In this document: in pieces, positions 1 through 64,000 of the stretch
How the letters are laid out: each line of letters begins with the position of its first letter
Position numbering within the stretch: position 1 is the first letter of the stretch
Origin: Saprospiraceae bacterium
Lineage (GTDB): Bacteria; Bacteroidota; Bacteroidia; Chitinophagales; Saprospiraceae
Direction of reading: 5' to 3'
Assembly: GCA_027080725.1 (NCBI GenBank)
Contig: JALWRC010000064.1
Location: forward strand, 62,001 to 126,000
Length of the DNA stretch: 64,000 nt
Position numbers and translations under genes: made by a program
Notes under the pieces: generated by a model
Databases searched by the model: none
What the model was told of the DNA's origin: nothing
What the model saw: the letters and a program-made list of their open reading frames with translations, nothing else

Positions 1-312
1 CCAGAATGCGTAGGATTCTCACCGCAAATAAAGGCAAGAAGTCAGTTAAGTGAAGACGAGGCAAATGAAATGATGTCGATTCGGCCAGTTCCGGCGGATG
101 AATATTTGCATGTAGAATTAGGTGAAGGAGGTTTACCTGGTGTAATTATCGTTACTGATCTCAATCAAAAAGAGGTAGTCAGAGTGGCACCGTTGAATCG
201 TGATGCAACGATTTATACTGGTGGATTGGCAAATGGTCTTTATGTAGTAAGTCTTTATGACCTAAGTGGTAAGCGACTCTCAGTCGAAAAAGTGCAGATA
301 TTGCATAAATAG
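1..312 (+). CDS. C-terminal part of a T9SS-secreted protein
   Basis: The reading frame is open from the first base of the window to the TAG/TAA region at 312, so this is the 3' end (about 103 residues) of a longer gene that starts upstream. The last ~75 residues look like a type A T9SS sorting domain: a PxPADEYLHVEL strand (the usual 'NPxxDxLxV' opening), a middle 'TDLNQKEV' strand and the closing 'GLANGLYVVSLYDLSGKRL' strand followed by a lysine-ending tail. In Bacteroidota such domains are recognised by the type IX outer-membrane translocon and removed or attached to A-LPS. The function of the secreted part cannot be seen. The ATG at 70 is internal, not the true start. Confidence 0.75.
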   Translation, partial: PECVGFSPQIKARSQLSEDEANEMMSIRPVPADEYLHVELGEGGLPGVIIVTDLNQKEVVRVAPLNRDATIYTGGLANGLYVVSLYDLSGKRLSVEKVQILHK

Positions 313-356
313 ATTTCTGAGCAGATCGATTACCTGTTATCATATTGTATAACGCG

Positions 357-385
357 AAGAGCCGGGAAACTTCCCGGCTCTTTTT
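357..385 (+). terminator. Rho-independent terminator after the T9SS gene
   Basis: A strong GC-rich stem AAGAGCCGGGAA pairs with TTCCCGGCTCTT around a two-base loop (effectively a 4-6 base loop) and runs into TTTTT. It lies 45 bases after the stop of the plus-strand gene and before the convergent TonB gene, whose stop is at 429. The reverse direction has no good T-run, so it mainly serves the plus strand. Confidence 0.8.
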
Positions 386-428
386 ACTTTTCTTTCAAAT
401 GGCAATACTTCTGTTCACTTCTCCGTTC

Positions 429-1436
429 TCAATGATACTCGTGTCCTTCAATTCTGTATGTAAATGTCCCACATTCTTTGGTCGGAGCAGAATTGTCAGA
501 ATAGAAGACAGATTGTTCTTTAAATCTCCTTGTGAAATTTCTGATTAGCCTTCGACTTTTAATAGTAGACTTTTTGATACTTCCTCTGGCATAAGTGATT
601 TGGCCTTGACGATTAATGCAAAGAGACAGAACGATAGTCCCTTTGCGCAATTGTAAATCTCTGATGTCTGCACGTTTTTTTAGCCTTCTCTTGAGTGGGC
701 CTTCTGTTTCAAAGTCTCCTTCGGTCATTCCATTTCCCGGGTCTCCCGGTGGCAAATCTCCATCTACTGTGCCGGAACCGGAAGCTTTTCCACCGTGGTC
801 GGCATCTCCTTTGCCCTTGCCGGAAGCCTTTCCACCTTTACCTTCCCCTCTTTCGGGATTGGAGTCATCACCGAGGTCACTTCCTGAACCACTCCCATTT
901 TTAGATGATTTTTCCTCCTTCATAATCTTATCCAAATCGGGTAGCATATCTTCAATGGAAGGACTTTGGGGGACTGTAGTAGGCACGGTAGTAGTCGATT
1001 GCGTCTCAATTCTATCCGGTGTTTCTATTGGGTCGGGATAGCTGGGTTTCTCTATATCTGGTGTAGTAATAACCCGCTCAATAGGCTTTGTCGTAGGAGT
1101 GGGCTTTGGTTTTTGGATGTCGGATACCGGCGTAACTTTCCGCTTAGTCGCATCAGATTTAGTGTTTTTCGGGGCTGGCTCAGGATTGGATTTCTGTGGA
1201 GATCCTGCATTTGACTTGGCATGTGCTTTACCACCGCCCAAATTTTTTGGAGGAGGAATGACCTTTGGCTTTTCAAATTCGATCACCACGGCAAAATTCT
1301 TGTCCCGGTCTAAATTTGTCTTCAAAAGTGGCCATAAAGCGAGCAGCAAAAGCAGACTGTGAATGATGATGGAAATCGTCATTCCTTTGCGTTTATTTTG
1401 TTCTTCTCCGTAAAGAGCTAAAGTTTGTCCAGCCAT
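429..1436 (-). CDS. TonB-like energy transducer
   Basis: 335 residues. A short cytoplasmic N-terminus is followed by one membrane helix (about residues 19-39, IIIHSLLLLLALWPLL), then a roughly 200-residue low-complexity periplasmic linker rich in Pro, Lys, Ser and Gly (including GKGGKASGKGKG-type stretches), and a C-terminal region of ~85 residues with a TonB-C-like pattern (GTIVLSLCINRQGQITYA ... GTFTYRI). This is the layout of Bacteroidota 'energy transducer TonB' proteins, which couple the ExbBD motor to outer-membrane receptors. No exbB/exbD genes are adjacent. The C-terminal domain is short and weakly matching, so the assignment rests on architecture. ATG at 1436 is the first in-frame start before the membrane helix. 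Confidence 0.65.
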   Translation of the reverse strand: MAGQTLALYGEEQNKRKGMTISIIIHSLLLLLALWPLLKTNLDRDKNFAVVIEFEKPKVIPPPKNLGGGKAHAKSNAGSPQKSNPEPAPKNTKSDATKRKVTPVSDIQKPKPTPTTKPIERVITTPDIEKPSYPDPIETPDRIETQSTTTVPTTVPQSPSIEDMLPDLDKIMKEEKSSKNGSGSGSDLGDDSNPERGEGKGGKASGKGKGDADHGGKASGSGTVDGDLPPGDPGNGMTEGDFETEGPLKRRLKKRADIRDLQLRKGTIVLSLCINRQGQITYARGSIKKSTIKSRRLIRNFTRRFKEQSVFYSDNSAPTKECGTFTYRIEGHEYH

Positions 1437-1740
1437 AGTAGGTATTGTTTTTAGTAACTACTCTTGTATAGTCATTTTTGTATTAACGTCTAAGGTGATC
1501 ATAATTAGTATAATTATCAAGCAAACCGAGCTAATGAAGCTATTGGTGGAGCAGAAAAGTGCTGCAATTATGCATAACTGCCACTTGGCAAAGAAGTTCC
1601 TTCGTCTCAAAAGCTTTGCTAAACAGTATTGCAAGTTCACATCATACGCATAAAATGACCATTTAGAGTAGCAAATGTATATATTTTTGTTGTAATATGA
1701 ATGATTTTATTGTTTTTTTAGAGTTGTAGGGAAATGCTTT

Positions 1741-1751
1741 ACCATTTCATG
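1741..1751 (-). repeat. Copy of the recurrent TATGAAATGGT word (10/11)
   Basis: ACCATTTCATG on the plus strand, i.e. CATGAAATGGT on the minus strand, one base from the consensus. It is intergenic, upstream of pyrG. See the finding on the repeated word. Confidence 0.6.
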
Positions 1752-1763
1752 CCATATTCCATT

Positions 1764-1782
1764 TATATTTGTAGTAGCTTTG
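1764..1782 (+). promoter_or_regulatory. Candidate Bacteroidota -7 boxes upstream of pyrG
   Basis: Two overlapping-region matches to TAnnTTTG lie here: TATATTTG (1764-1771) and TAGCTTTG (1775-1782). They sit 110-125 bases before the pyrG ATG and would leave a leader of about 100 bases containing the inverted repeat at 1845-1877. No convincing -33 TTTG is at the normal spacing, so this is a candidate only. The rest of the 1437-1891 gap shows no credible gene. Confidence 0.35.
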
Positions 1783-1844
1783 CATCCCGTAATGAGCAGT
1801 AGATTGTCGGCCTTCCAAACCCACATTTACTGTATGCTTTCATT

Positions 1845-1877
1845 CACCTAAAACCTTATTTTTGATTGTTTTAGGTG
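1845..1877 (+). promoter_or_regulatory. Perfect 10-bp inverted repeat in the pyrG leader
   Basis: CACCTAAAAC (1845-1854) pairs exactly with GTTTTAGGTG (1868-1877) across a 13-base loop. The repeat ends 14 bases before the pyrG start codon, exactly where ribosome access would be affected. There is no T-run after it, so it is not a simple terminator. It may be a translational control hairpin or an operator; the ligand or protein is unknown. Confidence 0.55.
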
Positions 1878-1891
1878 AGAAATACTAACGC

Positions 1892-3511
1892 ATGGCAAAA
1901 TTTATCTTCGTTACGGGAGGAGTATCTTCTTCATTGGGCAAAGGCATTATCTCTGCCTCTTTGGGGAAGTTATTGCAAACTCAGGGCTTTTCTGTCACCA
2001 TCCAGAAATTTGATCCGTACCTAAATGTAGATCCCGGCACGCTTAATCCATATGAGCATGGTGAATGTTATGTTACGGATGACGGGGCAGAGACCGATTT
2101 GGACCTCGGTCACTATGAGCGTTTTTTGGATATCTCCACTTCTCAGGCCAATAACGTAACGACCGGACGTATCTATCAATCTGTTATCCAAAAGGAAAGG
2201 CGAGGGGATTTTCTTGGTAAGACCGTCCAGGTGGTGCCGCATATTACGGACGAAATCCAGCGACGTGCCCAATTATTGGCTGAAGATGGGTATGACATCA
2301 TAATTACTGAGATAGGTGGAACGGTAGGAGATATCGAATCACTTCCCTTTATTGAGGCCGTTCGGCAAATGCGCATGAAGCTGGGGTCTGAGAATTGCCT
2401 GGTCATTCATCTGACCTTGATAGTTTATCTGGCAGCAGCTAAGGAGCTAAAAACTAAACCCACACAACATTCGGTTAAAGAGTTGCTACAAGCTGGGGTT
2501 CAGCCGGATATTCTTGTATGTCGAACGGAGCATCCATTAACTAAAGAGGTGAGAAGAAAACTTGCACTTTTTTGCAATGTGGACAGAAGTAGTGTCATTG
2601 AGGCCATTGATGCGGACACCATTTACGATGTCCCATTATATATGCTGCAAGAGGAACTCAATGTTTCTGTGATTTCTAAATTGAAGCTAACACCAAAATT
2701 CCAAGAGCCCAATCTGGATTCTTGGAAAGCTTTTCTCGCCAGACTTAAGAACCCGATTCACAAAATCCGTATTGGTTTGGTTGGGAAATATGTAGAGTTA
2801 CAGGATGCCTACAAGTCTATCTTAGAGGCATTCATTCACGCTGGTGCCAAAAACGAAACGGAGGTAGAAGTGGTCTCAATTCACAGCGAGCAACTGGAAA
2901 ATGATAATAATGTCAATAAACTCTTGTCAGGCTTGAATGGTATTTTGGTGGCTCCGGGATTTGGCGATCGTGGAATTGAGGGCAAAATAATTGCGGTGCG
3001 ATATGCAAGGGAAAACAAAGTACCCTTTTTGGGGATTTGTCTGGGGATGCAATGTGCTGCTATCGAGTACGCTAGGAATATGCTTGGTTACAAAGATGCT
3101 CACTCTACGGAGATGAATCCCAACACCCAACATAATATAATTGACTTAATGGAAGGCCAAAAGGATGTTGACAAGAAGGGTGGGACGATGCGCTTAGGTA
3201 AATACGATTGCGCCTTAACTAAAGGGAGTTTTGCCTATAATGCTTATGGTAAATCCCTTATTTATGAACGGCACCGGCATCGGTTTGAATTTAATAATCA
3301 ATACCGGGAAGAGTTTGAGCGTCAGGGGATGCGGATATCAGGAGTAAATCCGGAATCGAATTTGGTTGAAATAATCGAAGTTGCAGAGCATCCATGGTTC
3401 GTGGGGGTTCAATTCCATCCGGAGTACACCAGCCGGGCAGAAACCGCGCATCCACTGTTTTGTGCTTTTGTGAATGCTGCTTTGGAGAACAAAAACCACC
3501 AACGAGGATAA
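1892..3511 (+). CDS. pyrG: CTP synthase
   Basis: 539 residues, normal length for the family. It makes CTP from UTP, ATP and glutamine in the cytoplasm, the last step of de novo pyrimidine nucleotide synthesis. The N-terminal synthase half begins with the [13 protein letters not shown] loop (residues 6-18) and carries GGTVGDIES (142-150) and KTKPTQHSV (187-195). The C-terminal class I glutamine amidotransferase half has the nucleophile Cys383 in GICLGMQC and His509/Glu511 in [11 protein letters not shown] at 1892 gives the canonical [10 protein letters not shown] start. The trmH-like gene follows after 11 bases, so the two are probably co-transcribed. A long leader with an inverted repeat precedes it. 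Confidence 0.98.
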
Positions 3512-3522
3512 TCCATTACTCT

Positions 3523-4050
3523 ATGAAGAAATTGTCTTTGGAGGCACTGGGTAGGGTAGATGTGGCTACTTTTAAGAAATTGCCCAAAAAGCCCATTGTT
3601 GTCTTACTTGACAATATACGAAGTGGCCATAATGTAGGTGCGGTATTCAGAACCTCGGATGCTTTTTTGATCGAATCCATCGTGCTCACCGGGATTACCC
3701 CCATTCCCCCTCATCGGGAAATCAATAAAACTGCCATTGGGGCTACAGATACAGTAAGTTGGACCTACGAAAAAGATATTCTTTTGGCCATAGCAGCCTA
3801 TAAGAACTTGGGATACCGGATTATTGGAGTGGAACAAACAAATAAAAGTGTTCCATTAGAGATGATTGTAGCACCGCCTGACCAAAAAATTGCTCTGGTC
3901 TTCGGCAACGAAGTCGGGGGAATCTCAGAATGCGTCTTGCCCCACTTAGACCAAGCTGTCGAAATCCCACAGTACGGAACAAAACATTCACTTAACATCT
4001 CCGTCTGTGCCGGAATCATTCTTTGGCATTTTAGCCGCCTATTCGAATGA
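3523..4050 (+). CDS. TrmH/SpoU-family RNA 2'-O-methyltransferase
   Basis: 175 residues from ATG 3523; the open frame runs further upstream inside pyrG, but this ATG gives the usual compact SPOUT protein and has AACGAGGA just upstream in the pyrG end. SPOUT motifs are clear: motif 1 NIRSGHNVGAVFRTSDAF, motif 2 LVFGNEVGGIS, motif 3 IPQYGTKHSLNISVCAGI, which form the knotted SAM site and the dimer surface. The family methylates the ribose 2'-O of tRNA or rRNA. It lacks the N-terminal extension of RlmB-type proteins, so a tRNA target (TrmL/TrmH-like) is more likely, but the substrate cannot be read from the sequence. Confidence 0.88.
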   Translation: MKKLSLEALGRVDVATFKKLPKKPIVVLLDNIRSGHNVGAVFRTSDAFLIESIVLTGITPIPPHREINKTAIGATDTVSWTYEKDILLAIAAYKNLGYRIIGVEQTNKSVPLEMIVAPPDQKIALVFGNEVGGISECVLPHLDQAVEIPQYGTKHSLNISVCAGIILWHFSRLFE

Positions 4051-4083
4051 TACTCCGAAGATGATAGGGGGAGTGAACCGTTT

Positions 4084-4656
4084 TTAAAGGATGCGAATCC
4101 CTAATTTTAGAGCCACCTCCATAGATTTAGGGGCCTTTTTAACTCCTAATACCGGAAATCGAATGTAGCTGAAATCCAGACTTAGTATATAGGCCAGATT
4201 GTCTGATATCCGTCGATCTACTCCAAAAGTAAAACGGGTTTCATGACCGATGATATTCCCTTCAACCCCTTCCAGCCACAGCTGATCTAATAGCAAAGAG
4301 TAACCGATAAATGGCTGCCATGCCGGATTTCCCTTCTTAAGCTCATGACGGACTTTCCAGCCATAATACAAACACCTGGAGTTAGCTACCCCTTTCTTTG
4401 ATGGGACAAAGTACTTGTAACCTAAAGGTACAGTAATATAAGCTTTGCGACCACCCTGATAACCGGATAGCTGCCAACTGTGATCGAGTTCAATGCCCAC
4501 CCCGTCAATGGCAGTGTTCGCAAATGGTACTTTCAAATGGTGATTGTAACTCAGATGAATCGCATAATCCTTTGGTGTACGGTCAAAAGTTTGGGCGGTA
4601 AGTATATGTCCTAAAAAGGATAATACTACCATTAATAAGGTAACTCTTTGGGTCAT
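4084..4656 (-). CDS. Exported outer-membrane-like protein of unknown function
   Basis: 190 residues. A signal peptide (MTQRVTLLMVVLSFLGHILTAQ) is followed by alternating short amphipathic strands with aromatic ends (AIHLSYNHHLKVPF, AYITVPLGYKYF, LAYILSLDFSYIRF, EVALKLGIRIL), ending in a hydrophobic strand as outer-membrane beta-barrels do. No known domain was recognised. It converges with the methyltransferase gene and stands alone downstream of the ccs pair, 59 bases after... it is transcribed in the same direction as ccsA but upstream-to-downstream order puts it after ccsA with a gap of 58 bases. Confidence 0.6.
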   Translation of the reverse strand: MTQRVTLLMVVLSFLGHILTAQTFDRTPKDYAIHLSYNHHLKVPFANTAIDGVGIELDHSWQLSGYQGGRKAYITVPLGYKYFVPSKKGVANSRCLYYGWKVRHELKKGNPAWQPFIGYSLLLDQLWLEGVEGNIIGHETRFTFGVDRRISDNLAYILSLDFSYIRFPVLGVKKAPKSMEVALKLGIRIL

Positions 4657-4714
4657 ATGGTCTGCTGTATTATATAATTTCTAAAAAAGCACGATTAAAA
4701 CGTCTGATAAAACA

Positions 4715-6475
4715 CTATTTTGCAAATTTCCTGAATCGTATAAATGCCAATAAGCTAATAGCTCCAAAAACAAGTGCTGTGATATAAACCGATGAAGGAA
4801 TGGGGGCAGGATCGCCGGAAGCATAAGAGTGCAGGCCGGATAGGTAATAATTGACCCCCAAATAGGTCATAATAACTGTGGCAAATCCAAACAGGGTCGA
4901 AAAATTATAGGCAAATAATCCTCTCACTCCTGGGATAAAGCGCATATGTATGATAAAAGCATACACCAAAACTGTGACAAGTGCCCAAGTCTCTTTCGGG
5001 TCCCATCCCCAATATCGCCCCCAAGACTCGTTGGCCCACACTCCTCCGAGATAGGTCCCGATACTCACCATAACCAACCCTCCTATAATTGACATTTCAC
5101 TTATAGCAGAGAGTTTTCGGATATTGTGAAGCACACGTGTTTTGTTCTTTTCATTCATCAAAATCATTAAAATAAGATTGATCAAGCCTATGATAGCTCC
5201 CAACAATAGAAATCCATAGCTTCCGGCTTCCATCGAGACGTGTATCGTTAGCCAATAGGACTTAAGAACTGGCACCAAGGGCGTGATCTCCGGGTCATAA
5301 TTACTCAAACCCGCCACCATCAGAATGGTGGAAGACAGGATAAGGGCAGCAGCTAAGCTTCCAAGTGCCTTCCTAGCGATTAAAACACCTGCCAGCATGG
5401 TCGTGAATGCAATATAAATCATCGATTCATATCCATTGCTCCAAGGGGCCCTACCGGACACATACCAACGCAGTCCGAGCCCGGCGGTATGAAATAAAAA
5501 TCCTATTACCGCTAACCCAATCATGATTGTCTGTGCTCTTTTGTAGGACTTGCCGGGTTTGAAAACCTTCAGGAAGAAGAGTATTAGTACCGCTATTCCT
5601 AGCAAAGCGTAAAATTTCATAAGGCGATTGAAAACATCACTCTTGTTGAGAAGTATCTCAGCTTTAATCTTATTGGAGGAAGGGATGAGGTCACCGCCAT
5701 TCTCTATTTGATGTTTTCTCAAGTCTTCGATAACTGCATTGGCCGTAGACCAATCACCGGATGAAACGGCCTGTTTTACGACTTCATGATAAACCGGATA
5801 GAACTTTTGGGCAAAAGTAGTAGGAGCAGTGACCCCTTTGGATACCTCATACGTAGAGTGCCATGTTTGATTGGGATCCCCTTCTGCCGGAAATAATCGC
5901 AGCATCCTTTGTGAAAATACCATATTGGCGATGTTGATTCGCTCATCCAATTTTATCAATTCCTTCTCTAATGTTCCGCGATACTGCTTTTCAGTTGCGT
6001 GGGCTTTACGCAATTCCTCTGTAAGTTTGAACTTACCATCCTCACCAAAGAAATCATCGTACGATGCAAGTCCTTCGGGCACTCCTACCAACTCCTTAAT
6101 TTTCGGGTTTCTACCGAGACGAATCAACGGTGTCTTTTGCCACTCTTCAGGGAAAATCATCATCCCGATCAATACTTGAGTTGGAGACATCCCGTAGAGG
6201 GATGTCTGCCTACTCAACTTGCGCAAAATCTCACTAGATAAGGTGTGAACGGGCTTCATTCGTCCTTGGAAGTCCTGTACGATAATCCTACTAAATCTAT
6301 CGGCATGGGATTGGTCTATCAGAGGTATCCGGACTTCATCTTGAGCGTGGACGCCTACCGAAACAAATAGCAAGAGTAGAAATACCAGACTCCGCAAGAC
6401 GAAGGAGAACCTCGCTGTTTTTACGGCAATGCGAGCTATGGTATTTTGGTTACTTTTATTCATCTTCACACGCAT
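4715..6475 (-). CDS. ccsA: Cytochrome c biogenesis protein CcsA (ResC-like)
   Basis: 586 residues. An N-terminal membrane anchor is followed by a soluble periplasmic region (about residues 45-275) and then a block of transmembrane helices with the heme-handling tryptophan motif WGRYWGWDPKETW (485-497). Conserved His residues around it (TIHVSMEAG, FIIHMR, GLHSY) would ligate heme. CcsA with its ResB partner forms the system II synthase that exports heme and attaches it to apocytochromes c. The start ATG overlaps the stop of the resB-like gene by one base (TAATG), so translation is coupled. The cytochrome c at 25426 is a possible client. Confidence 0.93.
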   Translation of the reverse strand: MRVKMNKSNQNTIARIAVKTARFSFVLRSLVFLLLLFVSVGVHAQDEVRIPLIDQSHADRFSRIIVQDFQGRMKPVHTLSSEILRKLSRQTSLYGMSPTQVLIGMMIFPEEWQKTPLIRLGRNPKIKELVGVPEGLASYDDFFGEDGKFKLTEELRKAHATEKQYRGTLEKELIKLDERINIANMVFSQRMLRLFPAEGDPNQTWHSTYEVSKGVTAPTTFAQKFYPVYHEVVKQAVSSGDWSTANAVIEDLRKHQIENGGDLIPSSNKIKAEILLNKSDVFNRLMKFYALLGIAVLILFFLKVFKPGKSYKRAQTIMIGLAVIGFLFHTAGLGLRWYVSGRAPWSNGYESMIYIAFTTMLAGVLIARKALGSLAAALILSSTILMVAGLSNYDPEITPLVPVLKSYWLTIHVSMEAGSYGFLLLGAIIGLINLILMILMNEKNKTRVLHNIRKLSAISEMSIIGGLVMVSIGTYLGGVWANESWGRYWGWDPKETWALVTVLVYAFIIHMRFIPGVRGLFAYNFSTLFGFATVIMTYLGVNYYLSGLHSYASGDPAPIPSSVYITALVFGAISLLAFIRFRKFAK

Positions 6476-7872
6476 TAGTCTATGTGTTTTGAGAGCTTTC
6501 GAAATCGACTGACGCCGCTAAAAAACATGGCTAAGAGCCCGATCGTAAACAGGATATAGCCGACATAACTTATCCATGTGCCCCACCAATCGTGATTGAC
6601 ACTTAAGATCGTCCCTTTTTCATCCTGATCATAAGAGGATTGAAAGAACCTGTACCCATTGTGATCCAGTACATGATTCATGTAAATCTTGTAGGGCTTT
6701 TTTAGCTTCATTGCCGGGTCGAGTAAGATTACATCACTTTCGTAGGAAGCCGGACGCTCGGTTCCGGGATATTTTTCGAGCCTAAAATCCGTAAGTTGAA
6801 GTGCAAACGGCAAAGTCACTGCTCTGGGGCCATAATCCACATATAGTTCGATAGGCCCTAAATCCACTCTTTTTGCTGCGCCATTGTAGGCTTGAGCCCC
6901 GCGGATTGTTACTTCTTTTTGGACTTTGGGCGTAGACAATCTCAATCTCACAGCACCTTCATCCGTGCCATTTAACTTTTTACTGGATGAAAAGCTAACC
7001 AACTTAGCTTTAGGATTGAATTCCTTTATTACAAAGTTAATTCCATTACCTGAGTGTAAGGAACGCAGTTTGGCAGGATACCACTTGCCGGGCATCACGG
7101 TATCCAAAGCCCGCGTTGCCATCGTCATTCGGGTCATAGGGACCCGGGACATAAACAGGAGGGAATCATTGCGATAGTCAAATTGGACTGTTGGGGCAGA
7201 CCTGGAAGTATTATCACCAAATTGGAGTGTTAAGCCGTCTAATCTTCTGGTGGTATGAAATGGCACATAATAGTTGGAACGTCCATTTCTTCCTCCTTGT
7301 ACGACCCACAGCATAGGGACTCCATCGTCCGATGCTTTCATTTCTTCTGTGGGATTGGGAATAAAATCGAGTACTTCCACCTTCAAAGGTATCTTTCCTA
7401 TGATGTAGTCTTTGGCATAACGATTATTGCCCAAAGAAGAAAAGAGTACCGGAAGATGAAAAGCGTACCTCTTCCCATCTTTACTCGCTTTGAAATTGAT
7501 GTAAGCATCCCGCGATTGCAACGTATTGGAGACGGCTCCTTCACGGATATGCATGCTCCCTTCAAAGCCAAAATAACGTGTAACCAAAGCCCCAATCAGT
7601 ATGAGAATGATAGCCGCGTGAAATAGCAACATAAACCACTTCTTACGTTGAAACATCCGGAAGGTGATGATATTCTGAAAGATAGATAAACCAAATAAGA
7701 ACAATAGCCCCTCAAACCAGTGGGTTTTGAAAATGACCTTTTGTGCCGCACTTGTACCGAAATCATTTTCTATAAAGGTCGCCAATCCAATGAGAAATGC
7801 AATCAATAGAATATATGCTCCTCCCGCCCGGGTCGATGTTAACGCGTAATAAAACCTTTTAAGGTTCTTCAT
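6475..7872 (-). CDS. ResB/Ccs1-like cytochrome c biogenesis protein
   Basis: 465 residues, first gene of the two-gene ccs operon. Three N-terminal membrane helices (about 17-35, 50-70, 80-102) flank a short loop, then a large periplasmic domain (about 105-430) with the family's late motif YKIYMNHVLDHNGYRFFQSS, and a final membrane helix (about 435-455). ResB chaperones apocytochrome and shares the heme path with CcsA. In many Bacteroidota the two are fused; here they are separate but overlap by one base. ATG at 7872 gives a short positively charged N-terminus before helix 1. Confidence 0.9.
   Translation of the reverse strand: MKNLKRFYYALTSTRAGGAYILLIAFLIGLATFIENDFGTSAAQKVIFKTHWFEGLLFLFGLSIFQNIITFRMFQRKKWFMLLFHAAIILILIGALVTRYFGFEGSMHIREGAVSNTLQSRDAYINFKASKDGKRYAFHLPVLFSSLGNNRYAKDYIIGKIPLKVEVLDFIPNPTEEMKASDDGVPMLWVVQGGRNGRSNYYVPFHTTRRLDGLTLQFGDNTSRSAPTVQFDYRNDSLLFMSRVPMTRMTMATRALDTVMPGKWYPAKLRSLHSGNGINFVIKEFNPKAKLVSFSSSKKLNGTDEGAVRLRLSTPKVQKEVTIRGAQAYNGAAKRVDLGPIELYVDYGPRAVTLPFALQLTDFRLEKYPGTERPASYESDVILLDPAMKLKKPYKIYMNHVLDHNGYRFFQSSYDQDEKGTILSVNHDWWGTWISYVGYILFTIGLLAMFFSGVSRFRKLSKHID
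7254..7264 (+). repeat. Copy of the recurrent TATGAAATGGT word (10/11)
   Basis: TATGAAATGGC, preceded by GG as in the 13-base form. It lies inside the resB-like gene, where the minus strand reads Pro-Phe-His-Thr. Confidence 0.55.
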
Positions 7873-8007
7873 TATATCAAGTTGTATGAAAATCTAAAAC
7901 CAATGCAAAGAATCAGATAATTGTTTCCCCTTAAATATATGCAATAATAACAAATGGGGTTGCTTAATTGTTGTGAGTTTCAAATAACATCGCAAAAGTA
8001 GGATAAT

Positions 8008-9306
8008 TTACCTTGCCGGAATCTGTTTTATATGCCTGATTTTGACAGGTAGTAAAAAAAGTAACCCAATGACAAAAAACATGGCTAGGGCGAGGATACT
8101 ATACCGCATGTTACCTGTGATTTGGTCGATAATGCCAAAGGCCAATGTTCCCAGAATGATAGACATTTTGTACATAAAGTCCAGGAAACTGAAATAAGAA
8201 GTCATCTCAAGGGTATCTTGGGGCACCAATTTGGCGTATGCAGAGCGCGCTTGAGATTGGATGCCGCCTAACACACTACCCACTGCTATGGCGATATAGT
8301 AAAACATCAATTTCGATTGTACAAAATACCCCGCAAAACAGATAGCAATCCAAATGAGAATCATGATGATTAGTGAGGTCTTACTACCGAGTCTCTTTGA
8401 GACCCACGCAAATAAGTACGCTCCAAAGATGGCGACGATTTGCAAAATGAGAATAATAAAAATGAGCTCATTGGTCTCGAAGTGTAAGACCTTTTCGGCA
8501 AAGGCAGAGGCTAAGAAAATAACCGTTTGCACACCGGCACTAAAGAACAAGAAGGAAAACAAAAAATACTTTATGTCGGCAGATGTCTTTACTTCTGCCC
8601 AAACCAATTTTAATTGCTTAAATCCTTTCATCATTAGATTCCCTTGATTGCTATCAGCAGGGGTATTGTGTGGGAGATATTTAAAGGTGATCTGAGAGAA
8701 CAGGAACCACCATAGTCCGACCAACAAGAAAGAAACCCGTATGGCCAATGTCCCTTCCGGAAGCCCAAACGTAGCAGGTTTCATAATCATCCACAGGTTG
8801 AGTATGAGCAATAGGACACTTCCTATATAACCCCATGCAAATCCCTTGGCACTTACCTTATCCATCCTCTCCTCAGAGACGATCTCTGGCAAATAGGCAT
8901 TGTAGAATACCAAACTTCCCGCATGGCCAATTGTCGCCAGAACAAATGCACCCAGACCGAGCCATAGAGCACTACTGCTATCAAAATAAAACAAAACCAT
9001 ACATGATAGCGCACCGAGTAGGGTAAACCTTTTAAGGTAATACTTACGCCTTCCTTTTGCGTCAGCGATGCCGGAGAGCAAGGGGGTAATGATGGCTATA
9101 ACTAAGTATGAAATGGTAACAGCAAAGGCGTACAGTGCACTGTTGGATACCTTTTGGCCAAGGACAGGGATATACTCATGCGTTATTTTAATAAAGTAAG
9201 GAGGAAATATGGCGGTTGAAATTACTAAGCTATACACTGAATTGGCCCAATCGAATAGTGCCCATGCATTCTCGACTTTTCTGCTGTTTTTTCGTATTTT
9301 ATCCAT
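8008..9306 (-). CDS. MFS transporter, UMF1/Atg22-like family
   Basis: 432 residues with about twelve membrane helices. The opening VENAWALFDWANSVYSLVISTAIFP is the family signature (AWALYDWANSAF), and FYNAYLPEI followed by VSAKGFAWGYIG is the second conserved block. The family resembles the fungal vacuolar exporter Atg22; bacterial members are uncharacterised transporters, perhaps for amino acids or other metabolites. The gene is alone on its strand, divergent from rimK across 151 bases. ATG at 9304-9306 precedes a basic N-terminus. Confidence 0.85.
   Translation of the reverse strand: MDKIRKNSRKVENAWALFDWANSVYSLVISTAIFPPYFIKITHEYIPVLGQKVSNSALYAFAVTISYLVIAIITPLLSGIADAKGRRKYYLKRFTLLGALSCMVLFYFDSSSALWLGLGAFVLATIGHAGSLVFYNAYLPEIVSEERMDKVSAKGFAWGYIGSVLLLILNLWMIMKPATFGLPEGTLAIRVSFLLVGLWWFLFSQITFKYLPHNTPADSNQGNLMMKGFKQLKLVWAEVKTSADIKYFLFSFLFFSAGVQTVIFLASAFAEKVLHFETNELIFIILILQIVAIFGAYLFAWVSKRLGSKTSLIIMILIWIAICFAGYFVQSKLMFYYIAIAVGSVLGGIQSQARSAYAKLVPQDTLEMTSYFSFLDFMYKMSIILGTLAFGIIDQITGNMRYSILALAMFFVIGLLFLLPVKIRHIKQIPAR
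9107..9117 (+). repeat. Exact copy of the TATGAAATGGT word
   Basis: Exact 11-base match inside the MFS transporter gene; the coding (minus) strand reads Thr-Ile-Ser-Tyr. Confidence 0.7.
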
Positions 9307-9457
9307 TGTTACTTTGCTTTTGAGCGGACAAAATAGTTAATATTTCATACTGAGAAAGCTTAATCGAGCTACTTTCACCCAACGGTTTGTCAAAAAGTTA
9401 CTAATTTCGGTTTCTGATTCAATAAGATAATAGCCAATTTGGATAAATGAGAAGAGA

Positions 9458-10342
9458 ATGAATATAGCTATATTGTCAAGAAGCGGGTCGCTTTATTCCA
9501 CATCGAGTTTAGTGAGAGCCGCAATGAAAAGACAGCACCACGTTCGAATAATAGATCACACCTATTGCGACCTCTACATTACAAAAAACACTTATGAAGT
9601 GTACTATTTTGACAAGAAGATTTTAAATATCAATGCTGTAATACCTAGGATTGGTGCTTCGGTCACCCATTACGGGGCGGCTATTATCCGGCAGTTCGAA
9701 TTACAAAAAGTATATAGCGTATTATCCTCCAATGCATTGATGATGTCGCGGGACAAATTGGTGACCTTACAGATTTTAGCCGCTAATGGGATAGATGTTC
9801 CGAGGACACTTCTGGCCTCTCACGTGCAGAGTTTAGAGTTTTTGTACGACCGCTTGGGGACGACTAAAGCCGTCATAAAATTATTGGTGGGGACGCAGGG
9901 CATGGGGGTATTGCTGGCAGAGGATAAAACCAATTTATTCTCCATTAGCGAAGCACTTATACGAGTCGGTAAGTCCTTCATCGTTCAGGAGTTTATTAAG
10001 GAATCTAAAGGGCGCGACATCAGAGCCTTTGTCGTAGGAGATAAGGTGGTCGCCTCTATGGAGCGAATGGCCGTGGAAGGAGAGTTTCGCTCCAATATCC
10101 ATTTAGGTGCCACCTCCCGTCCGGTAAAATTGACAGAAGAAGAGCGAAGGATTGCTTTAAAATGTACCCAAATTTTAGGACTTAAAGTGGCCGGTGTAGA
10201 TATTTTACGCTCCAATAGGGGACCACTTGTACTGGAAGTCAATGCTTCTCCCGGATTAGAGGGGATAGAGACCACGACGGGCATTGATGTGGCGGGTGAA
10301 ATAATAGCATTTATTGAGCGAGATATCAAAAGCTTGAGATAG
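9458..10342 (+). CDS. rimK: RimK-family ATP-grasp glutamate ligase
   Basis: 294 residues, close to E. coli RimK. An N-terminal pre-ATP-grasp part (MNIAILSRSGSLYSTSSLVRAA) is followed by the ATP-grasp fold with GTQGMGVLLAED and the magnesium/ATP-binding end LVLEVNASPGLEGIE. RimK adds glutamates to the C-terminus of ribosomal protein S6; relatives ligate glutamate to other acceptors. The next gene, 33 bases downstream, is an aspartoacylase/succinylglutamate desuccinylase-like metalloenzyme, a pairing often seen with rimK. The start ATG 9458 is preceded by GAGAAGAG. Confidence 0.92.
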   Translation: MNIAILSRSGSLYSTSSLVRAAMKRQHHVRIIDHTYCDLYITKNTYEVYYFDKKILNINAVIPRIGASVTHYGAAIIRQFELQKVYSVLSSNALMMSRDKLVTLQILAANGIDVPRTLLASHVQSLEFLYDRLGTTKAVIKLLVGTQGMGVLLAEDKTNLFSISEALIRVGKSFIVQEFIKESKGRDIRAFVVGDKVVASMERMAVEGEFRSNIHLGATSRPVKLTEEERRIALKCTQILGLKVAGVDILRSNRGPLVLEVNASPGLEGIETTTGIDVAGEIIAFIERDIKSLR

Positions 10343-10375
10343 AAAAGATTTTGGCCATTTCAAATAAAATAGAGC

Positions 10376-11323
10376 ATGATACTATTTGATGAAGAGTTTG
10401 TAGAGAGAAAGCATAAAGTATTCCATACTGAAATAGGAGATCTGCCTTCAGGGACAAAGATTCCTTTGATCTCACATGTGTTTCATTCGGGTACTGATGG
10501 CCCTGTTGTTGCACTGATCGGAGGCCTTCACGGTGATGAAATTAATGGAGTGGAAGTGCTGCGACAGATGCTTGTGGAAGGAAGTTTTAATGACTTGACA
10601 AGAGGCACTTTAATTGTTATCCCGTTACTCAACTTCTATGGATTTATTAATTTCTCCCGTGAAGTGATGAACGGCAAAGATGTCAATCGAAGCTTCCCGG
10701 GAAACTCTAAAGGTTCTCTTGCAAGTAAAGTCGCTCGCATGGTGACTACACAGGTAGTCCCTAAGTCCGACTTGATTATTGACCTGCATACCGGCGGGGC
10801 CTCACGATACAATTTTCCTCAAATCAGATATACAAAGGGCGACACCAAATCCCGGGCTTTTGCAGAGATTTTTGCCCCTCCTGTTATCTTGGATAGAAAT
10901 GTCATTGCCGGTTCTCTCAGGTCAGTTTCAGATCGTTATGGGGTCCCGACCTTAGTCTATGAAGCCGGAGAGTCCAAACGATGGTGTGGGTATTCGATAA
11001 GAATCGGGAAAGAGGGAATCTTGAGGGTGCTGCACCATATGCAAATGATCCACACCGATATGCGTCCTGTCAGACATAGAGTTCACCATTTCACTAAGAC
11101 AAAATGGCTTAGAGCAGAGGACTCCGGATTGTACACTTGGACGAAATCCTCCGGACAATATGTTGTAGCAGGAGAACCACTTGGATTTATCGGATCGCCT
11201 TCCGGTGAGGAGTATCGCAGAGTAATCGCCACTTTTGACGGATTTATAATTGGCCACAATAATGCAGCTGTTGTCAATACAGGCGATGCCCTGTTTCATG
11301 TTGGGATGTTAGAACAAGAGTAG
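10376..11323 (+). CDS. Succinylglutamate desuccinylase/aspartoacylase-family zinc hydrolase
   Basis: 315 residues. The zinc site is visible: GGLHGDEINGVEV gives His52 and Glu55, and DLHTGG gives His138; NGKDVNRSFPG (99-109) supplies the conserved Asn-Arg substrate-binding pair of the M14-like fold. The C-terminal ~75 residues form a beta-rich lid (SGLYTWTKSSGQYVVAGEPLG) resembling a biotinyl-like hammerhead. It lies 33 bases after rimK in the same direction, so it probably acts on the same glutamylated product or supplies the ligase. The true substrate is not known. Confidence 0.88.
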   Translation: MILFDEEFVERKHKVFHTEIGDLPSGTKIPLISHVFHSGTDGPVVALIGGLHGDEINGVEVLRQMLVEGSFNDLTRGTLIVIPLLNFYGFINFSREVMNGKDVNRSFPGNSKGSLASKVARMVTTQVVPKSDLIIDLHTGGASRYNFPQIRYTKGDTKSRAFAEIFAPPVILDRNVIAGSLRSVSDRYGVPTLVYEAGESKRWCGYSIRIGKEGILRVLHHMQMIHTDMRPVRHRVHHFTKTKWLRAEDSGLYTWTKSSGQYVVAGEPLGFIGSPSGEEYRRVIATFDGFIIGHNNAAVVNTGDALFHVGMLEQE

Positions 11324-11364
11324 AAATCTTATTAATGTAAACCGATTAGTTATCAACTTTTAAC

Positions 11365-11372
11365 TACTTTTG
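11365..11372 (+). promoter_or_regulatory. Candidate -7 box, possibly giving a leaderless mRNA
   Basis: TACTTTTG fits TAnnTTTG and ends five bases before the ATG at 11377. If used, the transcript would begin at or next to the start codon. No -33 element is obvious, so it may be chance. Confidence 0.25.
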
Positions 11373-11376
11373 CGAT

Positions 11377-12105
11377 ATGTGTGTACTTCGTTTACATAAA
11401 TTTAATGCCTTTGCCATATTGGTTGCAATAACTTTTCTTTTATTGTACTCTTGTTTGAATCAAAGTCCGGGAAACTTTGACAAATATCCCACTAAAACAG
11501 ATGAATGGCCGAGTGATAGCCTTGACGAAAATTTAGTGGGTGACATTATTCGTGCAAAACCTGAAGAACGGCATATTTGGCAAAAACCTGAGAGAGTTTT
11601 GAATAAACTGGGAGATCTCAGAGGGAAAGTTGTAGCTGATATCGGCGCTGGAACCGGTTATTTCTCCTTTCGCTTCTTACCTATTGCCCGTAAGGTGATA
11701 GCCGTTGATGTCGATCCTCAGATGATTCGTTTAATGAACTTACATAAGCGCACCTTAACAGATAGTCTCAGGTCAAAATTTGAGACGCGATTATCTGAAT
11801 TTAAGGACCCGCTATTAGCTGATCAGGAAGTGGATATTCTTTTTATGGCCAATGTGTACCCTTACATCAAGGAATACGCTCGTCCATATTTGAAGCATCT
11901 TAAAAAAGCTCTGCGCAAAGGGGGCTCCTTAATGATTGTAGATTTCAAAAAACGACACACCCCAATTGGACCTCCTTTGAAGTTGCGTATTCCTATTGGA
12001 GATGTGGAAGATGATTTGATAAGCACAGGTTTTGAGATTGAAGAATCCGATGACAGAACCCTCCAATACCAATACATTATCATTGCGCATCCAAAAGAGG
12101 AGTAG
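11377..12105 (+). CDS. Lipoprotein class I SAM-dependent methyltransferase
   Basis: 242 residues. A basic-hydrophobic N-terminus ends in a lipobox (FLLLYSC, Cys26), so the protein is predicted to be exported and lipid-anchored. The rest is a Rossmann methyltransferase: motif I VADIGAGTGYF (86-96), acidic loop VIAVDVDPQMI, and later ILFMANVYPYI and a GGSLMIVDFKK strand. The substrate is unknown. A SAM enzyme outside the cytoplasm is puzzling because SAM is cytoplasmic. Only one plausible ATG exists. The GNAT gene follows after two bases, so they form an operon. Confidence 0.8.
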   Translation: MCVLRLHKFNAFAILVAITFLLLYSCLNQSPGNFDKYPTKTDEWPSDSLDENLVGDIIRAKPEERHIWQKPERVLNKLGDLRGKVVADIGAGTGYFSFRFLPIARKVIAVDVDPQMIRLMNLHKRTLTDSLRSKFETRLSEFKDPLLADQEVDILFMANVYPYIKEYARPYLKHLKKALRKGGSLMIVDFKKRHTPIGPPLKLRIPIGDVEDDLISTGFEIEESDDRTLQYQYIIIAHPKEE

Positions 12106-12107
12106 CT

Positions 12108-12566
12108 ATGGTAACTGCTCTTTTTCATCCTCAAATCCTAATTGTTCCCTTTGGTTCCGTCTTATACGATGAGGCGGTGGAGCTTCGCAATAGAGTACTA
12201 CGGGTACCTCTAAACCTCCAGTTCACTTCCCCCCAATTATCTAAAGAGTGGAAGCACTATCATTTTGTTTATTTGGACCAGATCTCGATGAAGGTGATAG
12301 GGGTGCTGGTAATGGCACCTGTCGACTCTGCCACCGTCAAAATGCGCCAGGTAGCCGTTGACCCGTTTTGTCAAGGACAGGGAATTGGGCGTGCCATGGT
12401 TGTGTTTGCTGAAAATTGGGCCCGGATCAACGGATTTGACCGAATCAAGCTTTCCGCCAGAAAACAGGCCGTGCCCTTCTATTCTAAAATGGGTTATAAG
12501 ACTCATGGTGAGGAGTATCTCGAGGTGGGAATCCCACATAGGGATATGTATAAAAACTTGATTTAG
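12108..12566 (+). CDS. GNAT-family N-acetyltransferase
   Basis: 152 residues. The acetyl-CoA loop QVAVDPFCQGQGIG (81-94) and the following helix GRAMVVFAENWA, plus the late strand ARKQAVPFYSKMGY, define a GNAT fold of the ElaA/PhnO-like small type. It starts two bases after the methyltransferase stop with AAAAGAGGAG upstream, so it is translated from the same mRNA. Substrate unknown. Confidence 0.85.
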   Translation: MVTALFHPQILIVPFGSVLYDEAVELRNRVLRVPLNLQFTSPQLSKEWKHYHFVYLDQISMKVIGVLVMAPVDSATVKMRQVAVDPFCQGQGIGRAMVVFAENWARINGFDRIKLSARKQAVPFYSKMGYKTHGEEYLEVGIPHRDMYKNLI

Positions 12567-12660
12567 GTTCCTTCCCCACTTCCTCAGAACCTCTCAGTCA
12601 TAGTACAGATTTCTCTTCACCCACTAAATGGATAGTAGTTATATATATATATTATTGTGT

Positions 12661-12668
12661 TACCTTTG
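12661..12668 (+). promoter_or_regulatory. Candidate -7 box upstream of the TonB receptor
   Basis: TACCTTTG fits TAnnTTTG; it follows an unusually AT-rich alternating stretch (TATATATATATA, from about 12640). It would give a leader of about 170 bases for the receptor operon at 12840. The intergenic region 12567-12839 otherwise holds one copy of the repeated 11-base word and no gene. Confidence 0.35.
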
Positions 12669-12715
12669 TGTCGCAAATTGACAGTGCTGACTCGAGATGC
12701 CCCGGTATCTTAATG

Positions 12716-12726
12716 TATGAAATGGT
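12716..12726 (+). repeat. Exact copy of the TATGAAATGGT word
   Basis: Exact 11-base match in the gap between the GNAT gene and the TonB receptor gene. Confidence 0.7.
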
Positions 12727-12839
12727 GAAACAATTACTTTTAAGGGTGGGCGGAGTGTGCGAATAAAATTTGCACTATTTATCATCGCTTTGTCGGAAGT
12801 AGTACAAATTAGCGGACAATAGCTTATAAAATATTTACG

Positions 12840-15593
12840 ATGTTCAAGACCATCTCACTATCTTTATCAATATTTATTGGTGTATCCCTCAGCCTTTTTG
12901 GGCAGACCTTTGAAGGTCATGTTCTGGACATCCAAACAGGCGACGCATTAGAAGGAGTCAATATATTTAGCCAAGCCGGCATACGTTTGGGTAGTTCTGA
13001 TATGTCGGGGGCGTTTAGCATTCCTTTGGAGGAGAGTATGCCTTTGGTTACCTTCAAAAAATCCGGGTACGAGGACAATGTTACAAACATTCGTGTATTG
13101 GATGCCACCGAGGCCTTGGATTACAAGGTTTATATGATACCGGTGACTGCAACGGAGGATGTGTCGGAAATCCCGATAATAGATGTTGAAGACAATGATT
13201 TCGAAAATGAACAGGAACAGGAGGTCTCCTCTTTGCTAACCGCCTCCAGAGATCCATTTATATCGACTGCCGCTTACAATTGGGGCCCGCTTCGATTTAG
13301 AATTCGTGGTTACAATAGTGAAGATAACGAAGTGTATATCAATGGCGCCCGAATGGGTGATATGGAAACGCGCCGGATTTATTGGGGGCAATGGGGAGGC
13401 CTTAATGATGCCACGCGCAACAGATATTCGGTGGTAGGGCTCGGCGTAATGGACTATGCCATCGGTGGCCCGGGAGGAGTCACCTGGATGGATATGCGCG
13501 CTTCCGCCCAACGAAAGCAAACGCGTTTTTCATATAGCCTATCTAACCGCTCATACACCCAACGTTTGATGGCTACCTATACTACAGGTATGCTGCCATC
13601 TGGATGGGCATTTGCTTTTTCAGGATCACGGAGATGGGCTCAAGAGGGTTACCTTCCCGGTAGTTTCTACGACGCATGGGGCTATTATGGAGCAGCAGAA
13701 AAACGATTCAACAAACACCATAGTTTGAACTTTATTTATTTTGGCGCTCCGGGCCGGAGGGGAAAAGCAGGCGCTGGGACAAGAGAGATGTATGAAATCG
13801 CCGGCACGCATTATTACAACCCCTATTGGGGGTATCAAGTGGACAAAAAGCGGAACTCGAGAATCGCCCATGCCCACATCCCCGTTTCTATCCTACAACA
13901 TCGTTGGACAATTTCCGATAGAATACAACTCAATTCTACCATTTCATACCAGGCAGGGGAGAATGGAAGCACCGGTATAAATTGGGCAGATGCCCCAGAC
14001 CCAAGAGCCGATTATTATCAAAAATGGCCTTCCTACTTCACCAAAGAATCTACAAAGAATCAATTGACAGACTGGTTGTCTCAGGATGAGCGCAATAGGC
14101 AAGTCCAATGGGATTTGTTTTATCAAATCAATAGAAACAATCTGACATCGATTGAAAACGCGAATGGTGAGGGCACTACTGTTGTCGGGAATAGGTCTTT
14201 GTATATCGTACAAGATCGTCGCTATGATTATAAGCAACTCCAAGGAAGATCCACCCTACACATGCAGATGACCGATCGACTTAACACCACATTTGGGGTG
14301 GGGTATACCGGTTATGAAAAACATAATTTTAACCTGGTGGATGATCTGTTGGGGGGAGAGTTTTGGTATGACATCAACAAATACGAGACGGATTACACCA
14401 AACAACAGTATAACTTGGAGCAACCGAATCGGGTAGCGTATATCGGAGATACCATCGGGTATAACTATACCGCCAATATTAGAGAATGGGAAGCTTGGGG
14501 ACAGGGTGTTTATACGTTGCCTCGATTGGATATGTTTTTATCAGCAAAGGTCTTTGGCACAAGTTATTGGCGCAAAGGATTATGGAAAAACGGGTTTTTC
14601 CCCGAGCGTTCTAAAGGGCTTTCCGGCAAAAAGACTTTTCTTAATTATACGATCAAGGGTGGGCTAACCTTCAAGTTGTCCGGCAAACAATACCTGGTCG
14701 CCAATGCGATGAGCGCTACGCGTCCCCCTTCGCTCTTTAATGCATTAATCTCACCGAGAACCAGAAATGACTTTGTGGACAGCTTGCCTAGTGAGTCCAT
14801 CTTCTCCGGAGAGTTTTCGTGGATTTATAATAGCCCGGAGTGGAAGGGGCGCTTGACTTTCTACCACACACAGTTTAAGCACGGCATCAACCATCGTTCT
14901 GCTTTTTTCGATAGCGATAATGCCCTTGGCTTAGAGGAAGGCGAGTTTGGCAACATATTGTTGTCCAATATAGACCGGGTGCATCAAGGGGTAGAGGCTG
15001 CATGGCAGGTCGAACTGGGAAGAGGATTCCAATTTGGATTAACAGGAGCTTTCGGTATGTATCGATACACCAGCAGAATGAGATTTGAGATTGTACCGGA
15101 TGATTCGGATCAGCCACTCCTTCTGGACAATACCATTTATTCTAAAAACTTCCGGCTAAGTGGTACTCCCGAGCAAGCCTATGCGGCAGAGATTCGCTAC
15201 TCTTCAAAGCGTTATTGGTTTGCCGCTTTCAAAGTAAATTATCTCGGCCCTAGATATTTGGATTTTTACCCGTATCGCAGGACAGCAGATTTCACCAAAG
15301 GACTGCTAAAGGAAGACCCTTTCTTCAAGCAGATAACTCAGCAGGAACAAGTGCCGGGCGCATTCACTTTGGACTTCTTCGGTGGAAAGTCCTTTAAGTT
15401 TCAACATCACTTTATTTATTTGACACTCGGGGTGAACAATTTGTTGAACAATACCAATATCATAACTGGAGGATATGAACAGTACCGGGTCAGAAGTCTA
15501 CGCAACGGATATCCTGATTTGAGCATCTTCCCAAATAAGTACTATTATTCTTACGGTTTAAACTACTTTTTAAACTTGAGCTTGCGACTTTAA
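12840..15593 (+). CDS. TonB-dependent outer-membrane receptor
   Basis: 917 residues. A signal peptide (to about residue 22, LSLFGQ) is followed by a carboxypeptidase-regulatory-like beta-sandwich (23-105: FEGHVLDIQTGDALEGVNIF, GAFSIPL), a plug region with RIRGYNSEDNEVYINGARM, and a long beta-barrel ending in the hydrophobic strand YFLNLSLRL. The CarboxypepD-reg extension is typical of Bacteroidota receptors of the SusC-like or siderophore class. The next gene, a DUF5689 lipoprotein, starts 31 bases after the stop, so the two likely act together at the cell surface. The imported substrate cannot be inferred. Confidence 0.9.
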   Translation: MFKTISLSLSIFIGVSLSLFGQTFEGHVLDIQTGDALEGVNIFSQAGIRLGSSDMSGAFSIPLEESMPLVTFKKSGYEDNVTNIRVLDATEALDYKVYMIPVTATEDVSEIPIIDVEDNDFENEQEQEVSSLLTASRDPFISTAAYNWGPLRFRIRGYNSEDNEVYINGARMGDMETRRIYWGQWGGLNDATRNRYSVVGLGVMDYAIGGPGGVTWMDMRASAQRKQTRFSYSLSNRSYTQRLMATYTTGMLPSGWAFAFSGSRRWAQEGYLPGSFYDAWGYYGAAEKRFNKHHSLNFIYFGAPGRRGKAGAGTREMYEIAGTHYYNPYWGYQVDKKRNSRIAHAHIPVSILQHRWTISDRIQLNSTISYQAGENGSTGINWADAPDPRADYYQKWPSYFTKESTKNQLTDWLSQDERNRQVQWDLFYQINRNNLTSIENANGEGTTVVGNRSLYIVQDRRYDYKQLQGRSTLHMQMTDRLNTTFGVGYTGYEKHNFNLVDDLLGGEFWYDINKYETDYTKQQYNLEQPNRVAYIGDTIGYNYTANIREWEAWGQGVYTLPRLDMFLSAKVFGTSYWRKGLWKNGFFPERSKGLSGKKTFLNYTIKGGLTFKLSGKQYLVANAMSATRPPSLFNALISPRTRNDFVDSLPSESIFSGEFSWIYNSPEWKGRLTFYHTQFKHGINHRSAFFDSDNALGLEEGEFGNILLSNIDRVHQGVEAAWQVELGRGFQFGLTGAFGMYRYTSRMRFEIVPDDSDQPLLLDNTIYSKNFRLSGTPEQAYAAEIRYSSKRYWFAAFKVNYLGPRYLDFYPYRRTADFTKGLLKEDPFFKQITQQEQVPGAFTLDFFGGKSFKFQHHFIYLTLGVNNLLNNTNIITGGYEQYRVRSLRNGYPDLSIFPNKYYYSYGLNYFLNLSLRL
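13938..13948 (-). repeat. Exact copy of the TATGAAATGGT word (13-base form)
   Basis: ACCATTTCATACC on the plus strand, inside the receptor gene where it reads Thr-Ile-Ser-Tyr. Confidence 0.7.
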
Positions 15594-15624
15594 ACCCAAC
15601 CATAAACTTCTTTAATTTGACCAA

Positions 15625-17562
15625 ATGAAAACAAACAAATCATATATCATGTCTTTCAAGATTTCACACATAGCGTTATTATTATTGGGCTTTCTCGTCT
15701 TTGGATGTATTGATGACACCTTTGACACGCCGCCCTCATTATCTGAGGAAGATTTATCGGCTACGATGACCATTAAGGACTTCAAAGCCTTAGGAAAAAC
15801 ACGTCAGAGCATCGAGATAACAGACGATGTCATACTCGGTGGCTTAGTGATATCCGACGACAAACCCGGCAATTTTTATAAGACCCTGGTAATACAAGAT
15901 GAAACCGGAGGTTTGCCCGTTTCTATCAATGCAACAGATTTGTACACCCTGTTTGAACGAGGCAGAAAAGTCTGGATTCGGGCAAAGGGATTGACGTTGA
16001 CGGACAACAATAACCAGTTTTATCTTGATCTCAAAGGAGATCGGATACCCGACAATCTGTACCGTCAATATATTATCCGTGGCAGCAAGGGAGTCCAACC
16101 GGCCCCTAAAACTAAAAAACTCTTAGAATTAAGGGACGATGATATTGGGACGTTGGTTACGGTACAGGATGTGGAATTCTCTATTAAGGATAAGTCTAAA
16201 AACTATGCCGATGCTACCGCTCCCGGCAATCGAACAGTGGAGGATTGTATTGGCAACTCCATCATTGTTCGCACGAGTAATTACTCAGATTTTGCAGATC
16301 TCCCACTTCCTAAGGGTAATGGGACCATCACCGGCGTATTGAGCAGGTATCGCAATGATCTCCAACTGGGGATTAGAGATACCGGGGATGTGGTATTGAA
16401 TAATCCTTCTTGCCTCGGGGGTGGGGGAGGAGACCTTACAAGGATGACGATAAAAGAGGTCCGAGCCTTGTTCTCAGGATCTTCAACCTCAGTACCCGCA
16501 GGAAAAAAGATTGAGGGCGTAGTGACTTCTGACAGAAACGCCGGCAACATACATTCGAAGAACATGGTGGTTCAAGATGAGACTGGGGGTATTGCCATCC
16601 GGTTTACACGAGACCATCGCTTCAACTTGAATGACAAGGTTGAACTGGATATCTCTGGTCTTACCCTAAGTGAGTATCAAGGTCTTTTGCAGATTAGTAA
16701 TGTGCCAACGGATAATGCCCAAACTAAAGGAACAGGAAGTGTTGTACCAAAAGAAATCACAGTAGCAGAGATCTTAAATTCCTTTGAGCTTTACGAAAGT
16801 ACTTTGGTGCGGCTTAAGGACGTTGAGTTTTCAGGCGCCTCTACATTTGGAGGAGGGCCAAAGGTCAAGGACAATACAGGAGAGATCGTCCTTTTTACTC
16901 GAAATCAAGCCACTTTTGCCAATGAGTCCGTCCCGGCAAATGCGATGTCTCTCAATGCTATCGTCACCCAAGGAGGGAGTAGTAAAACCATGCAGCTCAG
17001 CTTAAGAAATCTAAACGACATTGACGGTTCCGGAGGAGGAGGCACTGGAGGAGGTACCGATACCTTGTCAGCCTTTACAGAGGACTTTGAGTCTATGCCG
17101 GACGGTGTAGACATTAATAGCAACGGTTGGAAATCATTCATTATTGAGGGAGAGCGTAACTGGAGAGTTAAACTGTATAAAGGTTCTAAATACGCACAAG
17201 CGACTGCATTTAAGGATAAAGCCTCAAACATGGAAACCATGTTAATTACGCCTCCCATGAAATTGGACAAGCCGAAGAAATTTGCTTTTCAGTCAGCCAA
17301 AGCATATTGGGATCATGATGGTTTGAGCGTGTGGATATCTACTGATTTTGACGGAGCCAACCCCGGTAACGCAACCTGGAAAGAGCTTAAGTGCACACTG
17401 GCTGCTGAAAGTGATGCCGATCATGCCTGGATAGATTCAGGTGACATTGACTTATCTGCCTATTCAGGTGTAGGGTATATTGCCTTCAAATATGTGGGAA
17501 GTGCCGCCAATAGCCAGACCGGTACATTCCGGATAGACAACGTCACTTTTGGAGATAAATAA
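15625..17562 (+). CDS. DUF5689 surface lipoprotein with choice-of-anchor J-like domain
   Basis: 645 residues. A lipoprotein signal ends in LVFGC (Cys about 28). Two related regions follow (about 45-265 and 270-480), each with the pattern 'ITDDVILGGLVISDDKPGNFYKTLVIQDETGGLPVSI' / 'IEGVVTSDRNAGNIHSKNMVVQDETGGIAIRF', i.e. tandem OB-like DUF5689 units, split by Gly-rich linkers. The C-terminal ~155 residues (FTEDFESMPDGVD ... GTFRIDNVTFG) resemble a choice-of-anchor J / carbohydrate-binding jelly roll. It is co-transcribed with the TonB receptor 31 bases upstream and probably serves as its surface partner. Function unproven. Either Met1 or the Met at codon 9 could be the start. Confidence 0.8.
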   Translation: MKTNKSYIMSFKISHIALLLLGFLVFGCIDDTFDTPPSLSEEDLSATMTIKDFKALGKTRQSIEITDDVILGGLVISDDKPGNFYKTLVIQDETGGLPVSINATDLYTLFERGRKVWIRAKGLTLTDNNNQFYLDLKGDRIPDNLYRQYIIRGSKGVQPAPKTKKLLELRDDDIGTLVTVQDVEFSIKDKSKNYADATAPGNRTVEDCIGNSIIVRTSNYSDFADLPLPKGNGTITGVLSRYRNDLQLGIRDTGDVVLNNPSCLGGGGGDLTRMTIKEVRALFSGSSTSVPAGKKIEGVVTSDRNAGNIHSKNMVVQDETGGIAIRFTRDHRFNLNDKVELDISGLTLSEYQGLLQISNVPTDNAQTKGTGSVVPKEITVAEILNSFELYESTLVRLKDVEFSGASTFGGGPKVKDNTGEIVLFTRNQATFANESVPANAMSLNAIVTQGGSSKTMQLSLRNLNDIDGSGGGGTGGGTDTLSAFTEDFESMPDGVDINSNGWKSFIIEGERNWRVKLYKGSKYAQATAFKDKASNMETMLITPPMKLDKPKKFAFQSAKAYWDHDGLSVWISTDFDGANPGNATWKELKCTLAAESDADHAWIDSGDIDLSAYSGVGYIAFKYVGSAANSQTGTFRIDNVTFGDK

Positions 17563-17608
17563 AGCGATTATTGCTGTCTATTCTAAGATGATTACTCTCA
17601 AATGTCGC

Positions 17609-18094
17609 TTAGAGCAGGTCTTCCGGGCCAAAGGCATTTGGAAGTAGCTCGCCGGCATCATTAAAATGCAAATATCCTGTTTCCTCACTTCCGCAAACGA
17701 TTTCAATAGGGGAGGACTGCCGCTTTTGCATTTCATAAATCACTTGCCGGCACGCACCACAGGGAGCTATGGGAAGTTTTGATTTAGAATTGGGGGCAAT
17801 GATAAATAACTTGTCAATAGTCTTTGACGGAAATTGTGTTTTGGCACTAAAAAGGGCAACCCTTTCGGCACACATGCTTAAAGGATAAGAAGCATTTTCT
17901 TGATTGGCGCCCAATACCACGGTACCATCATTTAACTCTAAAGCACAGCCAACAGGGAAATCCGAATATGGAGCATAGGCATTGTCCGCTACTGTATGTG
18001 CTTGTTGAGCGAGTTTTAACCAACCCGGTTCTAATGCTTTGATGAAATTCCCCATTTTAACTCTTAGTATTTCATAATAGAGTTCAAATATCAT
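17609..18094 (-). CDS. cdd: Cytidine deaminase
   Basis: 161 residues. Zinc-dependent deamination of cytidine and deoxycytidine to uridine in pyrimidine salvage. Zinc ligands and proton shuttle are in MCAERVA (Cys75, Glu77) and APCGACRQ (Cys112, Cys115); GANQENASYPLSMCAE is the substrate-binding stretch. The homotetrameric short type is expected. The ATG at 18094 is chosen because GGAAGGAG lies just upstream on the minus strand, although the family's usual N-terminus would fit the Met at codon 14 (18055). It is divergent from the rhodanese gene. Confidence 0.93.
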   Translation of the reverse strand: MIFELYYEILRVKMGNFIKALEPGWLKLAQQAHTVADNAYAPYSDFPVGCALELNDGTVVLGANQENASYPLSMCAERVALFSAKTQFPSKTIDKLFIIAPNSKSKLPIAPCGACRQVIYEMQKRQSSPIEIVCGSEETGYLHFNDAGELLPNAFGPEDLL

Positions 18095-18166
18095 ACCGTA
18101 CTCCTTCCGGATTGCGAATTAGTCTATAATGTGACTTCCTTCACATTAATTTACTATCATAACTAT

Positions 18167-18174
18167 TACTTTTG
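18167..18174 (+). promoter_or_regulatory. Candidate -7 box of the rhodanese gene
   Basis: TACTTTTG matches TAnnTTTG and would start a transcript about 25 bases before the ATG at 18207. The -33 element is not evident. Confidence 0.4.
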
Positions 18175-18206
18175 TCAATAAATTAAATTTCGTTTCACGT
18201 AAAATA

Positions 18207-18497
18207 ATGAATATGACAATAGAAGAAGCAATGAATCAAGGGACGCTTATTGACGTTCGTGAGCCTTTTGAATACCAAATGCAACATGCAGAAGGCGCTA
18301 TTAACATCCCATTAGGGCAAATCATGGCTAAAGCCGGTGAAATTAATAAAATGAAAAAACCCGTTCTCTTGTATTGCCAATCCGGCAATAGAAGCGGGCA
18401 GGCGGAAATGGTTTTGAGACAAAGCGGAGTAGAAGATGCCTACAACATTGGAGGCGTTTATGAAGTTATCCAATTGCAGAAATCCGTCAGGGTCTAA
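18207..18497 (+). CDS. Single-domain rhodanese-like sulfurtransferase
   Basis: 96 residues, one rhodanese domain with no signal peptide. LIDVREPFEYQMQHAEGAINIPLG is the N-terminal block and YCQSGNRSG the active loop, with Cys57 as the persulfide-carrying residue. Such stand-alone domains shuttle sulfane sulfur, but partners here are not adjacent. The gene is monocistronic: its own candidate promoter lies upstream and a strong terminator follows. Confidence 0.9.
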   Translation: MNMTIEEAMNQGTLIDVREPFEYQMQHAEGAINIPLGQIMAKAGEINKMKKPVLLYCQSGNRSGQAEMVLRQSGVEDAYNIGGVYEVIQLQKSVRV

Positions 18498-18520
18498 GGT
18501 AATAAATCTTCAATAAAAAG

Positions 18521-18555
18521 GAAGGAGCTAATGCCACAGCCCCTTCTTTTTTTTT
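18521..18555 (+). terminator. Rho-independent terminator after the rhodanese gene
   Basis: GAAGGAGCT (18521-18529) pairs with AGCCCCTTC (18538-18546) with a single mismatch around an 8-base loop, followed by nine T residues. It ends the plus-strand unit 24 bases after its stop. Confidence 0.75.
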
Positions 18556-18588
18556 CGTTCGGTGCACGTAAAAACAATGAATGCCAAC

Positions 18589-19530
18589 CTATGATTTGAC
18601 AAATTTAAATGGGTGACTGTAACCATTCGAATCTTTGACTAAAAAGATATAGGAGCCTCCGGGCAAAGAAGACACATCGAGAGAGATCGAGTGGATTTCG
18701 CGGGAAGGAGTCAATTGTACGGTTTTTTCCTGCCATTGGTTACCGTCCATACTCCAAATGGAAGTATGAAACATTGCCGTTTGATTCACCCTGTATTCGA
18801 GGATTAATTCATTTTCTACGAGATTAGAGTTTAAATGCAAATCCTTTATAGGATGCAAATCTATGACCCCGTTTGAAATCATGGCATCCGTTCTTGACAA
18901 TTTGAATACATGTTCTCCGACGGTGTTATTCAGTCGTTTTAGCCACTTTTTTGTTCCGTGATTAATGGTATATGACACTTCGACTCCTTTGGACTTAAAG
19001 TCTCCGTCTTTTGATCCTTCAAAGGCAACCTCAAGGCTCATCGGTCGTTTTTGGTAATTAGACATATCGAGTCCCGGCGTAGTGTAACAAACTTGATTGG
19101 TATATCCTGTTGATTCTATCAATAATCCACCATCTTTACCACGCACCCGGATGCTTCCGGTATAATCAGACTCAGCTATGATGCGACCAAATGGTCTGCC
19201 GTTTGAAGTGGGCTGCCTACACACTCCACAATTGTTACAATTGGTCTTGATGTTGTTGTTAAAGCAATCGTCTAAATAAACTTTTTCATCTATTGGCAAA
19301 TCGCTACTCGTAGTACCGATATTATAGACGATTCTTGACTTGCTTCCAAACGTTTTCACATGGATATATTTGAGCATGAGTGCTCCCTTATGTCTTTGAT
19401 CATTGCCCTGCGCATCTTTGACCGGTTCAACCTTGGTGGTAGCTCCACAAAAAGTCACTTCCAGCCATTGGCCATGTAAAGTAACGAGAACAGCAAATTG
19501 AATAGCAATGAAGAATAAATATCTTTTCAT
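18589..19530 (-). CDS. Secreted protein with T9SS sorting domain, function unknown
   Basis: 313 residues. Signal peptide MKRYLFFIAIQFAVLVTLHGQ; a cysteine-bearing middle part with CNNCGVC (about residues 97-103) that could bind metal or form disulfides; and a C-terminal ~75-residue T9SS type A-like domain (LEYRVNQTAMFHTSIWSMDG ... VSSLPGGSYIFLVKD ... FKFVKS). No enzyme family was recognised in the body. It is transcribed in the same direction as the thioredoxin-dockerin protein upstream, about 360 bases away. Confidence 0.75.
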   Translation of the reverse strand: MKRYLFFIAIQFAVLVTLHGQWLEVTFCGATTKVEPVKDAQGNDQRHKGALMLKYIHVKTFGSKSRIVYNIGTTSSDLPIDEKVYLDDCFNNNIKTNCNNCGVCRQPTSNGRPFGRIIAESDYTGSIRVRGKDGGLLIESTGYTNQVCYTTPGLDMSNYQKRPMSLEVAFEGSKDGDFKSKGVEVSYTINHGTKKWLKRLNNTVGEHVFKLSRTDAMISNGVIDLHPIKDLHLNSNLVENELILEYRVNQTAMFHTSIWSMDGNQWQEKTVQLTPSREIHSISLDVSSLPGGSYIFLVKDSNGYSHPFKFVKS

Positions 19531-19596
19531 TTGTTAGTAGTTTGGTGATGTAGTTGACTGCAAAACTACTCAAATTATTCTAATATATAAAATATC

Positions 19597-19722
19597 TTAA
19601 TGTTTAAAACAGGCGAAAGATTGGTTTTGTGTAAAAATTGACATGTTGGAGCATATCGATATATAGGTCAATAACACCATAAGGCCAAGCGCAGTGGCCC
19701 CGTATAACATTAACTTCATCAT
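19597..19722 (-). CDS. Putative 41-residue membrane miniprotein
   Basis: A short ATG-TAA frame lies in the otherwise geneless 19531-19888 gap. It begins MMKLMLYGATALGLMVLLTY and continues ISICSNMSIF before a polar tail. One clear hydrophobic helix (about residues 4-24) with a Lys near the start gives a plausible small membrane protein or signal anchor. A 5-bp GGCCA/TGGCC hairpin falls inside it. No family was recognised and no good promoter box is seen, so it may be a chance frame. Start could be either of the two adjacent ATGs. Confidence 0.35.
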   Translation of the reverse strand: MMKLMLYGATALGLMVLLTYISICSNMSIFTQNQSFACFKH

Positions 19723-19888
19723 TAGCATACAAAATAAATGACACTAAAAACTCATAAACAGTAAAATGTAACAAGAAAAATACCTATCCTGCCAATACTT
19801 TATTGCATAGTCAACAAATGCCATTAACAATGGAATAACGCAATGCTAAAAATCAATGAACACGTGCTGCTTAAGGAAAGACAATTTG

Positions 19889-21667
19889 CTAGAAACTTAC
19901 AAATCTTCTGATCGATCGTCTTCCATTCCCCGTCCACACAATCACATAAAAGATACCGGAAGAATTTACGTTGATTTTGATTGCTTTCCGGCCAGTGACC
20001 ATATTTCGCTTGTCGCATAGCAATTGGCCATCCGTCCTCACTACTTGCACCGCAATAATATCTTCCATGCTTGAACGAACAGTTATCTGCTTACTCTGAG
20101 GATGGTATGAAATAGCTACGGGAGCACCTTCAACTCGATGATTAATATCGCGAAATAGTAATCTTACCGGGTGCTCGAGTAAATTGTCATCGGTACTCAT
20201 CGCATCCATGCTCTTACTCAATGAAATAAAATCCGACAGTTGTCCGGATTTTTTGGCCGTTATGTGAAGATAGAAGACAGGGATATCCTTTTTGAAATCA
20301 GTTGGAATCTTGGGAGTAACAAACAAAATATTACTATTGTCATTGGAGATGGCAGCTATATGTGTAAAATCCGCAAGAGCTTTATTCTCTGTAACTATAC
20401 CATCCAATGTACATCCGTTATGCTCTACAGAGACACCCATTTGGAAGGTATAAAGAGATTGGTTTGCCCCTGAATACACCGGTATTGAGTATTTTTCTCC
20501 TTTCTTCAAATATACGTCATTGACATACAAAAGGGTAGGGGTATTGGAGCGAGTGTTACTACTCCCATTTCCCACGAGGCTCTCTTCTGTCCCGGTGATA
20601 TCACCCAGTTTTACGGCTTTCAGTAGGACATCCTTTTGCCCGACCAATTCATTGAGTGGGATGACGTTGCGGGTTTTTGGCAAAGTGTCAACCAACGTGT
20701 CAAGCACGATTTCATTTGTAGCATCCCATACCCTCACTGCGGAGTCTTTGGGGAATGCCTTTTTCTTGCCCAAAATAATCTGCCGGATAAACAATATATC
20801 CTGAATATTGATAAGTCCATTCTCATTAACATCAGCAGCGTAAAGTAGTATTTGATCTTTAAACGGACGTCTTCCTATAAGATGCCATAAGACAAAGAGT
20901 AAATCCTTGGTATTCACCCCGTCTTCTGCGATTGCATGATAGGAAGAATGAAGATAATAACCGGAAGTATCCAGAGGAAGCTCGTATTCACATTGGTAGT
21001 CATACAAACTGTCTTTATAATTGATCTCATATACATCTGCCCCGAGCTCATCCGAAATTAATCTGACATCAAAATCCTCTGCCGTTATCCCTTGAAATAC
21101 CTTTCCATAAGGTTTGAGCTTGACACGAAATGACGCAGGACAATTATCGACAGGAGGGGGTGTCTTGAGCGCCTCTTTCAGCGTGTCCGTCATTTGGTCT
21201 CGCGCAATGCGGTAATGTACATCTCCCTTGGGGCCTATAACCACGTATGTCGGGGTACCAAGAAACCGCCCGTAATCCCCCCTGGTATATGGAGATGCCG
21301 CCACAAGACTATTGCCTTGAGGGCTCACTGAGGGGAAGGTCAAACCATGTTTCTGCGCATATCCCAACACCCCTTCGTCATCATCCCAAGCTTTAACACT
21401 CAACTCGATAAACTCCACCTGTCCTTTGCCGGATTGCCAATCATTTTCATAAATCTTTTTTATTTTTGGAGCATCGGCATTGCAAGGTGGGCAAGCGACA
21501 AAAAACAACTTTAACATGACCGCCTTCCCCTTATCCAAGTAGTCTTTGTAAAGTGAAAAGCGTCTGCCATGGACGTCAGTTACGGTAAAATCCGGTGCTT
21601 TTTGAGCATATGTAATGAATGGAAGCCCAATTAGTAATAAAAAGTAAAGGTAGGTACTCTTTCTCAT
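19889..21667 (-). CDS. Secreted thioredoxin-dockerin-cohesin-like protein with T9SS tail
   Basis: 592 residues from the ATG at 21667 (an ATG at 21691 lies eight codons upstream but the signal peptide MRKSTYLYFLLLIGLPFITYAQ starts here). Order of parts (numbered from this start): TlpA/AhpC-like thioredoxin fold (about 23-165) with a CPPC redox motif (59-62); a linker; a dockerin-like pair of calcium loops (first 'EDGVNTKDLLFVLWHLIG' near 248-265, second 'DVNENGLINIQDILFIRQIILG' near 279-300); a cohesin-like beta-sandwich (about 370-490); and a C-terminal T9SS sorting domain (about 505-592, SGIFYVIVWTG). The signal peptide and tail place it outside the cell. A secreted disulfide or thiol enzyme held in a dockerin-type assembly is a reasonable inference, not proven. 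Confidence 0.8.
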   Translation of the reverse strand: MRKSTYLYFLLLIGLPFITYAQKAPDFTVTDVHGRRFSLYKDYLDKGKAVMLKLFFVACPPCNADAPKIKKIYENDWQSGKGQVEFIELSVKAWDDDEGVLGYAQKHGLTFPSVSPQGNSLVAASPYTRGDYGRFLGTPTYVVIGPKGDVHYRIARDQMTDTLKEALKTPPPVDNCPASFRVKLKPYGKVFQGITAEDFDVRLISDELGADVYEINYKDSLYDYQCEYELPLDTSGYYLHSSYHAIAEDGVNTKDLLFVLWHLIGRRPFKDQILLYAADVNENGLINIQDILFIRQIILGKKKAFPKDSAVRVWDATNEIVLDTLVDTLPKTRNVIPLNELVGQKDVLLKAVKLGDITGTEESLVGNGSSNTRSNTPTLLYVNDVYLKKGEKYSIPVYSGANQSLYTFQMGVSVEHNGCTLDGIVTENKALADFTHIAAISNDNSNILFVTPKIPTDFKKDIPVFYLHITAKKSGQLSDFISLSKSMDAMSTDDNLLEHPVRLLFRDINHRVEGAPVAISYHPQSKQITVRSSMEDIIAVQVVRTDGQLLCDKRNMVTGRKAIKINVNSSGIFYVIVWTGNGRRSIRRFVSF

Positions 21668-21773
21668 GACAAATGGGTTTTTAGAGTGCATGAACTTTAA
21701 TCATAAAAAAACTGAACCTAAAGGTAAGGTAAATGTTTGATATACACATTATTTAGCACCAATTTATTCATCA

Positions 21774-22484
21774 ATGTCAAAGAGAATACCAAAAGTACGG
21801 TTTGTTGACCTGGGACACATTGATTACCAAAAGGCTTGGGATTATCAAACAAAAATACACGAATCTATAAAAAAATCGAAGCGGGAAGATGCTGAAGGTA
21901 CACCGGTAAATACCTTGATTTTTTGCGAACATCCCCCCGTCTATACCCTTGGCAAAAGTGGTCACTTGAGTCACTTACGGTATTCTTCACGTGATTTGGA
22001 GGCCGAGGGCATCTCGTTTTATAAGATTAATAGGGGAGGGGATATCACCTATCACGGGCCGGGTCAATTGGTCGTCTATCCTATCTTTGACTTGGAACAG
22101 TTTAAAAGAGATGTGCATTGGTACGTACGACAATTGGAAGAAGTCATTATACAAACCCTTGCTCTTTATGGCATTACGGGAAGTCGTATGGATGGCTATA
22201 CCGGTGTGTGGATTCAAGGAAACCCCAATAAAAAAATCTGCGCGATCGGCGTGCATATGAGCAGATGGGTTTCCCTTCATGGATTAGCTTTTAATGTTGC
22301 ACCTAATCTAAATCATTTTCAAGGCATTATACCTTGCGGGATTGACGACCCGGACAAAACCGTAACTTCTATGCAAGCAGAACTAAAACAATCGATTGAT
22401 TGGACGGTTTTAAAGGAGCAAGTCAAACAACAATTTCATACCATATGCGACGTGAACTACATAAACGAAGAAAGTACTATATGA
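21774..22484 (+). CDS. lipB: Lipoyl(octanoyl) transferase
   Basis: 236 residues. Moves octanoate from octanoyl-ACP to lipoyl domains of 2-oxoacid dehydrogenases and GcvH, the first step of lipoate synthesis. Signature RGGDITYHGPGQ (87-98) and KICAIG with catalytic Lys154, and catalytic Cys188 in IPCGI are all present. ATG 21774 gives a usual N-terminus. The stop overlaps the start of the thioesterase gene (ATGA), so the two are translationally coupled. No lipA is in the window. Confidence 0.95.
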   Translation: MSKRIPKVRFVDLGHIDYQKAWDYQTKIHESIKKSKREDAEGTPVNTLIFCEHPPVYTLGKSGHLSHLRYSSRDLEAEGISFYKINRGGDITYHGPGQLVVYPIFDLEQFKRDVHWYVRQLEEVIIQTLALYGITGSRMDGYTGVWIQGNPNKKICAIGVHMSRWVSLHGLAFNVAPNLNHFQGIIPCGIDDPDKTVTSMQAELKQSIDWTVLKEQVKQQFHTICDVNYINEESTI

Positions 22485-23020
22485 GCAAAGAGAACCAAGA
22501 GCAATCGGCCAAAACAATTGCTGAAAGTAAGACGACCATGACGGAGATGGTGATGCCCAATGACACCAACCCCATCGGCAATCTCATGGGAGGCAATCTA
22601 ATGAGATGGATGGATATCGTCACCAGTATTTGTGCGGCAAAACACGCAAAAAATTATGTGGTGACCGCCTCCGTCGACAATATTTCGTTTAATACACCTA
22701 TACGCAATGGGGAAGTGGTCACCCTCAAGGCTCAAATCACCCGTGCATTTAATAGTTCGATGGAAATTTTTGTAGAAGTGTTTGCTCAAACCCTAGATGG
22801 CAATAACATCCGCAAAAGCAATCAAGCGTACTTTACTTTCGTGGCCGTCAACAAAGACACGATGAAACCATGCAAGGTGCCCGCCGTGCTTCCGCTAACA
22901 GAAGAGGAGCAAAAGCGCTATGAAGGAGCACAAAGACGAAGAGAAATACGCCTAATTCTCAGCGGACGGATTGAGCCCAAAGAAGCCACAGAGGTAATCG
23001 ACTATTTCAAGAATGTATAA
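22481..23020 (+). CDS. Acyl-CoA thioesterase, hotdog fold
   Basis: 179 residues from the ATG at 22481, which overlaps the lipB stop as ATGA; the frame is open further upstream inside lipB but the overlap and the family length favour this start. The hotdog core shows MVMPNDTNPIGNLMGGNLMRWMDIV (with the conserved Asn-Asp and Gly-Gly-x-Leu-Met helix), VTASVDNISFNTPIRNGEVV and the late FTFVAVN strand, typical of the YciA/BACH (cytosolic medium/long-chain acyl-CoA hydrolase) group. Substrate length is not known. Coupling with lipB may mean a role in acyl-chain handling. Confidence 0.88.
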   Translation: MSKENQEQSAKTIAESKTTMTEMVMPNDTNPIGNLMGGNLMRWMDIVTSICAAKHAKNYVVTASVDNISFNTPIRNGEVVTLKAQITRAFNSSMEIFVEVFAQTLDGNNIRKSNQAYFTFVAVNKDTMKPCKVPAVLPLTEEEQKRYEGAQRRREIRLILSGRIEPKEATEVIDYFKNV

Positions 23021-23101
23021 GTCCTAAATATAATCGGTAATACCTGCTGCTTTTTGGTAGGAATACATGACAAGCGGGGGACAGTTCCAAAACACCCACT
23101 T

Positions 23102-23121
23102 AACATAATATTAATTATGTT
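23102..23121. repeat. AT-rich perfect inverted repeat between convergent genes
   Basis: AACATAAT (23102-23109), loop ATTA, ATTATGTT (23114-23121). It lies between the ends of the thioesterase (plus) and YceI (minus) genes. It may act as a weak bidirectional transcription end or protein site; it lacks GC for a strong hairpin. Confidence 0.35.
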
Positions 23122-23188
23122 CCGATGATGTCGGTGAATTTGTAGGCGACTTCCATCATTTTGAATAATGTGCCTTGTAGCAAAAAGA

Positions 23189-23866
23189 TTAGCCGCAATA
23201 TTTTTTGAAGACTATTTTGGCCTTAACATCGACATCAGGCCACAACTTGCTGACACCATCTTTTCCGCTGTGCAGTTTTTTGCAGGCATTATTAAGTGCA
23301 GCCGCATTCTTATCAGCTCTCCATTTGGCAAAATTGATCGTTGCCTTTATAAACAAAGAATCATCGCGTATCTCATATGAATAAGGCAAGACCTGATCCA
23401 TTCCATTCCAGATGAGCTGCATCGTTCCATTTCCATCTTCACCAACAGTTTGGAATTGACCTGATATACCTCCTAATGTTTTAAAAAAATACTTCACCAA
23501 CTTGGCATCTCTACCTTCATTTCCGGAGTTAACGCTCGAGGGTGCAATAACAAATTTAGTATGGGGAATGGCTTCCTTCATGGACCAAAGGGTGTCTTTT
23601 GGTATCTTAACCAGGAAGTTGTCAAATATCCCACTTACGCCCTTTTTTGAGGTTGTTTTATAAGCGGTCCATCGGACCTCACTAGAGTCCCTTTGATAGA
23701 CATAAATACACTTTACATTGTCGTTTTCCTTCGAATGCTGCTCCTCAGCATTTGTATCTGTTTTAGTAGCCGCTTGGTCTTGTGCCCCCTGATCGGTAGA
23801 ATTAGAATTGTTTGCACATCCCATAAGAGTTAGTGCGAAAAAAATCACAAATACTGCATTTTTCAT
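23189..23866 (-). CDS. YceI-family lipoprotein
   Basis: 225 residues from ATG 23866; an in-frame TTG lies further upstream but this Met begins a clean lipoprotein signal, MKNAVFVIFFALTLMGC (Cys17). After a Ser/Asp/Gln-rich spacer (about 18-50) a YceI lipocalin-like barrel begins: VRWTAYKTTSKKGVSGIFDNF, with later ANINFAKWRADKN-type strand and a final VDVKAKIVFKKYC. YceI proteins bind isoprenoid or other long lipids. It faces the lipoprotein-SCO-cytochrome cluster divergently. Confidence 0.85.
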   Translation of the reverse strand: MKNAVFVIFFALTLMGCANNSNSTDQGAQDQAATKTDTNAEEQHSKENDNVKCIYVYQRDSSEVRWTAYKTTSKKGVSGIFDNFLVKIPKDTLWSMKEAIPHTKFVIAPSSVNSGNEGRDAKLVKYFFKTLGGISGQFQTVGEDGNGTMQLIWNGMDQVLPYSYEIRDDSLFIKATINFAKWRADKNAAALNNACKKLHSGKDGVSKLWPDVDVKAKIVFKKYCG

Positions 23867-23937
23867 TTGTTTATACTTTTTATATATGAAAATAATAAAA
23901 ATCTGTAATGCATTACTCACGAAGTCGTTCAATATTT

Positions 23938-23953
23938 ATTCACGTTCGTGAAT
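23938..23953. promoter_or_regulatory. Palindrome ATTCACG-TT-CGTGAAT in a divergent promoter region
   Basis: A perfect 7-bp inverted repeat with a 2-base spacer lies 72 bases upstream of the yceI-like gene and some 310 bases before the plus-strand lipoprotein. Its form suits a dimeric regulator. No regulator gene is adjacent. The rest of 23867-24265 shows one candidate promoter and no gene. Confidence 0.4.
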
Positions 23954-24171
23954 CTACGATTTCAGGAGCTCGTAATTCTTTTTAAGCATACCCTTGTGTG
24001 TATGTTATGACTAATTAACTTCATGCTCCTTTCATCTGTGTAATCTATTCATCAAGAATAGTGCTTGATACTGTTGCGTTATTTTGTCAATCATTACATT
24101 TCACAACAAAGGTACATGAATTATTGTTAGCAGACTAAAAATCATCTGAACTGTCGTTTAAACGTCTAAAA

Positions 24172-24205
24172 TTTGCATCATTTCATGTATAGAATACTAC
24201 CTTTG
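24172..24205 (+). promoter_or_regulatory. Candidate promoter of the lipoprotein-SCO-cytochrome cluster
   Basis: TTTG (24172-24175) and TACCTTTG (24198-24205) are separated by 22 bases, near the Bacteroidota -33/-7 arrangement. A start at about 24212 excludes the earlier TTG/ATG codons and supports translation from the ATG at 24266. Confidence 0.45.
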
Positions 24206-24265
24206 CTCCATCATAATCGCGCATCTAATTTGTACGATACAAATCAAAAATATTGTTATATTACA

Positions 24266-24745
24266 ATGAGACGAATTAATGTTATTTATCTTACAGCCGC
24301 CTGCTTGTCCATTATTTTAACTTTGTCTTGTGGCAATGGAAGTACAGGTTCACAGCCAAACCAACCATCCTCCCAAAAAGGAGCTTCTCCCCTACTCAAG
24401 GAAGAAGAAAAAATACTATTTGACAAAGTTATGGCTCTTCATGATAGTGCAATGGCGCAGATGGGGCATTTGACTAGCATGACTTCTGCAATGAGAAAAA
24501 TATCTACAAACACAACATTATCAAAGGATAAAACAGATGTCGCTAAACATGCCCTTGAATCCCTTAGCCTCGCAGACAAACACATGTGGGACTGGATGTA
24601 TCAGTTCAAAAAGAAGGACAAGTGGAAAAATGAGAAAGGAGAGTCTTATCAAGCTTATCTCAGTGAGCAACTTAAAATGATAACAAAAGTATCTAACGAG
24701 ATGAATAGTGCTATTGAGTCGGCCAAGAGGGTTGCTGAGCATTAA
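24266..24745 (+). CDS. Helical lipoprotein of unknown function
   Basis: 159 residues from ATG 24266, chosen because a candidate promoter lies between this and earlier in-frame codons and because it gives a lipoprotein signal (TAACLSIILTLSC, Cys22). The mature part is a Ser/Gln/Pro-rich spacer (to about 50) then almost wholly helical and charged, with many Met and Lys (KVMALHDSAMAQMGHLTSMTSAMRK), possibly an antiparallel coiled coil. No domain was recognised. It leads the SCO and cytochrome c genes (40 bases to SCO), so it may help respiratory assembly. Confidence 0.65.
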   Translation: MRRINVIYLTAACLSIILTLSCGNGSTGSQPNQPSSQKGASPLLKEEEKILFDKVMALHDSAMAQMGHLTSMTSAMRKISTNTTLSKDKTDVAKHALESLSLADKHMWDWMYQFKKKDKWKNEKGESYQAYLSEQLKMITKVSNEMNSAIESAKRVAEH

Positions 24746-24784
24746 TTCTATGCGATTAATTCTTCAGGAAAACAGATAGTATAC

Positions 24785-25429
24785 ATGATTAGCAGAAAGT
24801 TATTCGTCGGGTTGTTACATATTGGTTGTTTTGCCTTTCTATTATTAGGTTGTAATTATAATCCAAAATACAAGCTTCCCATCATTGGACAGCAGACACT
24901 GGAAAATGGCGAGGTCATTGATCATGTGATTCGGCCCTTTGAATTTATCGACCAAGACAGCAATATCATAACAAATGCGACCTATCGAGGCAAAGTTTAT
25001 GTGACGGACTTCTTTTTTATTTCTTGTCCTAGTATTTGTCCGTTGATGACTAAGCAAATGCTACGACTCTATACGCATTACGAGCAGGAACCTCAGTTGC
25101 TGTTTCTCTCACACACGATAGATCCACGCCATGACTCCCCTATCCGGTTAAAGCACTATGCAGACAAGCTGGGCGTTACGTCATCCAAATGGCATTTTGT
25201 CACGGGCAATAAGGATTCTATATACAATATCGCCAAAGACTATTTTATCGCTGTACAGGATGACTCGAAGGGTACAGATCCTGCCAGCCTCATACATTCC
25301 GGTAAATTCATGTTGATTGATGGTACCGGACATGTGCGGAGTTTTTGTGATGGTACAGACCCCAAAAGTGTCGAAAAATTCATGTTTGACATCGACCAAT
25401 TGTTGAAGGAACACAAGAGCGAAAAATGA
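24785..25429 (+). CDS. SCO1/SenC/PrrC-family copper chaperone lipoprotein
   Basis: 214 residues. Lipoprotein signal ends LLLGC (Cys23). The thioredoxin-like SCO fold carries the copper motif CPSICP (Cys81, Cys85) and the distal His171 (LIHSGKFMLID). SCO proteins deliver copper to or reduce the CuA centre of cytochrome oxidase on the outer face of the cytoplasmic membrane. Its stop overlaps the cytochrome c start (ATGA at 25426-25429), so the two are coupled. Confidence 0.92.
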   Translation: MISRKLFVGLLHIGCFAFLLLGCNYNPKYKLPIIGQQTLENGEVIDHVIRPFEFIDQDSNIITNATYRGKVYVTDFFFISCPSICPLMTKQMLRLYTHYEQEPQLLFLSHTIDPRHDSPIRLKHYADKLGVTSSKWHFVTGNKDSIYNIAKDYFIAVQDDSKGTDPASLIHSGKFMLIDGTGHVRSFCDGTDPKSVEKFMFDIDQLLKEHKSEK

Positions 25430-25896
25430 AGCGAATCTTTCGGTCTTTTCATCCCATTCTTGTACTAATTTTACTGCTCATTCATGGAGGATGCAAAGAG
25501 GAGTTTGTGCAGGGAAGAAGGCTTTATGAAGGGAATTGTGCGGGCTGCCATATGCACGATGGTACCGGACTTGCAGACATCACTCCCCCACTCTATGAAA
25601 GTGATTATTTGAAGGCCAACATCATGCAGTTGCCTTGTATCATACGTTATGGACTTTTTGATACCATTTTGGTCAACCGGATTATCTTTACTGATTTCAT
25701 GCTCGGATATCCCAAGCTTACCGATGCCGAAGTGAGTAATATTTGCAATTATATTGCCTATCGCTTTTTGCAAGATCCTACGCCTTCTTTTTCGCCGAGA
25801 ATGGTCAAAGCGTTGACCGATTCTTGTCGTGCGCACCAGCATCATCCCTCAATGCCTCTCCTTCGCGACAGTGTACGGATGTTTCAATCGATATGA
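25426..25896 (+). CDS. Lipid-anchored monoheme cytochrome c
   Basis: 156 residues. Lipoprotein-like signal (ILLLIHGGC, Cys23), heme-binding CAGCH (Cys38, Cys41, His42) in a mono-heme class I fold, with Met92 in DFMLGYPKLTD as the likely second axial ligand and VSNICNYIAY as the closing helix. It would carry electrons outside the cytoplasmic membrane, and its heme attachment would depend on the CcsBA system at 4715-7872. Partner: the translationally coupled SCO protein. Confidence 0.9.
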   Translation: MKRIFRSFHPILVLILLLIHGGCKEEFVQGRRLYEGNCAGCHMHDGTGLADITPPLYESDYLKANIMQLPCIIRYGLFDTILVNRIIFTDFMLGYPKLTDAEVSNICNYIAYRFLQDPTPSFSPRMVKALTDSCRAHQHHPSMPLLRDSVRMFQSI

Positions 25897-25905
25897 TTTT
25901 TTTGG

Positions 25906-25916
25906 TATGAAATGGT
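25906..25916 (+). repeat. Exact copy of the TATGAAATGGT word (13-base form)
   Basis: GGTATGAAATGGT (25904-25916) in the 188-base gap before the S46 peptidase gene; an imperfect reverse copy (GCATTTCATA) follows at 25988. Confidence 0.7.
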
Positions 25917-25977
25917 AGGCTATATGCATGATTCAAACGGATATACAATCGGATTCTATTGAAGGGCGAACATTTTT

Positions 25978-25985
25978 TACCTTTG
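25978..25985 (+). promoter_or_regulatory. Candidate -7 box of the S46 peptidase gene
   Basis: TACCTTTG matches TAnnTTTG and would give a leader of about 90 bases before the ATG at 26085. A TTG occurs 16 bases upstream (25959-25961), closer than usual. Confidence 0.4.
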
Positions 25986-26084
25986 TGGCATTTCATACAT
26001 GTAAGTTAATAATAAAATCTTTAACCTTCCAAAGAAGAACTCTCTTCTAAAAGGAAGCGTATTCAATCGTATTAAAGTTAAATT

Positions 26085-28277
26085 ATGTCGAAGAAAAACC
26101 AGATTGTAAGTTTAGTCGTAGCATCTTTCTGTCTATTGGCTTTTCCCTTATTTGCCGGGGAAGGCATGTGGCTTCCTCATCTCCTGAAAGCACTCAACGA
26201 AGAGGAGATGCACGCGATGGGCATGAAAATCAATGCCGAAGATATCTACAGCATCAATCATGGGAGTCTGAAGGACGCGATTGTGCATTTTGGAGGTGGC
26301 TGTACGGGCTCTATCATTTCAAGCAAGGGGCTTCTGCTCACTAATCACCACTGTGGATATAGCTTTGTACAGTCGCATTCCACTGTCGACAACAATATAT
26401 TGAAGAACGGATTTTGGGCGCAATCCTTTGAGCAAGAGCTATCCAACCCGGGTCTGACCGCTACGTTTATTCGAGAGATTGTGGACGTTACAGATAATGT
26501 ATTGGGTGATATTCCGGACAGTCTCACTTCAAAGGAACGTCAAAAAATGATCTTGGCAAATATCGCGAAGACAAAAGCGGATATTCGACTGGAGCCGTTC
26601 GAGAAAATTGTCATCAAACCATTTTATAAAGGCCTACAGTACATCGCTTTTATAACGGTCACCTATAAAGATGTTCGACTTGTCGGAGTACCTCCTGAGT
26701 CGATAGGTAAATTTGGCGGTGATACGGACAATTGGGCTTGGCCCAGGCATACAGGCGATTTTTCTATCTTCCGGATTTATGTGGACAAGGACAATCATCC
26801 TGCCGAATACAACATCGACAATGTCCCCTTAAAGCCCATCTATCATTTGCCCGTAAGCCTGGATGGGGCTGCCGAAGGAGACTTTACGCTCGTTTTTGGG
26901 TTTCCAGGGCGGACGAATGCCTATTTGCCATCCATCGCCGTAAAGCAGATTATTGAGGATTTTGATCCTGCTAAAATAGCCATTAGAGAGCAATCCTTAG
27001 GGGTTATGAAAAAGTATATGGTCCAAAGCGAGGCGCTAAAACTAAAGTACGCTTCCCGCTTTGCACGTATAGCCAACTATTGGAAAAAATGGATTGGTGA
27101 ACGAGAAGGCCTGATTAAAACCGATGCGCTCAATCACAAAAGAGCTTTGGAAAAGCGATTCCTGGACCGAATTGATTCCGTTGCTATTTGGAAAGAGAAG
27201 TATGGGATGGTCTATAGAGCATTTAATGATGCTTATACCATCAATCGAGATTATCAGCTCTCGCGAGAAATCCACTATGAAGCATTTGCATGGAACTCCC
27301 AGCTCATGCGATTTATGCACAGTATCCATCGCTTGGCTTCTTTTGAAAGGGACCCCAATGCTTTTAATAGCTACAAACAAAAAATTGATGACAGAGTCAA
27401 AGGCTTCTATGACGCATTCGACCATGACATCGACCGCGAGATATTCGCTAAGGTCATCGCCGAATATTTCAAATACATGCCCCAACACATGGTAAGTCCA
27501 AAAATGTTTGCCAAGTGGAATGAATTGGGGCAATCCGGAGAGAAAATGGCAGCGTTTTTCTATGATCATTCCATCATTGCCGATTCCTCTGCATTTTTAA
27601 GATTATGGAAGCTGCCTAAGGATTCGCTGATGTCGGCCTTGCATTCGGACGAGGGATTTAATATCATAAATGATCATATCTCGTATTTCTATGATTATAT
27701 CGAACCCGGGTATAATGACAATAAGTTAGTCATCGATAGCCTTCAAAAAATATATATGGAGGGACTGATGACCGTATTCCCCAAAAAGCGTTTCTTTCCC
27801 GATGCGAATAGCACCCTACGAGTAAGTTATGGTAAAGTCGAAGGATATACCCCGAACGACTCAACGACATACACCCCATTCACATATCTCAATGGAGTGA
27901 TTGCCAAGTATAAACCCGGGGATTATGAATTTGATTTACCACCGAAGCTTTTAGAGCTATATAAGAACAAGGATTATGGACAATATGCCGATAGAAAGGG
28001 AAGGCTACCTGTTTGTTTCCTCGGAAGTAACCACACCACCGGTGGCAATTCAGGAAGCCCTGTGCTCGATGGGTGGGGTAATCTGATAGGCCTGAATTTT
28101 GACCGCGTTTGGGAAGGTACTATGAGCGATTACTATTACGATATCAGATTGTGCCGCAATATTATGGTCGACACGCGATATGTCTTATTTTTGATTGACA
28201 AATTGGGCGATTGTCACCGTTTGATTCAAGAAATGGATTTAGTACAACCCAAAACGGAAAATAAAGTGAAGGAATAA
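26085..28277 (+). CDS. S46 dipeptidyl peptidase, DPP11-like
   Basis: 730 residues, standard length. Signal peptide to about residue 24 (LFAGEGMWLP begins the mature family motif). The trypsin-like double barrel shows GCTGSIISSKGLLLTNHHCGY (His88/89 region), FGGDTDNWAWPRHTGDF, and the catalytic Ser656 in GNSGSPV. Arg674 lies exactly 18 residues after Ser656 (in NFDRVWEG); in Porphyromonas DPP11 the equivalent Ser655-Arg673 spacing defines Asp/Glu specificity, while DPP7 has Gly there. The enzyme would thus release acidic dipeptides in the periplasm for nutrient peptide use. No tail for T9SS is present. Confidence 0.9.
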   Translation: MSKKNQIVSLVVASFCLLAFPLFAGEGMWLPHLLKALNEEEMHAMGMKINAEDIYSINHGSLKDAIVHFGGGCTGSIISSKGLLLTNHHCGYSFVQSHSTVDNNILKNGFWAQSFEQELSNPGLTATFIREIVDVTDNVLGDIPDSLTSKERQKMILANIAKTKADIRLEPFEKIVIKPFYKGLQYIAFITVTYKDVRLVGVPPESIGKFGGDTDNWAWPRHTGDFSIFRIYVDKDNHPAEYNIDNVPLKPIYHLPVSLDGAAEGDFTLVFGFPGRTNAYLPSIAVKQIIEDFDPAKIAIREQSLGVMKKYMVQSEALKLKYASRFARIANYWKKWIGEREGLIKTDALNHKRALEKRFLDRIDSVAIWKEKYGMVYRAFNDAYTINRDYQLSREIHYEAFAWNSQLMRFMHSIHRLASFERDPNAFNSYKQKIDDRVKGFYDAFDHDIDREIFAKVIAEYFKYMPQHMVSPKMFAKWNELGQSGEKMAAFFYDHSIIADSSAFLRLWKLPKDSLMSALHSDEGFNIINDHISYFYDYIEPGYNDNKLVIDSLQKIYMEGLMTVFPKKRFFPDANSTLRVSYGKVEGYTPNDSTTYTPFTYLNGVIAKYKPGDYEFDLPPKLLELYKNKDYGQYADRKGRLPVCFLGSNHTTGGNSGSPVLDGWGNLIGLNFDRVWEGTMSDYYYDIRLCRNIMVDTRYVLFLIDKLGDCHRLIQEMDLVQPKTENKVKE

Positions 28278-28431
28278 ACTTACTTTTACTTGCGATATGT
28301 TAAATAAGTAGCACATTAAAAGAACGAAAGGCCATCCTTTTCGTTACCATCATGAATGCTTATCACTAACCTCTGTTTTATTATGGTTGGTGGTAAGATG
28401 AAATTATCTAACCTTATCAAATTTTATTTAC

Positions 28432-29031
28432 ATGCCAGATTTATCCAGTTTATTAAACAGCGCTATGGGCAAAAGCCTTATTAATGTTGTTACCTCACAA
28501 ATGGGAGCCAACCCCCAACAAGCACAATCTGCTTTAGGTGCAGCCATGCCTATGATACTTGGTGCCCTAACTAAAAATGCCTCTTCACCGGATGGTGCTA
28601 AAGGAATTTTGGATGCCATCATGAATAAGCACGATGGCAGTATTCTTGACAATTTAGAGGATAATATTACAAAAGAAGAAGTTATCGAAGATGGTGGAGG
28701 GATATTAGGACACATCTTTGGCGAGAAAACCGAACATGTCGCCGGCGCAGTCAGTAAATCCAGCGGTCTGGATATGTCATCTGCAATGAATATGATGAAG
28801 ATGCTAGCTCCCGTCGTGATGGGATATCTCGGCAGACAGACTAGACAAAGTAATATTTCTAACCCTACAGATTTATCTGGTATTCTGTCAGGAATGTTGG
28901 GGGGGCACGCCCAAGCTCAACAACATCAAAGCATGATTGAAAAATTAATTGACCAGGATGGCGATGGAAGTATCATTGATGACATCGCCGGCTTCGGAAT
29001 GAAGTATCTGGGAGGAATGTTCAGAAAGTAG
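28432..29031 (+). CDS. DUF937 (YidB-like) protein
   Basis: 199 residues, no signal peptide. Tandem helical region with QMGANPQQAQSALGAAMPMILGALTKNA and a later KMLAPVVMGYLGRQTR block, the pattern of DUF937, ending in DQDGDGSIIDDIAGFGMKYLGGMF. The function of the family is unknown. The gene stands alone, with a strong terminator downstream; a weak bulged hairpin (28323-28345) lies upstream. Confidence 0.85.
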   Translation: MPDLSSLLNSAMGKSLINVVTSQMGANPQQAQSALGAAMPMILGALTKNASSPDGAKGILDAIMNKHDGSILDNLEDNITKEEVIEDGGGILGHIFGEKTEHVAGAVSKSSGLDMSSAMNMMKMLAPVVMGYLGRQTRQSNISNPTDLSGILSGMLGGHAQAQQHQSMIEKLIDQDGDGSIIDDIAGFGMKYLGGMFRK

Positions 29032-29090
29032 GAATTGTTCTGTATAGATTAAGACTATTATTTTGGGGCCTTTACGGTTCCTCCTTCTGA

Positions 29091-29117
29091 AAAGTCGGCA
29101 ATAGCCGGCTTTTTTTT
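29091..29117 (+). terminator. Rho-independent terminator after the DUF937 gene
   Basis: AAAGTCGGC (29091-29099), loop AATA, GCCGGCTTT (29104-29112), then a run of T. One G-T pair in the stem. It separates the DUF937 gene from the small-lipoprotein unit. Confidence 0.8.
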
Positions 29118-29201
29118 ATCTTTCAGCTGTTTAGATGGAGCCCGATTGGATTATTTTTTTTGCTTTTTAGTGCAAATTCTACTGTTTTAACAAAAGATTT
29201 G

Positions 29202-29209
29202 TAATTTTG
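29202..29209 (+). promoter_or_regulatory. Candidate -7 box of the small lipoprotein-ytxJ-mnmD unit
   Basis: TAATTTTG matches TAnnTTTG and would give a leader of about 55 bases before the ATG at 29270. The -33 element is not clear. Confidence 0.4.
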
Positions 29210-29269
29210 CTTGCAATAACGAATTGTTTAGATGCGTTTCAGCGTTAGTATTTCACAAAAAAGTTAGTA

Positions 29270-29416
29270 ATGAAAAAGAATTTGGTCAAAATGCTTCTCT
29301 TAATTATAGTGGTATTAGCATTCTCCTCTTGTAATAGAGGCGTCGGCTGTCCTAGTGATTTCTCCCTGAATATAGTTTGGAATACCATTGTTTCTACGTT
29401 CCAACACTTACTTTAG
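29270..29416 (+). CDS. 48-residue small lipoprotein
   Basis: A short ATG-TAG frame: MKKNLVKMLLLIIVVLAF then SSC (Cys21), a textbook lipoprotein signal, followed by a 27-residue mature peptide with a second Cys (CNRGVGCPSDF) and a hydrophobic end. The start lies 55 bases after a candidate promoter, and the ytxJ start is eight bases after its stop, so it heads that operon. No family was recognised with certainty. Confidence 0.6.
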   Translation: MKKNLVKMLLLIIVVLAFSSCNRGVGCPSDFSLNIVWNTIVSTFQHLL

Positions 29417-29423
29417 ATAAGAT

Positions 29424-29789
29424 TTGGCATTACACTGGAAAGAGCTGGGAGAAAACACTTCCTTGGACACCCTCTTGAAGCTTTCACGCAAAGTTCCATG
29501 CATCGTGTTCAAACACAGTACCCGGTGCATTATAAGTATCCGGGTGTTGGATGGATTTCAAGATTTATGGGATGCTCGACTTAATGATTTTCATGTCGAG
29601 TTTTTCTATTTGGATTTACTGGCCTTTGGGCAGCTCTCCAATGCTATTGCAGCAAGGCTGAATGTCCCCCACCAGTCTCCGCAAGTATTGCTTATTATCA
29701 ATGAGACCTGCACATTGCACGCTTCGCATTCTGAGATTCTATCTGAATCATTCAATGACAATATTGTTAGCCAGCTATCTGTAAAGTGA
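29424..29789 (+). CDS. ytxJ: YtxJ-like bacillithiol-system redox protein
   Basis: 121 residues. Thioredoxin-fold with a monothiol motif FKHSTRCIIS (Cys35), the signature of YtxJ, thought to reduce bacillithiolated proteins (a monothiol bacilliredoxin). There is no in-frame ATG near the start: a TAA closes the frame at 29418-29420 and the first usable start is TTG at 29424, which gives the expected N-terminus ALHWKEL. The last four bases overlap the mnmD start (GTGA). It suggests that the organism uses bacillithiol or a related thiol. Confidence 0.85.
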   Translation: MALHWKELGENTSLDTLLKLSRKVPCIVFKHSTRCIISIRVLDGFQDLWDARLNDFHVEFFYLDLLAFGQLSNAIAARLNVPHQSPQVLLIINETCTLHASHSEILSESFNDNIVSQLSVK

Positions 29790-30484
29790 ACGGTTTTAAT
29801 TTTGAAATAGTCCCTACAAAAGACGGCAGTAATACCCTTCGACATCCTGTTTTTACAGCACTCTACCATTCGAGTTGGGGGGCCATGCAGGAAAGCCGCC
29901 ATATCTATATACGTGAAGGCATCGACTATTACTATCAGCATTTTTTTGACAGAAAGAACCAAATTCGAGTCTTTGAGTTGGGATTCGGGACGGGCCTTAA
30001 CGCCTTACTGACGCTAGACTGGAGCTTACAGCATACAGTTCAGGTGCTTTACGCCACAATAGAGCGGTATCCACTACCGCTCTCTACCCTCCCCTCATTG
30101 AACTATCCAATGCAAATCGAATCGAACCACCCTTCCCTTTCGAGTATGATGACTTCCATGCACGAGGCATTGCATCAACAACAGTTTAAGCACCTCACAC
30201 CCAACTTCACATTTGAACCGAGAATTGGGGATTTTTTGGAAATGGAATTGCCCCCTGATATTGATGTCTTCTATTATGACGCATTTGCACCGGAAAGCCA
30301 ACCCGCTATGTGGACGAAACCCATTCTGCAAAAGGTCTATGATAGCTTGGCCAATGGCGGCATCTTAGTGACTTTCTGTGCCAAAGGGGTATTCAAAAGG
30401 ACACTAAGAGAGATAGGCTTTCAGGTCACCTCCCCACCCGGCCCGGTAGGTAAGCGCGAAATAACTCGCGCGCTGAAGGGCTAA
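29786..30484 (+). CDS. mnmD: tRNA 5-methylaminomethyl-2-thiouridine methyltransferase (MnmD)
   Basis: 232 residues. The stand-alone methyltransferase half of MnmC, which makes mnm5(s2)U at the wobble position of tRNAs for Lys, Glu and Gln. SAM motif FELGFGTGLNALL (63-75) and the catalytic/flanking DVFYYDAFAPESQPAMW (159-175), followed by GGILVTFCAKGVFKRTLREIGF. Translation starts at a GTG (29786) overlapping the ytxJ stop, so the two are coupled. The oxidase partner MnmC-ox is not here, as in other Bacteroidota. Confidence 0.93.
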   Translation: MNGFNFEIVPTKDGSNTLRHPVFTALYHSSWGAMQESRHIYIREGIDYYYQHFFDRKNQIRVFELGFGTGLNALLTLDWSLQHTVQVLYATIERYPLPLSTLPSLNYPMQIESNHPSLSSMMTSMHEALHQQQFKHLTPNFTFEPRIGDFLEMELPPDIDVFYYDAFAPESQPAMWTKPILQKVYDSLANGGILVTFCAKGVFKRTLREIGFQVTSPPGPVGKREITRALKG

Positions 30485-30500
30485 TCGTCATTCCTAACGT

Positions 30501-30511
30501 TATGAAATGGT
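30501..30511 (+). repeat. Exact copy of the TATGAAATGGT word
   Basis: Exact 11-base match in the 84-base gap between the convergent mnmD and acyltransferase genes. Confidence 0.7.
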
Positions 30512-30568
30512 GGATTGGGGGCATCTAATTCGTTTCCTTGGTTAAAATCTGCAGGCCAAACATTAACA

Positions 30569-31831
30569 CTACAATATTTTAGATAAAATCCTTTCGCGCT
30601 CCTTCATGAGTGCATCGATATCTAATTGCGAATGCATTAATCTCCAACTGGCTTTTGTCCATAGGATTTGATCAAACAACCTCGCGCCAAGAACAATAAG
30701 CAATGGAGCCAGGAATACCGACAAAGCCAATACTCCCAGGAATGGCAACAGGACCAAAAAACTTATCCCCACAAGCAGTAAAACGGTTAGCAGGAAAATC
30801 GCTAGCCGAATCGGTGCGTGAAATGGAGGATCATTATTGACTAACTTCTGTTGTCCCCACCAGGCAAACTTATAAGGCAAATATCCAAGGAGAATCCCAA
30901 TAATACCTGGGATCGCGAGCAATCCTAATTTGCTCCACGAAGCAGGTTTGCCCTTTTGAGCAACAATATAATCCGTTTGAACCCCATCCGGTAGTTTTTC
31001 CAAGTAAGACTGCACCTCTGCGCTCAGTAATTCTCGTTCTCCACTATTCATAGAAGAATAGCTTGAAGCTGCACGGATTTCTGCATTGAGCTGTTTCCGG
31101 CTATGGATAAATTGTTTAAACTTGTCAGGGGTTTGATTTCGGGTAAGCGCTAATAAAGGTTCGCCTGAGACTTCCAGTTTCTCTACGTCATAATGCACTA
31201 CATGCGGCCGCATCTTTTCATACAACATAGGGGTGAGCTTCCGCATGGTCCCCGGCTTGTCAGCCTCGTAGGCATCGTAGTACTGATTTAATGGAATAGG
31301 TGCCCCAAAAGAAATCATAGCCTCTGACCGTATGTGGTCCAAATCGGTAAAATTAACTCCCACAGGAACGATAACGATGTCCAAATTTCGGTCGCGTGCC
31401 AAGGTCCCGAAAGCCAACCTCCAAATGCCCCTTTGCAAAGGGCGCAATTGCTTCACCCTCTTTGTACTTCCTTCAGGAAAGATAATTAAGGCCCCATGGT
31501 CCAATAGCATCTTGTAGCAGATACGGAAGGTCTTTTCGTTTTGCTTGAGATTAGTGATTCCATCCCGTCGTCTAAATATCGGTATTTGGTGAGTTTCCTT
31601 TAAAAACCACTTAATCAGTTTTCCCTTGAATATGTCGCCTCTAACCAAATAGAAAAGCTTGCGTGGTTGTACAGAAGCCAAGAGCATCGGCTCCATAAAA
31701 GAGGAGGGATGATTACATGCAAAGATGACCGCAGTATCCTTAGGGATATGTTCCAACCCTGAGACGTGGATATTCCGAAAATACCTTCTCATGGCCCATC
31801 CGACCATCGGGTTGAATAGTTTGTAGATCAT
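30569..31831 (-). CDS. PlsC-like 1-acyl-sn-glycerol-3-phosphate acyltransferase
   Basis: 420 residues. An N-terminal amphipathic/membrane region is followed by acyltransferase blocks: ACNHPSSFMEP (block I, His41), FRRRDG, FPEGSTKR (block III, 118-124) and VPVGVNF. The acidic residue after His41 is Glu47 (His-x5-Glu) where related proteins have Asp. The C-terminal third has three or more membrane helices (about 290-400). It likely acylates lysophosphatidate or another lipid at the membrane. A TACTTTTG-like box lies on this strand at 31979-31986. Substrate unproven. Confidence 0.82.
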   Translation of the reverse strand: MIYKLFNPMVGWAMRRYFRNIHVSGLEHIPKDTAVIFACNHPSSFMEPMLLASVQPRKLFYLVRGDIFKGKLIKWFLKETHQIPIFRRRDGITNLKQNEKTFRICYKMLLDHGALIIFPEGSTKRVKQLRPLQRGIWRLAFGTLARDRNLDIVIVPVGVNFTDLDHIRSEAMISFGAPIPLNQYYDAYEADKPGTMRKLTPMLYEKMRPHVVHYDVEKLEVSGEPLLALTRNQTPDKFKQFIHSRKQLNAEIRAASSYSSMNSGERELLSAEVQSYLEKLPDGVQTDYIVAQKGKPASWSKLGLLAIPGIIGILLGYLPYKFAWWGQQKLVNNDPPFHAPIRLAIFLLTVLLLVGISFLVLLPFLGVLALSVFLAPLLIVLGARLFDQILWTKASWRLMHSQLDIDALMKERERILSKIL

Positions 31832-32063
31832 GCTCTTATATTATTTCTTGGATTGAATCGGCACAATAATGCCAACACATCAGCCTTATTACCTCCCATA
31901 CCCATTCCTTCGTGATTTTGGATTATTGAGGCATATTTAAAAATCCATTACAGAAATCACTCCTTATCGAAGTGGCAACAAAAGTAAAACTATTTGAAAT
32001 ATTATAGAAATTATCTGTGAGTTTATAGCTGCTCTTACAAGTGCGCGACTATCAAACTATCAA

Positions 32064-32603
32064 TCAGTGCAGGATTTCCATCATAGCCTTTTCTACAGAA
32101 AGCGTTCTTTCTCTTCCGGTTCCTCTGATGATTTTATGGGGTATGTTTCTTTTCTTTATCTCTTTAAGATAGCGTTTAAAGATGGCTTTCCGCGTGCCGG
32201 GGTCTTCCCGCAATGGATCCGGTTCCCAAGGGATATCCGGATACATCAAAAGGTAAAAGTCAGCGCGTTGACGATCCAATGTTTCTACAACATAAGAGTC
32301 AACTTTCCCAAATTTTATCAAAGACCAAAGATATATCGTCAGCAGATCGGTATCCGCGACGACCCATTGATCCCCTCTCTTACTGGCTTCCAAACTAGCT
32401 GTATCTATCCAAGCCGCTTGTCCACGGGCGATTGGGACGAGATCTTCGTACGTGTATTTCCGTTCCAGTCGTTCGAGATATGTACGTGCAAATTCTAATG
32501 AATACTGTACGCCAAAGGCCGATGCTATGTGCATGACTGCAGCAGTTTTGCCGGTTGATTCTGGGCCTGTCACCACGATTCGATTGGGGTGGATATATGT
32601 CAT
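32064..32603 (-). CDS. NadR-like ribosylnicotinamide kinase domain protein
   Basis: 179 residues, the size of the kinase half of NadR (AAA_28). Walker A is GPESTGKT (13-20); FARTYLERL and VVADTDLLTIYLWS are the nucleoside-site and Walker B-like stretches, and YPDIPWEPDPLREDP is a family hallmark. It would phosphorylate nicotinamide riboside to NMN in NAD salvage, though the domain alone also occurs in uncharacterised kinases. AAGGAG lies seven bases before the ATG on the minus strand. It is divergent from comEC across 95 bases, too close for a long regulatory region. Confidence 0.85.
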   Translation of the reverse strand: MTYIHPNRIVVTGPESTGKTAAVMHIASAFGVQYSLEFARTYLERLERKYTYEDLVPIARGQAAWIDTASLEASKRGDQWVVADTDLLTIYLWSLIKFGKVDSYVVETLDRQRADFYLLMYPDIPWEPDPLREDPGTRKAIFKRYLKEIKKRNIPHKIIRGTGRERTLSVEKAMMEILH

Positions 32604-32698
32604 TTTTTCTCCTTTGGTCCTCTTATAAGGATAAATAGATAAAAATGTTTGCCGGAAAGAAAAATCTCCCTATATTTACCTCCGAATACACTATACTT

Positions 32699-34771
32699 AT
32701 GAACACCAACTGGAAATCCAAACCTTTTGTGCGTGTCCTCTTACCGTTTGTATTAGGCCTGCTTTGGCGCGAGTTTATACCGAATAGCGGCTTGTTCATA
32801 GGCGTCAGCCTTTTCTCCTGCATTTTAGGGTTGCTACTGTATGCTATCTATCCGTTTAGAAGACATATAATTTTAGGAGCATTACTTATGTTATTCTTCT
32901 TTACTGTTGGTTTTTTTTGTATGAAATGGTCGACCGGGGAAGAGCATCTCAACTATTTCATACATTATTGCGATCCGGCCCTTGATAGGGCATATATCGC
33001 CAGGATTCTGGCAGTTCACAAAAAGGAGAATACTACGCAGTATGAAATAGCGGTGACAGGAGTTCGCCGGGATTCCGGTTCAATTGCGGATTTAAGTGGC
33101 AGAGCACTTATCTATTTAAAAGGTGAGCATAATTCTTTTTTCCCGGGTGATAAAGTAGCATTCACTACACAATGGCGACACCCGGCCCCTCCTCCTAACC
33201 CCAGGCAGTTTGATTTCAGGAAATATTTGAGGTATAAGAATATTGAATCCGTAGGATGGGTGCATACCAATAACATAGAGTTGGTATATCGGGACCTATT
33301 TAGCTGGCGATACCGGAGCGCTAAGGCAAGGAGATTATGTATTCGGTTGTTGGAGCGATATGTTCCTTCACCCGATGCATTGGCCATTTCAAAGGCATTG
33401 GTATTGGGAGACAAGTCCGGTATTCGCCCCGAAGTAAAGACGACCTTTGCCAATACGGGTGCTATGCATATTCTCGCAGTGAGTGGGTTGCACGTAGGTA
33501 TTATTTTCCTTTTGCTACGCGTTTTGCTTGGTTTCTTTCCGCAGTTTCCGCAGTATTGGCAACAATTACGGGGTGTGCTAATAGTGGTGGGAATTTGGAC
33601 CTTCACTTTTGTGACCGGAATGAGTACTTCCACCATTCGGGCTGCCACTATGTTTAGTTTAATTGCAACTGGGCTGCAATTTTATCGAAGATCGGACATC
33701 TATAACACCTTGTCTCTTTCGGCTCTACTCACTCTTTTTATCGAACCGTACGCCCTCTTTCAGACAGGCTTCCAATTATCCTATCTGGCGACTGTAGGAA
33801 TCGTGTATTTCTATCCACTTTTCATGTCCTTCTTTAACCATTCCGGATGGTTATCCAGGATGATTCTATCGAGCCTATTAGCCGGCATATCAGCACGAAT
33901 ACTGAGCTTTCCACTGGTGATATACTACTTTCATCAATTTTCGTTTGCTTTTCTACTCTCCAATTTTATTGTGCTTCCCCTGGCTTTTGTGATACTAATA
34001 TTGGGTTGGGGGACAATTCTCATAGCATGGATTTCGAGCGGTATTTCTACCCAATTGGGGATGATCCTAAATGGTACTGCCGGACTTTTACTCCAACTGC
34101 TCCATCATATTAATCATTTTTCATATCTCCGTATTTCCCCTCTTTGCTTTAGCCCGGTAGTATTGTGCTTGTTGATGGTCAGCTTGGGACTTCTATTGTT
34201 GACCATTTCATACCGGAGCAAAAAGATTTTCTATACATTATTGCTTCTTCTTACCGGTGTTCATCTTGTAAGACATGTTGAGCATACTACATTGGAGCAC
34301 TCACCAAGGTTAGTGTTTTATGCAGCAAAGCATCCCATTGTAGATTTATGGCTGGATGGCCGGCTCTTTAGCCGTCGAGAAGGATACTCCGGGCGCGAGG
34401 AGCATTACGCCACCGAGGGCCTACGTGCATACTTTGGAGCCACTCCGATTTATCTGACCACGGACAGCTTTCTGACTATTGGAGAACGGGCTTCGCTTCA
34501 CTTTGACTGGGTCATGTATGGGGATCAAACCATTGTTTGGCTAAAGGATAGGACTTTGCCAGTAAAGCAAGCAACTATTCTTGTTATTCCCTCCCGAGAG
34601 ATGTTGGAGGAGGTTAATCTTACCGAGTTTCCATTGTTAAAAAACGTAATCGTCTATGACTACAATAATAATTCGATGCCATACGACAACTACCGTTTAT
34701 ACGACGCCAACTTAACTTTTCACCGGGTGACAGCCAAACACGCTGTAACCATTAATCTGTCATCACTATGA
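32699..34771 (+). CDS. comEC: ComEC/Rec2-type DNA uptake channel
   Basis: 690 residues from ATG 32699 (an earlier in-frame ATG at 32645 would add 18 residues; the later start gives the usual short basic N-terminus NWKSKPFVRVLLPF). An N-terminal DUF4131 beta domain (about 95-200: RDSGSIADLSGRALIYLKG) is followed by the competence channel with many helices and the motif AISKALVLGDKSG ... HILAVSGLHVGI. The C-terminal metallo-beta-lactamase domain of Firmicute ComEC is absent, as is normal in Bacteroidota. It imports single-stranded DNA during transformation. It overlaps comEA by four bases. Confidence 0.9.
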   Translation: MNTNWKSKPFVRVLLPFVLGLLWREFIPNSGLFIGVSLFSCILGLLLYAIYPFRRHIILGALLMLFFFTVGFFCMKWSTGEEHLNYFIHYCDPALDRAYIARILAVHKKENTTQYEIAVTGVRRDSGSIADLSGRALIYLKGEHNSFFPGDKVAFTTQWRHPAPPPNPRQFDFRKYLRYKNIESVGWVHTNNIELVYRDLFSWRYRSAKARRLCIRLLERYVPSPDALAISKALVLGDKSGIRPEVKTTFANTGAMHILAVSGLHVGIIFLLLRVLLGFFPQFPQYWQQLRGVLIVVGIWTFTFVTGMSTSTIRAATMFSLIATGLQFYRRSDIYNTLSLSALLTLFIEPYALFQTGFQLSYLATVGIVYFYPLFMSFFNHSGWLSRMILSSLLAGISARILSFPLVIYYFHQFSFAFLLSNFIVLPLAFVILILGWGTILIAWISSGISTQLGMILNGTAGLLLQLLHHINHFSYLRISPLCFSPVVLCLLMVSLGLLLLTISYRSKKIFYTLLLLLTGVHLVRHVEHTTLEHSPRLVFYAAKHPIVDLWLDGRLFSRREGYSGREEHYATEGLRAYFGATPIYLTTDSFLTIGERASLHFDWVMYGDQTIVWLKDRTLPVKQATILVIPSREMLEEVNLTEFPLLKNVIVYDYNNNSMPYDNYRLYDANLTFHRVTAKHAVTINLSSL
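32920..32930 (+). repeat. Exact copy of the TATGAAATGGT word inside comEC
   Basis: Exact 11-base match; the frame reads Cys-Met-Lys-Trp. A one-side copy TATGAAATAGC follows at 33041. Confidence 0.7.
34202..34212 (-). repeat. Exact copy of the TATGAAATGGT word (13-base form) inside comEC
   Basis: ACCATTTCATACC on the plus strand; the frame reads Thr-Ile-Ser-Tyr. Confidence 0.7.
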
Positions 34772-35736
34772 AAGAAGAACTCTATGAATTTCTGAGATTC
34801 AATAAACAAGAATGGCTTCTACTGTTGCTCATCGCAGGAGCCAATACAGGACTATGGATGTATGATATTACGCGCTCCCCCACCCCTATCGAACACCCTA
34901 CTGAGTATGTTTCAGAGCAGATCTTAGATCAATCTGTAGAGATGCCTACTATGAAAAATGCAAAAAGAATTTCCGCTAAAAAGCACACTTTACAATCAAA
35001 CTCACCCCCTCCTCAAAAGAGTCGTTCCAAGGGTCGTAATCAAGCAATGAAGAAAAGAGACATTCCCATGTTTGAATTCAACCCCAACACCATCTCAAGC
35101 GATAGTTTGGTTCTATTAGGGGTGCCGCGCAAAACGGCCGAAACGTGGAGGAAATACGTTCATGCAGGAGGACGATTCTACAAACCTGATGACATCCAAA
35201 AAGTGTTTGGCTTAAAGGAGGATCAGGTAGAAGTGCTCATACCTTGGGTGCGCCTTCCTGTTGGACACAATTCAAGAAAAAGGAAGAACAGAACGGAAGC
35301 GGCACGATCTACACGTAGTAATCGAATTGAAATTAATACAAGCACTGCCGCCCAATGGCAATCATTAAAGGGAATTGGTCCGTACTATTCACAGAAAATC
35401 GTGCGCTACCGCAGTGCATTGGGCGGATTTAGTTCGGTTCTTCAGGTAAAAGAAACACCTCATCTTCCGGATAGTGTATTTCAAAAAGTGTACAAAAAGC
35501 TTTATCTCACACAAATGCCTACACCCATAGATATCAATACAGCAGACTATATCACTTTGGTCAAGCATCCCTATATTCACAAAAAGCAAGCATCGCTTAT
35601 CATCAAGTACAGGAAACAGCACGGAGGCTACAAAAACATAAACGAGATACTAAAAATACGTGCGATTGACTCGGTGTTTTTACAGAAGATTCGCCCTTAT
35701 TTCTACGTAAAAGGCAAAGAGATGGTAAAGCGATAA
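34768..35736 (+). CDS. ComEA-like helix-hairpin-helix DNA-binding protein
   Basis: 322 residues. One N-terminal membrane helix (about 16-30), a basic Pro/Ser/Lys linker (about 70-95), then three helix-hairpin-helix repeats: FNPNTISSDSLVLLGVPRKTA, EINTSTAAQWQSLKGIGPYYSQKIVRYR, and DINTADYITLVKHPYIHKKQASLIIKYR. Such proteins bind incoming double-stranded DNA outside the membrane for ComEC. It overlaps comEC (ATGA at 34768), so supply is matched. It is longer than ComEA of Bacillus, as in other Bacteroidota. Confidence 0.9.
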   Translation: MKEELYEFLRFNKQEWLLLLLIAGANTGLWMYDITRSPTPIEHPTEYVSEQILDQSVEMPTMKNAKRISAKKHTLQSNSPPPQKSRSKGRNQAMKKRDIPMFEFNPNTISSDSLVLLGVPRKTAETWRKYVHAGGRFYKPDDIQKVFGLKEDQVEVLIPWVRLPVGHNSRKRKNRTEAARSTRSNRIEINTSTAAQWQSLKGIGPYYSQKIVRYRSALGGFSSVLQVKETPHLPDSVFQKVYKKLYLTQMPTPIDINTADYITLVKHPYIHKKQASLIIKYRKQHGGYKNINEILKIRAIDSVFLQKIRPYFYVKGKEMVKR

Positions 35737-35772
35737 TATTGGATAGAACAAACTATTCGGGAGGCAACATCA

Positions 35773-36786
35773 CTAATGCGCTGCAACCATCATGGCTTTA
35801 TACTTCTCTGAAAAATCCTTGACGTCCTCCACCATTCTCGGAGAACCGATGGCAATAGAAGTGCGCTGGTGCAAATCGGATACCTCTTTATCCAAAATAC
35901 GCAATCCCTGACAAGTGGTAGCTTTGCCACCACATTGTTCGACAATCATCGCCATAGGGTTGCACTCGTATAATAATCTCAGCTTTCCCATCGGGTAATC
36001 GGACATATTGGGGTAAATGAAAACACCACCTTGAAAGAGAATCCTGTGAATGTCGGAGACCATCGTGCCGATGTAACGAAGTTTGAGGTTCAGTTCGTTG
36101 CAATGGTCGATATATCGCCGCATCCCAAAATCATACTTCAGATAATACCCTTGGTTGACAGAGTAGTATTTTGCTTTTTCCGGTATCTTGATGTCACGAT
36201 GAGAAAGAAAAAACTCCCCTACCGAAGGGTCTAAAGTAAATCCGTTGACTCCATTGCCTGTGGTGTATACCAGGATGGTAGAAGTACCATACGTGACGTA
36301 TCCTGCGGCGACCAATTTGTTGCCGGGTTGGAGAAAGTCTTCCTTTGTCACCGGGCTATTCACATCAGAGATGCGCCGGTATATGCCAAATATGGTTCCG
36401 ACGGATACGTTGACATCGATATTAGAGGAGCCGTCCAGGGGGTCAAAAACAACGACGTATTTTGCATTTTTGGATTCGACGTCAGGCAATGGGATGAAAT
36501 CCTCCAACTCTTCTGAGGCGATACCACAACACTCCCCACTATTGGCGAGAAATTCTATCATCCGGTCATTGGCGTAAATATCCAATTTCTGAACCGTGTC
36601 TCCGGAGGAATTTTGTTGATCTGCCAAGCCGATAATATTGACCAGTCCTGCTCGATTCACCTCCCGGTTAATCATCTTAGCTGCCAGCCCTATATCCCGC
36701 AATAAAGCGGTCAGCTCTCCTGATGCATACGGAAAATCCTTCTGTCTTTTGATGATAAACTCATCAAGGGTAATAAGTCTGCCCAT
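35773..36786 (-). CDS. fbp: Fructose-1,6-bisphosphatase, class I
   Basis: 337 residues from ATG 36786 (MGRLITLDEFIIKRQ, matching the family N-terminus); further upstream in-frame codons lie across a candidate promoter and are rejected. Metal and substrate motifs are present: ASEELEDFIP, VVFDPLDGSSNIDVNVSVGTIFGIYRR, YGTSTILVYTTG, and KLRLLYECNPMAMIVEQCGGKA. It removes the 1-phosphate of fructose-1,6-bisphosphate in gluconeogenesis. It is a single gene convergent with comEA. Confidence 0.95.
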   Translation of the reverse strand: MGRLITLDEFIIKRQKDFPYASGELTALLRDIGLAAKMINREVNRAGLVNIIGLADQQNSSGDTVQKLDIYANDRMIEFLANSGECCGIASEELEDFIPLPDVESKNAKYVVVFDPLDGSSNIDVNVSVGTIFGIYRRISDVNSPVTKEDFLQPGNKLVAAGYVTYGTSTILVYTTGNGVNGFTLDPSVGEFFLSHRDIKIPEKAKYYSVNQGYYLKYDFGMRRYIDHCNELNLKLRYIGTMVSDIHRILFQGGVFIYPNMSDYPMGKLRLLYECNPMAMIVEQCGGKATTCQGLRILDKEVSDLHQRTSIAIGSPRMVEDVKDFSEKYKAMMVAAH

Positions 36787-36809
36787 AAGATGCATTTTAT
36801 TTCTTAACG

Positions 36810-36817
36810 CAAATATA
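36810..36817 (-). promoter_or_regulatory. Candidate -7 box of fbp
   Basis: TATATTTG on the minus strand matches TAnnTTTG and would start transcription about 18-20 bases before the ATG at 36786. Confidence 0.4.
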
Positions 36818-37030
36818 TATAGAATTTTGCATGTATTTAGCGTCAAAATAAATTTCAGAACAAATTGATAAAGATAGTACGCCAATAGGAGCTATAATAT
36901 TGCATCATATATAGGATTAACAACCTATAAAGCTTCATGTCACAGTGGGGGAAATGGTCATAAGATGGATTTAAGTACTTCCAAATGGACTTCATAAAAC
37001 TATTTGAAGAATGGACTGTTTCATTTTTTC

Positions 37031-38830
37031 ATGCACAACTTATTAACTTTAAATAGATTTTTTCTCAAATACAGGTGGCATCTGCTTTGGGGCGTTGTCT
37101 TTGTAAGTATATCCAACTACTTTAGGATCCTCCAGCCGAGAGTGGTTCGGGATGCGCTAAATATGGTGTTAACTACTTTGAAGCAATACAAAGCAGCGAC
37201 TCCCGGCATTCAACCGGAGATATACAATCAACTCACGACCCAACTCACTCAGTTTGCCGGGCTTGTTCTTCTGTATGCACTATTGATGGGCGTATTTATG
37301 TATTTCATGCGTCAAACCCTCATTGTCATGAGTCGACATATCGAATACGACATGAGAAAAGAACTGTTTGACCATTACCTGACGTTGGACCATAGCTTTT
37401 TTGTACGTAATCGTGTTGGTGATCTTATGGCGCGTATCAGTGACGACATCAGCAAGGTCAGGATGTATGTCGGACCGGGGATTATGTATATGATTAATTT
37501 GATATCCCTGGCAGTACTGATTATTTACGCCATGTACAGTGTAAGTCCATATTTAACGTTGTTTGCTTTACTGCCACTGCCTGTTTTGTCTGTGTCGATA
37601 TACTTTATCAGCAAAATCATCCAAAAGCGAAGCACCGAAATCCAACAACAATTGGGTGTATTAACTAGTACAGCCCAAGAGACCTTTTCAGGAATACGTG
37701 TTTTGAAGGTTTTTGTCAAAGAGCATGACTTCAAGCGATACTTCAACCGAGAAGCAAGCCAATTATTCGATAAAAACATGAAGATGACACAAGTTCGTGC
37801 TTGGTTCTTTCCTTTAATTATTTTATTGATAGGCTTAAGCAACCTCCTTACCATATCTATAGGAGGAAAGTTGTTACAATCCGGGGATATCACGGCAGGC
37901 AACCTCGCAGAATTTGTTATTTATATCAACATGTTAACCTGGCCATTTACTGCTATTGGCTGGATCGCCTCCATTGTACAGGAAGCCGCTGCTTCACAAA
38001 GACGGATACTTGATATTTTAAACACCAATCCTAAACTTGACCATCAGGGGACTTACCGGGGGGCGATTGAAGGTCCGATCCGATTTCATTCGGTTGGTCT
38101 TAAATATGAATCGGAAAATATGGTTTTGAAAGATTTATCTTTTGAGATTGATGCAGGACAGAAGGTTTCAATAGTCGGCAAGACCGGTAGCGGCAAAAGC
38201 AGTATAGCAGATCTGCTTTTGCGAGTAATGGATCCTTCTGAGGGGGCGATTTTTGTTGCTTCTCGCCCTCTCCAATCTTATGACATACAACACCTTCGAC
38301 AGCAGATTGGTTATGTCCCCCAAGACACGTTTCTCTTTTCGGAAACGATAAGGAACAATATCGGATTTGGCTCAAGTTCTACGACCATCAAACAAATTCA
38401 ATCCGCAGCTAAAATGGCGGGTATCCATGATGAAATAATGCGGTTTGAGGCCGGATATGAAACTTTGGTTGGGGAGCGAGGAGTCTCCTTGTCCGGTGGT
38501 CAAAAACAACGTATTGCCATAGCACGGGCATTAATAAAATCACCTAAGATTTTAATTTTGGATGACGCGCTATCTGCCGTTGACCCCACTACCCGGAGTC
38601 TAATACTTAACAATATCAATAGTGGTTCTAATTGTCGAACTCTCATCTCTATCACCCATAATTTTATTCACCTGGATGACTTCGACAACATTCTTGTTTT
38701 AGAAGGCGGGAGTATCTCTCAATCCGGGACCATGCGTGAATTACTAGAAGACGAAAGTGGGTACTTCTTCCGGGTTTATCAGCACCAGAAGAGGAAGGAA
38801 TTGAAAAAGGGGGTGGCCGAGAAGACCTGA
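37031..38830 (+). CDS. ABC transporter, fused permease-ATPase (MdlB/MsbA type)
   Basis: 599 residues from ATG 37031; a TTG nine codons upstream is possible but the ATG starts the usual N-terminus. Six membrane helices (about 20-315, with the IYNQLTTQLTQF loop) are followed by the nucleotide-binding domain: Walker A GKTGSGKS (383-390), Q-loop VPQDTFLF, signature LSGGQ (487-491), Walker B ILILDD with Asp in place of the usual Glu, and H-loop SITHNF. Half-transporters of this group form dimers that export lipids, drugs or peptides; the substrate is unknown. It stands alone, convergent with wzc. Confidence 0.92.
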   Translation: MHNLLTLNRFFLKYRWHLLWGVVFVSISNYFRILQPRVVRDALNMVLTTLKQYKAATPGIQPEIYNQLTTQLTQFAGLVLLYALLMGVFMYFMRQTLIVMSRHIEYDMRKELFDHYLTLDHSFFVRNRVGDLMARISDDISKVRMYVGPGIMYMINLISLAVLIIYAMYSVSPYLTLFALLPLPVLSVSIYFISKIIQKRSTEIQQQLGVLTSTAQETFSGIRVLKVFVKEHDFKRYFNREASQLFDKNMKMTQVRAWFFPLIILLIGLSNLLTISIGGKLLQSGDITAGNLAEFVIYINMLTWPFTAIGWIASIVQEAAASQRRILDILNTNPKLDHQGTYRGAIEGPIRFHSVGLKYESENMVLKDLSFEIDAGQKVSIVGKTGSGKSSIADLLLRVMDPSEGAIFVASRPLQSYDIQHLRQQIGYVPQDTFLFSETIRNNIGFGSSSTTIKQIQSAAKMAGIHDEIMRFEAGYETLVGERGVSLSGGQKQRIAIARALIKSPKILILDDALSAVDPTTRSLILNNINSGSNCRTLISITHNFIHLDDFDNILVLEGGSISQSGTMRELLEDESGYFFRVYQHQKRKELKKGVAEKT

Positions 38831-38944
38831 CTGCGAACATATGTTGCACCTTTTCATCTGATATTATTGGCTTATTAGGACGGATTCAGTTGAAATCCTT
38901 AAGAATGCCTGGTTGGGATTGGGAGTATGGTGTATAAAACTGTT

Positions 38945-38980
38945 AAAAGCAATGGCCTGAGCAGAAAAACAATTGCTTTT
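38945..38980. repeat. 9-bp inverted repeat between convergent genes
   Basis: AAAAGCAAT (38945-38953) and ATTGCTTTT (38972-38980) with an 18-base loop, between the stops of the ABC gene (plus) and wzc (minus). It may help end transcription in both directions. Confidence 0.35.
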
Positions 38981-39022
38981 CAAGTTATCAGTTAGACCAA
39001 ATGATTACCGATGATAGCGATC

Positions 39023-41392
39023 TCACCAAAATTTCCACCACTTCTTTGTCGTGTTATGTCCATAACCATAGCCATAACCATAACCATATCTTGAAGATTG
39101 GCCGACCTCATTTAACAATAGCCCAACATTGTGGATTCGCCCCTCGGCTTTGAGAATTTCTATCAGCTTCAATTGCCTTTTGTCAACTAAATCTGCACGA
39201 ATAACAAAGATCAACAAATCTGCATACTCGCTAATCAACAAGGTATCTGTCACCATTGCAATCGGGGCTGTATCAACAATAATATAATCAAAATGCTGTT
39301 TGACTACCTCGAACAACTCACCCATTCTAGGTCGAATCAATAATTCCGAAGGGTTTGGTGGTATGGTACCGGAAGCCAATATGTACAAATCGCTAAATCT
39401 CTCATGCTGAAATATTACATCATTAATACTCATGTCCTCATTGGAGAGAAAATCAGACAATCCTTTCTTCCTTTCTAGCTCAAGATATTTCAAAAGTTTA
39501 GGAGCTCTCATATCAGTCCCCAATAGCAATACTTTCTTACTGATAGCAGCAAGACTTTTGGCTAAGTTGATGGCAATAAAGGTCTTCCCTTCGCCTTTCA
39601 TTCCCGAAGACACAAATATCACCTGTCCTCCCGAATTTATCTGACCCTTCAATAAAAAAAGCAGATTTGTACGTATCAATCTAAGAGCCTCTGCTGTTGG
39701 TTGATTACCACTGAGGTCAGGTAAATATTTCTTTTTATCTTTTGATTTGGGAAGTTCTCCAATAATGGGGATATTCAAATACTCTAAATCTTTAGTAGAG
39801 TGTACTTTAGTATCTAACAAATCAGAGATATAGATCCCTCCAACAGGAAGAATGAGCCCGACAAAAAAGGCGATGAGGTAAATCCGTGAAGGCTGCGGGT
39901 GAACAGGACCTTTTGTCGAAGGCAGATCAATAATCTTAGCTTTGGCAACTGTTACTGCTTTAGAAATAGCAGCCTCTTCTCGTTTTTTAAGGAGGTAAAC
40001 GTACAGATTCTCATTAATGGATTGCTTTCGGATGATGGCCCGATACTTACGCTCTTGAGTTGGAATAGCTGATATTTTCCCTTTGAGTTCTTTTTCTTGT
40101 TGAGTTATGCCATTGAGTTGGATCTGTAGAGACGATTTGATGCCATCCAAACTTTCGATCAGATTTGCTTTGAGTTTTTTTAGCTGTTCTTCGATATTGA
40201 TTATGACAGGGCTAGATGGGCTTGAGCTTTTCAATAATCGGTCTCTTTCCAAAACCAATTTGTTGTAGTTGTCCGTAAGATTATTAATACGCGGATAATC
40301 GATACCGATATTGGAGGGTATTAATTTGGAGATATCAACCGAACTGCTCAGATAATCAGCGAGGTATTCGACAAGACTGAGTTGTGTAGATATATTGTTC
40401 AACTTTTTTCTTGTCTCTCCCACCCATTCGCGAAACAGCCCGGCATCTTCTGCTATATCTGTAACTTGATTAGCTCTTTTAAAGTGCTCTGCTTGAACTT
40501 CTACACTATTGAGATCTTTAGATATGAGCTCAAGTCTATCATTAATAAACTCCAAGGTATTGGCAGCAATCTGACTTTGACTATTTATACCCTCTTCATT
40601 GTATATATTCATCAAATTAGTCAGGACATCAATAGCCTCTTCTTGTACAGGGGCTACCATGCTCAATCGAAGAACACTTGTATTTGAGCCCACTTTATTT
40701 ATATTTAATTTACTTAGGATAATTTTGCTGGCTAAATTGACCGGTAGTACTACTATTTTAATCTCTTTGCCAATGTATTTACTAAAACTACTCCCCGGTG
40801 TAAAGATGACATCTCCTATTGCAAGTGAAACTTTATCTCCCATTGAAATCTGTTGACCCTTGGTATCCGGAGTATAATGCAAATCTAATTTATCATCGCT
40901 TAAGATACTTACATACAAATTGAGAATATTCCTCGGTTTATGAGAGGAGGACTTGTAAAAGTCCATTTTAATAGGTGCAACACCATATAGGTCTCTTTCA
41001 TTCAATTTTAAATATTTCCTATATTTCCCCAGGTCGTAATACCTAACATTCAGGTTTAGCTTACTTACGACTTTGTTCATCAATTGTCGGGATCTAAGTA
41101 CTTGAATCTCGTTATCAACATTGTCCACATATTGAGGAAGAACCCCTAAGTCGTAAAACGCCGCTAATTCTCCTGTTTTCCCTGAGTTTTCATTGAGCAA
41201 AAAGAGGGTACCAGTAACCTCATAGGATATAGGGGTATATCTGAGATACAGATGCGCACCTGCAAAACAGATAACAAGCGACAGCACAAACCAATACCAT
41301 TTTGCTGTATATTTCTCTACAGTTTCCTTCAGATTGAGATTGTCCTCCTTGTTGATTTTATCAATTTTATATTTTATATCTTCTTTATCCAT
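39023..41392 (-). CDS. Exopolysaccharide tyrosine autokinase (Wzc-like)
   Basis: 789 residues. Order: membrane helix (about 30-50), Wzz-type periplasmic domain and coiled-coil region (about 55-480), second membrane helix (about 495-515), and a cytoplasmic BY-kinase domain with Walker A GMKGEGKT (597-604), Walker A' LLLGTDMRAPKL and Walker B YIIVDTAP. The C-terminal tail has five Tyr spaced by Gly (YGYGYGYGYG, 769-778), the autophosphorylation cluster. The cycle of phosphorylation tunes polymer length and export with Wza. It lies six bases after the wza-like gene. Confidence 0.94.
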   Translation of the reverse strand: MDKEDIKYKIDKINKEDNLNLKETVEKYTAKWYWFVLSLVICFAGAHLYLRYTPISYEVTGTLFLLNENSGKTGELAAFYDLGVLPQYVDNVDNEIQVLRSRQLMNKVVSKLNLNVRYYDLGKYRKYLKLNERDLYGVAPIKMDFYKSSSHKPRNILNLYVSILSDDKLDLHYTPDTKGQQISMGDKVSLAIGDVIFTPGSSFSKYIGKEIKIVVLPVNLASKIILSKLNINKVGSNTSVLRLSMVAPVQEEAIDVLTNLMNIYNEEGINSQSQIAANTLEFINDRLELISKDLNSVEVQAEHFKRANQVTDIAEDAGLFREWVGETRKKLNNISTQLSLVEYLADYLSSSVDISKLIPSNIGIDYPRINNLTDNYNKLVLERDRLLKSSSPSSPVIINIEEQLKKLKANLIESLDGIKSSLQIQLNGITQQEKELKGKISAIPTQERKYRAIIRKQSINENLYVYLLKKREEAAISKAVTVAKAKIIDLPSTKGPVHPQPSRIYLIAFFVGLILPVGGIYISDLLDTKVHSTKDLEYLNIPIIGELPKSKDKKKYLPDLSGNQPTAEALRLIRTNLLFLLKGQINSGGQVIFVSSGMKGEGKTFIAINLAKSLAAISKKVLLLGTDMRAPKLLKYLELERKKGLSDFLSNEDMSINDVIFQHERFSDLYILASGTIPPNPSELLIRPRMGELFEVVKQHFDYIIVDTAPIAMVTDTLLISEYADLLIFVIRADLVDKRQLKLIEILKAEGRIHNVGLLLNEVGQSSRYGYGYGYGYGHNTTKKWWKFW

Positions 41393-41397
41393 AGGAT

Positions 41398-42162
41398 TTA
41401 ACGGGTAAAATTCAATATTGTAATCGTTAAGGTTAAAACTGATACAAAGGTAGAAACCAGAGGACTAAATATGGACCTCGTCATTTGCGCTTTGTTCGGG
41501 GGCACATATACTACATCATTCTTGTGGAGGTAAAACACATTGGATGTAAAAACCTTATCCGAAGTAAGGTCAATATTAAAACTCTTCTTGTGCCCCTTAA
41601 CAATTCGGATCACTTTAATATTCTTTCGTTGGCCATATACAGTCAAATCACCGGCCATCCCTAAGAGTTCGAGTATCGTAATTTTAGATCCCGGCACCGT
41701 ATAAACACCTGGCTGTTTTACTTCTCCAAGTATGGTTACTTTAAAATTAACCAATTCTATCTCAACGATGGGATTGATAATGTATTGACTTAAAGCACGC
41801 CTCAAAACCAAACTCGCTTCATAAGTATTATATCCTCCGACCTTGATGTCTCCAAGTATTGGAAATGTGATGATATTGTCCCTATTTATCACGAAACGAT
41901 GGACGTGGTCACTTACCAATCCACTTTCATTTGTCATAATTGACGGTAAAAATGGCTTAAGGGCCATCTCATCCAGAGCAGTTATCTTTACGGTTATCAC
42001 ATCTCCTTCGCTGAGAACAGGAGCTTCTGATGGTGAAAGAACAACGTCTTTGTTGTTGGTATTGGATTGATTATTAAAATAGACTATTCTCTTCTCCAGC
42101 CCACATGAGCTATTAACAAGAGCAAGGCATAGTACCAAAAGATAAATCAAAATAGATTTCAT
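41398..42162 (-). CDS. Polysaccharide export lipoprotein (Wza-like)
   Basis: 254 residues from ATG 42162, which opens a clean lipoprotein signal (MKSILIYLLVLCLALVNSSC); earlier in-frame TTG and ATG codons (to 42201) overlap the upstream gene's end and fit the signal peptide less well. A Poly_export domain (about 45-150: LSEGDVITVKITALDE, IVEIELVNFKVTILGEV) and an SLBB-like segment (PGVYTVPGSKITILELLGMAGDL) are followed by a C-terminal helix that would span the outer membrane. It is shorter than E. coli Wza. It works with Wzc at the cell envelope. Confidence 0.88.
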   Translation of the reverse strand: MKSILIYLLVLCLALVNSSCGLEKRIVYFNNQSNTNNKDVVLSPSEAPVLSEGDVITVKITALDEMALKPFLPSIMTNESGLVSDHVHRFVINRDNIITFPILGDIKVGGYNTYEASLVLRRALSQYIINPIVEIELVNFKVTILGEVKQPGVYTVPGSKITILELLGMAGDLTVYGQRKNIKVIRIVKGHKKSFNIDLTSDKVFTSNVFYLHKNDVVYVPPNKAQMTRSIFSPLVSTFVSVLTLTITILNFTR

Positions 42163-42197
42163 TGTAGAAATGGCTTTTACTATCGTCATTACCGACT

Positions 42198-43337
42198 TCA
42201 AGCGCTGCGTTTGCCCTTGAAAAAGATATTTGTAATTGCTTTAAAAAAATATTTCAAGTCGGTAAAGATAGGTGATTTTTCATACTCTTCGAGATATTGC
42301 ATTTCGGCATCCAGAACATCCTCTACGATTCCTGACCGATTAAGAGAAACATACGGGGGGATACAACCCGGCTTATGTTTTCGTCTTCTATTTTTCACTT
42401 CTTCAGGGAGCATTTCAAAATACGTTTTGCTTACGGGGCGTACCCCCACCAATTTCATTTCACCTTTAAGAACGTTGATAAGCTGTGGCAATTCATCAAT
42501 CCAATATCTACGCATAAACTTAGCCCAACCGGCTACCCTAAAGTCATTGGCCGGTTTTCCTGTGGATGAGTAGCCATTAAGCTTTATGACATAATCTTGT
42601 AGATACTCGGAATAAGGATGCATTGTGCGGAATTTATACACATTAATAACCTGTTCATCCTTTCCTACTCTAGGCATCTTGAATAATGGACCATAACTAG
42701 GATTGAGATTGTATTGGGGCGCTGATATTTTCCTTGAAATGACATAAAGCAAACCATCTATGGTCTCAGTGGACACAATTTCAAAACCACAACTCACTAA
42801 GCGCCCCAAGGTCTCAGCTTTAGAAACCAGCCTATTCCTCCCCTTAGAAACTGAATAAAATATCCACCTCAAACCTTTTATTTTTGGGATGATACGTCGA
42901 TAAATCAATACAGGAGTAAAATAAAAATAGCGCAATATCGGCTTATTATATCGTCTCTTACGAGCTGCAAATGCAGAGTATGTCTCTACACAGTTAACAA
43001 AATGTCCCCCATCTATGAGCTTTCTATTGACCGCCTCATAAAACTTATTGTTGTATCTAATATTGTTCACCTTCTGAATGTTTGCAATAACCGAATGCCC
43101 AGGAGACAAATTTTCGACATCAGAGATGTTTCTACTATTAAGAAAAGTGGTCAATCCCTCTCCCAACGGAACTTTAGTATTAATAAAACACAACAACTTA
43201 GGACTTACTATCTCTTCAAAAGGGCGGGTTACGCATTTAGATTGTCCTTCACTCTTCGCAGAGGAAAACGCGCTTTTGAGATATTCATTGAGCTTATCCC
43301 TCATTATTGTACGAATGATGCCAAGTTCTAAATTCAT
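42198..43337 (-). CDS. Bacterial sugar transferase (initiating phosphoglycosyltransferase)
   Basis: 379 residues from ATG 43337, preferred because a TACTTTTG box lies 28 bases upstream; further ATG/GTG codons extend the frame to 43397. The C-terminal ~170 residues are the sugar transferase core: PLFKMPRVGKDEQVINVYKFRTM, YWIDELPQLINVLKGEMKLVGVRPVS, and RKHKPGCIPPYVSLNRS. The N-terminal half lacks the four-helix membrane part of WbaP and has a globular look. It would start repeat-unit assembly on undecaprenyl phosphate. First gene of the sugar transferase-wza-wzc operon. Confidence 0.85.
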   Translation of the reverse strand: MNLELGIIRTIMRDKLNEYLKSAFSSAKSEGQSKCVTRPFEEIVSPKLLCFINTKVPLGEGLTTFLNSRNISDVENLSPGHSVIANIQKVNNIRYNNKFYEAVNRKLIDGGHFVNCVETYSAFAARKRRYNKPILRYFYFTPVLIYRRIIPKIKGLRWIFYSVSKGRNRLVSKAETLGRLVSCGFEIVSTETIDGLLYVISRKISAPQYNLNPSYGPLFKMPRVGKDEQVINVYKFRTMHPYSEYLQDYVIKLNGYSSTGKPANDFRVAGWAKFMRRYWIDELPQLINVLKGEMKLVGVRPVSKTYFEMLPEEVKNRRRKHKPGCIPPYVSLNRSGIVEDVLDAEMQYLEEYEKSPIFTDLKYFFKAITNIFFKGKRSA

Positions 43338-43364
43338 TGACCTGTATACCTTTGTTCTAAAATG

Positions 43365-43372
43365 CAAAAGTA
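43365..43372 (-). promoter_or_regulatory. Candidate -7 box of the sugar transferase-wza-wzc operon
   Basis: TACTTTTG on the minus strand (plus-strand CAAAAGTA) fits TAnnTTTG and supports translation from the ATG at 43337. Confidence 0.4.
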
Positions 43373-43673
43373 AGCAATTTGATGACATGTATTTCACTTT
43401 TATGCCTGTATTACAAACTGCGCCCTTATGCTTTGATTAAAAAGCATTTAAATTCACAACAGAATTCATATATTAACTAGCCTTACTGTTTGGCATCGTC
43501 CCAATAAGCAACAAAAAGGTTAAGTATCCTATCAAGCATATTCTCGACGCACCCAAGGTTGATTATAACAATCGTTTTCTTTTACTTTAACTCATTCTTT
43601 TAATTGTATCTGCTTCATTCGTTTGCTTCTTACTGTATGAATAGGTCTGTCAGCCGGAAACAATACGATAACC

Positions 43674-43681
43674 TAATTTTG
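43674..43681 (+). promoter_or_regulatory. Candidate -7 box of the HAD-CrtC block
   Basis: TAATTTTG fits TAnnTTTG and would start transcription about 60 bases before the ATG at 43748. The surrounding 43398-43747 gap shows no gene; it is AT-rich and separates divergent operons. Confidence 0.4.
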
Positions 43682-43747
43682 TAATACAGATTTTGAACTT
43701 CAAGCAATAGAAGTTGTTTATTCCTTTAATCATTCCTTGCCATAAAT

Positions 43748-44167
43748 ATGGAGTTAAGTACACATTATAAAAGTTCTTTGATTATTGCTATTGATTTTGA
43801 TGGTACTATTGTAGAAGATCGATATCCGGATATAGGCAAGCCCCGCAGATTTGCCTTTGAGACTATGGAAGCTTTGCAGGCTGCAGGACATCGACTGATA
43901 TTATGGACATACAGGGAAGGAGAAAAATTGGATGAGGCTATTCGTTTCTGCAAAAAAAGAGGAATTGAGTTTTATGCCATTAATAAGAGTCACCCTGAGG
44001 AAAGGATTCCGTTCAAGACACGTAAAATTTTAGCAGATGTATACATTGATGACCGGAATTTCAATGGTATTCCTGAGTGGGGGATAATTGGCCAGTCACT
44101 CTTAGGAGATTTTAACACCAGGAGCATCAAAAAACGCTCCAAGATTAGAAAGTTATTTGGATTATAG
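43748..44167 (+). CDS. Small HAD-family hydrolase (BT0820-like)
   Basis: 139 residues. HAD motif I IDFDGTIVEDR (Asp16, Asp18), motif II-like LILWTYREG and a distal YIDDRNFNGIPEWG replacing the usual acidic pair. Short capless proteins of this kind occur in Bacteroidota and are phosphatases of unknown substrate. Located at the edge of the polysaccharide locus, a sugar-phosphate substrate is possible but not shown. The CrtC/AttH-like gene follows after 35 bases. Confidence 0.8.
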   Translation: MELSTHYKSSLIIAIDFDGTIVEDRYPDIGKPRRFAFETMEALQAAGHRLILWTYREGEKLDEAIRFCKKRGIEFYAINKSHPEERIPFKTRKILADVYIDDRNFNGIPEWGIIGQSLLGDFNTRSIKKRSKIRKLFGL

Positions 44168-44202
44168 CTTTTTTCAATATTAATAGAGAATGATATTATC
44201 AT

Positions 44203-45816
44203 ATGAACAAAATTTATCTAATTTTATTCTTCTTTTTGTGGATGTTTTCCTTACGAGGGCAAGAATGGAAAAAATATCCATATCGGCCAGTTGGAAGCCT
44301 TATATCTTTCCCCAAAGACGAAGGTATTCATCCTATTCAGCCAGAGGAATGGTGGTACACCATTGCTCATTTGCGTGGAAAAACATCAGGCGACCTATAT
44401 ACTATTATGCTAACCTACTTTTCGAAGGACACTTTGGGATTAGACGGATTCAGAATACTCAATTTTTCAAATGAAACGAAAAACCGTTTTTTTGATAACA
44501 CCCGTCCTTGCAACTTTATCCGTATAGATTCTACGGCCCTCGATATCGAAGCCCAACTGCCTACCCATACAGAATACTGGAAGACCTCCAGAGATAGTAG
44601 CGGGCAGCTCATCCCCTTTGAATATGACATTCATGCCCTTACCACGAGAGGCACTATAGACCTGCATTACCAAGTCTATAAAAGACCGCTGATCCTTGCC
44701 GATTCCGGATTTTTCTATCAAGGCATTAAGAATTATACTTACTATTATTCGTTGACGGGGATTAAGGTCACGGGAACCATTAGTTTTTTAGGGACAACGG
44801 AGAAAGTGACCGGTGAAGCCTGGATAGACAGACAGTTCGGCTCTTTCAACCCTTACACCGGAGAAGCCTACGAATGGCTTAGCCTGCGACTGAATACCGG
44901 GATGGACATCAATGTATGGAATATATTTACTAACGACAACCGCCTACCCGATACTTCGACCTATCGGCTTGTAGGCGTTTATATAGACGACAGCACCGCC
45001 AGGACTCTTTCAGATTTTGAGCTGGAGCGAACGGCCTTTCGCACTCTACCTCGTGAAGGCAATGTGTATGCCTCTGAGTTTCATCTTGTCGTAGACTCAC
45101 TCGGGGTAGACATTCGGATATCTACCACCAATAATCGCAGTGAAGTCAGACGACCATTTTATTTTTACGAGGGGCCGGTAATTGTCCAAGGGAAGGTTAG
45201 AGGGAAGCAAGTCAAGGGGGAAGGATTTGCGGAATTGTTGCACCAATATCGCTCTCCTGTTATTATCTTGGATTATCCGGAGAATGAGTGGGATGTTCGC
45301 AAAGCTATTCGATGGCACTTGGCCAATCCGGATGACGGAAGAAAGGAACATTATGACTTATCGATAAAGACCGAGAATGACTCCCTGTTTACACCTATTG
45401 CCCGTGGAATCACTGAGACTTTTTATCATCTGGACACCTCCGCCAGCATCCCGGCAGATTCCTTAATTTGGCTCAGGATATTGGGATACTCCATCGACAC
45501 TTCCCTCAATGACACCCTGATATCAAAGCGGGCATTTCCGATTATTACAGGCACAAGCCATTCCCTTCATCCTGACTACGATGTGCGCTTGTTCCCCAAC
45601 CCATGCAAAGATATTTTATACATACGGCACAACAAGGGCTCAATACCGCATGAGTTGACAGTATCCGTATTTAATGAGACAGGTCATTTGATTCGCAAGC
45701 AATTATTGCCCCACAAGATGACTCTGGAAATGAGCGGCTTTGCTAATGGCAAATACTTTGTTCTCATCAAGGGGGAAAAAGGCCTACAATTTCATACCGT
45801 AATAAAAACTGATTAG
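44203..45816 (+). CDS. Secreted CrtC/AttH lipocalin-like protein with T9SS tail
   Basis: 537 residues. Signal peptide to about residue 19 (SLRGQEW). The first ~350 residues match the CrtC/AttH fold (two lipocalin-like barrels): PEEWWYTIAHLRG near 48-60 and VTGEAWIDRQFGSFNPY near 200-220, the two most conserved motifs. CrtC itself hydrates carotenoids in phototrophs; other members are secreted with unknown substrates. The last ~85 residues (VRLFPNPCKDILYI ... GFANGKYFVLIKG) are a T9SS sorting domain, so this member is exported to the surface. No carotenoid genes are nearby. Confidence 0.82.
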   Translation: MNKIYLILFFFLWMFSLRGQEWKKYPYRPVGSLISFPKDEGIHPIQPEEWWYTIAHLRGKTSGDLYTIMLTYFSKDTLGLDGFRILNFSNETKNRFFDNTRPCNFIRIDSTALDIEAQLPTHTEYWKTSRDSSGQLIPFEYDIHALTTRGTIDLHYQVYKRPLILADSGFFYQGIKNYTYYYSLTGIKVTGTISFLGTTEKVTGEAWIDRQFGSFNPYTGEAYEWLSLRLNTGMDINVWNIFTNDNRLPDTSTYRLVGVYIDDSTARTLSDFELERTAFRTLPREGNVYASEFHLVVDSLGVDIRISTTNNRSEVRRPFYFYEGPVIVQGKVRGKQVKGEGFAELLHQYRSPVIILDYPENEWDVRKAIRWHLANPDDGRKEHYDLSIKTENDSLFTPIARGITETFYHLDTSASIPADSLIWLRILGYSIDTSLNDTLISKRAFPIITGTSHSLHPDYDVRLFPNPCKDILYIRHNKGSIPHELTVSVFNETGHLIRKQLLPHKMTLEMSGFANGKYFVLIKGEKGLQFHTVIKTD

Positions 45817-45954
45817 TACAAGCAAAATGGCAATAAAACAGGACTGACTATAAAGAATCTCAAGGTAACGTTAAGAATCATTAGACAGCTAAAGTTTGAT
45901 TAGTTTTAGTCATGAAGATTTCGTTAAATTCTTACCTATGACAAAAGCAAACCG

Positions 45955-48120
45955 ATGAAACAACTCACACAACAGCTCAAATCGGGAGAGATGCAAATCC
46001 TCGAAGTCCCTTTCCCTTCGTTAAACCCGGGATATATCATTGTGCGCAATCACTATTCGGTCATCAGCGCGGGGACAGAGGGCAAGACGGTAACAGATGC
46101 GCGCAAGGGCTACATTGCCAAAGCGCGAAGCCGCCAAAAAGAGGTGAGGCAAGTCCTTGATATGGCCAAAACCAAGGGTTGGAAATCCACCTACAAATTT
46201 GTCATGAATAAGTTGGAAGCCCCTTCACCACTCGGCTATTCCACTGCAGGTGAAGTCATAGCTGTAGGCCGTGGAGTGACTGCATTTAAGGCAGGAGACC
46301 GGGTAGCCTGTGGAGGGGCCGGAGCCTATCATGCAGAGGTTATCGCAGTCCCGGTCAACCTGGCCGTTAATGTGCCGGAGGAAGTAGATTTACGACAAGC
46401 TGCTTTTTCGACAATTGGCGCTATCGCTATACAGGGCATAAGGCAAGCCAATCTCAGTATCGGAGAATGCTGCCTCATCATAGGCATGGGCTTCATCGGA
46501 CAAATCACCTATAAAATCCTGGAAGCATCGGGGATATATCCGATAGGCCTCGACATCTCCCAGGCGACAATTGATACGTGCAAAGCTGCCGGCATGTCAA
46601 ATGTGTATCACAGAAATACTCCCGGTTTAGAAGTATTAATCGAAAAGCATTCTCACGGTATAGGCATGGATGCCATCATTATAACCGCGGGAACTTCCTC
46701 CCTGGACCCCGTAGAGTTTGCCGGCAAGGTGGCTCGCCCAAAAGCCAAAGTTGTCATTGTCGGAGCCGTCCCAACGGGTTTTAGTCGCCCCAACTATTAT
46801 AAGAAAGAACTGGAACTGCGCATGTCCTATTCATATGGACCAGGACGAGGCGACCCGGATTACGAAGAAAAAGGCCGGGATTATCCAATAGGATATGTAC
46901 GATGGACCGAGAATAGAAATATGCAGGCATTTATCCGGTTCTTGGAAGAGGGGCAGCTCGATATTGCAAAACTCATCACCCACACTTTTTCTCTCGAAGA
47001 GGCACCAAAGGCCTATGATATAATCTTAGGTCGCGAGGAGCCCTTTGGAGGAATCCTTATACGCTATGACACCTCCAAAATATTAGCGCGCGATGTCCGT
47101 TTGACTCAGATCGAGCACCTTCCTCAAGATGTTGCGATCGGACTAATCGGCGCAGGCTCTTTTGCTCAAGGAATTTTGCTCCCAAGTATGGAGAGCCACT
47201 GCCGCTTTGTCGGTATCGCCTCCGGAAGGGGAATAAATGCCAAATATATAGGAGATAAATACCATTTTGCATATCTCGCCGAAAGCGCCCAACAGCTTCT
47301 CGATGATGATCAAATAAACACCATTGTCATAACCACCAGACATCATTTGCATGCCGAGTATGTCGAGCAATCTTTGCGACATAATAAGAACGTCTTTGTA
47401 GAGAAGCCTTTGGCCATGAATGAAGCCGAACTTGAGGAAATCAAATCAACATATCACTCCCATCCCGGCCTGCGCCTGATGGTTGGTTATAATCGTCGGT
47501 TTTCACCTGCCGTCACCCAACTCAAGGAAATGCTGCCCAGTGATATTCCAAAATCCATAATGATGCGCGTCAATGCAGGGATGTTGCCACCATCTCATTG
47601 GGTCAACGATCCTGAGATTGGTGGAGGGCGCATCATTGGTGAAGCCTGTCATTTTATTGACTTGGCAATGTTTATCGCGGGGAGCCCGATTGTCTCCGTA
47701 GAAGCAGATACATTGTCTGATTCCGCTAACCTTAACAATACGGTCTCCATCAACCTCAAAATGCAAAATGGCAGCATCGCCTCCATCAATTATTTTTCTA
47801 ATGGCAACAAGCTGGTTGCAAAGGAGTATATCGAAGTATTCTCTGGAGGGATGGCAGGAATAATAGATGATTTTAGGAGGCTTGAAATTGTTGATGATAA
47901 GAAGAAAAGAGCCTATAGGTATAAAAGCCAAGACAAAGGACATGCAGCATGTATTCGCAAGTTTTTGACGAGTGTTAAAGAAGGGCGCCCCTGCCCTATT
48001 CCATTTGAGGAATTATACAACAGTATGCAGGCCACACTTTTAGTCAATCGAAGTATTGCAGAAAACAGAAAAATCCATCTTAACGAGTACGATTTTCAAG
48101 TAATTATCGACAATGATTAA
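45955..48120 (+). CDS. Bi-domain oxidoreductase (medium-chain dehydrogenase + Gfo/Idh/MocA)
   Basis: 721 residues, two oxidoreductases in one chain. Residues ~1-375 are a zinc-type alcohol/threonine dehydrogenase-like part (SAGTEGKTVTDARKG, VAVGRGVTAFKAGDRVACGG, IIGMGFIGQITY nucleotide loop). Residues ~390-721 are a Gfo/Idh/MocA part (GLIGAGSFAQGILLPSM, VEKPLAMNEAEL). Such fusions sit in exopolysaccharide and lipopolysaccharide clusters and are thought to oxidise and rearrange nucleotide or lipid sugars. It overlaps the next gene by eight bases (ATGATTAA). Confidence 0.88.
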   Translation: MKQLTQQLKSGEMQILEVPFPSLNPGYIIVRNHYSVISAGTEGKTVTDARKGYIAKARSRQKEVRQVLDMAKTKGWKSTYKFVMNKLEAPSPLGYSTAGEVIAVGRGVTAFKAGDRVACGGAGAYHAEVIAVPVNLAVNVPEEVDLRQAAFSTIGAIAIQGIRQANLSIGECCLIIGMGFIGQITYKILEASGIYPIGLDISQATIDTCKAAGMSNVYHRNTPGLEVLIEKHSHGIGMDAIIITAGTSSLDPVEFAGKVARPKAKVVIVGAVPTGFSRPNYYKKELELRMSYSYGPGRGDPDYEEKGRDYPIGYVRWTENRNMQAFIRFLEEGQLDIAKLITHTFSLEEAPKAYDIILGREEPFGGILIRYDTSKILARDVRLTQIEHLPQDVAIGLIGAGSFAQGILLPSMESHCRFVGIASGRGINAKYIGDKYHFAYLAESAQQLLDDDQINTIVITTRHHLHAEYVEQSLRHNKNVFVEKPLAMNEAELEEIKSTYHSHPGLRLMVGYNRRFSPAVTQLKEMLPSDIPKSIMMRVNAGMLPPSHWVNDPEIGGGRIIGEACHFIDLAMFIAGSPIVSVEADTLSDSANLNNTVSINLKMQNGSIASINYFSNGNKLVAKEYIEVFSGGMAGIIDDFRRLEIVDDKKKRAYRYKSQDKGHAACIRKFLTSVKEGRPCPIPFEELYNSMQATLLVNRSIAENRKIHLNEYDFQVIIDND

Positions 48121-49270
48121 GATGAAAGATGACATTATGCAGCCCTTGATGCAACTCAAACATTTTATAGAAAAAGAACGTTATTCTGGATACGACCCCT
48201 ATGATGCACTAAAATCACCATTATTCAAATGGCCCATCCTGAAGAATAGCAAGTTTCTTCGTTTTGGGATGCAACAGTTGGTCAAAAGGCTTCCATTCAA
48301 TATCCGCCCTCTGCTGCTGATCCCAAAGGGCTATAATCCGGTCACTTTAGGTCTTTGCATTCAAGCATATGCTTATTTATATAAAGCAGAACCTGAAAAT
48401 CATGAGGAGTATCTACAGAAAATAGACTACCTCGTTGAAGAATTAAAAACACTCATTCCCGATGGTTTTAGCGGAGTCTGCTGGGGCTATGATTTTGATT
48501 GGGAAGCGCGCTATGCTAAAATCCCCGCTTACCAGCCTACGGTAGTCGCCACCGGAATTATCACGAATGCCTTGTATATTGCACACAAGTTGACGGGCCA
48601 CAGGGGAGCAAAACAGCTCGTTATAAGATCGGCTCCCTTTGTGGTCCATGATTTGCAAAGGTCTTATTCGGGTGATGCCATTTGCTTCTCCTACTCTCCT
48701 TTCGACCGTCAACAAGTATTCAATGCCTCAATGAAGGCGGTAAGACTATTGGCACAAGCCTACGACCTAAGCGGACAAGAGGAATACTTGTCAATAGCAA
48801 AAAAGGCGGTAGATTTCGTCTTAAAACATCAAAAAAAAGATGGTTCCTGGGGATACTCTTTGGCCAGGAGCGGAAATTGGACCGATAATTACCACACAGG
48901 ATATATCCTGGAATGCCTCGATGAATACCAAAAGATAAGTGGAGATGTTAATTGTATCATCCCATTACAAAAAGGCTATGTATTTTATAAGTATAATTTT
49001 ATAGAACAAAACGGTTCACCGAGGTTTTATGATATCAAAAAGCATCCCACCGATTGCACATCCGGAGCACAAACCATACTGACAACCATACGATTTGGAG
49101 ATCTGACATTAGCACAGAAGGTAGCAGAGTATATGACAAATAACATGCAAAAGCAGAACGGAAGCTTTAGGTTTAGAAAATTCAAATTCTACACCGTTAA
49201 TACATCTTTCATGCGCTGGTCAGATGCGTGGATGTTTGCAGCGTTGGCAAATTTAAATTATGTATTATGA
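48113..49270 (+). CDS. Alpha/alpha-toroid protein of the polysaccharide locus
   Basis: 385 residues. Repeated helical pairs with aromatic and Gly/Pro turns (GFSGVCWGYDFDWEARYAKIP, GDAICFSYSPFD, KKDGSWGYSLARSGNWTDNYHTG, MRWSDAWMFAALA) suggest a six-hairpin glycosidase or epimerase toroid. Databases have given this family mixed names; the catalytic residues are not clear. Gene order (bi-domain oxidoreductase, this, GT-B protein), with overlaps at both ends, suggests they act on the same sugar. Possible uronate lyase, epimerase or hydrolase. Confidence 0.65.
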   Translation: MIKMKDDIMQPLMQLKHFIEKERYSGYDPYDALKSPLFKWPILKNSKFLRFGMQQLVKRLPFNIRPLLLIPKGYNPVTLGLCIQAYAYLYKAEPENHEEYLQKIDYLVEELKTLIPDGFSGVCWGYDFDWEARYAKIPAYQPTVVATGIITNALYIAHKLTGHRGAKQLVIRSAPFVVHDLQRSYSGDAICFSYSPFDRQQVFNASMKAVRLLAQAYDLSGQEEYLSIAKKAVDFVLKHQKKDGSWGYSLARSGNWTDNYHTGYILECLDEYQKISGDVNCIIPLQKGYVFYKYNFIEQNGSPRFYDIKKHPTDCTSGAQTILTTIRFGDLTLAQKVAEYMTNNMQKQNGSFRFRKFKFYTVNTSFMRWSDAWMFAALANLNYVL

Positions 49271-50349
49271 AAGTGCTGTTTCACCTCGGCCATCCCGCAC
49301 ATTTTCATCTTTTTAAAAATGTAATAAGAGGGTTAAAGAATAATGGACATACCGTATTTATATTAATAAAGAAGAAAGATATTCTAGAAGAGTTACTTGA
49401 ATCCAGCGAATTTGAATACGAAAATGTACTTCCAAAAGGTAGAAAGGATTCATTACTTAATATTGCCATCGGTCAACTAAAGCAATCATTTAAAGTATTC
49501 TTGTATTGTACTAGAAAGAGGCCTGACTTATTGGTCGGGACCTCGGTTGCCATCTCCCATGTGGGAAAAATATTGGGTATTCCTTCCATTAATGTTAATG
49601 AAGATGATGTTGATGCTGTCCCTTTTTATGCCAGATTATCCTATCCTTGGGCTTCTGTAATTATTGCTCCAGAAGGTTGCAGCACGGGTAAGTGGCATAA
49701 TAAAACCATCTATTACAATGGCTATCATGAACTATCCTATCTGCACCCTAATCATTTTACCGCTGACATTGCAACAGCAAAGAAATATATTGACATTTCA
49801 TCTCCATACTTCATCATTCGCTTTGCAAAACTAGGAGCACACCACGATAAGGGTATTCGTGGCTTATCTGACAAAATAGCACTAAAAGTTGTTGAGATTT
49901 TAAAGCCATACGGAAATGTACTCATTACCTCTGAACGCACGCTGGATAAGGATTTAAATAGATATCGCATTAAAATTACACCTTCTGACATGCATCACGT
50001 AATGGCCTATGCCTCTCTTTACATTGGAGATAGTCAAACTATGGCAGCAGAGGCAGGTGTCCTGGGTGTCCCGTTTATTCGATTCAATGATTTCGTTGGG
50101 CGAATCAGCTATTTAGAAGAAATGGAAAATAAATATAAGCTAGGCTTTGGAGTCAAAACCAATGAGGTAGAAAGGCTATTCGGATTGATGCTTATCATAT
50201 TGCACATGGAAAATGCAAGGGATGTTTTTCAGAAAAGGAGGAATGCAATGCTTTCAGAAAAAATAGATACTGCTAACTTTTTAATCACATTTATTGAAGA
50301 GTTCCTAAAAAGCCGGCAAGCAAAGCGACATATCAAAAAGGAATCATGA
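49267..50349 (+). CDS. DUF354 GT-B-like glycosyltransferase/epimerase
   Basis: 360 residues from ATG 49267, overlapping the previous stop as ATGA (an upstream in-frame ATG at 49228 lies inside that gene). FHLGHPAHFHLFK is the DUF354 opening, followed by GTSVAISHVGKILGIP and a late donor site GDSQTMAAEAGVLGVPFIR, in the UDP-GlcNAc 2-epimerase / WecB superfamily. It may transfer or epimerise an amino sugar. Last gene of this three-gene unit, convergent with the GNAT-WbqC gene across 56 bases. Confidence 0.8.
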   Translation: MKVLFHLGHPAHFHLFKNVIRGLKNNGHTVFILIKKKDILEELLESSEFEYENVLPKGRKDSLLNIAIGQLKQSFKVFLYCTRKRPDLLVGTSVAISHVGKILGIPSINVNEDDVDAVPFYARLSYPWASVIIAPEGCSTGKWHNKTIYYNGYHELSYLHPNHFTADIATAKKYIDISSPYFIIRFAKLGAHHDKGIRGLSDKIALKVVEILKPYGNVLITSERTLDKDLNRYRIKITPSDMHHVMAYASLYIGDSQTMAAEAGVLGVPFIRFNDFVGRISYLEEMENKYKLGFGVKTNEVERLFGLMLIILHMENARDVFQKRRNAMLSEKIDTANFLITFIEEFLKSRQAKRHIKKES

Positions 50350-50405
50350 GGTATCCGTTAATCCTCCAATATTGTCAAATCATATATTGTATTCTGACTC
50401 AATTC

Positions 50406-51485
50406 TTAGACTAATTCAAAATCATTTAAATACTTTTTCACAGTAGCTATGTCATTAAACATCAAAATGTCTATAATAGATAAGTCCTTAATAAATTCCC
50501 TATTAAATTGATTATAAGCCTGAATTTTACTCTTCACAAAGCTTAACTCCACATCGTTCTTTTGAAAATATACTTTATCGTATAAATGTTCTCCTCCTAT
50601 AGCATTGTTATACTTTTTATAGCCTAGACGTTTGGTAATTTCCAATAACCTCTTAGCTTTTTTCAAAGACCTTGTTTCCGGTGCTACCTGAGAAGATCTG
50701 TTATAATTTAATTCTTTGCCCAAATATGAATAAACCATTTGAATCGAACTTATACACAAATCAGTAATATTTGTATGACCCTTATCGAACACACTAAGTA
50801 ACAAATCAACAACATCTTTATAGTAGGGTGCCTTAGAATAAGCTTGTTCTAACTGTTTTTGGAATTTACTTTTCCATCGATCATCAATTATTGGCACCAA
50901 TTCATTAATTAGTTTATTCTGACTTGCTTTACGTAAGGGTACTGTAAAGGTATATTCCTTGCCATTCATTAATATTCTATTGCGATTTATCCACCCCTTT
51001 TTGATATAATTAACATCATCATAGAATATAAATAATTCACTAGCTTCTATTAGATGAAAATACCCTATATAGGGAAACAGATAAGGTTGCATTATTGAAA
51101 TGGATTTTCTATAACACATCTTAATCATTTCTCCGCTACTCCCTATAATCTTGAATTTTAACTTTTCATACAAAAAAAGTGCAGGATTATTCTTATGTAC
51201 CTCTAATAGCAAATCCTTACTCGATGATTCTATTAAGTCCAACAAAATAGCTTTTGCCAACCCTTTCCCTCTATTCTCTGGTTTCGTCCATACCATAGAA
51301 ATGAAAATTTCAGGCATATTGTCATAATAAATAACATACGACAATAATTCGTCTTTATCCCCTCTCAGCACTTTTGCTTTAGCCAAAGAAACAACCTTAT
51401 TAGCATATTCCTTTAAATTTGAAATATTAAAATAAATATGATTGTCCTCCTGCAAAGACGAAATAATATCTTCTTTCCTAATCAT
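50406..51485 (-). CDS. GNAT acetyltransferase-WbqC fusion protein
   Basis: 359 residues from ATG 51485 (a TTG 10 codons upstream is less likely). Residues ~1-125 are a GNAT-like domain with NRGKGLAKAILLDL (71-84) and VHKNNPALFLYEKLKFK. Residues ~128-359 are a WbqC domain (SIMQPYLFPYIGYFHLIEAS, WINRNRI, TFTVPLRK). WbqC proteins occur in O-antigen and aminoglycoside-like clusters with unclear chemistry. Fusing it to an acetyltransferase suggests it N-acylates the modified sugar. The gene is richer in A+T than its neighbours, which may mean recent transfer. Confidence 0.8.
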   Translation of the reverse strand: MIRKEDIISSLQEDNHIYFNISNLKEYANKVVSLAKAKVLRGDKDELLSYVIYYDNMPEIFISMVWTKPENRGKGLAKAILLDLIESSSKDLLLEVHKNNPALFLYEKLKFKIIGSSGEMIKMCYRKSISIMQPYLFPYIGYFHLIEASELFIFYDDVNYIKKGWINRNRILMNGKEYTFTVPLRKASQNKLINELVPIIDDRWKSKFQKQLEQAYSKAPYYKDVVDLLLSVFDKGHTNITDLCISSIQMVYSYLGKELNYNRSSQVAPETRSLKKAKRLLEITKRLGYKKYNNAIGGEHLYDKVYFQKNDVELSFVKSKIQAYNQFNREFIKDLSIIDILMFNDIATVKKYLNDFELV

Positions 51486-51616
51486 TCTTTCTTTGTTAAA
51501 CACAAATTCTTTCAAAAGTAATACTTCGTTGGATCGATAATCTTCTACAAAGGCCTTGCCCTAGTTTAAACAGCATTAGAAACCGAACTCCTATGACTCA
51601 GGCAACACTTTCTGCA

Positions 51617-52714
51617 TTACAATCTACGAATATTTTCAAAGGCATCAATATACTTCTGCACCATTTTATCCAAAGTAAAATTCATTAAATATATCTCTCT
51701 ACTTTTTTCTCCCATCTTCTTTCTTAAGATCGGATTAGAAATCAAAATATTCAATTTCTCCCGGATTGCAGCAGGATTTCCGGCAGGCACTATATATCCA
51801 TTTTTGCCATCAATAACTGATTCGGTTATGGCCCCTTGGTCAGTGGAAATAATTGGCAATCCAGCAGCCATTGCTTCCACAATTACCCAAGGATGACCTT
51901 CCGGCTCTATGGGGGTAAATACAAAAATATCCGCATCTGCAAAATATTGCCATTTGTCCTCACCGCCTAAAGGAGGGATAACATTGATGCTTTGTTCTGC
52001 ACTTTTCACCTTTCTCAAAAAAGCATCCTTAAAATCCCGGTCATTTCGCCATCCCCCTACAAAAGTAAAATCACATCTACTGTTCACCTCTTTCATTGAC
52101 AAGATAGCATCTAAGAGAATTCCGGCACCTTTAGATTCATAGATATTGGCCAGATAAAGTACATTAAGCGTGGTTGACTTGTTATTCTGTTTCAGAGGAA
52201 AACAAAAGTCACCCCCATTGGGTATAACGAAGATTTGCTCATGCGAGAAGTAGTCATCAAATAAATAGCGTAATTTTTCTCCTAAAACAATAGCGCCATC
52301 TACTTTGCTCATGGCTATACGGAAGAGAAACCGCACAATAGAATTTGCTCCTGACAACCATTTTTTCAAATTACTACCTCTTAATTGGACAAGGCTTCTT
52401 TGTCCATATAATCCGGACAAAAAGACAATGGGAAAATCCTTAATAAACCCAATAGTCGTTTGGCTAATAGGAATAAGAATGACATTAGGCTTATCACGTC
52501 TTACCTGTTTCCAAAATTTCAAATAAAGACGAATAGACTTGAATATTTTCACAAGACCAAATCTCCCCTGTGTTTCAATCCTCTTATTGATAGTATTATT
52601 GAAATGTAAGAGTTCATACCTATCTTTCAACGAAGAAGAAAGCAATATCCTTGTTGCAATTGCAGGCCCCATATACGGCGGAGGCAATTTACCAATTATC
52701 AATACTTTTTTCAT
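51617..52714 (-). CDS. Glycosyltransferase, GT4 family
   Basis: 365 residues from ATG 52714 (preceded in frame by a TTG). GT-B fold with an N-terminal KLPPPYMGPAIATR loop and a C-terminal donor site GHPWVIVEAMAAGLPIISTDQGAI (EX7E-type). Adds one sugar to the lipid-linked repeat unit in the cytoplasm. Its ATG overlaps the wzy stop by one base (TGATG), so it is coupled. Acceptor and donor unknown. Confidence 0.85.
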   Translation of the reverse strand: MKKVLIIGKLPPPYMGPAIATRILLSSSLKDRYELLHFNNTINKRIETQGRFGLVKIFKSIRLYLKFWKQVRRDKPNVILIPISQTTIGFIKDFPIVFLSGLYGQRSLVQLRGSNLKKWLSGANSIVRFLFRIAMSKVDGAIVLGEKLRYLFDDYFSHEQIFVIPNGGDFCFPLKQNNKSTTLNVLYLANIYESKGAGILLDAILSMKEVNSRCDFTFVGGWRNDRDFKDAFLRKVKSAEQSINVIPPLGGEDKWQYFADADIFVFTPIEPEGHPWVIVEAMAAGLPIISTDQGAITESVIDGKNGYIVPAGNPAAIREKLNILISNPILRKKMGEKSREIYLMNFTLDKMVQKYIDAFENIRRL

Positions 52715-53994
52715 CAAAGTTCCACTTGATAAAATTTATATACAGGCTGTAAAGCAATAACAAATCCCGCTGCAATAATATAGAATAGAGACCCGCTAGA
52801 ACCAAATGGATTAGCCGTAATAGAATAAAGTGAGAAGATTAATACGGATGTTACAACGAAGTATCTCTCAGGAGGTAGAAGCTTTAGGCTTTTTATCGCC
52901 AAAGTGACGTAAAACAGTAGAAACGACATTAACCCCACTATTCCTGTCCCGAAGAGAAACCGGACGTAGTCACTATGCATACCACTACTGGTCATAATAA
53001 ACTTGGTTCTAAAAGGCAGGTTAGATGTACTTACCCCAATTCCCTTGCTCCACAATGATAATTTATCCCAAGTTGCAAAATATCTTTCCCAGCGTTTGAT
53101 CCGGCCATTTAAGGCTCTGTCTTGATTGGCCTCCACATTATAGGCTGCTATTTCTTTGGAAAAAAGCTGGTTCAATTGGCGTTCAAGTAAAAACGGCCCC
53201 CCTGCTACTAGCAAAATCAGAAGTAATAAGGCGTACTTTTTCCCTTCAACAATACTACTACTTATAAAAACTCCAAAGCTAAGAATAACAGCAAGAAAAA
53301 CACCCCAAGAAGCTTGATGTTTTAACCCAAGAAGAGCGAACACAGTCAATACAAGTACCAGTAAAACATAACGAATAGAGGTTTTTAGCTTGGAATAATA
53401 ATGCCGGCTAAACAAATAGTAAGACAGAATAAAAAAATCTCCAATGACAAATGACATATAGCTAAACAAATCAGCGTACAATCCCGTTAATCTATAACCT
53501 CCTCCTCTGCTTTCCGGCAGAGCAACATAGTTTATTGGAGTAAATATCGCCTCATAAAACAACATCAACAATGGGAAAATGGAAGAGATAAGAAAAGTGT
53601 CGAGCAACCCATGCAAGCGTTCTCTATTAGTAATCACCCGGGTCAAATAAAAGAAGATGAAGATCGGCGAGATCGTTCGAAGTATGTACCCTATCGTTTG
53701 AACACTAAAGGACTCAGCAACCAGAAGGTACTGATTATAGGCCAGTAGAACAGCAAATACTATAAACACAATAGGGAGCAGTCCTTTCTTGGCGGGTTTT
53801 AATTTTATACTATATACACTAGCTAGTAGAATAGTTAAAACACCTATAACCTGAAGGGGAGAAAAGACTCCCATTTTTTTGACAAACCATAGGGCATCAA
53901 CAAAAGGCCTTACAAGCACAACAACTAAGAACCACTTAAATGAAAAGGGCTGTTGTCTAAACCAATTGAACCATTCCAACATTAATCTAAGCAT
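52714..53994 (-). CDS. O-antigen polymerase/ligase-like membrane protein (Wzy)
   Basis: 426 residues with about ten to twelve membrane helices and a large periplasmic loop near residues 255-320 (FLLERQLNQLF ... RIKRWERYF), then the family motif SSGMHSDYVRFLFGTGIVGL. Wzy polymerises lipid-linked repeat units on the periplasmic face after flipping by Wzx. A WaaL-type ligase cannot be excluded from sequence alone. It overlaps both neighbours by a few bases. Confidence 0.82.
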   Translation of the reverse strand: MLRLMLEWFNWFRQQPFSFKWFLVVVLVRPFVDALWFVKKMGVFSPLQVIGVLTILLASVYSIKLKPAKKGLLPIVFIVFAVLLAYNQYLLVAESFSVQTIGYILRTISPIFIFFYLTRVITNRERLHGLLDTFLISSIFPLLMLFYEAIFTPINYVALPESRGGGYRLTGLYADLFSYMSFVIGDFFILSYYLFSRHYYSKLKTSIRYVLLVLVLTVFALLGLKHQASWGVFLAVILSFGVFISSSIVEGKKYALLLLILLVAGGPFLLERQLNQLFSKEIAAYNVEANQDRALNGRIKRWERYFATWDKLSLWSKGIGVSTSNLPFRTKFIMTSSGMHSDYVRFLFGTGIVGLMSFLLFYVTLAIKSLKLLPPERYFVVTSVLIFSLYSITANPFGSSGSLFYIIAAGFVIALQPVYKFYQVEL

Positions 53995-55261
53995 TTACAC
54001 TGTTTGAATTCAAACTCAGATCAAACAACTCAATTAGAGACTTTGCAATATTTGAGTATGCAAATCTATTAAAATTATTAATTCTTCTCGTTTCTCTTTC
54101 ATTAAGGTCGTGAAGAATAGGCGCCTTTTGTTCTATTAGTTCACCCAAAGCATTCAATATACCGCCTTTTTCATACAAACACCCATTATTATCTTCAATT
54201 ACAAGATGATTCACCGATGATTTATTCTCAAGTAGAACGTAAAGGCCGGTCCCCATTGACTCCTGAATTGAAATCGCTGCATTTTTCCATATTCCTATAT
54301 CTGAAGCCGAATAATAGGCTCTTAATGCTGCATGCTCCATAAATGGCAAAATAATTACCCGGTCAGAAATACTAAACTTTTCAATGTATCTCTTTAGCAT
54401 CAGGGAGTAAGCATCATTCAGCCCACCAATCAAAAAATACCATATCCTCTTATGAGGAACTCTCTTTTGAATGGTGTCGATTACTTCAAGAATTCCTTCA
54501 ATCCCTTTATTAGGAGTCAGTCTTGTAGACGTAACACATACCACATCTTCCCTCATTATCTTGTATTGACTTCGTATTAAACCTCTTTGGCTTCTGTCGA
54601 AATAAAAATCATTTTCATCAAAGCCAAGACTAGACTGAAAACCAATTTTGTCGATTCTATCGTGAAGCTCTTTTCGCACAATCCTCTTTAGTATTTCCTT
54701 TGTTGAAGGAGTATAAAGCACAAGATAATTGCTTATTTGTACAGATTTATTATAGAGACATGACTTAAGAAGTATATTTTTGAGGTAGCCTTTAATTCTT
54801 GGTTTACGCCAAGCAGCCATATCAATATTATTACCCAGCAATGTTAATATAAAACGCATACGATTTCCACCCTTTCTGAGTATAGGGTAAGGGAATACCT
54901 TTCCCACTCCAACAATAATTATGATGTGAGGGTCAAAAGCATCGACATTTTTTTGTAATCCAACAGGGAGTAAGTTGGCTGAATAACTAATTAACGTCTT
55001 TAATCTAACAATTTCATACGGATAATTACCATCACGAAACTTCCCTTGCTTGTACCTCTCGCGGTTGGGTATTACCTTGCGCGAAGAGGGCGAAATCTTA
55101 TCAGAAGTAAACACTTTCAACTCATGGCCCAAAGACGATATAGCCCTAGCGAGATAAACCTCTTGGTACCCTACTTCCGGCATAAAGTGCCCACAAATAA
55201 TTGCGATTCGATATGGATTCTTTACCTTCAACACTAATTGAGTTTGTATATGTCCAACCAT
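53987..55261 (-). CDS. Glycosyltransferase, GT4 family
   Basis: 424 residues from ATG 55261. The N-terminal GHFMPEVGYQEVYLARAISSLGH segment and the C-terminal donor-site pattern ISIQESMGTGLYVLLEN (a Glu-containing variant of the EX7E region) support a GT-B retaining enzyme. It overlaps the end of asnB by 28 bases and the start of the polymerase gene by eight, so all are one transcript. Sugar specificity unknown. Confidence 0.8.
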   Translation of the reverse strand: MVGHIQTQLVLKVKNPYRIAIICGHFMPEVGYQEVYLARAISSLGHELKVFTSDKISPSSRKVIPNRERYKQGKFRDGNYPYEIVRLKTLISYSANLLPVGLQKNVDAFDPHIIIIVGVGKVFPYPILRKGGNRMRFILTLLGNNIDMAAWRKPRIKGYLKNILLKSCLYNKSVQISNYLVLYTPSTKEILKRIVRKELHDRIDKIGFQSSLGFDENDFYFDRSQRGLIRSQYKIMREDVVCVTSTRLTPNKGIEGILEVIDTIQKRVPHKRIWYFLIGGLNDAYSLMLKRYIEKFSISDRVIILPFMEHAALRAYYSASDIGIWKNAAISIQESMGTGLYVLLENKSSVNHLVIEDNNGCLYEKGGILNALGELIEQKAPILHDLNERETRRINNFNRFAYSNIAKSLIELFDLSLNSNSVNA

Positions 55262-57171
55262 TTCAAAACAGATATGACTTTCCAAAACTCACTTAAGTGT
55301 GAAGCCGACCGGATATCATTGGATTTTGCATATGCATTTATAGCCTCCCTGTCAAAACAGTCCGGCAAATCAACATTATTGACATATTGAACCAATTGTT
55401 GTTTCAAAAGCCTTTTCCATTCATACTGAGGTGTAACAAATCCTTTCTTATCCCTTCTCCAAACTACGATAGATGGCAGTATATTCTCGATGGACTTTCG
55501 AAGTATATATTTTGACCATCCATTATTAATTTTGGAACTAGTACTCAAGTTGATTCCTAAAATGACCAGATGGTGATCTAAAAATGGAACACGGGCTTCA
55601 ATTGAAAAGGCCATAGAGTTTCTATCTTCGTATCGCAATAGATCCCTAAGGCCACCCTTGATAGCAGAGATACTCCTTTCCCGGAAGCTACTATCTTCCG
55701 GTTGGGGATTTAACGAACCTTTGAAGGTATCGTAAAAGTCCTTGTTCAACATAGATGCGCCGATTCTTGCTCTCTTTCGTATTCCGGCTTTAAGGAGTCC
55801 CGGAAAAAATGGAAATGCAGCACGGGCCAATTCCCGGTATATATTAATTGAGCGGTTCTGTTTAAGGGCTTGAGCTTCCTTCAGAAAAGTCTTGAATTGT
55901 CTATTTTTCATCAATTCCCAAAGATACGCTCCTCCAAAATAGGAGTATCCCCCCAAAACTTCATCCGCCCCTTGACCATCAAGCAATACTTTAACATTCC
56001 TTTCAGCAGCACTTTTCATTACGGCCCATTGTGCAAAAATAGAGCTTGAAGCAAAGGGTTGTTCCTGATGCCATATCAATTTATCAAAATCTTGCCAAAA
56101 ATCAACATGGGAGGGATAGGTAAAATGGCCATTAATATTGGTAAAATGTGCTATAACTTTATTGGCATAATAACTTTCATCCAACTTCTTATCTTGGTAT
56201 CCCGCTGTAAAAGTATGAAAAGTTTCATCCTTCATCTCCCCACTTGCTAACGCTACTATAGCCGATGAGTCCAAACCACCACTTAGACAACTCCCCACCT
56301 TCACATCGGACCGCATATGGATTTTGACAGATTCTTGCAACATGTTCTCAAACAACTGCTTTTGCAACGATAGTTCATCACTTATTGGAATCACCTCATC
56401 ATTCAAGTCAAAATATTTGTCCCGGATGAATTTCAATTTATCTACCCCTATTTGGATAATCATATTTTCTCCGGGTGGGAGCTCCAATAGTCCTTTATAA
56501 AGCGTATTGTTCTTATTGGAAAGTTGTCCATGAACGACATACTCCAATAGCCTTTCCTTATCCAAAGATGGACTTTTCCCCGAGTAAGCTATTATTGACT
56601 TAATCTCAGAGGCAAAAAATAAATACTCCCTGCCGCGCAAATAATACATTGGCTTAATCCCAAATCTATCCCTGGAAAGCATCAAAGTACGGTTGTGTTC
56701 ATCAAATAAGGCAAACGCCCACATACCTCTAAATCTTTGGACACATTGCTTCCCCCATAACTTATAGGCATTGATAATTACCTCAGAATCTGTGTTCGTT
56801 TCAAATTGACAACCAAGCGTGCGGAGTTCTGCGCGAAGTTCTATATAGTTGTATATTTCACCATTATAAACGAGGCTCACTCCACTTTTTATCATCGGTT
56901 GATGGCCACTCGGTTTAAGGTCAATTATAGATAATCTTCTATGACCTAAACCAATAATTCTATCGCTATTGTTACCCGGCACCCTGATATGCTCATAATC
57001 TAAGAAATCTGGGTCAGAATCATTCCCTTTATACTCTTTGCAAACGAATTGTTTATCGTACAAGACATACCCTTCATCGTCGGGTCCTCGGTGCCGGATA
57101 ATGCTTGTCATTTGCTCCAGCTTTAGAGCATCGACGCCTGTCAGATCTATTACACCGGTAATCCCACACAT
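55234..57171 (-). CDS. asnB: Asparagine synthetase, glutamine-hydrolysing (AsnB-like)
   Basis: 645 residues. MCGITGVID gives the Cys2 nucleophile of the Ntn glutaminase domain, with RHRGPDDEG and GHRRLSIIDL. The C-terminal synthetase domain has the ATP loop SCLSGGLDSSAIVAL (PP-loop) and an acidic DGQGADEVLGGY. In polysaccharide loci such enzymes often convert a uronic acid carboxyl to an amide rather than make asparagine. One base separates it from the upstream glycosyltransferase gene, so it is part of the same operon. Confidence 0.92.
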   Translation of the reverse strand: MCGITGVIDLTGVDALKLEQMTSIIRHRGPDDEGYVLYDKQFVCKEYKGNDSDPDFLDYEHIRVPGNNSDRIIGLGHRRLSIIDLKPSGHQPMIKSGVSLVYNGEIYNYIELRAELRTLGCQFETNTDSEVIINAYKLWGKQCVQRFRGMWAFALFDEHNRTLMLSRDRFGIKPMYYLRGREYLFFASEIKSIIAYSGKSPSLDKERLLEYVVHGQLSNKNNTLYKGLLELPPGENMIIQIGVDKLKFIRDKYFDLNDEVIPISDELSLQKQLFENMLQESVKIHMRSDVKVGSCLSGGLDSSAIVALASGEMKDETFHTFTAGYQDKKLDESYYANKVIAHFTNINGHFTYPSHVDFWQDFDKLIWHQEQPFASSSIFAQWAVMKSAAERNVKVLLDGQGADEVLGGYSYFGGAYLWELMKNRQFKTFLKEAQALKQNRSINIYRELARAAFPFFPGLLKAGIRKRARIGASMLNKDFYDTFKGSLNPQPEDSSFRERSISAIKGGLRDLLRYEDRNSMAFSIEARVPFLDHHLVILGINLSTSSKINNGWSKYILRKSIENILPSIVVWRRDKKGFVTPQYEWKRLLKQQLVQYVNNVDLPDCFDREAINAYAKSNDIRSASHLSEFWKVISVLKWLDIYKLN

Positions 57172-57172
57172 A

Positions 57173-58321
57173 CTATAATGAGTATAATAAATTAGTTATA
57201 CGTATTGCCTCATCGTATAGTTGGGCTAGCCGTTTTCCAATGTATTTGGCAGAAAATCTTTCAATTACTGTTTTACGAATTTCCATAGCTTCAAACTTGT
57301 GGTGGTTAATCATAAGATATTTCATGCCACCTGCAATGCTTTCTTGACTGTTGGGGTCGACAAATATCCCAGAACGATCAGTAACATACTCTTCAAAGAC
57401 TGTAGTATTTGACACCAAGACGGGTAATCCTGCTGCCATCGCTTCAGCTACCACCAATCCGAATGTTTCATGCTCACTCGGAAAAACCAAAAAAACAGCT
57501 TTTTTCATTAGCTTTATGATGTAAGACTTCGGTTGTTGGCCTGCAAGATAAACCCTTTGGCTGATCCCTCGTTCCTTTACAAACTCTTTTATCGCATTCA
57601 TTTCTGGTCCGGCACCAATAATGTGCATTTTCCATTCCTTGGCGACATCACCCAAACCGTGAAAAGCTCGAACACATTTTAAAGCGCCTTTGTACGATTC
57701 TAACCTTCCGACAAACAGAATTACTTTTTCCTTAACAACCGGAGCTCCCGGAACAAACACCCTGGTATCAATAGGGTTATACAATAATTGTACATTCTTT
57801 GGAGATATTCCGGCAGACTCAACTTGCTCCAATAAATTCCGGCTCACAGGATGAAAGAAGGACGAACGTAGTATAGCATAATCAGCCAAGTACTTTAAAA
57901 TCGGATTGTTCGATATCTTACTGAATGGGCCGGTATGTTCGGTAATACAAAATGGTATATTCAATCCTTTTAAGGAATGAGCCACCATACTTCCGGGCAC
58001 GGCCGCACCGTGCACATGTACGACATCCATCCTTTCCTTTTGGGAGCGGATTTCTCGTCTCATTAGCTTATATAGTTGGACAAATTTCGTGTAATGCCCA
58101 AATTTACTTCTTCCTCCTTTCAGCATTATCCTAATGACATCAACATTATTAAACTTTTCTCTTATGATATCATTTTCTTTTGCCTTGAAATGATAACTTA
58201 AAACCTTCACATTGCAATAGGGCTTGACCGCTTCAATATAATCCAAAATATAAACCCCACTAATGTCATTTTTTGAGAGAGGGAAAGAAGCCGGAACAAT
58301 GAGTAAATTAATTTTCTCCAT
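57173..58321 (-). CDS. Glycosyltransferase, GT4 family
   Basis: 382 residues from ATG 58321. N-terminal VPASFPLSKNDISGVYILDYIEAV and VVHVHGAAVPGSMVA, nucleotide-sugar site ILFVGRLESYKGA, and EHETFGLVVAEAMAAGLPVLVS (EX7E motif) define a GT4 retaining enzyme. It overlaps the end of the upstream nucleotidyltransferase gene by 14 bases. The sugar is unknown. Confidence 0.88.
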   Translation of the reverse strand: MEKINLLIVPASFPLSKNDISGVYILDYIEAVKPYCNVKVLSYHFKAKENDIIREKFNNVDVIRIMLKGGRSKFGHYTKFVQLYKLMRREIRSQKERMDVVHVHGAAVPGSMVAHSLKGLNIPFCITEHTGPFSKISNNPILKYLADYAILRSSFFHPVSRNLLEQVESAGISPKNVQLLYNPIDTRVFVPGAPVVKEKVILFVGRLESYKGALKCVRAFHGLGDVAKEWKMHIIGAGPEMNAIKEFVKERGISQRVYLAGQQPKSYIIKLMKKAVFLVFPSEHETFGLVVAEAMAAGLPVLVSNTTVFEEYVTDRSGIFVDPNSQESIAGGMKYLMINHHKFEAMEIRKTVIERFSAKYIGKRLAQLYDEAIRITNLLYSL

Positions 58322-59306
58322 CAAATGCTATAGTTTTGAGCGCTTCGTCCAATCGCAAACTTGTACCCAAATTCCCAAAATAAGGCAAATGTATACGGGA
58401 ATACTCATTATGCTTTTTCAAGTATGAAAATCGCTCAAATATACGACTTTGTTTGTTTTCAACAATGTCGAATGGAATCCCTACTTCAAATGAATTTATC
58501 CTGTTCATCAGACTCAGGTATTTTGTACTCAGGTGACTTAAAACTGAGGGCAACCTTAATCCCTTTCTGTAAATATGTAGATTCTCATCTTGAAATAGTT
58601 GAATGTTACGAGCGATACTTATATGGGAAGCTGGCAAATAAAATGACCTGGATTGCAATACATTGCGTATAAAGCCACCCAGAACACTGACAAACTCCGA
58701 AAACCATTTCTTTAGTTGCTCATCTGTAGGAGCTTGATCAAACCACCGGCTTCTCCAGCCTATGAGTTCATGTACCATTTCATAATGCCTGCCCTCCCCT
58801 ATCCCAAGCAGCTCCAGATCATATTTCAGCGCGTTAATCTCCAAGAGTAAGGATCGCAATTTTAATACCCCATAATGTAATTGTATCGAAAGAGCAATCC
58901 AAAGCCGGATAAGGTATTCAAGAGCAATTTGGCCTTTGACCTCATCTGTAAGCAAAGAGTCTTCCGGCAGATAGACTTCCAACTTAGAAGAATAGAGTAT
59001 CTTGTAATTGCTAAATAACGAATAATGCTTACTTAATTTGAGCAGTTCCTCTGTAGTACCGAAAAGCCCGTGTGTCAAAATATTATTCTCAAACTCTGAC
59101 AGCATAGGACGAATATTGAGTGTACAGCTTTGTCCCTCCTCAAAAATAACCATCACATCGAGATCGGATATCCCGGGATGGGACACACTGCCAATCTGAC
59201 AAACGGCAACAGGGCTGCAGCTGTCAACTACCATGCCGGTCAACTTGTCCAGTAAAGCTTCATATGCCTCAGGCGGTATCGGAGTTGGTCGGTTTATGAA
59301 TCTCAT
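58308..59306 (-). CDS. Nucleotidyltransferase-fold protein, copy 2
   Basis: 332 residues. IGSVSHPGISDLDVMVIF carries the Pol-beta type motif Gly39-Ser40 and Asp48/Asp50, preceded by a helix and followed by an all-helical C-terminal part. This is a minimal nucleotidyltransferase core with a large extension, of unknown specificity. The start ATG overlaps the stop of copy 1 (four bases), so the two are coupled. An exact copy of the repeated 11-base word lies inside. It may attach a nucleotide or phospho-group to a sugar, but this is inferred from location only. Confidence 0.72.
   Translation of the reverse strand: MRFINRPTPIPPEAYEALLDKLTGMVVDSCSPVAVCQIGSVSHPGISDLDVMVIFEEGQSCTLNIRPMLSEFENNILTHGLFGTTEELLKLSKHYSLFSNYKILYSSKLEVYLPEDSLLTDEVKGQIALEYLIRLWIALSIQLHYGVLKLRSLLLEINALKYDLELLGIGEGRHYEMVHELIGWRSRWFDQAPTDEQLKKWFSEFVSVLGGFIRNVLQSRSFYLPASHISIARNIQLFQDENLHIYRKGLRLPSVLSHLSTKYLSLMNRINSFEVGIPFDIVENKQSRIFERFSYLKKHNEYSRIHLPYFGNLGTSLRLDEALKTIAFDGEN
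58774..58784 (-). repeat. Exact copy of the TATGAAATGGT word
   Basis: ACCATTTCATA on the plus strand, inside nucleotidyltransferase copy 2; the minus strand reads Tyr-Glu-Met-Val. Confidence 0.7.
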
Positions 59307-60139
59307 TTGTTAAGATTATCTTTCATTCGGCTCAATAGCATGCCTAGGCTATTATAAAAATCATTGCCTATTCTTTGTTCTACCTCATCCGGTATTTTTG
59401 GTGTAACATACCTCACCGCCCATTTGCGCAGGAATTTGCCCGGCCTATGTAATACATAGCGCTGAAAGGAATTCAACTCATAACACCACCCCTCCCGGAT
59501 CGCCGAAGCTACTGCCATAACATGCCATTCTTCTTCGCTAAATAGTGGACGGATTTTCTCAAAGCTATACTTCTTAAAGATAGCCTCATTGTATTTAGCG
59601 GCATAGAACAAGCTAGGCAACAACATAATCTCACTGAGGAAACTCTTGAGTTGATAGATGTTTTTCGGGTACCATTTCATACCAACTCTCCTCTGCAATG
59701 CTGCATACATGCGATCAAAAGAAGGACGGTAATCGACCGGATGGTTGACGACAACAGGAAGCCGGATGGGATTGTCCGGATAAATGGATTTGGAATGTCG
59801 CAAAACTTCCACAGGCAGGTAAAGCTCATCGTAATCTGCCAATTGACTTTCGGCAATAACAAACCACCCGTGATGTTGCAAAGGGTCAAATCTGTATATC
59901 CTACGCATCGAGGCACGGAGGAAAGCCTTGAGTTGCTTGCTTCCTGTGTACTTATCTTTGACTATCAAAAGACCGTCAAAATCGCTGTAAGGAACAATTT
60001 CGCCCGTCGACACACTTCCATGAACAAGGATATATGTAAATAGCTCTTCATGTGAAGTGATTAAATCTCTTAGCTCCGTCAAAAGCGGAAGAGGCACTTG
60101 AATAGCCGGTATGTCAATATCAAAATATTTTGTGGTCAT
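59303..60139 (-). CDS. Nucleotidyltransferase-fold protein, copy 1
   Basis: 278 residues from ATG 60139; an earlier in-frame start would overlap the flippase gene. ILVHGSVSTGEIVPYSDFDGLLIV holds Gly41-Ser42 and Asp53/Asp55 of the nucleotidyltransferase motif. The rest is helical with a basic C-terminal stretch. It lies four bases after the Wzx gene and overlaps copy 2 by four bases. The pair share the fold but little else, so they may be a heterodimer or successive enzymes. An exact copy of the repeated word lies inside. Confidence 0.72.
   Translation of the reverse strand: MTTKYFDIDIPAIQVPLPLLTELRDLITSHEELFTYILVHGSVSTGEIVPYSDFDGLLIVKDKYTGSKQLKAFLRASMRRIYRFDPLQHHGWFVIAESQLADYDELYLPVEVLRHSKSIYPDNPIRLPVVVNHPVDYRPSFDRMYAALQRRVGMKWYPKNIYQLKSFLSEIMLLPSLFYAAKYNEAIFKKYSFEKIRPLFSEEEWHVMAVASAIREGWCYELNSFQRYVLHRPGKFLRKWAVRYVTPKIPDEVEQRIGNDFYNSLGMLLSRMKDNLNK
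59671..59681 (-). repeat. Exact copy of the TATGAAATGGT word (13-base form)
   Basis: ACCATTTCATACC on the plus strand, inside nucleotidyltransferase copy 1; the minus strand reads Gly-Met-Lys-Trp-Tyr. Confidence 0.7.
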
Positions 60140-60143
60140 GGCA

Positions 60144-61586
60144 TTAGTGCTCCTTAAGAATTGTACGATTAAACAACACCTTAACAATATCCATTATGAT
60201 AGATTTATGAAACAGCAGGCTTATTCCCAAAGAGATAATTGACATGAGAACAAATTGCGCCATGCCACCACTTATGGACATTTGAGAGCTGCTCAATGCA
60301 TTATAAACGACAAACAAAATCACCATGTTTGTTATTGGCCCAACAAATATCTTCACCAAATCAAATATATCAAATGGGAGAAAGCGATAAACAAAAATAA
60401 ATGTAACAATTAGAGATAGCGCTTTGGCAAATATTAGTGCATATGCCACCCCAATCAGACCATAATGGCTTCCTCCAAGTATAGCCAGTATAGTAAACAT
60501 GCTGCGAATAATCGATAAATAAACCGAAATCTCAGGTTTTCCAATAGACGGAAAAACAATAGCCCCTAGTTGGCCGACAGATTGAATCGCACCAGCAAAA
60601 CTCAGTATTTTAATAACGGGAACAGCATCTCCCCATTGTTCGCCAAAGACAGTTGGAATTAACCAGTCAGCATTGAGGGCCAACAAGGTCATCATTGGAA
60701 ACGCGACGATTGCAATGAGCTGACTCGATCTAAAATAAGTACTTAGCAATCTGGAATTATCATTTTTGAGAGAAGACAACGCAGGGAAAAGCATATTGCT
60801 AAAAATGTAAGATATCCGTTTGACCGGGGTGTACATGATGTTGTAGGCAAAGGAATAATAGCCAAGTTGCTGGGGCCTAAAAATCTTACCAAGGATAAGA
60901 TAATCTATGTTTCTTTCGACATACAAAACGGAGTTGGAAGCCTTAAACTTAACCGAGTACCATATAGGCGATTTAATGTCTACCCAATTGAAGTAAAACA
61001 GAGGCCTCCACGAGGAGTGATACAAGATTAAAAACATCTTAATCACAATGGAAGAAAGTGATTGCACGACCAACGCATAGACTCCAAAATGAAGAAAAGC
61101 GGCCAGTACACCAAGCAAGCTACCTATGATAGTGGAGCTTAGGTTTAAGATAGCAAGAAGTTTGAACTCTAAGTTCCGCTCAAGCAACTTATAGTTAATC
61201 ATAAAAAATGGACTAACCAAAATCCCAAGCGCCGACCAGCGCACAATACCGGTTAAAGATGGAGTGTTATAAAATCCGGCAGCGAGGGGAGCTGTCAACA
61301 CGATGACAAGAAAGGTCACTACGGAAAATAGAAAATTCATCCAATAAATTGAAGAAGTTTGTCTTTGGTCTAGCTCTTTATAATAAATGACTGCAGAACC
61401 AAACCCAACAGCGCTAAAAAGAGAGATAAAACCGATATAGGTGCCTGACAACGCAATCACTCCAAAGTCCTCCGGGTGAAGCAACCGGGCAAGGACAATA
61501 TTGATAATAATAGCAAATACTTGTCCAAGCACATTGGTCCCAGCCAGATAAGCACCTCCTATTACTAATTTTGTCTTTAGTGTCAC
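60144..61586 (-). CDS. Wzx-type oligosaccharide flippase
   Basis: 480 residues with about twelve to fourteen membrane helices and no large loops, opening IGGAYLAGTNVLGQVFAIIINIVLARLLHPEDFG, the MOP/PST polysaccharide-transporter signature. It would flip the undecaprenyl-linked repeat unit across the cytoplasmic membrane. Translation starts at a GTG (61586), as there is no ATG at the right place. 24 bases separate it from the upstream glycosyltransferase gene. Confidence 0.9.
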   Translation of the reverse strand: MTLKTKLVIGGAYLAGTNVLGQVFAIIINIVLARLLHPEDFGVIALSGTYIGFISLFSAVGFGSAVIYYKELDQRQTSSIYWMNFLFSVVTFLVIVLTAPLAAGFYNTPSLTGIVRWSALGILVSPFFMINYKLLERNLEFKLLAILNLSSTIIGSLLGVLAAFLHFGVYALVVQSLSSIVIKMFLILYHSSWRPLFYFNWVDIKSPIWYSVKFKASNSVLYVERNIDYLILGKIFRPQQLGYYSFAYNIMYTPVKRISYIFSNMLFPALSSLKNDNSRLLSTYFRSSQLIAIVAFPMMTLLALNADWLIPTVFGEQWGDAVPVIKILSFAGAIQSVGQLGAIVFPSIGKPEISVYLSIIRSMFTILAILGGSHYGLIGVAYALIFAKALSLIVTFIFVYRFLPFDIFDLVKIFVGPITNMVILFVVYNALSSSQMSISGGMAQFVLMSIISLGISLLFHKSIIMDIVKVLFNRTILKEH

Positions 61587-61610
61587 TCTTATGCTATTTA
61601 AAGCTATTTA

Positions 61611-62828
61611 TTAATCCGGCATTGTTTTGCAAAACTGCTTCTCCAATGCTACAATAATGCTTTCACCATAGTTTTGGTAGGTCAAATTAGAGATAAATTG
61701 GCGTGCGGACTTGGCCTTTTCTACCGCAGAATGATAATTCTCAAAGATATCAAGAATTTTCTTTTTCAACAAGCCGGGACTATCCGGGGGGACGTAATAT
61801 ACCAAATCATCCGAGAAATAGAGACGCAAATTGGGCATATCCGACAAAATCACAGGATTATCACTAGCCAAATAAATTCCCATTTTACCGGGCAACAATT
61901 GATACATGTAGTGCTCTGTTGCGGGATAGTAAGACAACAATATATCTGCAGCTTTGACGTATTTATAGTAATTCTCCAAGGTTTGGAATCCAAAGAGATA
62001 AACATTCTCACAATCCTTGATCTTCGATTGATAATATTCTAATGCATGTGGACTTGCCCCTACTATGTAATAATCGATATGAGGTGTATTTCTTGCGACC
62101 TCACTCATATATTGAATCTCCCGGGATCCTTTAAACACCTTACCCGCGTACAAAACTATTTTTCGACCCAATGGGATTGACAGCTGTTGCCTGATTGTAC
62201 TTTTACCCGTCTTTACCAGCCTTTCGAATGCTTGTACCTGAGTGAATAGCGGAGAATTATAAAAATCGCTCAAGGGTCTTTGGGTGATTTTTAATATGAA
62301 ATAGTTGACAAAATGGCTGTGACTTATAAAAAAATCAACATTCCGGACGAGAAATCGATGCAATAGAGAGTTCTTAATATTGATTATTTCAAAAACAAGG
62401 GGCGACTTTACAATCCCTATTTTTTTAAGAAAAATAACAGGCACTGTTGAGATGAAGCACTTAGAGTATATGATGTTTCTATTATCTCTGTAGTTTTTCC
62501 TGTTTGCAATAAAGTATTGAAATATGAAGAGCAATTTGAAGAGCAACAACTTAACCGGATGCACGTTTCCATCATCCCGTTCTAATAAGCTGTATGGGGA
62601 TTCTACGATTTCAAATGCTCTTTCATCAATATTATAAAGAGAGAACAGAGACTTCATATCTTTGGGATTTCCCTTTCTTTCAACCCGTGGGGTAAGCAGT
62701 CTCACTTCGACATTTTGCCGGCTAAACGCTTCACAGGACTTCATTACATGAACAGCATCTGACCTGTTTTTACGCATATCTCGTGGAGAGATAAAGGTTA
62801 TTGATGTGATATGTTGCCCTTTTATCAT
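61611..62828 (-). CDS. Glycosyltransferase-like protein, GT4 family
   Basis: 405 residues. N-terminal ITFISPRDMRKNRSDAVHVMKSCEAFSR opening, a donor-binding strand VLYAGKVFKGSRE and a C-terminal YYPATEHYMYQLLPGKMGIYLASDNPVILSD region in place of the usual EX7E motif. It resembles GT4 enzymes acting early on a lipid-linked sugar. Six bases separate it from the DegT gene upstream. Confidence 0.78.
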   Translation of the reverse strand: MIKGQHITSITFISPRDMRKNRSDAVHVMKSCEAFSRQNVEVRLLTPRVERKGNPKDMKSLFSLYNIDERAFEIVESPYSLLERDDGNVHPVKLLLFKLLFIFQYFIANRKNYRDNRNIIYSKCFISTVPVIFLKKIGIVKSPLVFEIINIKNSLLHRFLVRNVDFFISHSHFVNYFILKITQRPLSDFYNSPLFTQVQAFERLVKTGKSTIRQQLSIPLGRKIVLYAGKVFKGSREIQYMSEVARNTPHIDYYIVGASPHALEYYQSKIKDCENVYLFGFQTLENYYKYVKAADILLSYYPATEHYMYQLLPGKMGIYLASDNPVILSDMPNLRLYFSDDLVYYVPPDSPGLLKKKILDIFENYHSAVEKAKSARQFISNLTYQNYGESIIVALEKQFCKTMPD

Positions 62829-62834
62829 TAACGT

Positions 62835-63971
62835 TTAAGATTTTTTGTTAGAGAAATCAGCAATCAAATTGCATATCTCAATAATCAAATGATCTTCCAA
62901 TTCATAATACATTGGCAGGCATATCACCTTTCTCGAAATGTCGTATGCGATTGGTAAGTTACCGGTGGATGACGAAGGCAACTGATTGTATGGTTCAAAT
63001 TCACTAATAAGTGGGTAGAAGTACCTGCGCCCAAATATATTCTTCTGTTGCAGGTAATAATAAAGCGCATCCCTTTCTTTGCCATAGACTGCACTTTCGA
63101 CTAAAATGGGAAAATATCCATAATTGTATTGGACATTCTCTAAATCCTCATAACACCGAATGCCGGCAACATCTTTGAGCAGAGATTTATACAAAAGGGT
63201 TTTTTGCTTTCGATTAGCGATTTGTTGATCGATAGTTTCTAACTGTAAGAGTCCATAAGCGGCTTGTAATTCATTCATTTTGGCATTGATTCCCGGTCGC
63301 AAAACACGTACTTCATTCACAAAGCCAAAATTCCTTAACTGGCTCAATTTATTCTTCATCTCAGCTGTTCTACAAACGACAGCTCCACCTTCTATGGTAT
63401 TATATACTTTAGTGGCATGAAAACTCAATATAGACAAATCCCCTTCTAGTAAAACAGATTGACCCCCTTGTTTGACCCCAAATGCATGAGCCGCATCATA
63501 GATAACTTTTAAACCATGCTTTTGGGCAATTCTCTGAATCTGAGCTGCCTTACAAGGCCGACCATAAACATGGACCGGGAGAATAGCAGTGGTTTTTTCA
63601 GTAATAGCTTCTTCTATTTTACCGGGGTCCAAACAAAAAGTATCCGGGTCAATATCAACAAATATTGGTTTGATATTATTCCACCATAAGGCATGAGATG
63701 TAGCGACAAAACTATAAGGAGTAGTGATAACTTCTCCCTCAATATTTAATGCATGCAATGCCGCTATCAAGGCTAAGGTGCCATTGGAATATAAGGATAT
63801 ATGTGGCACTTCGAGATAGTCGGCTAACTTATTTTCCAAAGTGGTCACAAAAGGGCCATTGTTAGTCAGCACCTTGGTTGACCATATCTCTTTGAGCAAA
63901 TGATTAAAAGAATCCAAAGGTGGCATATGCGGTCTTGTAACAAACACCTTTGAATTTTTCTTTGATTGCAT
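62835..63971 (-). CDS. DegT/DnrJ/EryC1/StrS-family sugar aminotransferase
   Basis: 378 residues. PLP-dependent enzyme that aminates nucleotide keto-sugars. GTLALIAALHAL (64-75) binds the cofactor phosphate, VIYDAAHAFG (157-165) holds the acidic ring partner, and Lys188 in FHATKVYNTIEGGAVV is the Schiff-base lysine. First complete gene of the minus-strand polysaccharide operon inside the window; the upstream 29 bases hold no start. Its product sugar is unknown, but it implies an amino sugar in the polymer. Confidence 0.93.
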   Translation of the reverse strand: MQSKKNSKVFVTRPHMPPLDSFNHLLKEIWSTKVLTNNGPFVTTLENKLADYLEVPHISLYSNGTLALIAALHALNIEGEVITTPYSFVATSHALWWNNIKPIFVDIDPDTFCLDPGKIEEAITEKTTAILPVHVYGRPCKAAQIQRIAQKHGLKVIYDAAHAFGVKQGGQSVLLEGDLSILSFHATKVYNTIEGGAVVCRTAEMKNKLSQLRNFGFVNEVRVLRPGINAKMNELQAAYGLLQLETIDQQIANRKQKTLLYKSLLKDVAGIRCYEDLENVQYNYGYFPILVESAVYGKERDALYYYLQQKNIFGRRYFYPLISEFEPYNQLPSSSTGNLPIAYDISRKVICLPMYYELEDHLIIEICNLIADFSNKKS

Positions 63972-64000
63972 TTAAATTGTTGAATTAGCACAAAAAAACA

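Follow-up and report, generated by a model that had tools for sequence, protein, structure and literature searches.

The gene under study lies on the minus strand of the window, by which we mean the whole 64,000-nucleotide stretch of Saprospiraceae contig JALWRC010000064.1 analysed here. It occupies positions 19889 to 21667, exactly as the initial annotation had it, and forms an open frame of 592 amino acids plus a stop codon; an in-frame ATG upstream, at 21691, would lengthen the protein by eight residues. A sister of the same genus, a Saprospiraceae MAG, encodes a full-length homologue that is 52% identical. The divergent neighbour is lipB (21774..22484, plus strand), which scores 197.2 bits against the NCBIfam LipB model (cut-off 155). 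We also note a 313-residue neighbour at 18589-19530 on the minus strand, whose end resembles a type IX secretion system (T9SS) tail by eye and has no match to TIGR04183 at E 0.01. When ten thioredoxin loci were compared, only the one in the sister MAG had a homologue of this neighbour.

The protein begins with a signal-peptide-like start (residues 1-21; 21605..21667, this and all further features of the gene being on the minus strand), which was read from the sequence by eye and not by a prediction tool. A ResA/TlpA-like thioredoxin domain follows (residues 22-168; 21164..21604), with a CPPC motif at residues 59-62 (21482..21493). This assignment is supported by the Pfam AhpC-TSA model (41.1 bits, cut-off 26) and by a match to 4nmu_A (E 1.1e-8); with the equivalog-level ResA model the score is 44.5 bits, short of the required 170. 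C59, C62 and P139 are invariant in all 53 aligned thioredoxin domains, 42 of which have CPPC, and we take P139 to be the cis-Pro position of the thioredoxin fold. With both CxxC and cis-Pro, the domain belongs with the ResA/TlpA-like thioredoxins, in agreement with the CPPC redox domain first proposed. The thioredoxin and dockerin parts of our AlphaFold2 models are poor and are left uninterpreted, and the thioredoxin fold is not readable from the model. Between the thioredoxin domain and the dockerin lies a beta region (residues 175-243; 20939..21145), at whose position CarboxypepD_reg is matched in two of 27 aligned relatives and in several large paralogues; the Pfam scan of the protein's own sequence gives no CarboxypepD_reg match.

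Residues 250-305 (20753..20920) score 17.6 bits against PF00404, below the cut-off of 22.9 for dockerin type I, and by score we therefore call them dockerin-like. Sequence comparison nevertheless supports their homology to dockerins. Solved dockerins match the region at E 5.3e-4 with the single sequence and at E 4.6e-10 with the family profile, and PF00404 at E 0.01 matches 25 of the 27 members of the alignment with relatives. The second calcium loop, DVNENGLINIQD (residues 279-290; 20798..20833), is canonical. Across 43 thioredoxin-linked dockerins, D279 is kept in 41, N or D at position 281 in 39 and D290 in all 43, and with this conservation a chance dockerin match is rejected. In the alignment the first loop, HAIAEDGVNTKD (residues 244-255; 20903..20938), retains its last Asp, while positions 1 and 3 are neither acidic nor Asn, the calcium-ligand positions being those of dockerin loops in general. 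The two calcium loops originally described thus reduce to one canonical and one degenerate loop. With pLDDT at about 52 or less in both AlphaFold2 models, neither of which places the dockerin confidently, the dockerin fold rests on sequence. Residue 260 is L in place of the Q of the aligned own-genome dockerins and residue 261 is W; both positions presumably sit in the recognition helix, so the specificity of this dockerin may differ. The dockerin continues into an extension (residues 306-360; 20588..20752) that aligns with relatives and has K-L-G-D at its end.

The next domain, at residues 376-506 (20150..20542), is a cohesin fold according to its AlphaFold2 model, which matches cohesins 3ul4_A and 1ohz_A with Z 12.5 over 124 aligned residues at 2.5 Å; block pLDDT in this part runs from 49 to 88 and is at least 67 in most blocks. 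We also modelled a more typical module, taken from the sister MAG; this second model reaches block pLDDT 71-94 over residues 131-260 and matches cohesins with Z up to 12.3. A scan of genome contigs with the single protein gave no relative and one with a small alignment gave six loci, all in one sister MAG, so both predictions rest on nine sequences. The Pfam Cohesin model does not list the 592-residue protein itself at E 1; at E 0.01 it matches 13 of the 27 members of the alignment with relatives. The C-terminal residues 515-592 (19892..20125) are modelled as a type A sorting domain (CTD) of type IX secretion, matching the RemA CTD (8gl6_D) with Z 10.9, 74 aligned residues, 1.9 Å and 24% identity, despite a TIGR04183 score of 15.3 bits, below the cut-off of 23. 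SprA is encoded in the same genome (2198 bits). With SprA in the genome and a sorting domain at its C-terminus, the protein fits T9SS type A cargo, and secretion by this route is predicted. Of the domain order given in the initial annotation, the thioredoxin, cohesin and T9SS parts thus hold, the cohesin-like sandwich matching cohesins and no alternative fold; the dockerin is present by homology.

Dockerins (the plug) and cohesins (the socket) are parts known from cellulosomes, and the 3.8 Mb source genome contains many more of both. A search of this genome with the 592-residue protein gives 24 matches including itself, and 21 of the 23 non-self matches are to the dockerin-cohesin region of further proteins, most of which are much larger. 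Pfam Cohesin has 17 matches, 11 over cut-off; PF00404 has 24, with 16 over cut-off that do not include the window protein; and a separate cohesin alignment gives 21. The search for further cohesin and dockerin proteins that the initial annotation had proposed thus yields 19 dockerin-cohesin-CTD proteins in that order (20 with the window protein), three proteins with dockerin and CTD only, one with a single cohesin and SprB repeats, and a scaffoldin-like protein of 1248 residues in which four cohesins are combined with SprB repeats and a CHU_C tail. The census domain models were built from the window protein and relatives, so that scores for such members are not independent, and the census covers stretches fetched around hits, so that members far from hits may be missed. 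The scaffoldin-like protein (L070:3035-6781, minus strand) and its sister counterpart (L094:7595-11305, plus strand; SprB repeats, with four cohesins by one model and three by another) each lie beside a dockerin-cohesin giant.

Pfam scans of 22 of the 25 own-genome dockerin or cohesin proteins (four of them partial, and including L077, which has a Pfam dockerin only) show HYR, laminin-G, DUF11, P-domain and other adhesion-type domains. No catalytic domain, glycoside hydrolase, cellulase or cellulose-binding module is listed in these 22 proteins, and as far as this set goes a carbohydrate-degrading cellulosome is disfavoured. The set resembles the cellulosomes of Clostridia in its cohesin fold, dockerin motif, tandem-cohesin protein and dockerin-plus-cohesin adaptors within one genome, and differs from them in its T9SS CTDs, its adhesion-type domains and the lack of any glycoside hydrolase among the proteins scanned. 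One giant lies on the same contig just outside the window (L079:660-15494, minus strand): a protein of 4944 residues and 203 cysteines that ends in dockerin-cohesin-CTD and has 14 HYR stretches, one P-domain and a match to the lamin-tail domain that falls short of cut-off.

Cohesins are widespread in the family, being found in 110 of 120 sampled genomes. In eleven stretches from relatives, fetched because earlier matches pointed to several cohesins there, there is always an ORF in which two to eight cohesins and no dockerin are hit. In seven of these stretches the tandem-cohesin ORF is adjoined by a small one of 260-327 residues that consists of cohesin and CTD; such ORFs (e.g. L107:307-1110, plus strand; L108:7999-8796, minus strand; and five similar loci) are candidate minimal sockets. 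A dockerin-cohesin-CTD protein stands beside the tandem-cohesin ORF in two of the eleven stretches, as well as in the source genome and its sister.

The thioredoxin gene is likewise shared within the family, its domain being matched at E 1e-10 or better in 57 of the 120 genomes. An order-wide search of 298 genomes, in which at most six candidates were scored per genome and some matches comprise the thioredoxin part only, gives at least 36 genomes with matches at E 1e-12, at least 31 of them from the same family. We inspected the tails of 52 thioredoxin ORFs besides that of the window, leaving out weak matches, G087:C188 and one weaker G004 match. By the domain models, 33 are dockerin-terminal, with no cohesin or CTD, and none of these has a T9SS tail; seven are dockerin-cohesin-CTD proteins like that of the window, one is dockerin-cohesin (its end CTD-like by eye, not scored), eight are thioredoxin-CTD forms without a dockerin, and three are cut by contig ends. 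Thirty-one of the 33 are strictly dockerin-terminal, ending within 28 residues of the model's end, and the other two, L159 and L185, continue for 110 and 250 residues after the dockerin. Within the last 18 residues of the strict 31, K-x-G-D/N occurs in 26 and G-D/N in all, so that these proteins stop just past the K-L-G-D element of the extension. Since this ending matches the end of the extension in the longer proteins, dockerin and extension appear to be a C-terminal unit of their own. Two ORFs (L122:6284-8347, plus strand; L175:2598-4664, minus strand) have three thioredoxin domains followed by one dockerin.

Gene position is also conserved. As in the window, a divergent lipB homologue lies no more than 1.1 kb from 35 of the 52 ORFs, one lipB being counted for two ORFs of L174: 26 of the 33 dockerin-terminal forms, four of the seven dockerin-cohesin-CTD forms, the single dockerin-cohesin form, one of the eight thioredoxin-CTD forms and all three cut ORFs. 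Thioredoxin-dockerin proteins were found in 43 of the 110 genomes with cohesins and in none of the ten without (hypergeometric 0.0095). The three genomes in which the thioredoxin-CTD form alone was seen have zero, one and two cohesin matches, while the 43 have eight or more. The test carries no correction for phylogeny and two of these three genomes share a genus, which leaves the co-occurrence suggestive only; thioredoxin-dockerin was not found in 67 of the 110 cohesin-bearing genomes, a count that includes two with ORFs cut by contig ends and leaves weak matches uninspected.

The thioredoxin tree is poorly resolved, with eight of 50 inner branches starred and the bootstrap not settled, and therefore sets no direction of tail gain versus loss. 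The cohesin-bearing form requires seven changes on this tree, three of them forced by well-supported branches; with L159 and L185 relabelled from dockerin-terminal to cohesin-bearing, there are eight changes, two of them forced. Joining or loss of the cohesin-CTD part has thus probably happened more than once, going by this tree. This recurrence gives a hint of the Rosetta-stone type that the thioredoxin-dockerin works with cohesin-CTD proteins.

We suggest that the protein is probably an exported thiol-disulfide oxidoreductase whose dockerin targets it to cohesins within a surface network other than a cellulosome, and on balance we hold this reading to be likely. A dockerin-terminal enzyme, as in most of the inspected relatives, would need a cohesin on another protein; for a dockerin whose own chain lacks a cohesin, in genomes rich in cohesins, binding in trans is the best explanation. 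Candidate partners are the scaffoldin-like protein, the small cohesin-CTD protein and the dockerin-cohesin giant, and binding may depend on calcium. In the genus of the window, where the chain continues into a cohesin and a sorting domain for T9SS, the enzyme would be plug and socket at once, and this sorting domain should make it a T9SS substrate in its own right. The surface complex of dockerin and cohesin parts that the initial annotation had suggested is well supported as an inference by the 20 dockerin-cohesin-CTD proteins, the four-cohesin protein and the conservation of the gene in relatives; the control of disulfides that went with it is plausible, with indirect support only. Self-assembly into chains through dockerin and cohesin, also suggested there, is possible and would not be specific to the window protein, as 19 others share the dockerin-cohesin module. 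Evidence against docking to such a network comes from the degenerate first loop and the sub-threshold dockerin score, and the proposal gives the dockerin-terminal relatives, which are without a T9SS tail, no route to surface cohesins.

These observations can also be read without a network. All 20 own-genome proteins, and 38 of 40 relatives' loci fetched on cohesin or module matches, have dockerin, extension and cohesin next to each other in one constant order, a constancy that fits a dockerin and a cohesin of one chain binding each other to form a compact, calcium-stabilised stalk before the sorting domain. We think such an intramolecular clamp unlikely, given that 31 of the 52 thioredoxin ORFs keep the dockerin without a following cohesin and that the scaffoldin-like proteins carry tandem cohesins without dockerins. 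Those same 31 ORFs, in which the dockerin stands at the very end without a CTD and so is no export cassette, bear on another explanation, in which the protein is an ordinary surface thioredoxin, like HBP35 of P. gingivalis, and its dockerin-cohesin-CTD part is a general-purpose cassette for export and spacing that it acquired, plug and socket having no binding role. The tail is indeed common to 19 other, mostly much larger proteins, thioredoxin-CTD forms without a dockerin exist (eight of 52), and the window protein has a degenerate dockerin loop and a divergent cohesin. Set against the conserved ligands of loop 2 and the dockerin-terminal forms, we regard an inert tail as quite improbable.

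What the enzyme might act on is suggested by the composition of the giants. The 17 longer dockerin-cohesin-CTD giants of the source genome have 24-203 cysteines each and the two shortest of the 19, which are cut by contig ends, have two and nine; pooled, the 19 contain 3.37 cysteines per 100 residues versus 0.67 for window open frames of 350 residues or more. In 38 such proteins of relatives (L198-L237; 40 loci were fetched and two with tandem-cohesin proteins excluded), the tail of about 350 residues holds zero to two cysteines, whereas cysteine makes up 3.0-5.1% of the preceding part in all but one of the 38. Such cysteine-rich giants invite a role in disulfide care, in which an enzyme plugged into the cohesin would have its active site close to the client, either in the periplasm before export or at the surface. 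If thioredoxin-dockerin alone served the giants, they should be poorer in cysteine in genomes without it, and this prediction is not borne out: the median before the dockerin is 4.41 per 100 residues for the 19 proteins of genomes in which no such enzyme was found, against 4.40 for the 19 of genomes that have one (Mann-Whitney p 0.29). A role for the thioredoxin-dockerin in managing the disulfides of the cohesin-bearing T9SS giants is plausible and, in our estimate, rather doubtful.

Several known systems share parts of this arrangement. The 'planctosome' of freshwater Planctomycetes is described as a non-cellulosomal cohesin-dockerin system, with an adaptor that joins dockerin, HYR and cohesin in one chain (PMC6461901), and Ca. 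Stygibacter (Cloacimonadota) as having a tandem-cohesin scaffoldin whose C-terminal domain serves surface attachment, together with dockerin enzymes (PMC8542988); non-cellulosomal cohesin-dockerin assemblies are also described for ANME archaea. The planctosome and Stygibacter systems resemble the one proposed here in that adaptors or scaffolds accompany their dockerin and cohesin proteins, and HYR, P-domain and LTD are likewise present in one giant of the source genome. The cargo described for them is peptidases, glycoside hydrolases and the like, whereas the cargo proposed for Saprospiraceae is a thiol-disulfide oxidoreductase whose gene keeps its position. HBP35 of Porphyromonas gingivalis is a T9SS-tailed thioredoxin (PMC2907840; PMC3120885) with thioredoxin activity in vitro and a surface form (PMC2907840). 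It shares the thioredoxin motif and a conserved C-terminal domain with the window protein, which has both a dockerin and a cohesin, neither of them mentioned in the HBP35 abstract (PMC2907840). The literature searched, mostly outside subscription journals, describes no natural thioredoxin-dockerin and no Saprospiraceae cohesin-dockerin system; in one paper that mentions both thioredoxin and dockerin, thioredoxin is an expression tag. Within this literature, non-cellulosomal cohesin-dockerin assemblies and a T9SS thioredoxin are thus known, and a natural thioredoxin-dockerin and a Saprospiraceae system are apparently new.

The findings suggest that most sampled genomes of one family hold a cohesin-dockerin toolkit of plug enzyme, plug-and-socket adaptors and multi-socket scaffold, tied to type IX secretion and with a redox enzyme as its conserved cargo. 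The family is, moreover, a source of many natural plug-socket pairs. If the enzyme does dock to cysteine-rich cohesin proteins, disulfide chemistry would here be targeted by a novel mechanism.
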